Below, one piece after another: positions 1 through 64,000 of a DNA stretch of 64,000 bases (the first letter of the stretch is position 1; each line of letters starts with the position of its first letter). Source of the stretch: Alternaria dauci (Eukaryota; Ascomycota; Dothideomycetes; Pleosporales; Pleosporaceae). The position numbers were made by a program, and so were the translations under genes. The stretch spans positions 6,634,001-6,698,000 of the forward strand of contig NC_091272.1 of NCBI RefSeq assembly GCF_042100115.1. The letters run 5' to 3'. A model generated the notes under the pieces. That model was not told where the DNA came from and made no database searches. It saw only the letters and a program-made list of their open reading frames with translations.

Positions 1-420
1 TAGCTATAAAGGTTATAAAGGGTAGAAATAGTAGAGGATAGTAGAGGATAGTATATATATTAGAAGGTTATATCTTATAGTCTCTAGTCTATATATAATA
101 CTATAAAGACTCTAAGTTAGCTATATATACTAATAAAAGCCTTAGTATTAAAATAAGATATATTATATTAAATCTAAAGTATGAAGTATAATATATAGCT
201 AAATTCTAAGTCTTAGTAACTTAATACTATAATATATTTTTAGTATCTAGCATTTATAATATACTATATATATACTAGTAGTACTAAATATAAGTATAAG
301 CCTATAGTTACTTAGTTAGTACTTTATCTTAAAAAAAGTCTCTAAATATACTATAATAATAAAAAAAGTCTATAAAGGCTAAAGCTAAAAAAAAGTTATA
401 TTTAGTAATCCTTAAAAGGC
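1..420 (+). repeat. Distal part of AT-rich repeat family 1 (RIP-mutated)
   Basis: The sequence matches the right-hand ends of three longer copies of the same repeat (about 3,710-4,020, 48,830-49,050 and 59,040-59,340). The shared blocks are the GGATAGTAGA-type tandem stretch, a GTACTAAATATAAG block and a closing AAAAAGTCTATAAAGGCTAAAGC block. About 130 bases near 110-230 have no counterpart in the other copies and may be a later insertion. No open frame survives. The copy is cut by the window edge. 420-540 shows nothing recognisable. Confidence 0.55.
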
Positions 421-542
421 CTTTAGTTTACTAGAAGTACTAACTAAACTACTTAGTATAGTACTTTAAATATAGTAAGAAGAGTATAATATCTAATAGC
501 TATAAGTTATAAGTTATAAGTTAAATATAGAGGATATACTAC

Positions 543-1898
543 CCCCCTAGGCCTTAGGGATAGGGCCTATAGTTTTATCTTATATTATATTACTAAGAAA
601 TTTTAAAACTAAGCCTAAACTATCCTAGTATATTTAGAAGTCTCTTTTTACCTATAATACCTCTTTATCTATCCCCTATATTACGCCCTATACTACCTTA
701 ACGTCTCTACTATTATAATTACTACTAATACTACCTAGAGATTAAGAAGCTCTATTATATTATAGTAATTATATTTTAAGAGCGTAAGTACTACTACTAT
801 TATAATTATAATTCCCTTAAAGTAGCTATAAAGCCTATATATTAGTAGTACTATTACCTAAACTCCTCTATAGCTACTATATACCTAATAGGTCTTATTA
901 TACTATAACCTAAGCCTCCTATATTATTATTATTATTATTAAATTAATAATCTACTACTTTATTAATACCTACCTTATATATATAATTATTAGCTATACC
1001 TACTTAATATAATTATAAGATAAGGATAAGCTAGCTAAGGACCTACTATAGCTATCTTTTATAGTCCTTACTTATAACTATCTTAATATATACCTCTTAC
1101 TTTATTATAAGTATACCCCTAGCTATTATTATATTACTTAACTTCTTAATATAAACGTTCTACTCTATAGTAATAGATAACCTTACTTCTATATTTATCC
1201 TAGTACTAGCTAGTAAAGTAATACTATATAGGTAAATAAGAGTTTTAGTAAATAAGCTATCTATATAGAAGAGAATTTTATATTAGTTCTTAGTAGTATT
1301 ATCTAATAAGTTAAGAGAGGAGAGGTAGGTATCTAAGAAGGGGCTTAAGATACTATAAGGCTTAAGATTATTATAGTTTAAGTTAATTTAATCCTTAGTA
1401 TACTAGTACTTTACGTCTACGTTAGTATTAATATTAAGTACTATCTATAATCTTAGGAATAGCTATTTAACACCTATAATATAATTATATATTATAAAGT
1501 ATATAGTATTAAAGAAGATATTTTTCTCTTTAGTAGTAAGCTTTAGGATAGAGTATTAAAGTAGAAGTTAAGAAATAGAGATTTAAAGAGCTAGTAGTTA
1601 CTTAACTATTTCTATAACCTTAAGTATAATAGTTATAAGCCTATAGGTAAGCTATAAACTATAGTTATTAACTAAAAAACTCCTCTTCTACTTTTACTCC
1701 TCTTCTCCCTAATATTACCGCAACTATCTAGAACTACTTAAAGTTTAGGGCTTTAGTTTTAACCTATCTATTATTAAACTATATATAGCTATATATAGTA
1801 AAAATAGGTGTTTAGGAAATATACCTTTACTATAATTTATTATAGTATCTTTTAATAGTATTATACTTACGTCTTTTACTAGTACGTTTATTATTTAA
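543..1898 (-). repeat. Repeat family 2, copy A (RIP-mutated, about 1.36 kb)
   Basis: This is the reverse complement of copies B (38,923-40,268) and C (50,719-51,978). All three run from a TTAAATAATAAAT-like end to a CCTAAGGCCTAAGGGG-like end. The flanks contain an imperfect duplication (AGAGGATATACTA before, AGATAATATACTA after). No reading frame could be identified with confidence. The family is anonymous; the long target duplication seen at copy B argues against an LTR element or Tc1/pogo-type element. Confidence 0.6.
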
Positions 1899-2980
1899 AT
1901 AGATAATATACTATAACTATAATATATTTAGCTTTATAATACTCTAAGAACTTAGGTATAAAGTAGCTACTATTACTATTAAGAAGTAGAAAATACTATT
2001 ACTAATAAGCTTTAGAGGTAGTATAATACTTAAATACTTACTAAAGCTAGGTAAGTCTTAAGGTATTATTTAACTATCTTATTACTAAGTAAGAGATAAA
2101 AATTTAGTATTATTTAATTAAAAGATTATTAACCTAACTTAATTAAATCCTAAAGGTACCTTAGTAGATAAGAGTAGGTAGTAATATATTACTAAAAGTA
2201 TATATATAAGCTAATAGTATTACCTATTCTTTATAACTATCCTTTAATACTATAGTATACTCTTTTACCTCCTAAACTACTTTAGAGAAGATCTTTTTAG
2301 TATAGTTTACTATACTAAGAAAGAAGCCCTTCTTATCTATATTATATATATTATACTTATTAATCCTATATTCTACTATCTTAGAGTATAGTAAGTTAAA
2401 GTAAAACTTATACTTATACTTACTATTAGCTATATAATACTTATAATTAATACTAGTATCCTATTTAGTAATAAGCTTATTAGGATAATAATAGTAAAAT
2501 TATTTAACCTAGCTATTAGAGACCTCTTACTATATAATAGTACTTCTAAAATTCTTTAAAATACTTTATAATTTTTTATTTTCTATAAGTAGGGGGATAT
2601 TATTAAAATAAAACTTTAAAAAAGTAAAAAGTAGCTATCCCTCTACTTATTAGTTATAAAAGTTAATAAAAAAGATAAAGTAATAATACAATTTAAATAT
2701 AAAACTAATTAGTATTTTAGGGTAGTAAAGCTCTAATATCTATACGTAAAAACTAAAGTTAAAAAAATTTACTAAAGGTAACTAAAAAGATACCTATTAA
2801 ACCTTAGTAGGCCTAATAGGGATTACTAGTATTAGCTAGTAATATAATTATAATATATTATAAAGGGAGGAGAATATAGTATCTTTACTTTAATTAAGCT
2901 TACTTAGAATTTTATATATTTCTATAAAAGCCTAGCTACTTCTAACCTTTATACTAATACTAACTTTAAGTATCCTACTA

Positions 2981-3047
2981 TATATAATTAAATTATACTA
3001 TATATAATTAAATTATACTATATATAATTAAATTATACTATATATAA
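2981..3047 (+). repeat. 20-bp tandem repeat, about 3.3 units
   Basis: Three perfect head-to-tail copies of TATATAATTAAATTATACTA plus a partial fourth. The same unit occurs in the other family-1 copies with a different copy number (about 4 at 58,281-58,360 and 2 near 40,803-40,845), so the array has expanded or contracted independently. Confidence 0.85.
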
Positions 3048-3654
3048 ATATATATATATCCTCTTTATCTTTATCTAGGAGGTCTTCTAGCCTAGCCTAA
3101 AAACCCTAGCTAGATAAGTACTAATTAATATATCTATAAGTATATAATATACTTACCTTATATATACTAGGGAGCTACCTAAAGTAGTCCTTAATAAGTT
3201 AGATAAGTAATTACCTAAGTTCTACTACTTCTTATAGACTAAGATAGTAGATAATATTAATATTATTAATACCTCTAATATTAGTAATATTAAAGTAGAG
3301 GAGATAGTAAAGAAGAGTAGAATATAGATACTAAAGGACGTAGAGGAGGTTATCTATAAGGCTTAGATTAATAATACTAGTAGTAGTTAAGTCCTTATAG
3401 TTAGCTATCTTACTATCTTAGTATTAGGAAAGGGATTAAGCTAGAAGACTAAGACCTAGCTATAATAGTAATTAGGTAATATTAAGAAGGTAATTAATAA
3501 TTAATATCTTAGGCTTAAGGAGAGGGAATTTAAATAAATACTATAAGGATAAGAGAATTAGGTATAAATAGTACTAGTACTAATATTCCTCTAACTAAAG
3601 TTAATTATTAGATAGTAGTAGCTATACTATAGGTAGCTAGTTAGTTATTCTTAA

Positions 3655-3800
3655 GAGGGGGTAGAGGTAGTAGTAATAGAGGTAGTAGTAATAGAGGTAG
3701 TAGTAGTAATTATAAAGGGTAGATATAGTAAAGGATAGTAGAAGATAATAGAAGATAGTAGAAGATAGTAGAAGATAGTAGGGGATAGTATATAAGTTAG
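3655..3800 (+). repeat. Minisatellite-like tail of family 1
   Basis: Runs of GAGGTAGTAGTAATA followed by runs of the 12-mer GATAGTAGAAGA. Related but differently arranged tandem stretches occupy the same place in the other family-1 copies. Confidence 0.7.
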
Positions 3801-4079
3801 AAGGTTACTATAAATTATCTTATAGTCTCTAGTCTACGTATAATACTATTATATATCTTTAATATCTAGTATTTATAATATACTACGTACGTACTAGCTA
3901 TACTAAATATAGGTTTATATAAGCCTGTAGTTACCTAGTTAGTGCTTTATCTTTAAAAAGTCTCTAAACGTACTATAATAATAAAAAAAAAAGTCTATAA
4001 AGGCTAAAGCTAAAAGTATAGTTAATAAACTTAATATTTTTAAAATTTAACTTAAAAAAAAATATACTAAAAAAAGGTG

Positions 4080-5480
4080 CTAGAATTACGTAAGTATATT
4101 TTAGAATTATTTTATATAGTCTTCTCTTTTAAGTTTTTAAATCCTATATCTCTATTATCTCTTTATATTATAGAAGCTTTTAAAATTTAAAGAAGAAGTT
4201 TATCTCTTATCTTTATAAAATAACTCCTCTATTACTATTAGTAATATTCTAGAAAAATCTACTAGAAGTATTTCTAATACTCTTTATTATATAAGATAAA
4301 AAAAGAAGACCTTTCTACTTCTTTCTACACCTAAACTAGGACGTCCTTCTAAGATAATAAAATATAGTAAAAGATTTATTAATAGTAATATAGAAAGAAG
4401 TCCTAAGAAAATAAATAAGTATTTTCTAGTAGAAAATAACTTAGATTTATCTACTAGAAGCTTATAATATATTCTTAAAGAAGAGAAATACTTTATTACT
4501 ATAGTAAAGAAAAAAGCTCTTTTAAATAAGAAAAAAGCTAGAGATTACTTACTATACACTAAGGAGATAAGCTAAAATCTTTAGAATATAAACTTTAATA
4601 AAGTAATATTCTTAGACGAGTCTACTATATAACGTAGGTATAGTACTAAGACAGAATATATAAGAAAAAGGAGAAATAAAGGGGTAGGAGCTAAACCTAT
4701 TAATATAAGTAATGTAGGTAAGTTTAAAAAAAATCTAAATAAGCTATCTTATTCTCTAGAAAATCTAGTATTTTATACTATTTTTTATATAATTTTAGCC
4801 CCTTTATTAATAGAGTTATAGGAAGAGATATAACTATATAAGTTTAGGGGGTAATCTTTAAAGGTAGTAGATTAAGGTTAGTAGTAACTAAGACCCCTTT
4901 AGTTACTACTAACTTTAATAATACTTACTATATATAGGAGGTATTAGTACCTATAGTTAAACTACTTTTTAAAAGGGGAAAGTTTAACTTCTTTTATTTT
5001 CTACTTTAAAAAGCTTTAACTTTATAAATTCTTAACCTTTTTTAAAAGATTTTAAATTATTAGAAAGCTAATAGTTATATCTTTATAGGTTAGAGATTTT
5101 AATAGGATAACTCCTAAATCTATATAGCTATTAAAGTTAGAAGCTAGTTTTCTAGGAATAAGATCCCTCTCTTTAAGTATCCTACTTATAGTCTAGATCT
5201 AAATCCTATAGAAAACGTATAGAGTTTACTTAAATATACTTTAAGTAAAAGACCTAAAGCCTCTTTAGGCTTAGGTAATAATAAAGAGAGTATAGATAGC
5301 TTTATTAAAGCTATAAAAGAGGAGTAGGAGCTAATACTATAGGAATTAATAGATAACTATATTCTATCTTTACCTAGGTGTTATAGTACTATTATGGAAG
5401 CTAAAGGCTAGTACACTAAGTATTAGTAAGCTAGACTAGCTAGTTAAGAAAAAAAAAGGTTTTTCCTTCTAACTTTATTA
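4080..5480 (+). pseudogene. Tc1/mariner-type transposase relic (DD34E), RIP-killed
   Basis: Remnant of a Tc1-like DDE transposase. A helix-turn-helix-type G-R-P-S-K motif is at 4,339-4,353. The first catalytic block reads V-I-F-L-D-E-S, with Asp at 4,615-4,617. The second reads D-N-S with Asp at 5,106-5,108, preceded by TAA TAG that look like mutated Gln codons. The third reads D-L-N-P-I-E-N at 5,196-5,216, with Glu at 5,211-5,213. The second Asp and the Glu are in one frame with 34 residues between them, the Tc1-type DD34E spacing. A TAG follows at 5,220-5,222 where the family has Trp. The N-terminal block is in a different frame, so there is an indel or intron between. Terminal inverted repeats could not be resolved. 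The enzyme would have excised and integrated the element; this copy is dead. Confidence 0.82.
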
Positions 5481-5559
5481 TCCTATACTCTATTACTTAA
5501 TCCTTTTTCTAAAATCTACTTCTATATCTATTATATAATATATATAATTTTTAGTGAAA

Positions 5560-6230
5560 ACAATACTATAATTTAAAAGATATAAAGGAGTTAAGTATAG
5601 TTTTTTTATATACTACTTTTTACTTTAGATTCTAACTATCCTTCTACTTACTAAGTAAATCTAGTAGTAGCCTATCTTATAGAACGAGTTCTTTTCTTTC
5701 TAAATATTTATAAAGTTAGTCTTTAGCTATCTTAGTTAAAAAGTTATATTTATTTAAAAACTAGAACTTCTCTAAGATCTTTTTATTTTTATAACCCCTC
5801 TATATATTATTAGGTAAATAAAAAGAGAGTCTTATCGTTTATAAATTAAGTATATAATACACTAGTAGATAAGATACTAGATTTAGAAGAGGAAGAAGAC
5901 TTAGAGAATAAGGAGACTCTAGGGGGGAAGAGAAAGTAGAATAGTAGTAAGAGTATAATAAGAGAAATAAATTAGAAGCTAAAAGACTAACTTAAGGAGG
6001 CTATAGTATAAATAGTAGTAAGTATATAAGAGCTCTATAAGGAAGCTAAATAAGAGGTTACTATAGCACCTAAGGAGTAGCGTTATAGAAAACTTACTTA
6101 ATATATACTAAGTATAAGTATTTAGATAGTAGGAAATATAATCTCTAAGGCTATTATAATAAGTATAATAGAGTATATATAAGATTAGAAAATACTTCTT
6201 AGCTATTAGCGCTCTTAGTACTCCTAAGGT
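5560..6230. other. RIP-mutated sequence, no gene recognised
   Basis: AT-rich sequence with stops in all frames. A glutamate/lysine-rich stretch (about 5,880-6,060) may be the tail of a decayed coding region, but no family is recognisable. Confidence 0.5.
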
Positions 6231-6232
6231 AA

Positions 6233-6500
6233 GTATAATATATAGGATATAGCTTAGCTAGAAGGGTACTAAGGTCTTAATATAATTACTTCTCTTATTA
6301 TCTTTATAGATAAAGAACTTACTCTTAATCTATACTTTACGCGTAGGAGGACTCGTAAGAATTATTATTATTACTTTCCTTAGTATACTATTAGAATATA
6401 GAGCTATCCCCTACTATTATTTTATAATATAAAGTAAATACTATTACCTATAACTACTCTTTATATAATAATTCTTCTCTCCTATAGGGTAAATAGTTTA
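6233..6500 (+). repeat. LTR-like repeat (family 3), copy at 6.2 kb
   Basis: Shares a long collinear block with 38,258-38,500, including GATATAGCTTAGCTAGAAGGGTACTAAGG-type sequence. In the 38-kb copy the block is preceded by a purine run (AAGAGGGGAGG at about 38,245-38,255) that looks like a polypurine tract, which suggests both are LTRs of one old element family. Whether this LTR belongs to the gag/pol relic downstream is uncertain. Confidence 0.45.
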
Positions 6501-6879
6501 GGGATAGCTCCCTTAGTATAATCTACTACCTAAGCTAAGGTAGGGAGCTAAAGTTCTAGCCTTTTAAGCCTAATATAAATACTATATAGTAAATATATAC
6601 TACTAGTAGAGAATATACTTATAACGCTAGAGGAGTGTATTATAGTAGTTAAGAAATAATAAAATAAACTACTTACCCTCTAATAGCTATATAAGCTAGA
6701 AGATAAAGTTATATAACTAGAGGAAATAGGATAAGATATACTTTAAGTAGAAGTAAGCTATATTACCTTTAGTATAAAGGATCCTATTACGTATACCTAA
6801 TATATACCTAAACCTATAAGTGCTATATACCCTAAATATACTTTAAAACCTAAGGACCCTATAGAGTACTAAAGAAAAA

Positions 6880-7100
6880 TAATTAAAGAATATTATAATA
6901 TAGTAAAGAAACTAGGGAAAGTATAAGTAATTAAAAAGCTATTAGGCTTAGGGATAGTATAGGAAAAAGAGGCCCTATAAAAACTAGCTAAATAGTATTT
7001 AGCTATAAGATAAGAACTATAATATATACTTCTTTTAATATTTCTATACTTACTTACTATATTAAGTACCTATTCCTAATAGAGAATTAGTAATAAATTA
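6880..7100 (+). repeat. Internal retroelement fragment repeated at 35.1 kb
   Basis: Nearly collinear with 35,130-35,350 (shared GCTATTAGGCTTAGGGATAG and TAAGTACCTATTCCTAATAG). It follows an LTR-like block here, and the other copy precedes an integrase remnant, so it is probably part of a decayed gag region. Every frame is closed. Confidence 0.5.
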
Positions 7101-8099
7101 CTCTACTATATATTATAACTAATTAAAACTTAAACTTTATAACCTTTTAACCTTAAGAAGGCTATAAGTATTTACTAAGTATAAAATCTATCTAAAAGCT
7201 TTATAAGATACTCTATCTTATAGTCTTAGATAGTAAGAGAAATTAAAATAAATATAGTATAGAATAAGTAAGAAATAATAAAAGAATAGTAATAGTATAT
7301 AGTAACCTAAAGAATATTTAGTAATAAAAAAGTATAAAAACTAAATAATATAAAAAGGGTAGAGATATAGAAAGACCCCTAAGAAGTAAAAAAGATATAA
7401 TAATTAGAGTATAGCTATACTATATAAGGTAGTATATTATATAAATAATATAAGCTAAGATAATAATCCTTTAAATAGCTATATAGATAAAGAATATAAT
7501 AGAGTATATATTAATAAGCTAAAAAATATATAAGGCTAAGAATATTAGTAATAACTTCTATAGAGTACTACTAATAAGGAAAAAACTAATAATAAATAAT
7601 TAGATTAATAGACTAAAGATAGCTAACTAAGATAGTATCTTAAGATATATAAAGAATAGGGTAATTACCCTCTTACTAAAAGACTCTTAGATATATAAGT
7701 AACTAACTAGTTAAACCTAAGTACTACTTTATATAGTACTTACACTCTTTATTATAGCCCTTACTATACTTATTATATATATTATATAGATAAGTAAGAA
7801 CTAATAAGTAAGGAATAAGATAAGTAAAAGAACTTAATCTATTACTAAGCTACTAGCTAAAAGCTAGAATATAAATTAGTTTACTTCTACTACTAAAATA
7901 AAGAAACTAGAAGCCCTAGCTAATAGTATAATAATACTAGTAGATTTACTAAGCGCACTAAGAGTAATACTAAGAAGCTCTATTTCCTTAGATATTCTAC
8001 TAGTATAGCCCCCTAATAATAAAATAATAAAGGTCTTTTAGATAATAGTAACTTTACTCTAATAGCTAAGAAGCTAAGACCTAATAGTAGCTATATAAC

Positions 8100-11000
8100 T
8101 CCTACTATACTTAACTAAAATAGTTCTAGTCTTTAATAGTACTAATATTACTATATTCTTAGAATACTTTAAAGATATATCTAAGTACTATAGGTTTAGT
8201 AATAAAGCTATAGTTAATAAGCTTTTAGCCTACTATAAGTAGAAGTAGTAGACTATTATCTAAGCTTCTAATACTTATAATATAGCTTAGGTAAATAAGT
8301 TTTAGAAAGACTTTAGAGAAGTACTTAAAAGGTTATTTAAGAGTAATAACTAGAGCTAATAAGAAGTATAAGCTAAATACTTTAAATATTAGCTTCTCTA
8401 GTATTAAGTAAGGTCTAATCTAAATATTAAAGAATACTTATAAGAGTTCTAGATCTATAGTAAGTATTATATTAAAGCTCTAACTATTAATAAAGAATAC
8501 TAAAGTTTCTATCTAGTTAAGGGATTACTACTTAGATAAGTAACTAAAGTACTTAAGAGATTTAGCTTTAGAATTTATAGCCCCTAAGAGTTTAGTTATA
8601 AGAAGATTAGTAACTACCTAACTACTTACCTTAAAGTAAAAGAGGAAGTATATATACTTAACCTATTAGAGGTAATTAAAGAAATTACCCTTAAGGTAGA
8701 GTTTACCCTACCTAAGCTAATAGCTATTTAGTATATACTTATAGTAAGCTATAACTTACTTAATATCCTTACATAAATTTTTTAAGCCCTAAAGTTATCT
8801 ATCCTAGTTAGGGAAGATAATTAGTACTATTAACTAACTTAGTTACCCCCTAGAAAGGCCCCTACTAGTATAGAAGTAGATAAGTTAGTTAATAAAATAC
8901 TAAACCTAAAAATTAATTAAGCTAGCCTAGAACTTAAACCTTAGAAGCTATAATAAATATCCTAAGAAATAAAGCTTATAAGTAACTTAGGTATTTATAT
9001 AGAAGTAGAATATAGAGTTAATAATATAGTAAGCTAGAACTACTTAATAAATAGTTAGGAACCTAAAAGGCTATAGCTAGAGGGTTAGTACTAATCCTAA
9101 TAGTATAGTAGGTATTAATAGAAGGGTTATTAGATTTATAATAACTAATTATATACTACTAATACCTAAGGCTACTAGAACTATAACTCCTAGTATAGTT
9201 AAGGTAAGAACTAAGTATAGTCCTTTAATATAGCTATAAACTACTAGGTATATAATAAACCTAGTTACTATAAGAATAATTACCCTACACTATAAGTATT
9301 TATAAATAAAGGTTAGGTATACCTTAATAAGTAATCTATACTCTAGTAGGGTATAGAAGAAAACCTATAAAGTAGAGTACTTAATCTTAGCTAATAGCTC
9401 TAGGCTAAGAATCTTTTAGCTTAGATTAAGAGGAGGTAGCTTAAATAAGATATTAACCTACTAACTATTATAGTACTATTTAAGGAAAAACCCCCTATAG
9501 TAATAGGAGAAAATAATACTATCTTAGTATAGCTAATCCCTAACTCTACTAGAAGCCTTTAAGAAGATAAAGTAAACTAATACTAGAAATTATCTAGTAT
9601 CTTTACTAAAGATAAGTTAGACTTTAGGCTATAGCTAACTACCTTTAGTAAATATAATAATAATATAGTTACTTCTACTATAATAACACGTATAATAGTA
9701 GAATAGAAATCCTACTCTAGCTATAATAAGTCTAAAGTATAGAAGCTAATATAGAAAGTAATACTATAAAGACTAAGTAATAAGTATATTCTATACCTAA
9801 AAGGTTATAAGAGCTAATATAAATACCTTTTAAGTAATAGGAATATTAATAAGGATAGGATAGTATAGTTTAAAAAAACTAATAATTTAATAAACTAAGA
9901 TACTAATATTAATAACTACTAGGAAGAGGTAGTAGATAGTAAAAGAGATAATAATAACTAGTAACTATAAAAGGAGAAGATTATAGATAAGCTAGAGCCT
10001 AATATATAATTAGTTATTAAGAGTATCTTAAATATAATAATACCTTTCTAAATTAGAACTCTTCTAGGTAATATACTAAAGGTGTATAAAAGCCTATTTA
10101 ATATAATTTATATATTAAAGGAGCTACACTTATTTAAAATTAACTTAATAGTTAAAAAGGACTATTAAATATAAGACCTACCTAAGCGCTATTAAGGAAG
10201 TAATATTAATATACTCTACTTAGTAAATACTCCCCTTAACTACGTCTTAGTAGAATCTTAGGAAGGCTAGGTTATTAACTACTAAGGTATTAAAGTAGAG
10301 TACTAGGTAGACCTAGAGATTAACTATATCTAAGAAAATATCATTACTAGTACTAAGCCTAATAATATAGAAGAGGATAACTATAACTATTTAAAAGATA
10401 ATTAAAAGCTATATAATAAGGTAATAGGTATTAAACACCTCTAATAAGACTACCTAAAAGTACTAATTAATATCTAAAGTAATATATTTCTTATACTACT
10501 TAATTTAGGAGTAGAGCTTAATATAATTAAGAGAGAATTAGCTAAGAAAGCTATACTACTAATAACCTTACTCTTAGGAAGTATAAGGGCCGCCTAGATA
10601 GTTACTACTAATAGTAGTATAGTAAACTTTATAGGGATTATCTAAGGAGTCCCTATTATTATAAAGTAAGTTAAAGTCTAAATAAACTTCTTTATAGTAG
10701 AAACCTCTACTAATCTAATTATATTAGGTAATCTATTTCTAATAGATACTTAAGTAAGGATTAAGTATATAACTAATAGGCTAATATACTATTATATCTT
10801 TAGTATTAATAGCTAATATAATACTAAGTTTATATATACTAAGAGTAATTAACTATCTAAACCTAACCTCTATACTAGACTTATCTTAAGAAAAGGAATA
10901 AGAGTATAAAAACTAGTACTCTACTCTATTAACTTACTAAAAGGCTAGAAAGTAAAGTAGTATTTAGTATAATAAGAGTAATAGAAGTAAAAATAGACTT

Positions 11001-11453
11001 AGAAGAAGAGCTAAAGAGTAGTTAGCTAAAGATAAAATTTATAAGTAAGTAGAAGAACTAGAAAGGTAAGTAAGAGAAGAAAAAGTAGTAATATTACCTT
11101 TTATAAGAGAATAGTAACTCTATAGGTAAAGGTATTAATAGTAGTATTATTATAAGAGATAGAGAAGGACTCTATATTATTATAATAGATAGTTATAAAT
11201 AGCTATTAGACTAAGTACTAGAAGAAGTATTATAATAAGTATATAAGGAAAATACTACTAAGGATATAAAGGATATATTTTAGTAATAAAGCCTTATAGA
11301 AGTAGATAAGGGTAAGCTAATACCTATTAAGGTTATAATAGTAGGTCCTATACCTCTTAGTTAGGCTAATACTATATTTAGGCTAGATAATATTTAGATT
11401 AATAATATATATAAGTAAAAGAGAGTTAGGGTTAAACCTATTAATAACTTAGG
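8100..11453 (+). pseudogene. Gag-protease half of an old Ty3-like retroelement, RIP-killed
   Basis: Around 8,120-8,300 a frame reads like a retroelement gag core (F-L-E-Y-F-E-D-I motif). Around 10,500-10,560 a protease-like L-L-N-L-G-V-E-L-N-I-I block appears, where active elements have a D-x-G core. The coding sense continues to 11,448 (K-P-I-N-N-L) and is then cut by Element 1; it resumes at 18,621 with the region upstream of a reverse transcriptase. The two halves therefore belong to one older element. 7,100-8,100 contains further decayed sequence without a recognisable domain. The assignment rests on short motifs read through many RIP stops. Confidence 0.5.
11449..11453. repeat. Target-site duplication of Element 1 (left), TTAGG
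   Basis: TTAGG directly precedes the LTR start TGTTAC and is repeated directly after the 3' LTR at 18,621-18,625. Five bases is the usual Ty3/gypsy duplication size. Confidence 0.9.
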
Positions 11454-11927
11454 TGTTACAAGGTAACAAGGAATTGCGTCCCTTTCATGCAGGTCGCATG
11501 AAGGAAGACCATCGGGCGGACACGATGGACGAAAGTGGATCTAGGGCGGGGCCCAGATCACGTGAAAGGAATGGCATCCCGCCAAGACCTGGCCTCCGGG
11601 AGGCCAGTGAGGATTGGGAGGTCACGGCCCTCCTAGGCCTCCCTCTTGGAAGGGAGGGCAAGGAGGACAGGACCTAAGGCAAGGGGTATAAGAATGTGTT
11701 GGATCTCATTATTACACTCGTTGTGGTCAACTCAAATAGTTCATCTCTTACACAGATTGTCAACTAGTTATTCTATTGTTATAGAATTGGTAGCGTTATT
11801 CTTTGGTTACAACGATAACTCTTTTCCACCTGATCAGTCCATACGATACCTCACGGACTACCGCTTTAGTCTACCTCGCCTTAGTACGGACCGAGCCTAG
11901 AGAAGTATAGCCTAACCCCGTGTAACA
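11454..11927 (+). repeat. 5' LTR of Element 1 (474 bp)
   Basis: Starts TGTTACAAGG and ends CCCCGTGTAACA. A TATAAG promoter candidate lies at 11,688-11,693. A near-perfect palindrome with 9-bp arms around a single G spans 11,589-11,607. Compared with the 3' LTR it differs at five positions, in the GCGTCC/GCCTTC, CGATGG/CGTTGG, CAGTCC/CATTCC and CGATAC/CGCTAC contexts. None of these look like RIP series. Confidence 0.95.
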
Positions 11928-11990
11928 CTTTAACCACCTTGGATATCAGTGGACGTTTAACCAACAGGACAGCCCGATTAAGATTCAACA
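11928..11990 (+). promoter_or_regulatory. 5' leader / primer-binding region of Element 1
   Basis: 63 bases between the LTR and the gag ATG. No TGG directly follows the LTR, so a standard tRNA-CCA primer site is not obvious; the first TGG is at 11,939. I could not match a tRNA, so self-priming or a displaced site remains possible. Base 11,932 is A here and G (sense) in Element 2, the only internal difference seen. The gag start context CAACAATGGC is a good fungal start context. Confidence 0.5.
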
Positions 11991-13931
11991 ATGGCTCATC
12001 AGGGAAACGCGCAGAACAACAGGGCTCAGGGTCAGGGACCCTCGACGCCAGCACGCCCTACCCCAGAAAATGATGAGATGCTGGAAGCATCCGATGACGA
12101 GGGAGAGAACCCTAACGTCACCGAGCTCAGGAATCTTAGGCAACACACAACCACGCAGGCTCAGCAGATTGCTGAGATGCAGGCAATGATCAATCAGCTT
12201 GCAGGGCAACTGATGATGACCCCTAACGAACGACCCGTTGCTACAAAGAAACCCAAGATAGCGTCACCAGAGAAATACGGTGGAGAACGAGAAAAGCTAC
12301 GAGTATTTCTCACCAACATCGACCTGTACTGCGAGTACAACGAGGTACCCAACGACCAGGAAAAGATCCTCATGGCCAGTACATACATGAAGGATAAGGC
12401 TTCCAATTGGATGCAACCCTATGTGGACGATTATCTGCTGGATGCAGAACACATGGGCACCAAAGAAGGAACCCGTACCTTATTCGCAAGTTGGACAGAG
12501 TTTAAGCAAGAGATGGGACGCATCTTCGGAGAAGTAGACGCTCAGAACCAGGCAGAGAAGAAGATCACTCGCCTGAGGCAGACCTCGTCAGTATCGGCAT
12601 ACACGGCGGAATTTAAGCAACTACAAGCACGGATCGATTGGGATGATGCGGCACTTCGAACGGTATTCGAAGCAGGCCTCAAAGAGAATGTCAAGGACGG
12701 CCTTGTACACCACGATAAGCCCGGGACGCTACACGCTCTGATCGAGCTAGCCACGCGTATCGACAACAGGTTGTGGGAACGAAACGATCAGAAGAAATAC
12801 TTCCGACCCAACCTGCCCAACATGAAGAAACAGCGTGGTAGATTCGACAGGGATGGCGACGCCATCATGACCGGCAAGGTACAAGAGAAGGCCAAAGACA
12901 AGAAAACCCGAGGAGGTAAAAGACACGACGGTCTCTCCAAGGAAGAACGCCAGCGGCGTTACGACAACAAAGCATGTCTCCGATGCGGGAAGACAGGACA
13001 CTTCGCTAGGGATTGCGAAGAAGAACAAGTCAAACAGGCAGCTGTCAAGATCCGGATGATCAGACAAGGCACGCCTTACCCGGCCGGGATAGAGCCGGAT
13101 GACAACCTAAGCGACTTAGACCTATACGAAGAGGCACGCTTGGAGGATAAGGAAGGCTACGAAATCGTCCCAAGAGTTAAACCGGACAACGAAGTTCTCA
13201 CCATGGGCCAGCCAAAGAAGACTGACTGGAAGGTCAAAGGCACCATCGTGATGGAACGATTAGCCAACAACCAGTGTTGGGTATGTGGTAACAAGACACA
13301 CTACGCCGACGAATGCACGGTTCGCGAACGAATCATGATTACCGGCCCGAATGCCGAAGAAATTGGGTATCAGGCGATACACCAACAACCCTACTTCGAT
13401 GATCCAATGGTTGAGGTCGAGGACCAAGAAGCCCACGAAGTAGAAGATACCAAGGATCACAAGGATTTGTGTTGGTATGACTGTAAGATAAATTGCGAGT
13501 TCCATAAGCAAGATAAGGAGGATTGCAGGACAGACCAGGACCGGTGCTGCCACCTGAACCTCTGGGCAGACGAATGTCTAGCAGACATCTGCCATCTACA
13601 CGAACCAGAGAAAGTGGAGATCCACTACAGACTTCTATGGACGCAATGCAGGAACGGGTGTGACTTCCATCGCAAGCAGCTCAAGGAAGCACACAAGGTG
13701 GATGACTATTACCATCGCACCCTATCATCAAACATCTGCGAGGTAGCAGATTGTGAGATTCACGAGGCCAAGAAGGCTCAACCAAGGAAGAGGATCACCA
13801 GGGAGGAGATACCTCACCAGAACATTCATTGGAGCTTCTGTTACGACGACAGGTGCTTGACGCACTACAGCTCAAAGAATGACACAGGCTACTTTCCTAA
13901 GTACAGGAAAGGTAAGCAGTCAAAAAACTAG
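11991..13931 (+). CDS. Gag polyprotein (646 aa) with two CCHC knuckles and a C-terminal Cys/His array
   Basis: Structural protein that would form the virus-like particle and bind element RNA. Residues 1-80 are Gln/Asn-rich with a probable helical segment (50-75). Residues 90-260 are the retrotransposon gag core. Two zinc knuckles of the form C-x2-C-x4-H-x4-C are at C329-C342 and C429-C442. Beyond them, residues 495-625 hold five C-x3/4-C-x2-H units (H at 505, 537, 560, 591, 625), four preceded by Trp. This is not part of a standard Gag, and its function is unknown. The tail is basic. The frame ends with TAG directly after the slippery heptamer 13,922-13,928, so most ribosomes make Gag and a minority make Gag-Pol. 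The ATG is the first in a good context after the LTR. Confidence 0.95.
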   Translation: MAHQGNAQNNRAQGQGPSTPARPTPENDEMLEASDDEGENPNVTELRNLRQHTTTQAQQIAEMQAMINQLAGQLMMTPNERPVATKKPKIASPEKYGGEREKLRVFLTNIDLYCEYNEVPNDQEKILMASTYMKDKASNWMQPYVDDYLLDAEHMGTKEGTRTLFASWTEFKQEMGRIFGEVDAQNQAEKKITRLRQTSSVSAYTAEFKQLQARIDWDDAALRTVFEAGLKENVKDGLVHHDKPGTLHALIELATRIDNRLWERNDQKKYFRPNLPNMKKQRGRFDRDGDAIMTGKVQEKAKDKKTRGGKRHDGLSKEERQRRYDNKACLRCGKTGHFARDCEEEQVKQAAVKIRMIRQGTPYPAGIEPDDNLSDLDLYEEARLEDKEGYEIVPRVKPDNEVLTMGQPKKTDWKVKGTIVMERLANNQCWVCGNKTHYADECTVRERIMITGPNAEEIGYQAIHQQPYFDDPMVEVEDQEAHEVEDTKDHKDLCWYDCKINCEFHKQDKEDCRTDQDRCCHLNLWADECLADICHLHEPEKVEIHYRLLWTQCRNGCDFHRKQLKEAHKVDDYYHRTLSSNICEVADCEIHEAKKAQPRKRITREEIPHQNIHWSFCYDDRCLTHYSSKNDTGYFPKYRKGKQSKN

Positions 13932-13972
13932 GATGCCGCCAGGGACAGGGTCACGCTGGTGAAGGCAGTCCT
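13922..13972 (+). promoter_or_regulatory. -1 programmed ribosomal frameshift signal (gag to pol)
   Basis: In the gag frame the codons are TCA AAA AAC TAG, so the canonical X_XXY_YYZ heptamer A_AAA_AAC (13,922-13,928) abuts the stop. The pol frame lies in -1 and is open from 13,916, giving a 16-base overlap. Five bases after the heptamer a stem can form: 13,934-13,936 with 13,965-13,967, and 13,937-13,942 with 13,956-13,961, with one G-U pair and a small bulge. Loop bases 13,943-13,946 (GGAC) are complementary to 13,968-13,971 (GTCC), which would make an H-type pseudoknot. Slippery site, spacing and structure match the classic retroviral arrangement. The pseudoknot is predicted by eye only. 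Confidence 0.88.
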
Positions 13973-16900
13973 AAAACGACCCTTAGGAAGGTGCAGGATA
14001 CCGATGGTCGGGTGAAGCAGCTGCTCACGACCGTATCTGTACAGGGACGAAACATCGAGGCGCTCGTAGATAGCGGGGCCGCACGAACGATGATCTCACC
14101 CAGAGTGGTGGAGAAACACGAACTACCCTACCGGGTTAAGAAGAACCCAGTATCGGTACTGTTAGCCGACGAGAAACCCATGGAATATGGAAACGGCATG
14201 ATACGGATGGAAACCGAATCAACAAAGCTACGGATAGCTGGCATAGAGTGCCAAATGAATATCGACATAATGGAACTAGGAGGACTAGACATGTTGATTG
14301 GTTATGACTGGCTAGATGCCCATAACCCCGCCATCGACTGGCGAATGAAGACGATACTCAGAAGAGAACCTGTGCACAAGGTTGCTAGAGTACGCCAAAG
14401 AGTGAGCCCGAAGGACCAGAGCTCAACCCAGGACGGGAGGTTCGGCAAGATCTCGCCTCATAAGATCATGAGAATCTATGAGAAGGACCCTCAAAGAGTA
14501 GGAGTCATATGGATAAGACGAGTCGCGACCACGAAGGAAGGACCCTTACCACTAGAGATACCAAGAGAGTATCAGACCGACGAGTTTAGAGAACTCTTCG
14601 AGGAAAACGAAGCCACGGACTTGGCAGACCATCAGGATTGGGATCACGAGATCATCCTAGATGAAGGGGCAAAGTTAAGCCCAGGACCTATGTATCCCAT
14701 ATCGCCCGAGCACGATGCTGAGCTAAGGGAGTACATCCAGAAGAATCTGAAGAAGGGATTTATCCGACCGGGATCAGGCCCAATGGCCTCACCCATCTTG
14801 TTCGTAAAGAAGCCTAACGGGAAGTGGCGACTATGTGTCGACTTCCGAAGGTTGAACAGCGTTACTCGGAAGAACCGATATCCCTTACCACTAATAACCG
14901 AGCTCATGGATCGACTCCAGGGAGCCAAGTGGTTTACGAAGTTCGACGTTCGGGAAGGATTTCACCGAATCAGGATCAAGGAAGGACACGAATGGATGAC
15001 AGCGTTCAAAACGAAATATGGACTGTTCGAGTACACAGTAATGCCTTTTGGGTTAACGAATGCCCCGGCAACGTTTCAGTCAGTCATCAACAACGCTCTT
15101 CACGAGTACCTTGGAATCTTCGTCACAGCGTACATCGACGATGTGCTGGTATACTCTAGCGGGACGCTAGAAGAACATGTGGAACATGTCAAGAAAGTGC
15201 TCAGGAAGCTTAAGGAATACAAGCTGTACCTGCAGCCGGGGAAGTGCGAATTTCACACGAAGGAAACGGAATACCTAGGCTTCATAATATCCACAGAGGG
15301 GGTGAAGATGAACCCAAAGAAGACAGCGGCTGTACAGGAATGGCCAACGCCCAAAACAGTCAAGGACGTGCAATCCTTCCTAGGATTTGCCAACTACTAC
15401 CGGAAGTTCATCAAGGATTACTCAAAGATCACAACACCTCTCTCCGAGATCACGAAGAAGGAAGTTGGTTTCAAATGGAACGAGGAACATCAGGAGGCTT
15501 TTGATCGAATCAAGCAGATATTCCTCGAGGCACCAGTACTAGAGATGTACGACCCAAAGCGAGAGACGCGAGTCGAGACCGACGCGTCAGATTATGCACT
15601 CGGAGCTGTATTGTCGCAGCAGTGCCCAGACAAAAAGTGGAGACCAGTGTTCTACCACTCAAGAAAGTTCTCTGGAGCAGAACTAAACTACGACGTTCAC
15701 GATAAGGAGCTACTAGGAGTAGTCGATGCCTTTGAACAGTGGGAAGTCTATTTGCTAGGACTACCACACCAGATCGAGGTTTTTACCGATCACCAGAACT
15801 TGGCAGGTTTCATGACAACGAAGAAACTCAACCGACGACAAGTCCGATGGGCTGAGATGCTAGCTCAGTTCGACTTCAAGATAACTCACCGCGCTGGAAC
15901 GCTCAACGGAGCTGCGGATGCTTTAAGCAGGAGATCCGACTTACGCGAGGAAAATCATAAGGAACCACATGACGCCATGTTCAAGAAGATGCCTGATGGC
16001 ACACTACGTTACAACCAGCCGGAACTAGCTAAGATAGCTAAGGTGGCCGAGCGGGTAGAAACACTTCAGCAGCAGTGGCAGCAGAGAGCGGCCAGCTGGC
16101 AGTTCGAGCCTGACGAGAACGGCTCCGACGAACTGTTACAAGACGAGCGAGAGTACCGAGATATGATTCGAAGCGATCGAACATATGTACCCCCACACAT
16201 GAGATCGAGTCTCATCAAGGAACTGCATGAGTCCCCAGAGTATGGACATGCATCGCTAGAAGAAATGGTCAGGCGACTATCAAAGGTGTTTGCGATACCA
16301 CGCTTGCGAGCGAAGGTGCAGGACGTCCTAGGCAACTGTTTGGCTTGTCATCAGAACAAACCCAAGAGACATAAGCCCTATGGCCTGTTACAACCCTTAC
16401 CGCCACCAACGAGACCATGGAGCAGCGTAACAATGGACTTCATAGTGAAGCTCCCGAAGTCGTTAGAACCAGGATCCGGAAGATTATGCGACACAGTCCT
16501 AGTCATCGTGTGTCGTCACACGAAAGGAGCAAAGTTTGTGCCCACGGAAGAAACCATTACGGCAGAAGAATGCGCGTATGAGGTCAGCAAGGCACTTATG
16601 TCAGAACATGGGATACCTGAAGAATTCATCACCGATCGTGATAAACTGTTCACTTCCAAGTATTGGAACACATTCCTGGCAAAGCTGGGTGTGAAGAAGA
16701 AACTATCGACTAGCTTCCACCCCGAAACAGATGGCCAGACGGAACGAACGAACCAGACACTGGAACAGTATCTGAGGATGTACGCCAACAAGCTGCAAGA
16801 CAATTGGGTTGAACTCTTGCCGACAGCACAATTGGCCTACAATAGTACTAGGTCTGCGACGACTAAGTACTCACCACACTACGCGAATTACGGATATGAG

Positions 16901-18091
16901 CCGGTTGCTCATCGAGATCCAAAAGATATAGAGAGTATCGCAGTAGGTGCAGACGACAAAGCCCGCTTGATGCGAGGACTGCACGAAGAATTGAGCAAGA
17001 ACATAGCTCATAGGAACCTCACGACAGCCAAGGCGGCTAATAAGCAAAGGATTGAGGGACCAACCTTTAAGAAGGGGGACAAAGTTTTCCTGTCACGTCA
17101 GAACTTGAAAACTAAGCGACCAAGCAAGAAACTGGACAACCTCCGAATAGGACCATTCGAGGTTCTAGAGGAAATGGGTAACGTAAACTACAAACTCCAA
17201 CTCCCACCAGGCATGCGCATCCACCCTGTCTTTCACAAGAAACTCCTGGAAAGAGCACCTCCAGATGCCGAGCTAGCTACCGACATAGAGCTCGAAGACG
17301 ATGAGTACGAGGTCGAAGAAATCAGGGACCTGCGGAAAATCGGTCGTCAGTGGAAATACTTGGTCAAGTGGCTAGGATGGCCAGAGAGCCAGAACACTTG
17401 GGAACCAAAAGAAAATTTGACGAACTGCAAGTCACAGGTACGTGAGTACCATCGGAAACACCCAGAGAAGGGAGGACCGGGTCCTCAAGGGAAGAAAAGA
17501 ATTCAGAAAAAGGATCGAAAGAAGCGTCATCCTGCAACCAGCCCAAGTCAGTCGACAGTCCGGGTAGCGATGGTTCAGTTGGTTGAAAGTCCGTACCAGG
17601 GGCAGAGTTCCCCTCGGCTTGCTCTTTCGCGCGATCCTGAAGACTCAAAATGGCGTGATCTCGATCAGCGAATGCTCGCTCTCGCGCCTCAGTCTCTGCC
17701 ACTTCCAGCCGAAGTTGAGCGACCTCGGCCTCAGCTCGAAGAAGCGCCAAGCGCTTCTCGCGCTTTTCAGCCTCAACCTTCTCCCACTCTTCCTCAGTCA
17801 CAAATAAGCTACACTCAGCTTTCACCGAAATACAGCCCGCACACTGCCCAGAGGCAGTGTCCACGAAACAACGAAGATTCTTCTCCTCACACCGCTTGCA
17901 ACGAAAGGTCATCTCGTTCCCTTGTTGGCGGATACGGTCAGCACGAGCCTGGCGCTGTTGAGTCGAGTTCTGGGTACGGACGCGTCGAGAAGTCTGAACC
18001 TTGGGCATGGTCAGGGAAAGTGAGGAAAAGAGGAAAGAGAGGATACGACACCACCGGAGTAGCTATACCTCCACCACCGCCGCCGGACTAG
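13928..18091 (+). CDS. Pol: protease, RT, RNase H, integrase, chromodomain (made as Gag-Pol)
   Basis: Residues are counted from the GTG codon at 13,991; there is no nearby ATG, because Pol is entered by -1 frameshift at 13,928. Protease: D27-S28-G29, with hydrophobic I-G-Y-D at 103-106. Reverse transcriptase, about 257-435: Asp 319 in F-D-V and catalytic Y-I-D-D 381-384. RNase H, about 525-645: D531, E573, D600, D643. Integrase: HHCC finger H746, H753, C783, C786; catalytic D816, D882, E918, with exactly 35 residues between the last two (DD35E). A typical H-P-V-F-H segment is at 1078-1082. Chromodomain 1106-1156, with aromatics and W-E-P, predicts targeting to methylated-histone chromatin. 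Residues about 1160-1366 are Pro/Ser/Gln-rich without a domain and appear to be the complement of the antisense frame. Confidence 0.96.
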   Translation, partial: LGCRQGQGHAGEGSPKTTLRKVQDTDGRVKQLLTTVSVQGRNIEALVDSGAARTMISPRVVEKHELPYRVKKNPVSVLLADEKPMEYGNGMIRMETESTKLRIAGIECQMNIDIMELGGLDMLIGYDWLDAHNPAIDWRMKTILRREPVHKVARVRQRVSPKDQSSTQDGRFGKISPHKIMRIYEKDPQRVGVIWIRRVATTKEGPLPLEIPREYQTDEFRELFEENEATDLADHQDWDHEIILDEGAKLSPGPMYPISPEHDAELREYIQKNLKKGFIRPGSGPMASPILFVKKPNGKWRLCVDFRRLNSVTRKNRYPLPLITELMDRLQGAKWFTKFDVREGFHRIRIKEGHEWMTAFKTKYGLFEYTVMPFGLTNAPATFQSVINNALHEYLGIFVTAYIDDVLVYSSGTLEEHVEHVKKVLRKLKEYKLYLQPGKCEFHTKETEYLGFIISTEGVKMNPKKTAAVQEWPTPKTVKDVQSFLGFANYYRKFIKDYSKITTPLSEITKKEVGFKWNEEHQEAFDRIKQIFLEAPVLEMYDPKRETRVETDASDYALGAVLSQQCPDKKWRPVFYHSRKFSGAELNYDVHDKELLGVVDAFEQWEVYLLGLPHQIEVFTDHQNLAGFMTTKKLNRRQVRWAEMLAQFDFKITHRAGTLNGAADALSRRSDLREENHKEPHDAMFKKMPDGTLRYNQPELAKIAKVAERVETLQQQWQQRAASWQFEPDENGSDELLQDEREYRDMIRSDRTYVPPHMRSSLIKELHESPEYGHASLEEMVRRLSKVFAIPRLRAKVQDVLGNCLACHQNKPKRHKPYGLLQPLPPPTRPWSSVTMDFIVKLPKSLEPGSGRLCDTVLVIVCRHTKGAKFVPTEETITAEECAYEVSKALMSEHGIPEEFITDRDKLFTSKYWNTFLAKLGVKKKLSTSFHPETDGQTERTNQTLEQYLRMYANKLQDNWVELLPTAQLAYNSTRSATTKYSPHYANYGYEPVAHRDPKDIESIAVGADDKARLMRGLHEELSKNIAHRNLTTAKAANKQRIEGPTFKKGDKVFLSRQNLKTKRPSKKLDNLRIGPFEVLEEMGNVNYKLQLPPGMRIHPVFHKKLLERAPPDAELATDIELEDDEYEVEEIRDLRKIGRQWKYLVKWLGWPESQNTWEPKENLTNCKSQVREYHRKHPEKGGPGPQGKKRIQKKDRKKRHPATSPSQSTVRVAMVQLVESPYQGQSSPRLALSRDPEDSKWRDLDQRMLALAPQSLPLPAEVERPRPQLEEAPSASRAFQPQPSPTLPQSQISYTQLSPKYSPHTAQRQCPRNNEDSSPHTACNERSSRSLVGGYGQHEPGAVESSSGYGRVEKSEPWAWSGKVRKRGKRGYDTTGVAIPPPPPPD
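17364..18008 (-). CDS. Antisense Zn(II)2Cys6-like protein (214 aa) encoded opposite the 3' end of pol
   Basis: ATG-initiated 214-codon frame on the strand opposite pol. Residues 1-30 are basic (several Arg). Cysteines 37, 40, 47, 56, 59, 66 give C-x2-C-x6-C-x8-C-x2-C-x6-C, the spacing of fungal Zn(II)2Cys6 DNA-binding domains. Residues 72-130 are rich in E/K/R/A/L and look like a dimerising coiled coil. Residues 152-182 are acidic with aromatics (W157, F164, F167, F170, F171), like an activation region. It covers pol residues from the chromodomain end to about 1340, where the sense protein is low-complexity. That suggests the antisense strand is the functional frame there. The frame and cysteine spacing are traceable in the divergent relic at 60 kb. 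Expression is unproven. I infer a regulator, perhaps driven by the 3' LTR region. Confidence 0.72.
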   Translation of the reverse strand: MPKVQTSRRVRTQNSTQQRQARADRIRQQGNEMTFRCKRCEEKNLRCFVDTASGQCAGCISVKAECSLFVTEEEWEKVEAEKREKRLALLRAEAEVAQLRLEVAETEARERAFADRDHAILSLQDRAKEQAEGNSAPGTDFQPTEPSLPGLSTDLGWLQDDASFDPFSEFFSSLEDPVLPSLGVSDGTHVPVTCSSSNFLLVPKCSGSLAILAT

Positions 18092-18133
18092 GCGCGGGAA
18101 AACGATAATCCAGGGTATCGAGACGATACGCCT

Positions 18134-18144
18134 AAGAGGGGGGG
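18134..18144 (+). other. Polypurine tract of Element 1
   Basis: AAGAGGGGGGG, followed by TAA and the 3' LTR start TGTTAC. This is the expected plus-strand primer site and is identical in Element 2 (24,945-24,955). Confidence 0.9.
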
Positions 18145-18147
18145 TAA

Positions 18148-18620
18148 TGTTACAAGGTAACAAGGAATTGCCTTCCTTTCATGCAGGTCGCATGAAGGAA
18201 GACCATCGGGCGGACACGTTGGACGAAAGTGGATCTAGGGCGGGGCCCAGATCACGTGAAAGGAATGGCATCCCGCCAAGACCTGGCCTCCGGGAGGCCA
18301 GTGAGGATTGGGAGGTCACGGCCCTCCTAGGCCTCCCTCTTGGAAGGGAGGGCAAGGAGGACAGGACCTAAGGCAAGGGGTATAAGAATGTGTTGGATCT
18401 CATTATTACACTCGTTGTGGTCAACTCAAATAGTTCATCTCTTACACAGATTGTCAACTAGTTATTCTATTGTTATAGAATTGGTAGCGTTATTCTTTGG
18501 TTACAACGATAACTCTTTTCCACCTGATCATTCCATACGCTACCTCACGGACTACCGCTTTAGTCTACCTCGCCTTAGTACGGACCGAGCCTAGAGAAGT
18601 ATAGCCTAACCCCGTGTAAC
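18148..18620 (+). repeat. 3' LTR of Element 1 (473 bp)
   Basis: Same family as the 5' LTR with five substitutions. It ends GTGTAAC and lacks the terminal A seen at the other three LTR ends, so the TSD TTAGG follows directly. The last base was probably lost at integration or later. A TATAAG promoter candidate lies at 18,382-18,387. Confidence 0.94.
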
Positions 18621-18625
18621 TTAGG
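18621..18625. repeat. Target-site duplication of Element 1 (right), TTAGG
   Basis: Second copy of the 5-bp duplication; it marks where the older element's sequence resumes. Confidence 0.9.
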
Positions 18626-21600
18626 CTAACTAGTATATAATATTAAAGAAAGACTTAATTAGAAAGAAAAGGTAACTATAAAATAAGTACTAAATAGTAA
18701 TAGTAATATAGCTCCCTTTTACTAGTACTTTAAGCCTTACTATATACTATTCCTAAAAGGTACTTATATTACGCCTAAATATATTTTAGAGATAAAAATA
18801 TCCCTAGAACTCTAACTAAAGGAAAGGGAAATACTTTTAGAAGTCTTTTACTAAAGAAAGCTAATACTAGCTTAGGACTTCTATAAATCTAAATAAGTTC
18901 GTAGAGATATTATCCTCTTAATTATTATTAATATAATACTATACTAAGCCTAAAGGGTAGATTAGTTCCTAGTCTTATAAAAGCTCTATTAGGTAGTTAT
19001 TAAAATAATTTAAGATTATATTAATAGGGGTACACTAGAGCTTTATAAAAGCTAAAACTATAATCTTTAGTTCTTAGTAGTAAAGAAAGATAAAGGCTAT
19101 TAGTTTATTAATAATATTTAGAAACTTAATAAATTTATAATAAAAGATACTAACTTACTTCCTAATCTTAATAAGTTTTTAGAAGAGTTTACTAAGTATA
19201 TAGTTATAAGTCTCTTAGACTTCTTCTCTAAGTATAATTAAGTTAAACTCTATAAGGACTTAAGAGATATAATAGCTTTCTCTACCTTATAAAGCCTTAT
19301 ATAATAGTATACTTTACTAATAAGTACTATAAACTTAGTAGCTAAGTTTATAAGGGTTATAACTAAGATCTATAGAGAGTATATCTCTAATTACTATATA
19401 CTATACCTAGATAACGTCTATATTAAGGGGCTAAAGATAAGGTATTATAATAAGGAAGTAGAGCTAGGTATTTAAAAATTTATAGCTAAATACCTTTTTA
19501 ATATTAATAAGGTATTAGTAAGTATTAAGAATACTAGAGTTACTATATCTAAGTATAAGTTAGATTTCTACTACCCCTCTATAATAGTAGTTAGGTATAA
19601 TATTAATAAGAAGGGATAATACCTAGATAAGAAGAAAGTAAAAAAGAGTACTAACTAGCCTAATTACTATAATACTAAGGATATCTATATATTTATTAGT
19701 ATATACGTCTATTATAGAGTATAAGTACTTAGCTTTACTATTATAGTAGCTTTACTCTTTAAACTAATATAAAAAATACACCTTCTAAGTAAACTAATAA
19801 AGAAAAAGAAGCTATAAGGTACTTTTAAAAGGCCCTTACTACTACTCCTATATTAGTATCTATTAAAGATAGTAAACCTTTATACTAAATTATTCTTATA
19901 GTTAATAGAAGTAAGAAAGGTTAAGGTATAGTTATTATATAAGATAATCTAAATAGCTATTAGTACCTAGTCTACTTTAAAAGTAGAGTTTAGTTAAGAA
20001 TAGAGTAAAACTAAAACTCTAGTAAGTAGAAAGTAAAAGCACTACTACTTACCTTAAAAAAATTTAAGTTATATATCTATAAGGTTTGATTTATAGAAGA
20101 AACTAATATAAAGATACTTATTATATAGCTATAATATAGTACTACTAACCTACTAAGAGCCCTTATTACGTAATAGCTAGTACTCCTTAATATATAAGAC
20201 TTTAATATTATTTATATTACTAGTAATAAGAATATTATAGCTAATATACTATTAAGAAGACTAGAGCTAGATAACTAAAAACTATCTAAGGAGCTAAAAG
20301 AAGATATAGAAGACTTTATTAATACTTACCTAAACGTAGTTTAGTTTATATTTAAAGAAATACTAATACTCTAGTATAGCTTTTATAATATAGACCTTTT
20401 ATTTTATAAATAACTACTAGTAGAAGACTATAATAAGAAGTTATAAGCTATTACTACTTAGCTCCTATTCTATAAATACCTAGAGTACCTCTCCCTAGTA
20501 GAATTTTATAAGTTTAAGAAGAAAGCTCTTTAAATAATAGTCTAAGAGCGTTATCTATTTATAATACTTATAAGGGGAAGGCCTCTATAAAGAGTTATAA
20601 ATATCCTAAAAGATTAGCTAAAGGTTATTAAGTTACTCTATAATAAGTCTAGCTACTAAGGTAAGGTAAGAACGTAGAGTAAAGTTTAAGTAAGGTACTA
20701 CTAAAGAGGATAATATAAGTAAGTTAAGAAGTATATCTTATCTTATATTAAGTACTAATTATACGTATTAGTAATAGTATAGAAGGAGTTATAGCTAATA
20801 GAGCTACCTAATATCTTATTTAAATAGATTACTATTAATATTATATATATACTACCTAGGCGTAATAGTAAGACGTTCTTAGTAGTAGTATATAATTATA
20901 TCTTATAATAGGTAGAGGCTAAAGTACTAGCTAAGAATAACTTAAAAAGTATACTAAAGTTCCTTTAGTACGTCGTCTTCTACTAATAAGGATTATTACT
21001 TAAAATATTAATAAATAGTAGCCTAGAGAATAAGGGACTTATTAAGGACCTCTAAAGCTAATAAAGGATTAATTAAGTTACCTCTAATATATACTACCCC
21101 TAAGGTTAGGGTCTAATTAAATAAGGTTATACTCTTATAGTAGCTACCCTAAAGAAGCTTCTAAAGAACTAGGTAGATAACCTACCTAATATCCTTTAGG
21201 TAAATAAAATAACTATAAAGTATACTATAAATAAAACTCTAACGTTCTTAGTATCTAGTTAATAATATATACTCCTAACTAAGCTATTAATACCTATATA
21301 GTAGATACTACTATAGGAAGAAGTTTATAATATAGTAAAACTCCTTACTATAAGAGCTAGGTAATTTAATAAAAGAGATAAGTAATTCTAAGAAGCTATT
21401 AATTAGACTATTTAATTATACTATAAAAATAAAGACTATTTTAATAACTTTAAGGTACTTAGGTCTAAGTACCTTTTAGTTAATAACTTAGTACTACTAT
21501 AAGACTTATTCTATAATAGTAATAGATTAATACTTATAAAATTTCTCCCTAAGTAGAAAGGTCTATTTCGTATTAAGAATACTAGTAAAAAAGATAGTAC

Positions 21601-21900
21601 TAACTAAAGCCAATAGATAGTACTAAATTCTATAGTTATATACTTAATAATTAGCTAAAGATCTTTTACTAACGTATAATTATTAATTTAGAAGAAATTA
21701 ACACTTAACTCTAAACCTAATAAGAATAGACTAAAGATAATTAAGTTAACATAGAAAGAAACTTATCTAGTAATAAAGATAATCTTAAAACTAAGGAACT
21801 AGAGTATAGCTAGGATATTCTAGAACTAAGTAATAAACTAGTTACTAGTAAGAGATATAGTTCTTATTTATACTAACCCTAAGAAATCTAAAATATTAAT
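18626..21900 (+). pseudogene. RT-integrase half of the old Ty3-like element, RIP-killed
   Basis: Continues the relic interrupted at 11,448. About 19,080-19,480 reads as a reverse transcriptase of the fungal Ty3-like clade with the D-N-V-Y-x-K-G-x-K-T-R-Y signature (seen about 19,409-19,450). The usual L-N-K and S-G-Y-D-Q motifs lie upstream (about 19,120 and 19,230). About 20,790-21,010 reads as an integrase core (L-P-x-R-x-x-K, F-L-V-V-V, E-A-K-A-L-A-K-N and a G-L-L-L segment). Many TAA/TAG codons stand where Gln or Trp would be. It can no longer supply any enzyme. Boundaries are approximate. Confidence 0.75.
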
Positions 21901-22390
21901 TAATAAGAATATAAAAATATTATAGGGGTAGAATCTAAACTAAGCTATATAATAGTAGTTATACTATAATAGAAGTTAAGGTTTAACCTAAATAACTATT
22001 AGGTATTCTTATCTAATTATAAAATAACTATAAAATACTAGTCCTCTAAGTTAAAGGAACTAACTACTACTAAAGTATAAATATAGTATTAATATTACTA
22101 TTAAACTATTACTATTATATAGAAGAATAGTAGAGAGGAGAAGAGGATAGTAAAGGAAGCTTACTAAGAAATCCTTAGACTAGATTTAAGTACACCCTTT
22201 TAAAGTTTAGAAAAGAGAATTAAGAGGAGATTTTATATTTATTATAATTAGTTATAGTACTATCTAGAATAAGACTAATACTAGTAATAGTAGATTAACT
22301 ACACTTAGCCTTCTTAGATAGTAAAGGCTTATTAGACTCTTTACTCTTACTAGAAATATAATAATAAATAATCTTAGAATTATTATTATT
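21900..22390. other. RIP-mutated sequence, no gene recognised
   Basis: AT-rich spacer between the old Ty3-like relic and repeat family 4. A purine run near 22,210-22,232 could be a decayed polypurine tract, but no matching LTR pair was found. Confidence 0.4.
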
Positions 22391-24350
22391 AAAAATACTA
22401 CTATTAGTAAGAACCCTTAAATTCTTAGAAGCCTTAATAGTTAGCTTATAAGTTAAGCGCTAAACTAAGTAACCTTTAGAAGAAGTCTTAGGCGTTAGAA
22501 TAGAAGACTTCTTATATAGAGCCTACTTCTTTATTAGTAATAATATTACTAGAGCTTAGGAGGTAATATACTTATAAGGAGAAAGTATCTTATAGCTAGC
22601 CTTAACTAGTAACTTAGATAATAAGGAAGTCTTACTAGTATTTAGCTTATTAATCTAGTACTAAAGATCCTTTACTTAGAGGTCTTTTTACTAATTACTT
22701 ATAAGCTTAATATTAAGGTTAAGATAACTAATATACTTCTTAGGATTAAACTTAGTATTATTAGGATTAGTATCTTTAGCTATTAAAGTTACTTAGGTTA
22801 TACTCCCTTTATAGTATAACTAAAGACTATTTAGAGGCTTAGTAATAAAATTAATAAGGTAGGTAGTATAAGGGAGGAGTAAAAGTAATATATAAGATAG
22901 GGTAGGTATAAAGATAGTAGATATAAAGGATATATTACTATATATATAAGAATAACCTAGTATATATAAAGTTAGTAATTATTATATAAAATAAAGGAAG
23001 AGAGTATCTAAAAGGGAATTAGGTACTTATAAATTATAGAATAAGATACCTTAGCGCCTAGAGTATAGTAGTTTATATAAGTCTCATTTAGAAATAAGAG
23101 GTTATTAATAATAGAGGTAGTATAAGTACTAAAAGGTTTAAAATCTAACTCTTTCTTATAATTACTATATACCTCTATAATACCACTAAACTTTAAGTTA
23201 GCACTATAAGTATTAGTATAAGTATAAATAGTCTTTAGATACTAGTAGATTAGAGCTACTAAGTAAGACTTAAAGTTATAGTATTTCTAACTACTAGAGA
23301 ACTAGAAGAACTTACTAATAGTAATACTATCTATAATAAAGAGCTTAAGGCCTATTAGGTAAGTAGAAAGAGTAGTATTATTAAGAGAAGGAAGAAAAGT
23401 AGTATAAAGGGTAGGACTAGGAAAATAACTAGTAAAGTAAAGTAACTAGAAGTACTTAAGGAGGCCTATTAGCTATACTAGAGTAATCTCTTTATTAGAG
23501 TTATTCTTAACTATAGTATTAGAATATTAAAATAATATTTAGGTAGACTTAAAGAGGAAGGTTTAACTTACTAAACTCTATAGTAATAGATATAAAGGAA
23601 TATAATAAAGGAGGTACTTAGAGCTTTATAACCTAATCCTTAATAGGACTAAGGATAAATCTTAACTTATAAATATTAATAATAGTAGAAGGTATAGTCT
23701 AAAGGATATTTACTAAGTAAGTAGGCGTAGGGGTAGAATTATGAATATCCTTATTATTATCCTACTTTAAGAGCTAAGTAATAGTAGCTTAATTAGTAGT
23801 ACTTACTTATTCTTACCCTAAGATAGCGCTAGTAATAATTAAGGAAGGCTTTATATAGTAGTAGTAGGATAGGTAAAGTAAAAGGGAATCTAAGATAGTA
23901 TAGTCTATTACTAAAGTATTCTTAGGTAGTAGTAGAGGAGACTACTTATTTATATTAAAGTCTAAATCTATAATATCTTAGTAAGTAATCTTATAGCTAT
24001 TATCCTCTTAACCTTAAGGAGTAATATTTAGATCTTAAGTAAGTAAAGTAAAATAATATATAGAAGAATATAGATAAGAATTAAACTTACTATTAAAGCT
24101 TAATACTAAAGCCTTCTTAGTTATAATAATATTAGTAGCTAGAACTAAGGATAAGGAAAGGAAAAGTAGTATAAAGTAAGAATTAATATATAACTAAAAA
24201 CTAAGCGCGCTATAACCTATAGTAGTAATAGGTTAAGTAAGTAAGGTATTATTATAAAGAGGAGTAGATATTATTATAAAGTATATATAGATAGTAAGGA
24301 TATAAAGAAAGAGGTAGAGAATAGAGAGTAGAGTAAGTTTAAAGTAGTAA
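22390..24350. repeat. Repeat family 4, copy A (about 2 kb, unidentified)
   Basis: Collinear with 32,530-34,500. Best-conserved blocks are 22,440-22,630, 23,690-23,940 and 24,080-24,140. The minus strand has longer coding-like stretches with stops at RIP-type codons, so a decayed minus-strand gene is likely. I do not recognise the product. Divergence between the copies includes non-RIP changes and indels, so the duplication is old. Confidence 0.55.
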
Positions 24351-24460
24351 AGAAGAGTAGAAAGAAGAGATAAGGATAGTAAGGAATAAATAAGCTAGTA
24401 TTATTATTATAGAAAAGACTTTAACTATTTACTATCTAAAGGCCTATTATAACTAAGGTA

Positions 24461-24465
24461 ATAGA
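24461..24465. repeat. Target-site duplication of Element 2 (left), ATAGA
   Basis: ATAGA precedes TGTTACACGG and is repeated at 31,638-31,642. Confidence 0.92.
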
Positions 24466-24941
24466 TGTTACACGGGGTTAGGCTATACTTCTCTAGGCTC
24501 GGTCCGTACTAAGGCGAGGTAGACTAAAGCGGTAGTCCGTGAGGTATCGTATGGAATGATCAGGTGGAAAAGAGTTATCGTTGTAACCAAAGGATAAACA
24601 ATACCAATTCTATAAACGATAGAATAACTAGTTGACAATCTGTGTAAGAGATGAACTATTTGAGTTAACCACAACGAGTGTAATAATGAGATCCAACACA
24701 TTCTTATACCCATTGCCATAGGTCCTGTCCTCCTTACCCTCCCTTCCAAGAGGGAGGCCTAGGAGGGCCGTGACCTCCCAATCCTCACTGGCCTCCCAGA
24801 GGCCAGGTCTTGGCGGGATGCCATTCCTTTCACGTGATCTGGGCCCCGCCCTAGATCCACTTTCGTCCATCGTGTCCGCCCGATGGTCTTCCTTCATACG
24901 ACCTGCATGAAAGGGAAGCAATTCCTTGTTACCTTGTAACA
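24466..24941 (-). repeat. 3' LTR of Element 2 (476 bp)
   Basis: Identical to the 5' LTR at 31,162-31,637. Relative to Element 1 LTRs it has scattered substitutions and two one-base indels near 24,590-24,625. The TATAAG candidate is retained (sense strand, about 24,704-24,709). Confidence 0.96.
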
Positions 24942-24944
24942 TTA

Positions 24945-24955
24945 CCCCCCCTCTT
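24945..24955 (-). other. Polypurine tract of Element 2
   Basis: On the minus strand AAGAGGGGGGG followed by TAA and the 3' LTR, as in Element 1. Confidence 0.9.
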
Positions 24956-24997
24956 AGGCGTATCGTCTCGATACCCTGGATTATCGTTTTCCCGCGC

Positions 24998-27900
24998 CTA
25001 GTCCGGCGGCGGTGGTGGAGGTATAGCTACTCCGGTGGTGTCGTATCCTCTCTTTCCTCTTTTCCTCACTTTCCCTGACCATGCCCAAGGTTCAGACTTC
25101 TCGACGCGTCCGTACCCAGAACTCGACTCAACAGCGCCAGGCTCGTGCTGACCGTATCCGCCAACAAGGGAACGAGATGACCTTTCGTTGCAAGCGGTGT
25201 GAGGAGAAGAATCTTCGTTGTTTCGTGGACACTGCCTCTGGGCAGTGTGCGGGCTGTATTTCGGTGAAAGCTGAGTGTAGCTTATTTGTGACTGAGGAAG
25301 AGTGGGAGAAGGTTGAGGCTGAAAAGCGCGAGAAGCGCTTGGCGCTTCTTCGAGCTGAGGCCGAGGTCGCTCAACTTCGGCTGGAAGTGGCAGAGACTGA
25401 GGCGCGAGAGCGAGCATTCGCTGATCGAGATCACGCCATTTTGAGTCTTCAGGATCGCGCGAAAGAGCAAGCCGAGGGGAACTCTGCCCCTGGTACGGAC
25501 TTTCAACCAACTGAACCATCGCTACCCGGACTGTCGACTGACTTGGGCTGGTTGCAGGATGACGCTTCTTTCGATCCTTTTTCTGAATTCTTTTCTTCCC
25601 TTGAGGACCCGGTCCTCCCTTCTCTGGGTGTTTCCGATGGTACTCACGTACCTGTGACTTGCAGTTCGTCAAATTTTCTTTTGGTTCCCAAGTGTTCTGG
25701 CTCTCTGGCCATCCTAGCCACTTGACCAAGTATTTCCACTGACGACCGATTTTCCGCAGGTCCCTGATTTCTTCGACCTCGTACTCATCGTCTTCGAGCT
25801 CTATGTCGGTAGCTAGCTCGGCATCTGGAGGTGCTCTTTCCAGGAGTTTCTTGTGAAAGACAGGGTGGATGCGCATGCCTGGTGGGAGTTGGAGTTTGTA
25901 GTTTACGTTACCCATTTCCTCTAGAACCTCGAATGGTCCTATTCGGAGGTTGTCCAGTTTCTTGCTTGGTCGCTTAGTTTTCAAGTTCTGACGTGACAGG
26001 AAAACTTTGTCCCCCTTCTTAAAGGTTGGTCCCTCAATCCTTTGCTTATTAGCCGCCTTGGCTGTCGTGAGGTTCCTATGAGCTATGTTCTTGCTCAATT
26101 CTTCGTGCAGTCCTCGCATCAAGCGGGCTTTGTCGTCTGCACCTACTGCGATACTCTCTATATCTTTTGGATCTCGATGAGCAACCGGCTCATATCCGTA
26201 ATTCGCGTAGTGTGGTGAGTACTTAGTCGTCGCAGACCTAGTACTATTGTAGGCCAATTGTGCTGTCGGCAAGAGTTCAACCCAATTGTCTTGCAGCTTG
26301 TTGGCGTACATCCTCAGATACTGTTCCAGTGTCTGGTTCGTTCGTTCCGTCTGGCCATCTGTTTCGGGGTGGAAGCTAGTCGATAGTTTCTTCTTCACAC
26401 CCAGCTTTGCCAGGAATGTGTTCCAATACTTGGAAGTGAACAGTTTATCACGATCGGTGATGAATTCTTCAGGTATCCCATGTTCTGACATAAGTGCCTT
26501 GCTGACCTCATACGCGCATTCTTCTGCCGTAATGGTTTCTTCCGTGGGCACAAACTTTGCTCCTTTCGTGTGACGACACACGATGACTAGGACTGTGTCG
26601 CATAATCTTCCGGATCCTGGTTCTAACGACTTCGGGAGCTTCACTATGAAGTCCATTGTTACGCTGCTCCATGGTCTCGTTGGTGGCGGTAAGGGTTGTA
26701 ACAGGCCATAGGGCTTATGTCTCTTGGGTTTGTTCTGATGACAAGCCAAACAGTTGCCTAGGACGTCCTGCACCTTCGCTCGCAAGCGTGGTATCGCAAA
26801 CACCTTTGATAGTCGCCTGACCATTTCTTCTAGCGATGCATGTCCATACTCTGGGGACTCATGCAGTTCCTTGATGAGACTCGATCTCATGTGTGGGGGT
26901 ACATATGTTCGATCGCTTCGAATCATATCTCGGTACTCTCGCTCGTCTTGTAACAGTTCGTCGGAGCCGTTCTCGTCAGGCTCGAACTGCCAGCTGGCCG
27001 CTCTCTGCTGCCACTGCTGCTGAAGTGTTTCTACCCGCTCGGCCACCTTAGCTATCTTAGCTAGTTCCGGCTGGTTGTAACGTAGTGTGCCATCAGGCAT
27101 CTTCTTGAACATGGCGTCATGTGGTTCCTTATGATTTTCCTCGCGTAAGTCGGATCTCCTGCTTAAAGCATCCGCAGCTCCGTTGAGCGTTCCAGCGCGG
27201 TGAGTTATCTTGAAGTCGAACTGAGCTAGCATCTCAGCCCATCGGACTTGTCGTCGGTTGAGTTTCTTCGTTGTCATGAAACCTGCCAAGTTCTGGTGAT
27301 CGGTAAAAACCTCGATCTGGTGTGGTAGTCCTAGCAAATAGACTTCCCACTGTTCAAAGGCATCGACTACTCCTAGTAGCTCCTTATCGTGAACGTCGTA
27401 GTTTAGTTCTGCTCCAGAGAACTTTCTTGAGTGGTAGAACACTGGTCTCCACTTTTTGTCTGGGCACTGCTGCGACAATACAGCTCCGAGTGCATAATCT
27501 GACGCGTCGGTCTCGACTCGCGTCTCTCGCTTTGGGTCGTACATCTCTAGTACTGGTGCCTCGAGGAATATCTGCTTGATTCGATCAAAAGCCTCCTGAT
27601 GTTCCTCGTTCCATTTGAAACCAACTTCCTTCTTCGTGATCTCGGAGAGAGGTGTTGTGATCTTTGAGTAATCCTTGATGAACTTCCGGTAGTAGTTGGC
27701 AAATCCTAGGAAGGATTGCACGTCCTTGACTGTTTTGGGCGTTGGCCATTCCTGTACAGCCGCTGTCTTCTTTGGGTTCATCTTCACCCCCTCTGTGGAT
27801 ATTATGAAGCCTAGGTATTCCGTTTCCTTCGTGTGAAATTCGCACTTCCCCGGCTGCAGGTACAGCTTGTATTCCTTAAGCTTCCTGAGCACTTTCTTGA

Positions 27901-29161
27901 CATGTTCCACATGTTCTTCTAGCGTCCCGCTAGAGTATACCAGCACATCGTCGATGTACGCTGTGACGAAGATTCCAAGGTACTCGTGAAGAGCGTTGTT
28001 GATGACTGACTGAAACGTTGCCGGGGCATTCGTTAACCCAAAAGGCATTACTGTGTACTCGAACAGTCCATATTTCGTTTTGAACGCTGTCATCCATTCG
28101 TGTCCTTCCTTGATCCTGATTCGGTGAAATCCTTCCCGAACGTCGAACTTCGTAAACCACTTGGCTCCCTGGAGTCGATCCATGAGCTCGGTTATTAGTG
28201 GTAAGGGATATCGGTTCTTCCGAGTAACGCTGTTCAACCTTCGGAAGTCGACACATAGTCGCCACTTCCCGTTAGGCTTCTTTACGAACAAGATGGGTGA
28301 GGCCATTGGGCCTGATCCCGGTCGGATAAATCCCTTCTTCAGATTCTTCTGGATGTACTCCCTTAGCTCAGCATCGTGCTCGGGCGATATGGGATACATA
28401 GGTCCTGGGCTTAACTTTGCCCCTTCATCTAGGATGATCTCGTGATCCCAATCCTGATGGTCTGCCAAGTCCGTGGCTTCGTTTTCCTCGAAGAGTTCTC
28501 TAAACTCGTCGGTCTGATACTCTCTTGGTATCTCTAGTGGTAAGGGTCCTTCCTTCGTGGTCGCGACTCGTCTTATCCATATGACTCCTACTCTTTGAGG
28601 GTCCTTCTCATAGATTCTCATGATCTTATGAGGCGAGATCTTGCCGAACCTCCCGTCCTGGGTTGAGCTCTGGTCCTTCGGGCTCACTCTTTGGCGTACT
28701 CTAGCAACCTTGTGCACAGGTTCTCTTCTGAGTATCGTCTTCATTCGCCAGTCGATGGCGGGGTTATGGGCATCTAGCCAGTCATAACCAATCAACATGT
28801 CTAGTCCTCCTAGTTCCATTATGTCGATATTCATTTGGCACTCTATGCCAGCTATCCGTAGCTTTGTTGATTCGGTTTCCATCCGTATCATGCCGTTTCC
28901 ATATTCCATGGGTTTCTCGTCGGCTAACAGTACCGATACTGGGTTCTTCTTAACCCGGTAGGGTAGTTCGTGTTTCTCCACCACTCTGGGTGAGATCATC
29001 GTTCGTGCGGCCCCGCTATCTACGAGCGCCTCGATGTTTCGTCCCTGTACAGATACGGTCGTGAGCAGCTGCTTCACCCGACCATCGGTATCCTGCACCT
29101 TCCTAAGGGTCGTTTTAGGACTGCCTTCACCAGCGTGACCCTGTCCCTGGCGGCATCCTAG
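24998..29161 (-). CDS. Pol of Element 2 (protease-RT-RNase H-integrase-chromodomain)
   Basis: Identical in sequence to Pol of Element 1: D-S-G protease, Y-I-D-D reverse transcriptase, RNase H, HHCC/DD35E integrase and C-terminal chromodomain, followed by a low-complexity tail opposite the antisense frame. It is entered by -1 frameshift from Gag at 29,161. All catalytic residues listed for Element 1 are present, so the element could supply both copies with enzymes. Confidence 0.96.
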   Translation of the reverse strand, partial: LGCRQGQGHAGEGSPKTTLRKVQDTDGRVKQLLTTVSVQGRNIEALVDSGAARTMISPRVVEKHELPYRVKKNPVSVLLADEKPMEYGNGMIRMETESTKLRIAGIECQMNIDIMELGGLDMLIGYDWLDAHNPAIDWRMKTILRREPVHKVARVRQRVSPKDQSSTQDGRFGKISPHKIMRIYEKDPQRVGVIWIRRVATTKEGPLPLEIPREYQTDEFRELFEENEATDLADHQDWDHEIILDEGAKLSPGPMYPISPEHDAELREYIQKNLKKGFIRPGSGPMASPILFVKKPNGKWRLCVDFRRLNSVTRKNRYPLPLITELMDRLQGAKWFTKFDVREGFHRIRIKEGHEWMTAFKTKYGLFEYTVMPFGLTNAPATFQSVINNALHEYLGIFVTAYIDDVLVYSSGTLEEHVEHVKKVLRKLKEYKLYLQPGKCEFHTKETEYLGFIISTEGVKMNPKKTAAVQEWPTPKTVKDVQSFLGFANYYRKFIKDYSKITTPLSEITKKEVGFKWNEEHQEAFDRIKQIFLEAPVLEMYDPKRETRVETDASDYALGAVLSQQCPDKKWRPVFYHSRKFSGAELNYDVHDKELLGVVDAFEQWEVYLLGLPHQIEVFTDHQNLAGFMTTKKLNRRQVRWAEMLAQFDFKITHRAGTLNGAADALSRRSDLREENHKEPHDAMFKKMPDGTLRYNQPELAKIAKVAERVETLQQQWQQRAASWQFEPDENGSDELLQDEREYRDMIRSDRTYVPPHMRSSLIKELHESPEYGHASLEEMVRRLSKVFAIPRLRAKVQDVLGNCLACHQNKPKRHKPYGLLQPLPPPTRPWSSVTMDFIVKLPKSLEPGSGRLCDTVLVIVCRHTKGAKFVPTEETITAEECAYEVSKALMSEHGIPEEFITDRDKLFTSKYWNTFLAKLGVKKKLSTSFHPETDGQTERTNQTLEQYLRMYANKLQDNWVELLPTAQLAYNSTRSATTKYSPHYANYGYEPVAHRDPKDIESIAVGADDKARLMRGLHEELSKNIAHRNLTTAKAANKQRIEGPTFKKGDKVFLSRQNLKTKRPSKKLDNLRIGPFEVLEEMGNVNYKLQLPPGMRIHPVFHKKLLERAPPDAELATDIELEDDEYEVEEIRDLRKIGRQWKYLVKWLGWPESQNTWEPKENLTNCKSQVREYHRKHPEKGGPGPQGKKRIQKKDRKKRHPATSPSQSTVRVAMVQLVESPYQGQSSPRLALSRDPEDSKWRDLDQRMLALAPQSLPLPAEVERPRPQLEEAPSASRAFQPQPSPTLPQSQISYTQLSPKYSPHTAQRQCPRNNEDSSPHTACNERSSRSLVGGYGQHEPGAVESSSGYGRVEKSEPWAWSGKVRKRGKRGYDTTGVAIPPPPPPD
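25081..25725 (+). CDS. Antisense Zn(II)2Cys6-like protein of Element 2 (214 aa)
   Basis: Identical to the frame at 17,364-18,008. The ATG at 25,081 follows a CCCTGACC context, and the frame ends with TGA inside the chromodomain-coding region of pol. In this copy the antisense frame reads on the plus strand of the window. An Asp/Phe/Trp-rich C-terminal half follows the zinc cluster and coiled coil. No intron signal is needed. No nearby TATA was identified; transcription would have to start in or beyond the 3' LTR (24,466-24,941). Confidence 0.72.
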   Translation: MPKVQTSRRVRTQNSTQQRQARADRIRQQGNEMTFRCKRCEEKNLRCFVDTASGQCAGCISVKAECSLFVTEEEWEKVEAEKREKRLALLRAEAEVAQLRLEVAETEARERAFADRDHAILSLQDRAKEQAEGNSAPGTDFQPTEPSLPGLSTDLGWLQDDASFDPFSEFFSSLEDPVLPSLGVSDGTHVPVTCSSSNFLLVPKCSGSLAILAT

Positions 29162-29167
29162 TTTTTT
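29117..29167 (-). promoter_or_regulatory. -1 frameshift signal of Element 2
   Basis: Mirror of 13,922-13,972. The heptamer A AAA AAC occupies 29,161-29,167 on the minus strand, with the gag stop at 29,158-29,160 and the same stem and pseudoknot complementarity. Confidence 0.88.
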
Positions 29168-31098
29168 GACTGCTTACCTTTCCTGTACTTAGGAAAGTAG
29201 CCTGTGTCATTCTTTGAGCTGTAGTGCGTCAAGCACCTGTCGTCGTAACAGAAGCTCCAATGAATGTTCTGGTGAGGTATCTCCTCCCTGGTGATCCTCT
29301 TCCTTGGTTGAGCCTTCTTGGCCTCGTGAATCTCACAATCTGCTACCTCGCAGATGTTTGATGATAGGGTGCGATGGTAATAGTCATCCACCTTGTGTGC
29401 TTCCTTGAGCTGCTTGCGATGGAAGTCACACCCGTTCCTGCATTGCGTCCATAGAAGTCTGTAGTGGATCTCCACTTTCTCTGGTTCGTGTAGATGGCAG
29501 ATGTCTGCTAGACATTCGTCTGCCCAGAGGTTCAGGTGGCAGCACCGGTCCTGGTCTGTCCTGCAATCCTCCTTATCTTGCTTATGGAACTCGCAATTTA
29601 TCTTACAGTCATACCAACACAAATCCTTGTGATCCTTGGTATCTTCTACTTCGTGGGCTTCTTGGTCCTCGACCTCAACCATTGGATCATCGAAGTAGGG
29701 TTGTTGGTGTATCGCCTGATACCCAATTTCTTCGGCATTCGGGCCGGTAATCATGATTCGTTCGCGAACCGTGCATTCGTCGGCGTAGTGTGTCTTGTTA
29801 CCACATACCCAACACTGGTTGTTGGCTAATCGTTCCATCACGATGGTGCCTTTGACCTTCCAGTCAGTCTTCTTTGGCTGGCCCATGGTGAGAACTTCGT
29901 TGTCCGGTTTAACTCTTGGGACGATTTCGTAGCCTTCCTTATCCTCCAAGCGTGCCTCTTCGTATAGGTCTAAGTCGCTTAGGTTGTCATCCGGCTCTAT
30001 CCCGGCCGGGTAAGGCGTGCCTTGTCTGATCATCCGGATCTTGACAGCTGCCTGTTTGACTTGTTCTTCTTCGCAATCCCTAGCGAAGTGTCCTGTCTTC
30101 CCGCATCGGAGACATGCTTTGTTGTCGTAACGCCGCTGGCGTTCTTCCTTGGAGAGACCGTCGTGTCTTTTACCTCCTCGGGTTTTCTTGTCTTTGGCCT
30201 TCTCTTGTACCTTGCCGGTCATGATGGCGTCGCCATCCCTGTCGAATCTACCACGCTGTTTCTTCATGTTGGGCAGGTTGGGTCGGAAGTATTTCTTCTG
30301 ATCGTTTCGTTCCCACAACCTGTTGTCGATACGCGTGGCTAGCTCGATCAGAGCGTGTAGCGTCCCGGGCTTATCGTGGTGTACAAGGCCGTCCTTGACA
30401 TTCTCTTTGAGGCCTGCTTCGAATACCGTTCGAAGTGCCGCATCATCCCAATCGATCCGTGCTTGTAGTTGCTTAAATTCCGCCGTGTATGCCGATACTG
30501 ACGAGGTCTGCCTCAGGCGAGTGATCTTCTTCTCTGCCTGGTTCTGAGCGTCTACTTCTCCGAAGATGCGTCCCATCTCTTGCTTAAACTCTGTCCAACT
30601 TGCGAATAAGGTACGGGTTCCTTCTTTGGTGCCCATGTGTTCTGCATCCAGCAGATAATCGTCCACATAGGGTTGCATCCAATTGGAAGCCTTATCCTTC
30701 ATGTATGTACTGGCCATGAGGATCTTTTCCTGGTCGTTGGGTACCTCGTTGTACTCGCAGTACAGGTCGATGTTGGTGAGAAATACTCGTAGCTTTTCTC
30801 GTTCTCCACCGTATTTCTCTGGTGACGCTATCTTGGGTTTCTTTGTAGCAACGGGTCGTTCGTTAGGGGTCATCATCAGTTGCCCTGCAAGCTGATTGAT
30901 CATTGCCTGCATCTCAGCAATCTGCTGAGCCTGCGTGGTTGTGTGTTGCCTAAGATTCCTGAGCTCGGTGACGTTAGGGTTCTCTCCCTCGTCATCGGAT
31001 GCTTCCAGCATCTCATCATTTTCTGGGGTAGGGCGTGCTGGCGTCGAGGGTCCCTGACCCTGAGCCCTGTTGTTCTGCGCGTTTCCCTGATGAGCCAT
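29158..31098 (-). CDS. Gag of Element 2 (646 aa)
   Basis: Identical to Gag of Element 1: gag core, two C-x2-C-x4-H-x4-C knuckles, then five C-x3/4-C-x2-H units encoded at 29,224-29,616. The ATG at 31,096-31,098 lies 63 bases inside the 5' LTR. The stop abuts the slippery heptamer. Confidence 0.95.
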   Translation of the reverse strand: MAHQGNAQNNRAQGQGPSTPARPTPENDEMLEASDDEGENPNVTELRNLRQHTTTQAQQIAEMQAMINQLAGQLMMTPNERPVATKKPKIASPEKYGGEREKLRVFLTNIDLYCEYNEVPNDQEKILMASTYMKDKASNWMQPYVDDYLLDAEHMGTKEGTRTLFASWTEFKQEMGRIFGEVDAQNQAEKKITRLRQTSSVSAYTAEFKQLQARIDWDDAALRTVFEAGLKENVKDGLVHHDKPGTLHALIELATRIDNRLWERNDQKKYFRPNLPNMKKQRGRFDRDGDAIMTGKVQEKAKDKKTRGGKRHDGLSKEERQRRYDNKACLRCGKTGHFARDCEEEQVKQAAVKIRMIRQGTPYPAGIEPDDNLSDLDLYEEARLEDKEGYEIVPRVKPDNEVLTMGQPKKTDWKVKGTIVMERLANNQCWVCGNKTHYADECTVRERIMITGPNAEEIGYQAIHQQPYFDDPMVEVEDQEAHEVEDTKDHKDLCWYDCKINCEFHKQDKEDCRTDQDRCCHLNLWADECLADICHLHEPEKVEIHYRLLWTQCRNGCDFHRKQLKEAHKVDDYYHRTLSSNICEVADCEIHEAKKAQPRKRITREEIPHQNIHWSFCYDDRCLTHYSSKNDTGYFPKYRKGKQSKN

Positions 31099-31161
31099 TG
31101 TTGAATCTTAATCGGGCTGTCCTGTTGGTTAAACGTCCACTGATATCCAAGGTGGTCAAAG

Positions 31162-31637
31162 TGTTACACGGGGTTAGGCTATACTTCTCTAGGCTCGGTC
31201 CGTACTAAGGCGAGGTAGACTAAAGCGGTAGTCCGTGAGGTATCGTATGGAATGATCAGGTGGAAAAGAGTTATCGTTGTAACCAAAGGATAAACAATAC
31301 CAATTCTATAAACGATAGAATAACTAGTTGACAATCTGTGTAAGAGATGAACTATTTGAGTTAACCACAACGAGTGTAATAATGAGATCCAACACATTCT
31401 TATACCCATTGCCATAGGTCCTGTCCTCCTTACCCTCCCTTCCAAGAGGGAGGCCTAGGAGGGCCGTGACCTCCCAATCCTCACTGGCCTCCCAGAGGCC
31501 AGGTCTTGGCGGGATGCCATTCCTTTCACGTGATCTGGGCCCCGCCCTAGATCCACTTTCGTCCATCGTGTCCGCCCGATGGTCTTCCTTCATACGACCT
31601 GCATGAAAGGGAAGCAATTCCTTGTTACCTTGTAACA
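31162..31637 (-). repeat. 5' LTR of Element 2 (476 bp)
   Basis: Begins (minus strand) TGTTACAAGG at 31,637 and ends GTGTAACA at 31,162. Reads identical to the 3' LTR. Confidence 0.96.
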
Positions 31638-31642
31638 ATAGA
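31638..31642. repeat. Target-site duplication of Element 2 (right), ATAGA
   Basis: Second copy of the 5-bp duplication. Confidence 0.92.
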
Positions 31643-32530
31643 CTTAGTTTTAAGGTAAGAGGTAGTATAACACTAAAGTAATAGTAGGGTATATTATAAG
31701 AAATAGGTAAGTCTAAAAATATACTTAGGATATAAGAAATAATCTAAACTATATAGTATAAGGAACTAAGAATATTTATTAGAATATAATTTAGGGTTAA
31801 AGAGCGCTTAACTTAGAATAGAAATAAACCTAACGACCTAGAGGAGAACTATATCTAATTACCTTAGATATAGTTTAGAAAAGATAGGATATCTAGAGAA
31901 CTCTACTAGAATATACTTAGAATAAAAAGAAAGAAATCTAGAGTCCTAAGAACTACCCTAAGAAGTCTAGGAACTAGAATTAAGAAAAGATAGAACTATA
32001 GCTTAGGAATAAATATCTATTAAGTAGCTATTACTAATCTCTAAAGTTAAAAACCTATTATAAATATAAGAATTACTTAGTCCTTTAGTCTACTCTATTT
32101 TCTAAATACTTTTTAGAAACTAAGTTTTAAAAAAGAAGGGACCTTTAATTTCTTAAGTAAGGGAGGGAGTAGTATAAATACTTTATAGAGAAAGAAGATT
32201 AGAAGTAATACTAATATCTTTAAAAGGAATAAGAAGTAAAATAAGATAGTTAGATATAGATTTCTATAAGAACTATAGCTAAAAGCTTATAAGGATAGTA
32301 GTAATATAACTAGTTAACTACTTACTACTAAAACCTAGAGAAGTATATAATAAAAACTAGAAACTATTACTACTAGACTTAGTAATAGAGGTATCCTTAA
32401 CTATAGTAATAAGCTTAATAATAGGAACCTTAAGTTAAAGATTAGAATTAATTAACTTTATATAATAATAAAGACTACTAATATTAATAAGATATTAGCT
32501 ACTAGGAAAATACTTATAAGGAGAGGCCTT
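31643..32530. other. RIP-mutated sequence, no gene recognised
   Basis: AT-rich, all frames closed. It lies between Element 2 and copy B of repeat family 4. No LTR, TIR or coding motif seen. Confidence 0.5.
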
Positions 32531-34500
32531 CTTATACTTTTTAACCTACTCCTTTAGAGCCTTAATAGTTAGCTTATAAAGAGAGCGCTAAACTAAATAA
32601 ACCTTAGAAGAAGCTAGAGGAACTAGAGTAAAAGACTTCTTATAAAGAGCTTTCTTCTTTATTAGTAATAGTATTACTAGCTTTTAAGTAGTAGTATACT
32701 TAAGAGGAGTAAGTATCTTATAAGTAGCCTTCTTTAGTAACTTAGATTAAGTAATAACCTAGTTATTACCTAACTCCCTAATTAAAAATAGCTTAGTAAG
32801 AGCTAAATCCTTAGAGATAATATTATTAGTATCTAAGCTAAGCTTAGGCTTAAAGTTACTAGCCTTACCTTTATTTAACTAGCTTAAATAAAGACTATAA
32901 CTAATAGTAGACTTCTTACTAACTTAGCTAAAGGAAAAGTAAATAAATAGAAGTTTCTTAATAGGTATTATAGCCTTATTAGTGCTAGTGTAAGTAAGGA
33001 GAAGTAAAGTAAGAGTATTAAGGATATTAGAGGAAAGGATAGGGGAGAGCTAGCTAATATAAGTAATACTATAATAAATAAGAATATTACTTAGAAAAAG
33101 TTTAAATTAGTAGAATATATAAAGAAGAAAAGAAGAGGCTATCTAAAAGATAATTAGGTACTTATAGTAGAAAGAATAAGTATCTAAGGTACTACTATAA
33201 ATATAACTAATATAGATACTATTCTTATATAACTTACTATTAATATATATAATAATATAGGTACTATAGACTTTAGTGTAATAGTTAGAGTTATAGTAGC
33301 TATATATAGAACTAATATAGTTAAGGTTATTAATACTATAAATTATAATAGTGCCCTAATAGACGCTTAGTATTAAAGACTTAATATTAGAATTAATAAT
33401 AGTATACTTTATAGAGCTAAATAAGTAGAAGTATATACTAATAGTCCTAAACTTAGGAAAAAGATCAAGTAGCCTCTTAGAGTTAATCTAAAAGTCTAAA
33501 AACTTATTATTAAGGTAAATTATAAATAATAAAAGTAAAGGTCTAAGGGTAAAACTAGTATACTTAGGTTTTTAGAAGTAGAGCTAAAGAGATTTAATCT
33601 AATTATAAGAGAGGACTTTCTTAGTATTATTAATAACTATATAAAGTAAGATATAAAAAAGATATTTAGAAAGATAATAAATAGAATTTAAAACTTATAA
33701 TACTTTAGAACCTTATTATAACTAGAATTAAAAGATAGATATATAAAGAGCTTAAGATTAATAAAACCTTTACTACTAGGAACTACTCTCTTTAAAAAAG
33801 AAATAAGTTTAATTTTACTAGTATTAGGCTAAATAAAAGAAAGTATAATTTAAATAATATTTACTAAGTCTATAAGTATAGAGGTAGAATTATAAATTTC
33901 TTTAATATTATCTTATTTAAAAAGCTAAGTAATAGTAGCTTAATTAATAGTACTTACTTATTCTTACCCTAAGATAGCCTTAGTAATAATTAAAGAAGGC
34001 TTTATATAGTAGTAGTAGGATAGGTAAAGAGAGGGGGAATCTAAGATATTATAGTCTATTACTAAAGTATTCTTAGGTAGTATAGGTAGACCCTTAGGTA
34101 TTATAAAGATAAGATCCTAAATATTCTAGTTAAAGACTAGGCTATTAGAATCCTACTCTCCCTAAGATTAGTTATTAAGATCTTAAATAAGTAAAGCTAA
34201 GTAATATAGTAAAGAATTAGAAATAGAATTAGACTTACTATAAGAGCCTAATACTAAAGCCCTCTTAGTTATAATAGTATCCTTAGTAATAGCTAGTAGA
34301 GGTATATAAGTAAGTAAGGTAGAGGAATTAAGTAGTATAGATATAGTAGTAGATTACTCCTTAGGTAACTTAGTACTATACTAAATATAAAGGCGCTTTA
34401 GCTTCTTAGGGGAGTTAATAGTAAGAAAAGATATTATAATAAAAGTATAGTAGGGTTAAGAGGAATAGTAAGAGAATAATAAAGCTAGTAAAGTAGTATA
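32530..34500. repeat. Repeat family 4, copy B (about 2 kb, unidentified)
   Basis: Same orientation and order of blocks as 22,390-24,350. On the minus strand around 34,080-33,880 there is a long stretch with few stops (containing L-P-x-L-P-K-N-T-L-V-I-D), suggesting an ancestral protein-coding gene I cannot name. Confidence 0.55.
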
Positions 34501-35130
34501 AATAAAGTAATAAAGTAGTTAAAGGAAAGAAGAGGTAGAGTAAGTAGAAGTAATATTATTATTATTTAGTATTTAGTTACTAGGTACTAAAGGGCCTTTA
34601 GTAATAAATAGAGCTAGAGTAATATTAAGGTTTATAGAAAAGGTAGGTCCTATAGCTAGTACTAAAGGATATTTAGAATATACTTAGGATATAAAAGGTA
34701 ATCTATATAGTACTATTAAAGGAGGTAAAGGTATTCTAGATAGTATAGAGGTTAGCTAAGTAGAGTAAGAAGATAATTAAATAAAAAGAATAGAAGATAT
34801 ATATAAGAACTTAGTTAAATATAAAGTAATATTTAATAAATCCTAAAAGACTATTAGAAGAAAAAGTAGTCTATCCTAAGAACTATAAGAGAAGAGGAAA
34901 GGAATAAAGATAGTATAGTAAAGAAGAATTAAAATTATAATAAGAATTAGAGAATATAGCATAAAAAAGTATAAGATAAATAGTTAGTAAATTATATTAA
35001 GAGGGAGGACTTTAGTATTTAATTTAGGATTTATAAGTTTACTAATTAAGGTTTTATATAAATTTTATTATATAGTAGTAAATCTAAGAGTTATTCTAGT
35101 TAAAGAAGAAGAGGCCTTTTTATTAAGTAA
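34500..35130. other. RIP-mutated sequence, no gene recognised
   Basis: AT-rich, with a purine run at 35,000-35,012. No domain or repeat partner assigned. Confidence 0.4.
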
Positions 35131-36900
35131 GGGAAGGATATAGCAGAGAAACTAAAGGAAGTATAAGTAGTTAAAGAACTATTAGGCTTAGGGATAGTAT
35201 AGGAAAAAGGAGGCTTTATAGAAACTAGCTAAATAGTATTTAGCTATAAGATAATAATAATAATATATACTCCTTTTAATATTTCTATATCTACTTACTA
35301 TATTAAGTACCTATTCCTAATAGAGAATTAGTAATAAAATACTCTACTATATATAGTAGAGTCTAAAGCTTTACTAAATATTCTACTTTAGTTATAGTAA
35401 AAGGATACTTATACTTAGTAGTAAGTTAAAGACTTTAAGTAAGTTTTATATACTTAAAGCTATAAAGGTATATAAGTTTAGTATACTAATTATAAGGAAG
35501 TCCTAAGATATAATAGTAGAATTTATATTCTAAAAGAACTAACTATTAGGTAGGAAATCTTATCTTTATACTATAATATATATATAGTAAGTTACTTTAG
35601 TATATATAAGATACTTAAGCTTCTTAGTAAGTACTACTATTAGCTATTACTTAGCTAAGATATCTAAGAATATAAAGGACTTATACTATATATTAAAGAA
35701 GTAAAACTATATAATATAGTAAATATAGTATACTAGTATTACTACTAATCCTAAAGGATATCTTTAAGGAAGTCTTTTTATATTTTATTATAAGATTACT
35801 ATTATTAAAAGATAAATTAAGTTATATCTTTAATATAGTACTTATAATTATAGACTACTTCTCTAAGATAGTTATCTATATACCTACTTTAAAAACCTAA
35901 GATATAAAATAGTTTATAAAATCCTACTTTAATTAGGTTATTTTAAAATATAGGGTATAGAAAGGTATTATATTAAACTAAGGCTTAGTGTTTACTTCTA
36001 TATTTTAGATAGAGATCTACTACTAACTATAAATAAAGTGTAGGCTTAGTATAGCCTTCTATCTATAGATAGATAGGTAAACTAAATACTAGAATTAGAC
36101 TATAGAGTAATACTTAAGAATTTTTATATTTAAAAAATAAGATAACTAGGTCTAATTATTATTAATAGTATAATTTACTTATAATAACTCTATTTATAAA
36201 TTTATAAAAGCTACTCCTTTCTACTTTATTTATAGTAAGTACCCCTTACTTATAATACCTCCTAAGGATAGTAAGTAAGAGGGGGAGGTACTAGATATAG
36301 TAGATAGAGTTTAGCGTATATATAGTATACGTATAGTAGTAATAGATTATCTATTAAAAGTATAAGAGTATTAAAGCTACTACTATAATAAGAAATATAA
36401 GCTAAATATTTTTTATAAAGGAGACCTTATTCTCCTTAGTATAAAGTATATTAACCTAGTTAACTAACTTAGTAAAAAGCTTTTTAGTAAGTATATTAGA
36501 CTATTTTAAGTCTAGAATATAGTTAGGTTATAAGTATATTACTTACTTCTACTACTTTATTATTATATTTATAATATCTTCTATATATCTCTTCTAGAAT
36601 AATAGAATTCTAGGAAAAATAATAATAATAATATATAACTACTAGAAGTTACCCTAGAAGGTTAAGAAGTTTAGGAAGTAGAAAAAATCCTTAGAAAATA
36701 TATAAGAAAAGGCTAGTTATAGTATTAGCTAAGATAGAAAGGATATAATAAATCCTAAGATACTTAGACCCTAGCCTTTAACTTTAAAGATATAGAAGAA
36801 CTACTTTAAGACTTTAAAGGATTATAAAGCTTATAGTAAGTAAAGTAATAAAAAAAAGTATAATAAAAGGATTTATAACGTACTTAAGGTATAAATCCTA
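35130..36900 (+). pseudogene. Ty3-like RNase H/integrase remnant, RIP-killed
   Basis: 35,130-35,350 repeats the block at 6,880-7,100. From about 35,520 the frames read as an integrase zinc-finger region. A core segment with I-I-I-D-Y-F-S-K-I-V-I-Y-I-P lies near 35,845-35,890, G-L-V-F-T-S-I-F near 35,985-36,005, and a mutated T-D-G-Q-T block near 36,062-36,080. An integrase C-terminal G-D-L-I-L-L segment is near 36,420-36,440. Protease and RT are missing, so the copy is internally deleted as well as RIP-mutated. It is different from Elements 1 and 2. Confidence 0.7.
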
Positions 36901-36967
36901 TAGTATAGGATTTTAGGTATCTATATATATAAAAAGTAAAAAATATAAAAAAGAAAAAGAAAAAATT

Positions 36968-37080
36968 AAGCCTTACTATCTTTACTATCCTTACTATCCT
37001 TACTACCCTTACTATCTTTATTACCCTTACTATCTTTACTATCTTTACCCTCCTTACTATCCTTACCTATACTATACTTA
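36968..37080 (+). repeat. Imperfect CTTACTATCTTTA-type minisatellite
   Basis: About nine imperfect 9-12-base units of CTTACTATCC/CTTTA in a row, within a pyrimidine-rich strand bias. Confidence 0.75.
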
Positions 37081-38245
37081 GACCTAGTATCTTCTAGCTA
37101 TATAGCTTACGCGTTAGTAGAGCTATTCTTACTCTCTATATTAGATAGACCCTTATTATCTTTATTATTATTATTACTATTACTACTAGTACTATTCTAG
37201 AAAAAGTTAGTTAAAATAAATAAGGTTAAAAGATAAAGTATAAGAGTATACTATAATTACTATATAACTAACTAACTACTCTAAGGTAGTAGTAATCCTA
37301 TACTACTTAACTAAGATTAGGCTAAGAAAGTTAATAGAAGTTATAAGAATCTAGGTAGGAACTCTTAGAGGAGTCCTAGTATAGGTAGTAAGGTAATAGT
37401 AGTTAGTAAACTCTAAGTTAAACTAGCGCTACGCGTATATAAACTTAATACTTATATAAAGTACTATAGTATTAGTTTTAAGAGTAGTAGTACCTTATAT
37501 AGTAGTATTATACCTTACGCGTAAGTGGTATAAATAATTAATATAAGTATTTAAGTTACTAAGAATTTATAAAGATTAGCTAAAGTATAATATACTTAAA
37601 GAGTTTAAAAGTACTTACTAAAGTATAACTACTATAGTTACTAAAAGTATAGTAATTTTAGTAATACTTATCTAGCTTCTTATAAATCTACTTTTACTTA
37701 TAAATAGTTTAAGTATAGTATAAGTAAGTTACGTAAGTAGTAATTATATTAATATACTTATTACTATTACTCTAAGTAAATACTATAGTATTTTAGAGGT
37801 AGGACTTCTTAAAATATTATAGATTAGGATAATAGACTATATTAGGAAGTTTATAGCTTACGTAGAGGGTATAATTAAGGTATATATAAGTATTAGTGTA
37901 AAGGTGTTAAGTAAGGTATTAGAAAAATTTCTATTATAATAAATAATAAATAGATAGTTACTATAGAAAATTCTATAAACCTAAAGAGGAAGTAAATAAA
38001 AAGTTACCTTTACTATAATAAAGTAAAAGTATAAGGGTAACTTATCTTAAAATCCTTAGTTACCTCTATATTACTCCTAGACCTAGTAATAAGTATAATA
38101 TACTTTACCCTAATACTATATCTATATAGTATAAGATAGACGCGTATAAGGCGGACTAAAAGACTAGATACTCTTTTCCTATTTTCTAATAAAAATTTTA
38201 AGTTTTTATTAAGGCTAGGACTATTAAGGACGTTAGCCTAAGAGG
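37080..38245. other. RIP-mutated sequence, no gene recognised
   Basis: AT-rich, closed in all frames. It ends in a purine run (38,245-38,255) that resembles a polypurine tract before the next LTR-like block. Confidence 0.45.
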
Positions 38246-38257
38246 GGAGGTTTTATA

Positions 38258-38500
38258 ATATATAAGATATAGCTTAGCTAGAAGGGTACTAAGGTCCTAA
38301 TTTAATTACTTCTTTTATTATCTTTATAGATAGGGAACTTACTCTTAACTTATACTTTATATATAGAAAGACTAGTAAGAATTATTATTATTACTTTCTT
38401 TAGTATACTATTAGAATATAGAGCTATCCTATACTATTCTCTTATAGTATAAAGTAAATACTATTACTTATAACTACCTTTTATAGTAAGTGGTTATTTA
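38258..38500 (+). repeat. LTR-like repeat (family 3), copy at 38.3 kb
   Basis: Collinear with 6,233-6,500. Preceded by AAGAGGGGAGG, so probably the 3' LTR of the element whose integrase remnant lies at 35.1-36.9 kb. Confidence 0.5.
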
Positions 38501-38922
38501 TAAATAATATTCCTTAACTACTATAATATAAAGATTTTAACCTTTTTAGACTAGCTAAAGATAATAATTATTTTACTAGATTATTAGATATATATCTAGT
38601 ACTTTTATAAGTATAATTATTAATATATAAAGAATCTAAGCTTATAGTAGAAGATATAAGTTAGTTTAAGAACTTAGTTATAATAACTAAAATAAGTTAG
38701 GCTTTAGGAATAATAGGCTAAAGCTTAATTAGCTTATTCCTTAATAGTATCTTAGTTATATATATAAAGTATATAGTTTATAGTTAATATATTTAAATAA
38801 TACTTAGATTAAACCCCTAAACCTTAAATTAAAGGATAATCTAAGCTATCCCTAATTAACCTTTAGGATAAGGTAGCTTATAGTTCTCTTCTCTATTAAA
38901 TATAACCTTAGTATACCTATAT

Positions 38923-40268
38923 TTAAATAATAAATATACTAGTAAAAGATATAAGTATAATACTATTAAAAGATACTATAATAAATTATAGTAAAGGTAT
39001 ATTTCCTAAATACCTATTTTTACTATATATAGCTATATATAGTTTAATAATAGATAGGTTAAAACTAAAGCCCTAAACTTTAAGTAGTTCTAGATAGTTA
39101 TAGTAATATTAGGGAGAAGAGGAGTTAAAGTAGAAGAGGAGTTTTTTAGTTAATAACTATAGTTTATAGCTTACCTCTAGGCTTATAACTATAGTACTTA
39201 AGGCTATAGAAATATTTAAGTAACTACTAGCTCTTTAAATTTCTATTTCTTAACTTCTACTTTAATACTCTACCCTAAAGCTTACTACTAAAGAGAAATA
39301 CCTTCTTTAATACTATACGCCTTATAATATATAATTATATTATAGGCGTTAAATAGCTATTCTTAGAGTTATAGATAGTACTTAATATTAATACTAACGT
39401 AAATATAAAGTACTAGTATACTAAGGATTAAATTAGCTTAAACTATAATAATTTTAAGCCTTATAGTATCTTAAGCCCCTTCTTAAATACTTACCTCTCC
39501 TCTCTTAACTTATTAGATAATACTACTAAGGACTAATATAAAATTCTCTTCTATATAGATAGCCTATTTACTATAACTCTTATTTACCTAGGTAGTATTA
39601 CTTTACTAGCTAGCACTAGGATAAATATAGAAGTAAGGTTATCTATTACTATAGAGTAGAACGTTCGTATTAAGAAGCTAAGCAATATAATAGTAGCTAA
39701 AGGTATACTTATAATAAAGTAAGAAGCTTATATTAAGATAGTTATAAGTAAGGACTATAATAGATAGCTATAGTAGGTCCTTAGCTAGCTTATCCCTATT
39801 TTATAATTATATTAAGTAGGTATAGCTAATAATTACGCGCGTAGGGTAGGTATTAATAAGGTAGTAGATAATTAATTTAATAATAATAATATTAATATAG
39901 GAGGCTTAGGATATAGTATAATAGGACTTAGGTGCGTAGTAACTATAGAGGAGTTTAGGTAATAGTAATATATAAGCTTTATAGCTACTTAAAAGGAATT
40001 ATAATTATAATAATATTAGTACTACTTATATTCTTAAAATATAACTACTATAATATAATAGAGCTTAATCTCTAGGTAGTATTAGTAGTAATTATAATAG
40101 TAGAGACGTTAAGGTAGTATAGGGCGTAATATAAAGGATAGATAAAGAGGTATTATAGGTAAAAAGAGACTTCTAAATATACTAAGATAGTTTAGGCTTA
40201 GTTTTAAAATTTCTTAGTAATATAATATAAGATAATACTATAGGCCCTATCCCTAAGGCCTAAGGGGA
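38923..40268 (+). repeat. Repeat family 2, copy B (1,346 bp) with 16-bp target duplication
   Basis: Inserted inside an LTR. The 16-mer CTTAGTATACCTATAT is present both directly before (38,907-38,922) and directly after (40,269-40,284). Reverse complement of copy A at 543-1,898. The LTR sequence on either side rejoins cleanly when one 16-mer and the insert are removed, so both ends of the family are fixed at base resolution. A duplication of this length suggests target-primed integration. Confidence 0.75.
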
Positions 40269-40409
40269 CTTAGTATACCTATATAATAGCTCTTATAGTA
40301 TAGCTTTTTATATTTAATATTTAATCCTAATTAATAAATCCTTACTCTAAGACTTTATTAATATAATATATATTAAGCCCCTTTAGGCTATAGGGATAAG
40401 GCTTATATT

Positions 40410-40865
40410 TTTTTATTTACTATAAGTAGAGGGGTACTATTAAGATTAAACTTTAAAAGAATAAAAAGTAGTTATCCCTTTACTTATTATTTATAAAAGT
40501 TAATTAAAAAGATAAGGTAATAATATAAGTTAAATACTAAGATAAGTAATATTTTATAGAAGTTAAGCTTTAATATTTATATATAAAAACTAAGAATAAA
40601 AAAAATTTACTAAAAGTAACTAAAAATAAATACCTATTAAACCTTAGGAGGGTATAATAGGGATTACTAGCTATTAGCTAGTAATATAATTATAATATAT
40701 TATAAAGAGGAGGATATAGTATATTTACTATAACTAAGAAAGGTTATATAAAAACTTAGCTACTTCTAACCTTTATACTAATACTAACTTTAAGTATCCT
40801 ACTATATATAATTAAATTATACTATATAAAATTAAATTATAGTATATATAAATAGATACTATAAG
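40410..40865 (+). repeat. Fragment of repeat family 1
   Basis: Matches only the first ~450 bases of family 1 (pyrimidine/purine opening block through the 20-bp tandem repeat, about 2 units here), then diverges. Confidence 0.6.
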
Positions 40866-41639
40866 GAGGCTAGGAACTATAAGGTTAGTAATAAGGTTTA
40901 GCTTAAGCTTAATAAGTAGTATAGTACTAGCTATAAGTCTTATAAGCTTAATTAGAAAAATACTAAGTATATAGTAATTAAAGTAGTTAATAACTATTTA
41001 GTTAAGTTAAATACTCTACTAGGCTACTATCTTATTTTTTATATTAACTAACTTTACTTTTTTAATATAGACTTACTACTAAGCTAAGTATAAGATAACT
41101 ACTAGCTACTACTACTATAAGTAAATAGTAGTAAAGAGTAAGTTATAAAAGAGATTATTATAAAGTAGCTTAGATACTAAGGTTAAAGATAAAAGCTTTA
41201 CTATAATATTAAATAGAAAGGATACTATTAAATATCCCTTAAACTAGTAGAGCTATTAGAAGAAATAAAAGTACTAAACTAGTAGTTAGCTTATATAAAA
41301 GACCTTTAAGATAGTAAAGAATACTTATTAAATAGTTTTTAGTAGTTTCTACCCTTAAGTAAAGAGGAGGAGGGGGGTATTATAATAGGCTAAAGCTTAA
41401 ATTAGCTTATTCCTTAATAAGATCTTAGTTATATATATAAGGTATATAGTTTATAGTTAATATATTTAAATAATACTTAAACTAAACCCCTAAACCTTAG
41501 ACTAAAAGATAATTTAAGCTATCCCTAATTAATCTTTAGGATAAGGTAGCCTATAGTTCTCTTCTCTATTAAATATAACTTTAGTATACTTATATAAAAG
41601 CTCCTATAGCGTAGCCCCCTTATAATAATAGTTTAATAT

Positions 41640-42075
41640 AAGATAATTAATTCTAAGTATTAATATTTAAGATATATATAGTAATATTTCTATTATATTA
41701 TAGTTCTCCCTTATTCCTAAAGCTAAACTAATATTAAAAAGATTAGAAAAAACTATAGAACTATAATAACTTATAACTATAGATATAGTAAAGAATTTAT
41801 ATATTTTATTATATAATTATATAATATACGCCTTAGGGTCTATAGACTATAAGTAAAAGCTTCTATTATAATTATTAAATTAGAGGTTATTAAGCGGCTA
41901 GAGTTATTTAAAGTTTATTTTCTATTCTTAAAAACTTCTTTTAACTATATAAATATAATATAGAAGTTTATTATATATAAGACTATAAAGTATAAAGATT
42001 ATATATTAAAAAGAATTTTTAGAAATTATTAGCTTTTAATAAAACTAGAGCTATCTTAGTAATTTTACTACATAA
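41640..42075 (+). repeat. Repeat family 5, copy A
   Basis: Reverse complement matches 56,845-57,260, including a block around CTAGAGCTATCT at one end. The block lies next to unRIPped host sequence at 56.84 kb, so the boundary there marks an element end. No coding capacity recognised. Confidence 0.6.
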
Positions 42076-42950
42076 GTATTAACTAAATATAGGTACTAGG
42101 CGTATAGTTATAATAAGGCTATAGCTAGCTAATTAGTAAAATCTAAGTAAGAAGCTATTTACCTAGATTCTATATTACGTTTAGTATTATAATAACTATA
42201 GTAGTTACTATAATAGTAGGCTACTAAGGCCTACGTAACAGCTACCTATATCCTATACCTTAATATATTAATAATAGACCTCTAAGCTAGGTATATTTAG
42301 TTCTATTTAGAGCTAAGGTAGATTTTAAGATAAGTATTATAAATATATTTATTATAGCTAAGCTAGGAATATAGTACCTATATAAGTAGATTACTAAAGC
42401 TAAGGTTATAGCTATAAGATAAGATAAAATATAAGATATAGGTAAGAGTATACTATACCTTAAATAGATTTAAATATATATATAAATATATTACTAGCTA
42501 AATCTTATAAGAGCTAGTATATTATATAAAGTAAATTTATAATAGTAATCTATTTAATATACTAAGATATATAGCGTAACTTAGGGGAGTATTATAGTAA
42601 GAGATTTAACTAGGATTAATAGATTATATTAATATCTAGTAATATTATTATACTACCCTATAATTTATCTAGTCTCTTACGCGAATAATTATTTTATAGA
42701 GAATATATCTACTATAATTACTACTATAGTATCTATACGCGTAATACCTACTATATCTATATACTAGATAAATATAGTTACTAGATAAATACCCCTATAA
42801 CCTAATATTATAATAAAAATAAGGTTATAAAGCTACTAAAAATTATAATAAAATTATATAAAGCTAGATATATACTATATATAGGCTTATAAAAGTTTTA
42901 GCTTATTTAAAATATTTTTTTAGGGTCTAGATTACCTAAGTATAGCTTAT
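42075..42950. other. RIP-mutated sequence, no gene recognised
   Basis: AT-rich. It may contain the 3' part of the pogo-like element read on the minus strand, but no motif is clear. Confidence 0.35.
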
Positions 42951-45230
42951 ACGCGTTAGGGTAGCTTATATAATACCTATAGCCTCTATATAAGATAGAA
43001 TAATAGTAATATACTTTTAATACTTTATAAGTAGCCTAAGGGCTTTTAAAGCCTTACACTTACTACTTTAAGCTAGTTATATAGCTTTTTTAGTATTATA
43101 AAGTACTTTCTAATACTCTTTTTTAGCTATCTTTACTTCCTACTCTTACTACCTAAGCTCCTTAAGTCTCTTATACTTAAGATACTTCTCTTTAGCCTCT
43201 TAAACCTTATAGAGTTAATCTTACTCCTTTAGCTAAGCCTTCTTAGCTTTTTAAAGTTATAGTTATTATATTTATTATTATTATAATACCTTATTATCCT
43301 AAGCTTTATAGACACGTTTAGGTAACTAGAAAATAACTCCTCTATAGTAATCCTCTAGGTTATTAATTTAAAGTATATAGCTCTTCTTTTCTTATCTTTT
43401 TTTTATTACTAGAGCCTCCTTAAGGCCCCTAATCTCTCCCTAAAGGATACTATTTTAGGTTAAGATATAGTATAAACTTTATTAAAGTTTTTTAATATCC
43501 TTATTACTTTAATCCTTTACTATATAATATATAATAGACTTTAGCTTAAGTTAACTATCTCTACTAAGTATAGAAACTAAGCTTTTATCTAAATCTAATA
43601 CCTCCTAATAGAATCTTTTAAGGATAACTTTAGGGTTTAGTAGGTATTATTATAAGTAATAAAGGTTAAATCCTCCTTATATAAAGAAAGCTATAGATAA
43701 AGGAAAAGAGGTTAAGTATAAGGTATACTAAGTTATATAATATACTATTATACTAAAGTTTAATATCTAGGATAGTAGAGTACTTTAAGATAGTAGCGCT
43801 ATTATAACTATCTATAGTAGAAAGAATAGAAAGGATAGTAAGACCTAAAGTAAGAAGTATAAGAATATATTAAATTTTATTATTATATTTATTATAGTTA
43901 ACTTAAATAGTTTATCTCTTATATAGATTATTAACTAATTATTCTATTATTTATAAAATTAATATTATTTATCTCTTAGTTATAATAATAACTTTTTTCT
44001 ACTTAATTATTCTATATACTACCTTATAGACTATTACCTAAACCTATCTTACCTTAGAAAGGACTAAGCTTAGAGAAGTATAGTAAACCCTTATATAATA
44101 ATATATCCTAGTAACTTTAAATAGCTTTTTAATAGCTAGAGGTTTAAAAGTACTACTCTAAGCCCTCTAGAAGAGTAAGAAGAAGTCTTCTTTACTAATA
44201 TTAAGTAAACTATAGCTTAATTAAAGAAAGGTTACTAGTTTAGATAAATTAGTAGTTAAGAGAGGCTTAAATATCTTAATATTAAGTAGTTAAAGCGTAT
44301 AGGTAGTATAAGATAGAAATATAACTAATAGGATCTAATTATTATAGTAATAATTAATAAAATCTATTATTATTTTAGATCTATAGCTATTAAGGAGTAG
44401 TAAGTAATACTTAGTTAAAGTATACTACTTAGTTTCTCTTTTAAATACCTCTTTAAGCTAATATAACCTCATATTATTATTATTCTAACTAGAGGAAGAT
44501 AAGGTAATAAAGACTAAGTAGTTACCTACTTTAATAGTATCTATCTAGCTAGATTAAATATCTTTATTAGCTCCTTTAATAATAACTAAAGGACTTAGAA
44601 CTAAGTTATCTAAATAAATATATACTAAGATAGTTATCTACTTAGTTAAGCTATCTTAAAGAGCTTAAGTTACCCCTCTTTAGCTATTAAGTATATTATT
44701 AAATACTTACTTTATTCTACTAAGTATTCTAAGTTAGAATCCCTTCTTATTTATATTAAATATATAGGTAAGTATAAGGTTATACTCTACTATCTTTTTA
44801 TATAAAAGCTTAAAGTATAAGCTATACTTAGCCCTTAAATTAGCTTTATACTATAACTAGTCTATCCCCTAACTATACTAGGTAATAAGGTTATCTAAGT
44901 ACGTATTTATAAAGTAAGTAGCCTAGCTTTTTAAAACCTCTTTTCTAGCTAAAGATAAAGTAAATTAATATATTATTATCCTTATTTATAGTAAACGTTA
45001 TTTAGTAAGTATTTTAGTATATTAAAGAAGCTTATCTATATATTATAAGTAGAGGGATTAATAGCTAATACTATAGGGTCTTATTTTACTCTAATATCTT
45101 TAAGTAAGCGTATATTAGTTAATATTATACTTAGTAGTAACTTTTATATATAAGAAATTATCTCCTAGCTTATATAATTTAATTGTATTAATTACTTCTT
45201 AAACTAGCTCTACATTAGTAGAGTTATAAC
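42950..45230 (-). pseudogene. Pogo/Tigger-like (DDE_1) transposase relic, split by a solo LTR
   Basis: On the minus strand, about 44,680-44,560 reads like the pogo segment before the second catalytic Asp (I-T-I-L-V, then L-S-P-L-V-I-I-K-G). About 44,400-44,340 has L-L-L-N-S-Y-R-S, the RIP form of an L-D-G-H-G-S-H block with the catalytic Asp now Asn. About 44,300-44,260 has A-L-Q-L-L-N-I, corresponding to the L-Q-P-L-D-V block. The frame K-L-F-K-V-T-R-I at about 44,135-44,110 is cut by the solo LTR and resumes at 43,640 with N-P-K-V-I-L. A Lys/Glu-rich coiled-coil-like tail follows to about 43,050. It is a dead DNA transposon. Confidence 0.72.
43648..44102 (+). repeat. RIP-mutated solo LTR of the Element 1/2-related subfamily
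   Basis: Near-exact reverse complement of the LTR at 59,392-59,847. Its right half is recognisably homologous to the LTRs of Elements 1 and 2 (TCTCTTA...GATT, CTTAGAGAAGTATAG near the end). No internal region is attached on either side; both flanks are pogo transposase, so the internal part was lost by LTR-LTR recombination. The TSD is obscured by RIP. Confidence 0.78.
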
Positions 45231-45235
45231 GCGCT

Positions 45236-45441
45236 AAAGTTATAGTATTATAGTGTTAGGAGCGGGCATTACGCGAACCTAGGCGTTACGCGCACAGACA
45301 CTGTAGCAATTGCTCCTGCAGTGGCACCATTTGGCTTCTTGACGCATTGCTTTCTTCTGCTTTCAACACCTGTATCTGACAAGGGAAGCGTGCGCCGCTT
45401 ATGCTGGGAAGTGATAACTATCTTTCAATTCTACAATCAAG
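45236..45441. other. Boundary of the RIP block and 3' flank of the TF gene
   Basis: CpA and TpG reappear between about 45,250 and 45,320, marking entry into unRIPped host DNA. The stretch holds repeated TTACGCG-like words (45,279-45,294). No ORF; it is the 3' untranslated side of the minus-strand gene. Confidence 0.6.
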
Positions 45442-46609
45442 CTAAACATGAAGCCCTTCTTCTATAGAAGCTTGAAGCTCTTCTACAACCCGAGTCAGAT
45501 GAATGTGCTCATCAGGTAATGTACTAAGCATGACCTTAGCAGACTCGACAACACGCTGTAAGCTGCCACTTTCTTGACTGTTCTCGTTCCGAGACAACTG
45601 CTCTTGCTGGTAATCCGTCTTTTCGTCCTCCATTCGAAGACTACGGCCTAAGCGGTTGAGTAGGTGCATGATGAGCTGCAGAATCATGATGAATTGCGCA
45701 GACGATGACCCAGCCCCGTGCAAAGTCTGCTGCTGCTGCTCGGTCCCCTGACCCATGGACCCCAAAGATCTCTTGACAGAATCACAAACTGCGCGGAAGA
45801 GGCCCAGAACGTGCTGATGGGAGGCGAGGGCCTGAAAAACGGCACTGTGTCCGGTAGTCAACTGTCGCTCGCTTTCGTCCCGGAACAAAGATTGCGAGGA
45901 GCCACGCGGCCCCCCTACCAGAGGGATGCTGTTGATGATGCGCACCAAAGCATTCGCAGCCTCGAATGCTTCATTGATCACAGGAGAATTGACCGTTAAA
46001 GGCATGGAAATGACTGCACAGTCAAGTTCTCGTGTGGCGCCAATGGCCCGATTGCTCAGTCTCATTAGCTGCGCTGTTAGGGTATCTTTGCCATCTTTGC
46101 ATTCGTCTCGATATAGCGTTGGCCTGCTTCCAGAACCATCCTGAGTCCTATACTCATCATCTCTATGATATGTGAGGTCAGAGTTGTTGTTGTTCCAACT
46201 GAAAGAATCACCCTCGTCGATACAGGCCATGGTGTTATCGAGCGACGGCATCATCAGGTCGTTGAGATCATATCCAGGAACATCCCGACTTGAAAGCATG
46301 CTAGAGAGATCTTGACTGATATTCGCGTTTGTCCCAGGCGATGGGAGATCTTCCCCTTTTGATCGTCTGTGTCTCTGCTTCACTGTGATTCAAGAGATTA
46401 ACCGATCAGTCAAGAAGAGAAATTATATGATATGCAATGGAGATACAAGACATACAGCTGTAAACACATGGCACATCCGCTTTTGTACATCGCTCGCATG
46501 GGCTAATATGGATGCCTCCGCCACCAAGAGCTGGAGATAGCTCCCAATTCTTAAGGCATCGCACCTTTTGCTGGCGGCAACGATCGCATGAATATCGTTG
46601 AGAGAACAT
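45442..46609 (-). CDS. Zn(II)2Cys6 transcription factor (364 aa, two exons)
   Basis: Exon 1 is 46,609-46,456 and exon 2 is 46,382-45,442. The 73-bp intron has a GTATGT donor at 46,455, a CTGAT branch-like site and an AG acceptor at 46,384-46,383. It splits a Leu codon after C-V-Y-S and joins to K-Q-R-H-R-R-S-K, the basic linker usual after this finger. The start is the ATG at 46,609, giving M-F-S-Q-R-Y before the first Cys. The zinc cluster is C8-C11-C18-C38-C41-C48: normal x2/x6 spacing in both halves but a 19-residue central loop with G-G-G-G, longer than the usual 5-12. The C-terminal region (about 175-364) is helical with a dimer-like pattern and resembles regulators of secondary-metabolite clusters (AflR-type layout). 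It acts in the nucleus on CGG-type sites. Its target is not identifiable here. Base composition is normal. Confidence 0.86.
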
Positions 46610-46789
46610 CTTGCTAGTGAAACTCACAGCTCGGGGTGATTATATGCTGGAAGACGCAAGACGTGATTTAATATCCGTGGGGTTGGTGGTACATAGGTAT
46701 AACAAGATTGGGGCTCTTATACAAGGACTTGATCAATTCTAGCTTTTGAGGCTATTACGCGGCTCTATCCCTCGGCTTTCAACTGCGTA

Positions 46790-46825
46790 TACACTCCCCC
46801 CATCCGAAACCAGGGGGGGAGTGTA
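46790..46825. promoter_or_regulatory. Perfect 12-bp inverted repeat (TACACTCCCCCC / GGGGGGAGTGTA)
   Basis: Arms 46,790-46,801 and 46,814-46,825 with a 12-base spacer, about 180 bp upstream of the TF start codon. Could be a regulatory dyad, a cruciform-forming site or the remains of a small palindromic insertion. Confidence 0.6.
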
Positions 46826-47045
46826 CCCTTTTGTCCAGAATCGGACCTATATGCTGGCTTTAGATCACAGTATGAATATACTCTCTTACAGAAACGGACC
46901 TACCCTGTGAACAGTGATAAGCAATGAGAATGGTTACCGAACCAATAGCCAGTTTGGATTTGACTGGACCTTGGAATTCTTTGTAGTTGCATAATGTTGC
47001 AGTGAGCTAGATTAGTGATGTCAACGGCCCTTCTCCATACCTATA

Positions 47046-47076
47046 CAGTTCAAGCCCCGGTTGAGGTGCGTAGCGT
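47046..47076 (+). repeat. 31-nt inverted repeat, left copy
   Basis: Matches the reverse complement of 53,176-53,206 at 26 of 31 positions; all five mismatches are transitions. It sits just outside the left edge of the 47.13-53.12 kb RIP block. Confidence 0.7.
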
Positions 47077-47129
47077 GTTTTTCAGCCAGTGAAAGCGATT
47101 GCCAAGGTGACGATGTGGGACGTCCTATA

Positions 47130-47650
47130 CTAAAAAAGGGTTACTCCTAACTACTTTTAGGTGCCTCTAGTATACGGCTAAAGCTTATAGGGGTCCCTAT
47201 AAGCTATAGAGAAATAGCGTTTTCGCTAAGTTATTAGAAAACGTCTATTTTAGGCTATTTTAGCTACCTAGATCTTAAATAAATTAAGTAATATAGATAA
47301 TTCTTAATAATGTTAAAAAGCCTTATTTTAGCTAGCTTTAGGGAAGATAAGATAGGTAATATTATATAATCTATAACGTATTTCCTAAGCGAGTTAGTAA
47401 CCTAAGTAAGTTAGTAACACTAAACTAGCGCACTACCTATATATAATAATTATAAAATATCTTAACTATAATTATTCTAAAAGATATATACTAAAGCTAA
47501 CTTATAGCTTACTTTTATTAATATTAAAGTATAATATATATAAAGTGTTAACTAAGCTATAATAATATATAATATACCTAAAAGTATATAAATTAACTAT
47601 TATACTAGAAAGTATATATAATATAACTATAAAGTAAACTTTAGATTTTT
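47130..47650. other. RIP-mutated sequence, no gene recognised
   Basis: Start of the RIP block. Contains a short direct repeat (GAGTTAGTAAC / AAGTTAGTAAC near 47,390-47,417). No coding motif. Confidence 0.45.
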
Positions 47651-49055
47651 AATTTAATTTTTTATTTTCTATAATTATAGGGGTACTTTTAAAATAAAAC
47701 TTTAAAAAAATAAGAAGTAGCTATCTATCTACTTATTAGTCGTATAAGTAAATAAAATATATAAAGTAATTACGTAGTTTAAATATAAGACTAATAAATA
47801 TTCTATAGTAAAGCTCTAATATCTATAAATAAAAACTAAAGTTATAAATATTTACTAAATGTAACTAAAAAAGGATATATATTAAACTTTAGTACGCCTA
47901 ATAGGGATTACTAGCTATTATCTAATATTATAATTATAATATTTTATAAAAATGTGAGAGGATATAGTATGTTTACTATAACTTAGAGGAGGTTATATAA
48001 GAACTAAGCTACTTCTAACCTTTATACTAATACTAACTTATAACCTTTAGTACTATATATTATTATTTTATACTATATATAACTACCTTATATATAACTA
48101 ACTTATATATAAATACTAAAGTAATCCTTAATATATTATACTATAAGAGTAATTATACTTTAGTAGAGGAGGTCCTACTTATACTATTTAATAATATAAA
48201 AGATCTTAGTATTATAAATGTTAGTAAACTACCCCTAAAAGTCTTCTAAGAGTTAGAGGAGTATAAACCTAAAGTCCTTTAGTACTTTTACTATACTAAA
48301 CCTAATAAGGACTTTATAAGAGAGACTAGGGTTAGCTATATTATAATAAAAGAGAGAGTAAAGAAGATTATTATAATAATCCTAAGGAAGAAAGGGTTTC
48401 AGTTAATATTTATTATATATACTAATATATATTACTTTATTAAGTTTATTAAGTATAGCTACTTAGCTATAGTAGCTTTAGGGGTTAGTAAAGAGACTAA
48501 GGAGTAGCTATACTAATAAATTCTAGATAGTAATAAAGTAGTTAAGGAGAGGGATCTAGGTATTATAAAGAGGGAGTTTAAATATATTCTATAGTATAAG
48601 TAAAATAAGGCGTAGATAATTATACTACTAGTATTCCTCTAGCTAAAGTTAATTATTAAGTAGTAATAGAATTATAAATAGCTACGTTTAAATAAGGCTA
48701 TAACTATAAATATAAAGATAGTAAAAGGAGGTTATAGTTAGTAGTAATATAAATATTATAAGGAAAGGATATAGTAAGGGTAGGAGTAAGGGTAAAAGTA
48801 AAGGTAAGAGTAGCTATAAAGGGTAGAAATAGTAGTAGAGGATAGTATATAAGTTAAAAGGTTATATCTTATCTTTAGTAGGTATATAATAGTATTATAT
48901 ATCTTTAGTATTTAGTATTTAGAATATACTACGTATATACTAGTAGTACTAAATATAAGTATAAGTCTATAGTTACTTAATTAGTACTTTATCTTAAAAA
49001 AAGTCTCTAAATATACTATAATAATTAAAAAAGTCTATAAAAGCTAAAGTTAAAA
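47650..49055 (+). repeat. Repeat family 1, copy 3
   Basis: Collinear with 2,560-4,025 and 57,850-59,340 but more diverged. A frame at about 48,565-48,690 keeps K-R-E-F-K, F-L-x-L-K-L-I-I and TAA/TAG at the same codons as the other copies. Confidence 0.6.
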
Positions 49056-49059
49056 AATA

Positions 49060-50560
49060 AACTTAAAGTACTTAATAAAACTAAAAGAGAAGGCTAAAGT
49101 TTAAAGAGTTCTTAAGTAGTTTATATAATATTTTATACCCTTAACGTCTATTATATAAGAAATAATAAATAAACTTCTTTAATTATAAGGTAATAACTTT
49201 ATTAATAAGAACTAAGTTAATAACTTTATTAAGTAAACTCTTTAGCTCTAGGAGTACTAAAGTTTACTAAATAACTATTATTAAACTACTATTAAGGATT
49301 TTAAAGCTATCTAGTACTAGTTTAACTTAATATAAGAGATAAAACTAAAATAAAAGATTATAGATATTACTATCTATAACTTTAATAGGACTAGGCTTAT
49401 AATAGTTAAGATTTTATTATAAATAGTAATTACTAACTTAGAAGTTTTTAGAAGAAAGAAAATAATTTAGCTAAGTTACTATTAATAAGTTACTATTATC
49501 TAAAGTATTAGGGCTATAAGTTACTTACCTCTACTTTTTATTATCTTTATAAGTAGTATATTTATTAATATTTAGTTTAAAAACTTACTATATAATTAGA
49601 TCCTTAGAGTAAACCCTAATAGCTAGATAAATAACTAGCTTACTCTTACTTAGTTAATATACTTTACTAAGTATATAAAGTTAAGTACTATAAGATAATA
49701 CTAACTACTTATTATTAATAGCTATAAGAGCTATAACTTACTTAAACTCTAAGATCTTTATAAAGAAAAGAGTATTATCCTTAATTATATACCTTTATAT
49801 TTATTATATTTACTATAACCTCTTAATATTAATTACTTTATACTACTAAAGTATAAGTATAGTAACTAAATCTTATTATTAGGATATAATAATATTAATT
49901 CTATTAATAAAAAATCCTTCCTTTAGGTATTTAAGCTAGCTTTTAAATAGTTTTTAATAGTAAAGAATATTAAGGTAAGCTTTAAAGGTACTTACTTAGT
50001 CTTATATAACTTAGAAGCTATCTTATTAAAGCTTAATGTAAGATTATAAACTATATTCCTATTATTAGTAATATAAAGTATATAGGAGGTATAGATACTA
50101 TATAATATATATATTAGATTAAGGTATAAGCTATCCTTATTAAATAAAAGATATAAAACTATTATATATCCTCTATAAGCTTATAAAATTAAAAGATTAA
50201 TTACTTAAATAAAGGTATATAATAGATTATATATAATATAGTATTATTATAAAAGGGATAAGTTTATATATAAAGTATAATTAATAAGCTTATAAAGTAT
50301 TAATTAAGAAAATTAAAGTATATTTAGATAGAGGAGACCTTAATAGTAGAGGAAGTATTAAATTTAATTACTAAGAGAGAGGGTAAAGAGTATACTACTA
50401 CTAAAGGGCTTATATATAAAGTATATAGTATAAAGTACTATAAATATTATAGTAAAAAAGTATATACCTCCTATATCTATTTAGTAAAAATAGATAATAT
50501 AAAAGATAGTAATAATTCTAAAGAATAAATTAGCTTACTATAATTTTTAATAAATATATT
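49060..50560 (+). pseudogene. Pogo/Tigger-like (DDE_1) transposase relic, plus strand
   Basis: Reads through many RIP stops as a pogo-family transposase. G-F-x-I-x-K-x-K-type sequence is near 49,430. L-L-I-I-N-S-Y-K-S-Y at about 49,708-49,737 is the RIP form of the L-I-D-G-H-x-S-H block (Asp GAT changed to AAT). I-P-L-Y-L-L-Y-L-L-x-P-L-N-I at about 49,789-49,833 corresponds to P-P-H-S-S-H-L-L-Q-P-L-D-V, with TAA for the Gln codon and AAT for the last catalytic Asp. A C-terminal region follows to about 50,540. Both recognisable catalytic Asp codons are lost. It is a different copy from the one at 43-45 kb. Confidence 0.78.
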
Positions 50561-50718
50561 ATATACTATATAACTATTATATATAAGTAGTATACTAGTT
50601 TAGTATTACTAATTAACTTTAGTTACTAACTTACTTAGGAAATATATTAGTATAAATAAGATATAATAATTAAGAAACTTATTAAAAGTATCTTAGTATA
50701 AAATAAAATTACTATTTA

Positions 50719-51978
50719 TTTAAATAATAAATATATTAGTAAGAAATAAAAGTATAATACTATTTAAAAATACTATAATAAATTATAGTAAGTATATATT
50801 TCCTAAATACTTAGTTTTCTATATCTAGCTATATATATTTAATATTAAATAGGTTAAAGCTAAAGCCCTAAACTTTATATAGTTCTAGAAAGTTATAGTA
50901 ATATTAAGGGGAAGAGGAGTTTTTAAACTATAGTTTATAGCTTATATTTAAGCTTATAACTATAGTACTTAAGAATAAAAAGATATTTAAATAACTTAAA
51001 TTTTTTTCTCTTAACTCTTATACTTTAATATATCTAGTATATTTAGTATATCTAGTAACTCTAGTAACTCTAGTATCTTTAATATAAAAGTTATTATATA
51101 TAATATTATTATAAGTATAAAGTACTTTATTTTAAAGAGCTTAGTAACCTTCTTAGTAACTATAGTAGCTACTATTAAGTAGTATAGTAAGTATAAAGTT
51201 ATTATTAAGATTAACCCTCTTAAAAGTAACCTTAAGTATAAGTTTTAGACTTATATTTAATCCCTTAGCCTATTATATAAGTTTACTAAAAAAGAATTTA
51301 ACTATATACTTAGGGACCTAGTATTTATTACTAAGGTCCTCCTTATAAGTACTACTATTATACTAGCTAGTAAAGGTATAAATAAAGCTAATAAGTTAGT
51401 TACTTCTCTTTAGGATATATAAGTCTAGTAAATATATAATATATTATTTACTAGTACTATAATAACTAATAACTAGTATAAGTACTTAGAGAAGGTCTAT
51501 AATAAGGACTTTAAGGACTAGCTACTAAATATTATAAATATTATTAAGGAGCGAAGATAAGTATAAGTAGTAAATAATTTATTTAATAATATAAAAGCTT
51601 TAAAATATAATATAATAGTAATAGGTATAGTATAATAGCTATAATAGCTTTAATAGCTATAGTAGCTATAGTAGTAATATATAAATATACTACTACTACT
51701 AATATATAGGCTTTATAGCTACTTAAAGAGAATTATAACTATAATTACTATACTATAATAGAGCTTCTACTTAATCTCTAAATAGTATTAGTAGTAGTTA
51801 TAGTAATAATAAAGATATTAAAGTAGTATAGGGTATAATATAGGTAGAGTAGATAAAAAGGTATTATAAGTAAAAAGAGACTTCTAAATATATTAAGATA
51901 TTTTAAGTTTAGTTTTTAAATTTCTTAATAATATAATATAAGATAATACTATAGGCCTTATCCCTAAGGCCTAAGGGG
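50719..51978 (+). repeat. Repeat family 2, copy C
   Basis: Same ends and order as copy B. It is flanked by an imperfect ~15-bp duplication (AAAATTACTATTTAT before, AAGATTACCCTTTAT after), again longer than expected for LTR or Tc1/pogo elements. Confidence 0.65.
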
Positions 51979-51984
51979 GAAAGA

Positions 51985-53120
51985 TTACCCTTTATAGTAA
52001 TTCTATAGTAATAATAGTAATTTATTAAATAAGTATATTAAGAAATCTTACTATTAGGTATCTAACTCTATTAGTCTTATATAAAAGTATATAACCCCTC
52101 TAAGGTCTTTAGTTAATAAGTTTATACTTATTTCTTTAAATAAAGCTAAACTAACTTAATTAAGTTTAGATTAAGTAAGTATATTAAGTAGTTCTTATAG
52201 TATAGATTAAATTAAGTATATAGTTAATATATATTCTTTAATTACTAAGCTCTAGTACTATCTCTTATAAATATAATTATTTAATCTAAGATTATAATAC
52301 TCTTTATATAAGCCTTTATTACCTAAATATATAAGATAAGTTAGGTACGTCTTACTTTAATATTAATAGTACCCCTTTTCCTTTTCTTTTTAGGTTTACC
52401 TTAATACTTTTTAATAAATCTAAAGGGTTATTTTACTCTATTAGTAATATAGCCTTATACTATATATTTACTATACCTTCTAAATTAAGGTAGTAGATAA
52501 CTAGAGTAATTATATTTATTACTTTATAAGTAACTTATATAAGTCCTTAGTTTATTATAAATAAGCTTTAATCTAATTAGATAAAATACTACTATTATAT
52601 AAGTACCTAGTACTATCTTTCTTAAGCCTAATAGAGGTAATTATAAAGTTACCTTTTAGTATAGAATAAGTACTTTTAAGATCTATATTAGCTATAACTA
52701 TACTACTAGAAGATATTATTAAGTACCTTTTTACTAATCTTTATATCTAACTCTTCTATAATTATTACTTAAGGTTTTTACTCTTATATAGTGTTAGTTA
52801 TAGTATAAGTAATAAGATAGAGTTAAGTATCTATTAGGACTATACTATAGAAAGTCCTATACTTTATAGGTATAATTAGCTAGCTAAGGATATATAAAAT
52901 TATAAATACCTTATATTAACTAATATAGCTAAATTTAGTAGTAATCTAGTACTATATTAGGCTTAAAGTATATAATAAGTAAGTATAGATCTAATTATTA
53001 TAATCTATATATTACCTAGGCGTTCTTAGGGCTATTAGTATTAGATTTAAGGTATTAAAATAGCTATAATTAGTAGTTATAGGTAGTATAGGAGGTATTA
53101 TTAAGAAGGATTATTACTGT
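51985..53120. other. RIP-mutated sequence, no gene recognised
   Basis: AT-rich and closed in all frames. It may hold a decayed minus-strand gene (52,380-52,900 is relatively poor in stops), but no motif could be named. Confidence 0.4.
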
Positions 53121-53175
53121 AGGTTAAATTAAATTTAGTGTATGTGGCCCATGCCTAGCTGCCAAGGCTCTAACG

Positions 53176-53206
53176 ACGCTACGCACCTTAACTAGGGTTT
53201 GGACTG
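53176..53206 (-). repeat. 31-nt inverted repeat, right copy
   Basis: Partner of 47,046-47,076. Positioned just outside the right edge of the RIP block. Confidence 0.7.
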
Positions 53207-54100
53207 TAGGTAATCTAAGTATCGGTGCTTTGTCCCCCCTGTCAGCTACGGCGGAACTCGGTTCTCCCGTGTCCTGCCGCGCATGCGGAGGAAGTATCCG
53301 TAGTCTTATCAGTCAGCTAACGGGTACTTACCTATCGAGGTGTGGGCCTGATGTGTAGGATCGGGTGGAATAGGGCGATGACTATAGACGAGACGAGCCA
53401 ATCACAACTTCTTAAACACACCTGGGCATCTAAACCCATGCTATCAGGTACTCACACTTACGATGAGTATTGCAAACAACCAGACATCGGTTGGAATAGG
53501 CGGATTTCCAACGAAGAGTTTCGTGGCGTGATCATACAAGCGGGCCTCGGGAGCTTTAATAAAGGTATTTAGTGATCATCGGACGTACATCGTAAGATGT
53601 CCTAGAGATTTTGTGGGGACTCGCTACCTACATAGGTACTAGTTCGTGAACTGCGATACGAAACACCGAGAGAAGCTTATCTGCAACGGAGCAGAGCACA
53701 TTATCGCTCCCTGCTAGAACGACTAAAGTGTTCCGCTGTAGTTCGGCGCCAGCGTCGGGTACACTAGGTACCCAAGGGGTTTCCTCGGGTTCTGAACCCG
53801 CGAGACGAGGCCTTAGGGTGTCAGCTGAGTTGCAGTACTGTCGTTATAACCTGACATACTGTGAGAACTTGAACAGTCGCAAGATATTTTCGAGTCATCG
53901 ACCTGCTCCTGTGCTTCAATATATCGTACTCAACGTTCTTATATCAGCACTATACCAAGTACTTGGACGAGCGGCGTTTTCGGCGGAGATAGTAACGTTT
54001 CCATCTAATATCGACAAGGATAGCATGTACTTAGGTATGCCGAAGCGGCACTGAAGCGTTTACGGCCATTCTTTCGGTGGCGTCGATCGTCGACAGGGTA

Positions 54101-54171
54101 AACGAGCGGCGTTAACGAGCGGCGTTAACGAGCGGCGTTAACGAGCGGCGTTAACGAGCGGCGTTAACGAG
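54101..54171 (+). repeat. 13-bp GC-rich minisatellite, 5.5 units
   Basis: Five perfect tandem copies of AACGAGCGGCGTT plus AACGAG. A single 12-base match to the unit lies at 53,967-53,978, a possible seed. CpG-rich and unmutated, about 500 bp upstream of the transporter start codon. Confidence 0.95.
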
Positions 54172-54560
54172 GCTGCAGACTTGATGGCTTTTGCTAGGTA
54201 GTCCTTTGTTGAATTTTGCGACACGCGTGCAGGCGCCTCTGCCGAACGAAAGCCTCTGTTAGTAGGACATCTCATCGGGCAGAGAAGAGGACTTTGCTAG
54301 AGGAAAAAGAGTGTAGCGTGGGCCTTGACATTCTATGCAAAGCCTACGTAGCAATACACTGCAGAGTTACGGCAACGAACGTTGTCTAGAACGCGATCAA
54401 AGCGCGAGATACACGAATGACACTGCCTTTGGAGTGTAGCAGTCAGCGGATTTAACCCTTAACTTCGCTTATTTTCGTGTTACCTCACTCGCAAGGGTCC
54501 GATATAGTGGTAAGTGAGCGACAGGAGGTGCCGCAAAAGGACAATCGGGTGATAAACCTC

Positions 54561-54574
54561 AACTTATATAAGTT
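54561..54574. promoter_or_regulatory. Candidate TATA element in a 14-bp palindrome
   Basis: AACTTATATAAGTT is a perfect palindrome containing TATATAA, 96 bases before the transporter ATG. That is a plausible distance for a core promoter with a short 5' UTR. Confidence 0.5.
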
Positions 54575-54669
54575 GTTAATTCGAGGTCGTATTCCAGAGC
54601 ATACCAAGTTCTGTCTCAAGCTAAATCAACTGAGCTAACGACAAACTCAAAGCCATACGACCAACACAT

Positions 54670-56587
54670 ATGTCTCAATCAACACTCTCGCCTTCCTCTC
54701 TAGAGGACGGCAAGCACCAAGCATCGGAAGACAAGACATATCAAGCCGAGCCTGCAAACGGAAGGCATGTTGAATCTAACGACGAAGATGATGGTGCCGC
54801 CACTGAGGAGAAAGCCGTCGATGAACCACCAGCACCAGCACCAGCACCACCGATGGCTTACCCGAAGGGTATCGAAGTCTTGTTCATCATGCTTGCTCTT
54901 ATTCTCAGTATCACCCTCATCTCCCTCGATCAGGTAAGTCCGCAAAGCCGGCATTTCCCAACTCATCACACGCCAGCATGCTGAGTATCCCGATTTAGAC
55001 CATTGTCGCAACGGCTATTCCCAAGATCACAGACGAGTTCAAACGACTGGACGATATATCGTGGTACGGTTCGGCATACTTCTTGACGCTCGGAGCGTTT
55101 CAATCAATGTGGGGCAAGGTCTACAAATACTACCCACTCAAGATGAGTTTCTTAGTTGCCATCTTCATCTTTGAGCTTGGGAGTTTGATCTGCGGTGTCG
55201 CTCAGAACTCAATGACTCTGATTGTTGGACGAGCCATCTCCGGTCTTGGTGCCTCCGGTATTGCGCCTGGAGTATACACGATCTCCGCCTTCTCTGCTGA
55301 GCCCACAAAGAGAGCTACCTACACGGGCGTTATCGGTGCGTCGTATGGCATTGCCGCGGTCGCTGGGCCACTCATTGGTGGAGGTTTGACGAATGCGTCG
55401 TCCTGGAGGTGGTGAGTCTACAATGCGTGTGCCATATTCTTAGTCATCGATTTCCGTTCTGGCAGGACCTAAGCTAATATAAACACTTCAGGTGCTTCTA
55501 CATCAACCTGCCAATTGGTGGTTTGGCCGCCTTTGTCATCTTCCTTACCTTCAAAAACCCTCCCGCCGCCAAGGTGGTTCAAGCTACATTCAAGGAGAAG
55601 CTTTTACACATGGACTTTGCAGGGACAACGCTTGTCATGGGTGCATCCCTTGCCTTGCTCCTGGCTCTCCAGTATGCTGGTGTATCACACGCTTGGAACT
55701 CCAGTGTTGTCATCGGTCTATTGATCGGCTTCGTTCTCATGGTAATTGCACTAATCGTCATAGAAATCTGGCAAGGCGAACGCGCCATGTTGACCCCACG
55801 CCTTATGCGTAAGCGGACTGTCTGGGTCAACGCTGCATGGGGCTTCTTCTTCGCTGGTGCCTATTTCGTCACGCTCTATTACCTGCCCATCTACTTTCAA
55901 AGTATCGACAACGTCAGTCCAACTGCTTCGGGTGTGCGCAACATTCCTCTCATTGCTCTGTTCAGTGTTGCCACATTTGGCTCAGGCAAAGCCATTACGA
56001 AGACGGGTGTAGCAGCACCCTATCTGGTAGTCAGCTCCGCAATCGTGACCATTGCCGCCGGTCTCCTGTACACTCTCGGTGTTGGGAGTTCGACAGGTCA
56101 TTGGGTTGGGTATCAGATGCTGGCAGGCTTCGGATACGGTCTCGCCCTCCAAGTCCCGGTCATTATTTCGCAGGCCTTTTCTGAGCCAGCGGATATTGCT
56201 CCTACAACTGCAATCATCATTTGTAAGTTTCTGTTTGTTCCGTACGTTACCTCCGCTAATTGCATCCCTTGTCCAGTCGCTCGATCTCTTGGCGGCACGT
56301 TCTTGCTCGCAGCTGCACAATCCGCCTTCGTCAATCAGCTCGTGCACAAGCTTACCGTCACCGCACCAGGCGTCAGTCCCGATCTTGTAACGAACACAGG
56401 TGCCACTGAGCTTCACCATGTATTTTCCGGGGCCGAGCGCGACGGTGTTATAGAGGCGTACGCATGGGGCATCAAAGTCGCCTTTGCAACCACTATTGCG
56501 GCATGCGGCATTACTTTTCCTTTCAGCTTGTTAACCAAGTGGGAAAATGTTAACGCGAAGAAAGAACCTGCAAAGGGCAGTGCGTAG
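54670..56587 (+). CDS. MFS multidrug/toxin efflux transporter (572 aa, four exons)
   Basis: Exons 54,670-54,933, 54,999-55,411, 55,492-56,222 and 56,277-56,587. Introns are 65, 80 and 54 bp with GTAAGT, GTGAGT and GTAAGT donors; introns 2 and 3 contain GCTAAT branch sites. Residues 1-68 form an acidic, Pro/Ala-rich cytosolic tail. TM1 (about 69-90) runs into the [11 protein letters not shown] motif of the drug:H+ antiporter (DHA2, 14-TMS) family. [11 protein letters not shown] and [13 protein letters not shown] follow, and a late R-S-L-G-G-T-F motif. The family includes exporters of fungal toxins and azole pumps. It acts in the plasma or vacuolar membrane, driven by protons. The substrate is unknown. 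Intron 3 is in frame without a stop, so an unspliced form would still be open but would insert 18 residues before the R-S-L-G-G-T-F motif. Confidence 0.93.
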
Positions 56588-56840
56588 ATGATCTGTCCGA
56601 TAGAATTGTTATCATCACGCGGTTGAGGATCGTCCCTATCTTCCTCGATAGTGTAGGGAGCGTAAAGAGAGAGACGTAATTCATTACTAGATGTAAAGAA
56701 GAACAAAATTGGAATAGTTGTGTTTACTATCGACCGACAAAAACTTCCTGTGGTGACGAGGTTAGCTGTGGGATAGAAGCTTAGAGTACCGTGACTGTGC
56801 GCCTAGTGCCTATGTTCAGTCAATGCCCGGGTAGCGAAGT
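56588..56840. other. 3' flank of the MFS gene
   Basis: UnRIPped, no ORF. Normal composition ends near 56,850, where repeat family 5 begins. A clear poly(A) signal was not identified. Confidence 0.5.
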
Positions 56841-56844
56841 TACT

Positions 56845-57260
56845 TAGATAGCTCTAGTTTTGTTAAAAGCTAATAATTTCTAAAAATTCTTTTTAATATA
56901 TAATCTTTATACTTTATAGTCTTAAATATTATAAACTTTTATATTATAATCGTATAGTTAAAAGAAGTTTTTAAGAATAGAAAATAAACTTTAAATAACT
57001 CTAGACGCTTAATAACCTCTAGTTTAGTAATTATAATAGAAGCTTTTACTTATAGTCTATAGACCCTAAGGCGTATATTATATAATTATATAATAAAATA
57101 TATAAATTCTTTACTATATCTATAGTGATAAATTATTATAGTTCTATAGTTTTTTCTAATCTTATTAATATTAGTATAACTTTAGTAATAAGTAACTACT
57201 ATAGTATAAAAGAAATACTACTATACATATCTTAAATATTAATAATCAAAATCTTTTATT
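56845..57260 (-). repeat. Repeat family 5, copy B
   Basis: Reverse complement of 41,640-42,075. Its end abuts the unRIPped flank of the transporter gene, and RIP stops close to the repeat boundary. Confidence 0.6.
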
Positions 57261-57850
57261 TTACATTAAACTATTATATAGTTATTAATATTACTATAAT
57301 TAATAATAGAGCGTTTCCTATTTAAAAATAACTTATATTTAAGTTTTATATTAGTTTAAGCTATTATAACTAGAGTTTTAGCTCTCTATAATTATTTTAA
57401 GATCTTATTTCTAGTAAATACTAGTTTATATTATATAACTTCTTATATTTAGTATAAAAATACTAATACTTTTTATACTAGCTAAATAATAGTATAATTA
57501 TAAGGTAGACGTTATATATAAGAATATAAGCTAGTTATAAAAGTAGCTTATATTTAGAATAAAGAATAGTAGATAACTTCTAGAAGAGAGGAAGAGAGAA
57601 AGGAGGAAGATATAGTAAGAGGAGAGAAAGTTAAGAGAGGAGCTAGGCCTAACTAGGCTTAGTTTCCTCTAGGTAGAAATACTCCCTTATATATACCTAT
57701 ACTAAAAAAAGAAGCTTAGCTTATCCTTTAGCTAGTATAAAGAAGAGAAAGTAATTTAAAGTTAAAAAAGTATACTTAAAGTATAAAACTACTAAACCTT
57801 AAATATTCTAAAAACTAAGTATAGTTTATATAAGGCTATCTATATCTATA
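57260..57850. other. RIP-mutated sequence, no gene recognised
   Basis: AT-rich with a purine-rich run at about 57,568-57,640. No domain or repeat partner assigned. Confidence 0.4.
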
Positions 57851-59340
57851 TAATTTTTTATTTTCTATAAGTAGGGGGGTATTATTAAAATAAAACTTTA
57901 AAAAAGTAAAAAGTAGCTATCCCTCTACTTATTAGTTATAAAAGTTTATAAAAAAGATAAAGTAATAATATAATTTAAACGCTAGACTAATTAGCGTTTT
58001 ATAGTAGTAAAGCTCTAACATCTATACGTAAAAACTAAAGTTAAAAAAAATTTACTAAAGGTAACTAAAAAAGATACCTATTAGAAACCTTAGTTAAGGT
58101 CTAATAGGGATTACTAGCTATTATTAGCTAGTAACGTAATTATAATATATTATAAAAGGGAGAGAGGATATAGTATATTTACTAGAACTAAGAGGGGTTA
58201 TATAAAAACCTAGCTACTTCTAACCTATATACTAATACTAACTTACTTTAAGTATCTTACTCTATATAATTAAAAATATATTATATATAATTAAATTATA
58301 CTATATATAATTTAATTATACTATATATAATTAAATTATACTATATATAATTAAATTATACTATATATAAATATATATATTTCCTCTTTATCCTTATCTA
58401 GGAGGTCTTCTAGCCTAGCCTAAAAACCTTAGCTAAATAGGTACTAATTAATATATCTATAAGTATATAATATACCTACCTTATATATACTTAAGAGCTA
58501 CTTAGAGTAGTTCTTAATAAGTTAAATAAGTAATTACCTAAGTTCTACTTCTTATTCTAGAATAGAAAGGCCTCTTAGGTTAATATCTTTAGTATTAGTA
58601 ATATTATTATAGAGGTAGCTATTAGGTAGAAGAGGATATAGATAGGGAGGAAGGTAGAGGAGCTAGTATATATAGCCTATATAGATAGCTACTATAGCTA
58701 TAAGATCTTTATATTTAGCTACCTTATTATTCTTAAATAAGGTACCTTTAGCTAAGAAACTAAGAACTAGCTATACTAGTAGATAAGGGATATTAAAAGG
58801 GTATTAGAGGAGTAATATCCTAGGCTTAAGGAAAGGGAGTTTAAAGAGATACTATAAGGATAAGAGAATAAAGTATAGATATTACTAGTACTAATATTCC
58901 TCTAACTAAAGCTAATTATTAGATAATAGTAGCTATACTATAGGTAGCTAGTTAGTTATTCTTAAGAAGGGGTAGTAGAGATAGTAGTAGTTATAAAGGG
59001 TAGCTATAAAGGTTAGAAAGGGTAGCTATAAAGGTTATAAAGGGTAGCTATAAAGGGCAGCTATAAAGGTTATAAAGGGTAGATATAGTAAAGGATAGTA
59101 GAGGATAGTAGAAGATAGTAGGGGATAGTATATAAGTTAGAAGGTTATATCTTATCTCTAGTAGGCGTATAATACTATTATATATCTTTAGTATCTAGTA
59201 TTTATAATATACTATATATATACTAGTAGTACTAAATATAAGCTTATATAAGCCTATAGTTACTTAGTTAATACTTTAGCTTAAAATAAGTCTCTAAATA
59301 TACTATAATAATAAAAAAAATTTTTAAAGGCTAAAGCTAA
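57850..59340 (+). repeat. Repeat family 1, copy 4 (most complete)
   Basis: Contains the opening GTAGGGGGGTATTATT block, the 20-bp tandem array (58,281-58,360, about four units), a coding-like frame at 58,825-58,960 (R-L-K-E-R-E-F-K-E-I-L, then I-F-L-x-L-K-L-I-I-R) with TAA/TAG at glutamine-like positions, and a minisatellite of GGTAGCTATAAAGGTTATAAA type at 58,993-59,085. Confidence 0.65.
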
Positions 59341-59391
59341 GCTATATCTATATAGTTTCTTATATAAAATAGTATATTTCTAAGTTATTTT

Positions 59392-59847
59392 TATTATATA
59401 GGGGTTTACTATACTTCTTTAAGCTTAGTCCTTTCTAAGGTAAGATAGGTTTAGGTAATAGTCTATAAAGTAGTGTATAGAATAATTAATTAGAAATGAG
59501 TTATTATTATTAACTAAGACTATAATAATACTAGTTCTATAAATAATAAAATTACTAGTTAATAATTTATATAAGAGATAAACTATTTAAGTTAACTATA
59601 ATAAGTATAATAATAAGATCTAATATATTCTTATACCTATTACCTTTAGGTCCTACTATCCCTTCTATCCCTTCTACTATAGATAGTTATAATAGCGTTA
59701 CTATCCTAAAGTACTCTACTATCCTAGATATTAGATCTTAGCGTAATAGTATATTATATAACTTAGTATACCCTATACTTAGCCTTTCTTCCTTTATCTA
59801 TAGCTTCCCTTATATAAGGAGGATCTAACCTTTATTACTTATAATAT
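59392..59847 (-). repeat. 3' LTR of the RIP-killed relative
   Basis: Near reverse complement of the solo LTR at 43,648-44,102. Homologous to the Element 2 3' LTR in its outer half. Ends next to a run of nine C on the plus strand, the polypurine tract. Confidence 0.8.
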
Positions 59848-59985
59848 TATCCCCCCCCTTAGGTGTATTATCCTAATACCTTAGATTATTATTTTTCTAT
59901 ACCTAGTCTAGTAGTAGAGGTATAGGATTAGGTATTCCTATAGTATTATATCCTCTCTTCTTCCCTTTCCTTACTTCTCCTAACT

Positions 59986-60630
59986 ATACCTAAGGTTCTA
60001 TCTTCCTACTATTCTTATCTCTAAAGCTTAACTACTAAGTATTATACTTATACTAATTATATAAAAGAGTAAGGTTTAGAGATATCTTTTTATTATAAAT
60101 ATTATAAGGAAAAGAACTTTTATTACTTTATAGATACTAAGTTAGGTTACTACGCTAGTTATATTTTAGTAAAGGCTAAGTATAGCCTATTTATTTCTAA
60201 GGAAGAATAGGAGAAGGTTTAGCGTAAGAAGTATATAAAGCGTCTAGAGGTTATATAGCTAGAAGCTTAGCTAGCTTAAAGTAAGTTAGAGCTTCTAGAG
60301 GCTAAGGCGTAAGAGTAAGTATTTACTAATTAAGATCTTACTATTCTAAATCTTTAGGATTACGTAAAAGAGTAAGCTAAGGGGAACTCTACCCTTAGTA
60401 TAGACTTTTAGTTAACTAAACTATTACTACTTAGACTATTAACTAACTTAGGCTAGTTATAAGATAATACTTCTTTTAATCCTTTTTCTAAATTCTTTTC
60501 TTCCTTTAAGGACTTAGTCCTCCCTTCTCTAAGTATCTTTAATAGTACTTCTATACTTATAACTTATAGTTTATTAAATTTTCTTTTAGTTCTTAAGTAT
60601 TCTAGCTCTCTAGTAATCTTAGCTACTTAA
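59986..60630 (+). pseudogene. RIP-mutated remnant of the antisense Zn2Cys6-like frame
   Basis: Collinear with 25,081-25,725. In the zinc-cluster region (about 60,085-60,190) the frame has no indel. The codons aligned with all six cysteines are TAT or TAC, the RIP products of TGT/TGC, so the C-x2-C-x6-C-x8-C-x2-C-x6-C spacing is still readable. Other codons differ by changes RIP does not explain (for example within the eight-residue loop). The start ATG has become ATA, and a TAG stands at the conserved Trp codon. Dead here, but it shows the antisense frame is older than the two young copies. Confidence 0.75.
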
Positions 60631-63600
60631 CTAAGTATTTCTACTAATAACTAATTTTCTATAGGTCCTTAATTTCTTTAACCTTATACTTATTATCTTT
60701 AAGCTCTATATTAGTAGCTAGCTTAGTATCTAGAGGTACTCTTTCTAGGAGTTTCTTATAAAAGATAAAGTAGATATATATACCTAGTAAGAGTTAGAGT
60801 TTATAATTTATATTACCTATTTCCTCTAGAACCTTAAATAGTCTTACTTAGAGGTTATCTAGTTTCTTACTTAGTTATTTAGTTTTTAAGTTCTATTATA
60901 ATAGGAAAACTTTATCCTCTTTTTTAAAGGTTAGTCCCTTAATCCTTTACTTATTAGCTACCTTAGCTGTTATAAGGTTCCTATAAGCTATATTCTTACT
61001 TAATTTATTATATAGTTCTTATATTAAGCGGGCTTTATTATCTACACCTACTATAATACTTTCTATATCTTTTAGATCTTAATAAGTAACTAGCTTATAT
61101 CTATAGTTTACGTAGTGTAGTAAGTACTTAGTTATCGTAGACCTAGTACTATTATAAGCTAATTATACTATTAGTAAGAGTTTAACCTAGTTATCTTATA
61201 GCTTATTAGTATATATCCTTAGATACTACTCTAGTATCTAGTTTATTCTTTCTATCTAGCTATCTATTTTAAGGTAGAAGCTAGTTAATAGCTTCTTTTT
61301 TATACCTAACTTTACTAGGAATATATTCTAATACTTAGAAGTAAATAGTTTATTATAATTAGTAATAAACTCTTTAGGTATCCTATATTCTAATATTAGT
61401 ACCTTACTAACCTTATACGCGTACTCTTCTACTATAATAGTCTCTTCTATAAGTATAAATTTTACTCCTTTTATATATTAGTATATAATAACTAAGATAG
61501 TATTATATAATCTTCTAGATCCTAGTTCTAATAATTTTAGGAGCTTTACTATAAAGTCTATTATTACGCTACTCTATAGTCTTATTAGTAGTAGTAAAGG
61601 TTATAATAGGCTATAGGGCTTATATCTCTTAAGTTTATTCTAGTAATAAGCTAAATCGTTACCTAAGATATCCTATACCTTTACTTATAAGTGTAGTATT
61701 ATAAACACCTTTAATAGTTACTTAACTATTTCTTCTAGTAATATATATCTATACTCTAGGGACTTATATAGTTCTTTAATAAGACTTAATCTTATATATA
61801 GAAGTATATATATTTAATTACTTTAAATTATATCTTAGTACTCTTACTTATCTTATAATAGTTTATTAGAGCTATTTTCTTTAGGCTTAAACTACTAGCT
61901 AGCTACTCTCTACTACTATTACTACTAAAGTATTTCTACTTACTTAGCTACCTTAGTAATCTTAGCTAGTTCTAGTTAGTTATAATATAGGGTACTATTA
62001 GGTATCTTCCTAAATATAGTATTATATAGTTTCTTATAACTTTCTTTATATAAGTTAGATCTCTTACTTAGAGTATCTACTACTTTATTAAGTATTCTAG
62101 TATAGTAAGTTATCTTAAAGTTAAACTAAGCTAATATCTTAGCTTATTAGACTTATTATTAGTTAAGTTTCTTTTTTATTATAAAACTTACTAAGTTCTA
62201 GTAATTAGTAAAAACCTTAATCTAGTATAGTAGTCTTAGTAAATAGACTTCCTACTATTTAAAGGAATTAACTACTCCTAGTAGCTCCTTATTATAAATA
62301 TTATAGTTAAGTTCTACTCTAGAGAACTTTCTTAAGTAGTAGAATACTAGTCTTTACTTCTTATCTAGGTACTACTATAATAATATAGCTCTAAGTATAT
62401 AATCTAATATATTAGTCTTAACTTATATTTTTTATTTTAGGTTATATATTTCTAGTATAAGTACTTTAAGGAATATTTACTTAATTTAATTAAAAGCCTC
62501 TTAATATTCTTTATTCTATTTAAAACTAACCTACTTCTTTATAATCTTAGAGAGAGGTATTATAATTTTTAAATAATCCTTAATAAACTTTTAGTAGTAG
62601 TTAGTAAATCCTAGGAAGGATTATATATCCTTAACTATTTTAGGCTTTAGCTACTCCTATATAGCTACTATCTTTTATAGGTTTATCTTTACTCCCTCTA
62701 TAGATATTATAAAGCTTAGGTATTCTATTTCCTTTATATAGAATTCGCACTTCCCTAGCTATAGGTATAGCTTATATTCCTTAAGCTTCCTTAGTACTTT
62801 CTTAATATACTCTATATATTCTTCTAGTGTCCTACTAGTATATACTAGTATATTATTAATATATACTATAATAAAGATTCTAAGGTATTTATAAAGGGCG
62901 TTATTAATAACTAACTAAAACGTTACTAGGGCGTTTATTAACCTAAAAGGTATTACTATATACTTAAATAGTCTATATTTTATCTTAAATACTATTATCT
63001 ATTTATATCCTTCCTTAATCCTAATTTAGTAAAATCCTTCCTAAATATTAAACTTTATAAACTACTTAGCTCTTTATAGTTAATCTATAAGCTCTATAAT
63101 TAGTAGTAAAGGGTATTTATTCTTTTAAGTAATACTATTTAACCTATAAAAGTTAATATATAGTTACTACTTTCTATTAAGCTTTTTTATAGATAAGATA
63201 GGTAAGGCTATTAAGCTTAATCCTAGTTAGATAAATCCTTTCTTTAGATTTTTCTAGATATAATCCTTTAACTTAGTATTATACTTAAGTAATATAGGAT
63301 ATATAAGTCCTAGGCTTAGCTTTACCCCTTTATTAAGGATAATCTTATAATCCTTATCTTAATAGTCTACTAAATCTATAACTTTATTTTCCTTAAAGAG
63401 TTCTCTAAACTTATTAGTTTAATACTCTTTTAGTATCTTTAGTAGTAATAGTCCTTCCTTTATAGTTATAACTTATCTTATCTAGATAACTTTTACTCTC
63501 TAACAGTCTTTCTTATAAATTCTCCTAATCTTATAAGGTAAGATCTTACTAAACCTCTTATTTTAGGTTAAGCTCTAGTCCTTTAAGCTTACTCTTTAGT

Positions 63601-64000
63601 ATACTCTAGTAACTTTATATATAAGTTCTCTTCTAAGTATTATCTTTATTTACTAGTTAATAGTAGGGTTATAGGTATCTAATTAATTATAACTAATTAA
63701 TATATCTAGTCCTCCTAGTTCTATTATATTAATATTTATTTAGTACTCTATACTAGCTATCTATAGCTTTATTAATTTAGTTTCTATCTATATTATACTA
63801 TTTCTATATTCTATAGGTTTCTTATTAGCTAATAGTACTAGTACTAGGTTCTCTTTAACCTAGTAAGGTAGTTTATAATTTTCTACTACTTAGGGTAAGA
63901 TTATTATTTATATAGCCCCGCTATCTATAAGTACCTTTATATTTTATCCTTATATAAATATAGTTATAAGTAACTACTTTACCTAACTATTAGTATCTTA

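Follow-up and report, generated by a model that had tools for sequence, protein, structure and literature searches.

Does the strand opposite the 3' end of a fungal pol gene encode a protein of its own and, if so, of what kind? The question is raised by a locus in a 64,000-nucleotide stretch of the Alternaria dauci genome (NC_091272.1, positions 6,634,001 to 6,698,000, hereafter the window). A first-pass annotation, made from the letters alone, had proposed a Gal4-type zinc-cluster protein encoded there antisense to the pol of a Ty3/gypsy element. This core claim is supported by the codon phase of substitutions, by dN/dS and by conservation: the antisense frame is almost certainly a real gene, and its product is very probably a DNA-binding protein of the Zn2Cys6 type.

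The element and the antisense reading frame

The window contains a complete and young chromodomain retrotransposon of the Ty3/gypsy type, with gag, pol and two LTRs that are identical at 468 of 473 positions. It has the characters of a chromovirus, namely gag, Pfam matches in the order PR-RT-RH-IN, a chromodomain, LTRs and a short target duplication (TTAGG, flanking both ends of the element); in pol, rve scores below its Pfam cut-off and Integrase_H2C2 above. The features are as follows.

5' LTR, 11454..11926, plus strand: 473 bp, preceded by TTAGG
gag ORF, 11991..13931, plus strand: 646 aa, with Retrotrans_gag/Ty3_capsid and CCHC knuckles
pol ORF, 13991..18091, plus strand: protease, RT, RNase H, integrase, SH3 and chromodomain, then a tail of about 210 residues
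Chromodomain match (Pfam), pol residues 1106-1156, plus strand
Antisense ORF, 17364..18008, minus strand: 214 aa, wholly within the pol ORF; basic N-terminus, Zn2Cys6, long coiled coil, acidic disordered C-terminus
Predicted coiled coil (AlphaFold2 model), 17610..17795, minus strand: antisense protein residues 72-133
Zn2Cys6 cluster, 17799..17909, minus strand: antisense protein residues 34-70
Pyrimidine-rich tract (antisense strand), 18009..18048, minus strand: abuts the antisense ATG on its upstream side
3' LTR, 18148..18620, plus strand: TATAAG at 18381, followed by TTAGG
Exchangeable cassette, as judged by sequence comparison, 17631..18394, no strand assigned: antisense residues 1 to about 126 plus the LTR U3, diverged between subfamilies, unlike most of pol and R/U5

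An ATG-to-stop frame of 214 codons does run from 18008 to 17364 opposite the 3' end of pol, its stop codon falling inside the chromodomain, and the layout that the first-pass annotation had described for its product was recovered in every part. The N-terminus is basic (8 K/R and 2 D/E in residues 1-33), six cysteines have the exact Zn2Cys6 spacing (C37-x2-C40-x6-C47-x8-C56-x2-C59-x6-C66), the likely coiled coil is modelled by AlphaFold2 as a helix over residues 72-133 (block-mean pLDDT 90-99 for 71-130), and the C-terminus is acidic and aromatic (10 D/E, no K/R and 6 aromatics in residues 137-190). The spacing pattern of the Zn2Cys6 family is CX2CX6CX5-12CX2CX6-8C. The AlphaFold2 model has a mean pLDDT of 68, with residues 138-214 below 50. 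When it was compared with the PDB using Foldseek (E<=10), all 15 matches were Zn2Cys6 factors, including Put3, Hap1, Ppr1, Pho7, Gal4, Leu3 and AlcR, with a best E of 0.31 and none at E<=1e-3; all VIA Z values were below 5. The predicted fold of the antisense protein thus has a loose resemblance to that of Zn2Cys6 factors. A sequence search of solved structures gave only weak matches (E 0.39 or worse), and NCBIfam gave nothing useful. A search with the Zn_clus profile (PF00172), which had been suggested as a check, gave a weak signal: the window protein itself stays below the Pfam cut-off (12 against 21 bits), but two of ten relatives scanned singly exceed it (P0117, 22.0; P0101, 22.1), and a match at E<=1 was obtained for 31 of the 34 members scanned. 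The protein shares with fungal Zn2Cys6 factors such as Gal4, Ppr1, Put3, Hap1 and Leu3 the cysteine spacing, a predicted coiled coil, an acidic tail and, in the model, probably a zinc-cluster-like fold, and differs from them in being encoded antisense in a retrotransposon and in its weak Pfam score. Typical fungal Zn2Cys6 factors are, moreover, much longer.

Long antisense frames are seldom produced by the pol coding sequence itself. In 20,000 sense-synonymous shuffles of 17364-18091, an antisense ATG ORF of at least 214 aa, in any antisense frame, arose in 44 (median 70 aa), and Zn2Cys6-like motifs, counted whether or not an ORF contained them, occurred 473 times across the three antisense frames. 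Elsewhere in the element the longest antisense ATG ORF is 81 aa opposite gag and 87 aa opposite the remaining pol.

Selection on the two overlapping frames

The two frames share codon position 1, while the sense wobble position is position 2 of the antisense codon and the antisense wobble position is position 2 of the sense codon. The first-pass annotation had worked out the last of these relations correctly and had argued that excess variation at the antisense wobble would favour the antisense frame. Since RIP produces transitions, transversions alone were counted. Between the window and L031, the transversions at the shared position 1, the antisense wobble and the sense wobble number 21, 37 and 12, respectively, in 17461-18008, against 9, 2 and 30 in non-overlapping pol. 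Variation in the overlap therefore gathers at the antisense wobble and away from the sense wobble, which is the opposite of the rest of pol. The same reversal of phase was found in eight of eight pairs, which share sequences and are not independent, with Fisher p ranging from 0.02 (in a pair with no more than 3 transversions in pol) to 8e-11. L033 stands for L032 and L034 in this test, and L036 (1/2/3 in the overlap, in the above order), L039 (0/2/1) and L050 (0/0/0) were left aside as having too few transversions.

Calculation of dN/dS per strand gave a concordant picture in four comparisons with the window, being low for the antisense frame (0.19-0.38) and around 1 or above for the sense frame of the overlap (0.92-1.57). 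The values for antisense, sense overlap and pol were 0.23, 1.57 and 0.13 for L031, 0.20, 1.56 and 0.22 for L033, 0.19, 1.41 and 0.31 for L032, and 0.38, 0.92 and 0.23 for L045, in copies that are mostly RIP-damaged to differing degrees, with stops skipped and with an antisense dS (0.87-1.31) near saturation; for these reasons the phase test is the firmer of the two. Protein identity follows the same trend, the window and L031 being 76% identical in the antisense protein and 49% in the sense tail, and the window and L032-L034 70-72% and 50-53%, while the two identities are nearly equal in copies set apart mainly by RIP changes (L036, for example, 67% antisense and 62% sense).

The occurrence of stops in related elements, proposed as a point on which the gene might fail, went in its favour: in the 30 closest copies (that of the window included), both frames are open in 19, the antisense frame only in 2, the sense frame only in none and neither in 9. 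Broken copies carry chiefly C>T/G>A changes, which is the RIP pattern, so that stops in degraded copies hardly test selection. L031, the most diverged copy with a full-length open antisense frame, has three sense stops in the overlap; its antisense protein has lost Cys47 of the zinc cluster, which indicates that L031 is itself partly decayed. The antisense frame is conserved and under purifying selection.

What, then, is the status of the sense tail, which had been taken for a featureless shadow? This proved only partly right: the tail is under little sequence constraint, but it is no plain shadow, being kept open beyond chance. The pol frame is open across the whole overlap (13991-18091), whereas in antisense-synonymous shuffles the sense frame stayed open in 7 of 20,000, and beyond the chromodomain in 58 of 20,000. 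Among 58 pol relatives retrieved with a chromodomain-plus-tail query, 23 (P0133-P0154 and P0156) have 201-351 residues past the chromodomain alignment, with a tail identity of 35-57%, and 28 of the 35 others end 0-50 residues past it. P0158 of Alternaria panax, the chromodomain of which is 95% identical, ends 14 residues after that domain, so the tail is not universal even in close relatives. The sequence of the tail is free to vary while stops are kept out of it, and pol seems to have been extended through an older antisense gene. One possibility is that both frames matter, the tail being perhaps, and this is speculation, a disordered Pro/Gln/Ser-rich extension of pol with a near-indifferent sequence, or its openness sparing the genomic RNA a long 3' UTR and nonsense-mediated decay. 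The rarity of open sense frames in the shuffles and the 23 long-tailed relatives argue for such a role, while the sense dN/dS around or above 1, the early end of P0158 and the three sense stops that L031 combines with an open antisense frame argue against it, although RIP could be the source of these stops; avoidance of TpA/CpA at codon borders could also explain part of the openness. I regard this as a serious possibility that falls somewhat short of an even chance. It is compatible with the role for the antisense protein favoured below.

Joint divergence of the antisense gene and U3, and a proposed role

Comparison of subfamily A, to which the window copy belongs, with subfamily B, represented by L033, revealed an uneven distribution of differences. 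Transversions are nearly absent from gag (0 of 1941 positions) and from pol before the overlap (3 of 3373), while they affect 54 of 408 positions in antisense 17601-18008 and 36 of 233 in the U3 of the 3' LTR, with 3 of 226 in the remainder of that LTR and a single one in the intervening 56 bases of 18092-18147, which contain the polypurine tract. L034 is like L033. In L050 and L039 the gene is nearly unchanged, and U3 is too (3 of 247 and 4 of 247 transversions, respectively). Dense divergence in the antisense gene begins around 17631, at about residue 126, near the end of the predicted coiled coil. Subfamily C (L031) has the same diverged block and is diverged in gag as well. Since gag-pol is near-identical while the N-terminal part of the gene and U3 diverge, the putative DNA-binding and dimerisation part and the U3 promoter travel together. 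As far as sequence comparison can tell, the zinc-cluster/coiled-coil part and U3 are one exchangeable cassette, which is a new finding here.

This joint divergence needs no functional link, because both parts lie at the 3' end of the RNA and one template switch replaces both. If the template were switched once near the 3' end of the packaged RNA and U3 were then copied into both LTRs, the pattern would arise automatically. A tentative and rather unlikely reading is that the antisense gene and U3 constitute a regulator-plus-target cassette, in which the protein of each subfamily recognises its own U3, much as in the immunity region of lambdoid phages; that the regulatory cassette is under joint selection I would deem unlikely also. 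Were the regulator-plus-target reading true, a cassette swap would confer a new regulatory type on an otherwise identical element, and the swapped element would escape or ignore control by resident copies.

The explanation that I favour, and consider probable, is that the pol-antisense accessory gene encodes a small Zn2Cys6 factor that adjusts the element's own sense transcription. Its leftward transcription would start in the pol-LTR spacer or in the 3' LTR. The protein, with its zinc cluster, coiled-coil dimerisation helix and acidic activation-like tail, would enter the nucleus as a dimer, bind to sites in U3 of its own element and thereby modulate transcription of the sense strand, in the way that HBZ, also an antisense product, acts in HTLV-1. 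The sense pol frame would later have run through the antisense gene. Given the acidic tail, activation is somewhat likelier than repression. Expression of the gene, DNA binding by its product and control of the LTR are steps that I infer, and action of the protein on its own LTR is an even call. The antisense gene sits near U3, a candidate target. HBZ, a bZIP factor that dimerises, originates from the 3' end of HTLV-1. Its gene is antisense and its product a nuclear protein important for the virus, according to the available portion of PMC11963269. HBZ thus resembles the window gene in its antisense orientation and its origin at the 3' end, its protein being nuclear, and differs from it in being a bZIP protein and not a zinc cluster, and in belonging to an animal retrovirus; no homology is claimed.

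The stretch of 40 nt that precedes the antisense ATG (18009-18048) is 87.5% C+T on the antisense strand, a value that 0.04% of the element's same-strand 40-mers reach, and the pyrimidine content of the tract is 0.75-0.88 in 12 of the 12 copies compared (the window and 11 others). In filamentous fungi, start sites typically have CT-rich stretches nearby, and the position of the tract may be called promoter-like; read on the sense strand, the same bases are purine-rich and may serve some other purpose. A bacterial promoter scan has no bearing on a fungal element and was set aside. In U3, CGG half-sites are not enriched (7 observed, 7.7 expected), nor are CGG/CCG pairs (2 observed, 3.4 expected).

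The lack of CGG enrichment in U3 would suit a nuclear protein whose targets are host genes or chromatin, by way of host regulation or integration targeting, and not its own LTR. The Zn2Cys6-like predicted fold is consistent with such a target, and the antisense stop inside the chromodomain ties the gene physically to the integration module. Co-divergence of the putative DNA-binding part with U3 in subfamilies B and C points the other way, as does the distribution of the gene, since none of the 20 long loci searched with pol (L031-L050) is a free-standing host copy and all 20 hold a pol match; I therefore judge a host target unlikely. It is improbable, too, that the antisense RNA is the main agent, by way of double-stranded RNA or interference with sense transcription, with the protein secondary. 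Any transcript made antisense to the 3' end of pol would be fully covered by the sense RNA, and the available portion of PMC7264820 raises the same possibility for plant elements, but an RNA acting alone needs neither the purifying selection on antisense codons nor the conserved cysteine spacing. Finally, the idea of a shadow ORF, which arises as a side effect of sense coding and bears the motif by coincidence, is rejected as wholly improbable on the phase of substitutions and dN/dS: although an open sense frame overlaps the ORF fully and the 44 shuffles mentioned above reach its length, the sense frame of the overlap shows no clear protein-level constraint, the phase is reversed, and antisense identity exceeds that of the sense tail for L031 and L032-L034, if hardly for the RIP-type copies.

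Relatives and known antisense genes

In its own genome (34.9 Mb in 10 contigs searched) the antisense protein has 83 matches, the window copy included; among proteins it has 165 relatives at E<=1e-3, and a profile of 34 members has 197. In the relatives listed, which are the best 120 of the 165 and the best 120 of the 197, the 2-6-8-2-6 cysteine spacing is exact in 110 of 120, the other 10 being truncated at the N-terminus (3) or having a cysteine replaced (7). The named relatives among the matches listed come from Bipolaris, Exserohilum, Pyrenophora, Alternaria and Stemphylium, all Pleosporaceae; no Botrytis-named entry is found among these best 120 of 165 and of 197, many of which are nameless, and no relatives were confirmed among viral contigs. 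A C-terminal signature complementary to the chromodomain is present in 58 of 120 listed relatives and in 10 of 36 hand-picked NCBI-named entries, from Pyrenophora, Bipolaris, Stemphylium and Exserohilum, which indicates that the antisense-over-chromodomain arrangement is common to several genera. In other Ty3 families of the same genome, tblastn of the zinc-cluster protein gave no match in L051-L054, four stretches taken from 114 RNase H matches (most of the 114 being of this family or heavily mutated); this null is weak, because the stretches are short and degraded.

With its 83 genome matches, 165 relatives and purifying selection, the gene is a conserved ORF antisense to the 3' end of gag-pol, as expected of an aORF-3R, the class of antisense accessory genes at the 3' end of LTR elements. 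An aORF-3R is also expected between pol and the 3' LTR, whereas this ORF lies inside the pol frame, which is open to 18091. The first-pass annotation knew of antisense ORFs in plant lineages of Ty3/gypsy and of none with this domain. In fungi, too, a Ty3/gypsy antisense gene is in fact already known, namely brtn, which is carried by the Boty-like elements of Botrytis cinerea (Zhao et al. 2011, Virology 417:248, as cited in the available portions of PMC7264820, PMC8365987, PMC4227169 and PMC5987419). By these partial descriptions Boty too is a fungal gag-pol element with a chromodomain (PMC4227169) and an extra gene antisense to gag-pol, placed between pol and the 3' LTR in PMC7264820. The window gene, compared with brtn by description only, differs in lying wholly inside an open pol frame and in having a Zn2Cys6-like product. 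As for the domain, a literature search, covering mostly titles and the beginnings of abstracts, came upon no LTR element described as having an antisense gene of the Zn2Cys6 kind, and the word 'antisense' is absent from the main text of the surveys of fungal elements PMC3248453, PMC4112212 and PMC2864245.

Antisense accessory ORFs of plant elements comprise gene23 of Grande and those of RIRE2, Retand (TRP28 domain) and PvRetro13 (SMC domain), as far as the available portions of PMC7264820 and PMC11963269 go. They too are antisense at the 3' end; they differ in their domains, in their plant hosts and, by the same partial accounts, in lying between pol and the 3' LTR and not inside pol. Nuclear localisation is reported there for gene23 (PMC7264820, PMC11963269) and DNA binding is suggested for TRP28 of Retand (PMC11963269). 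In what is available of it, the 2020 review (PMC7264820) gives the roles of antisense accessory proteins of LTR elements as undetermined and describes no clear similarity to other proteins, while recording two domains, SMC in PvRetro13 and transposase-28 in Retand. The window gene is an antisense retrotransposon gene that is built like the members of a well-understood class of DNA-binding regulators, shows codon-level selection and has a candidate target nearby, so that what retrotransposon antisense genes do can be put to the test in laboratory yeast. The locus is, in addition, an example of complete gene overlap, where constraint acts on the protein of one strand and the opposite frame is for the most part just kept open.

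Some public entries of the antisense family are labelled 'Zn(2)-C6 fungal-type' or 'GAL4 domain containing', with no retrotransposon in the name, and one is labelled 'Chromo domain containing protein'. This suggests that some fungal hypothetical proteins annotated with a 'Zn(2)-C6 domain' are retrotransposon genes. Beside the truncated copy L035, an open frame of 1815 residues at C7:2734561 adjoins a run of N.

Antisense-gene copies in the window and at L031

Besides the antisense gene at 17364-18008, the window contains two additional copies of it, one of which encodes an unaltered product while the other has been mutated by RIP:

25081-25722, + strand: antisense-gene copy whose encoded protein is identical to the 214-aa product of 17364-18008
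59989-60627, + strand: antisense-gene copy, heavily RIP-mutated, with 7 TAG and 8 TAA

A mosaic copy of the element is found at a matching locus of the same genome, L031 (subfamily C):

C9:2562563-2571600: L031, mosaic copy of the element

Compared with the window element, L031 has diverged in gag, in the N-terminal part of the antisense gene and in U3, the promoter part of the LTR. By contrast, its pol and the C-terminus of its antisense gene are far nearer to the window element than these diverged parts are.

The window element and its surroundings

The last quarter of gag contains, downstream of the CCHC knuckles, a series of Cys/His-rich segments (13440-13900, + strand), for which Pfam gave no clear match (WCCH at E 0.27). 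Directly 3' of the 5' LTR, the stretch 11927-11960, which starts ACTTTAACCACC..., does not seem to resemble a typical tRNA primer site; the element may prime itself or use an uncommon tRNA. The sequence downstream of the element (~18640-20000) is very AT-rich and RIP-like, and the element appears to have inserted into old degraded repeats.

Tandem zinc clusters and a second Ty3 element

Among the best 120 protein relatives of the antisense gene, two, P0050 (Exserohilum turcicum) and P0064, contain two tandem zinc clusters within a single chain. This arrangement looks as if the DNA-binding part of the antisense gene had been duplicated.

L047, another matching locus, contains at ~8334-8999 a second Ty3 element with ~40% identity to pol, beside which tblastn found no antisense zinc-cluster match. 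A degraded antisense match is present at L047 1540-1836, apart from this second element and adjoining a different pol stretch.
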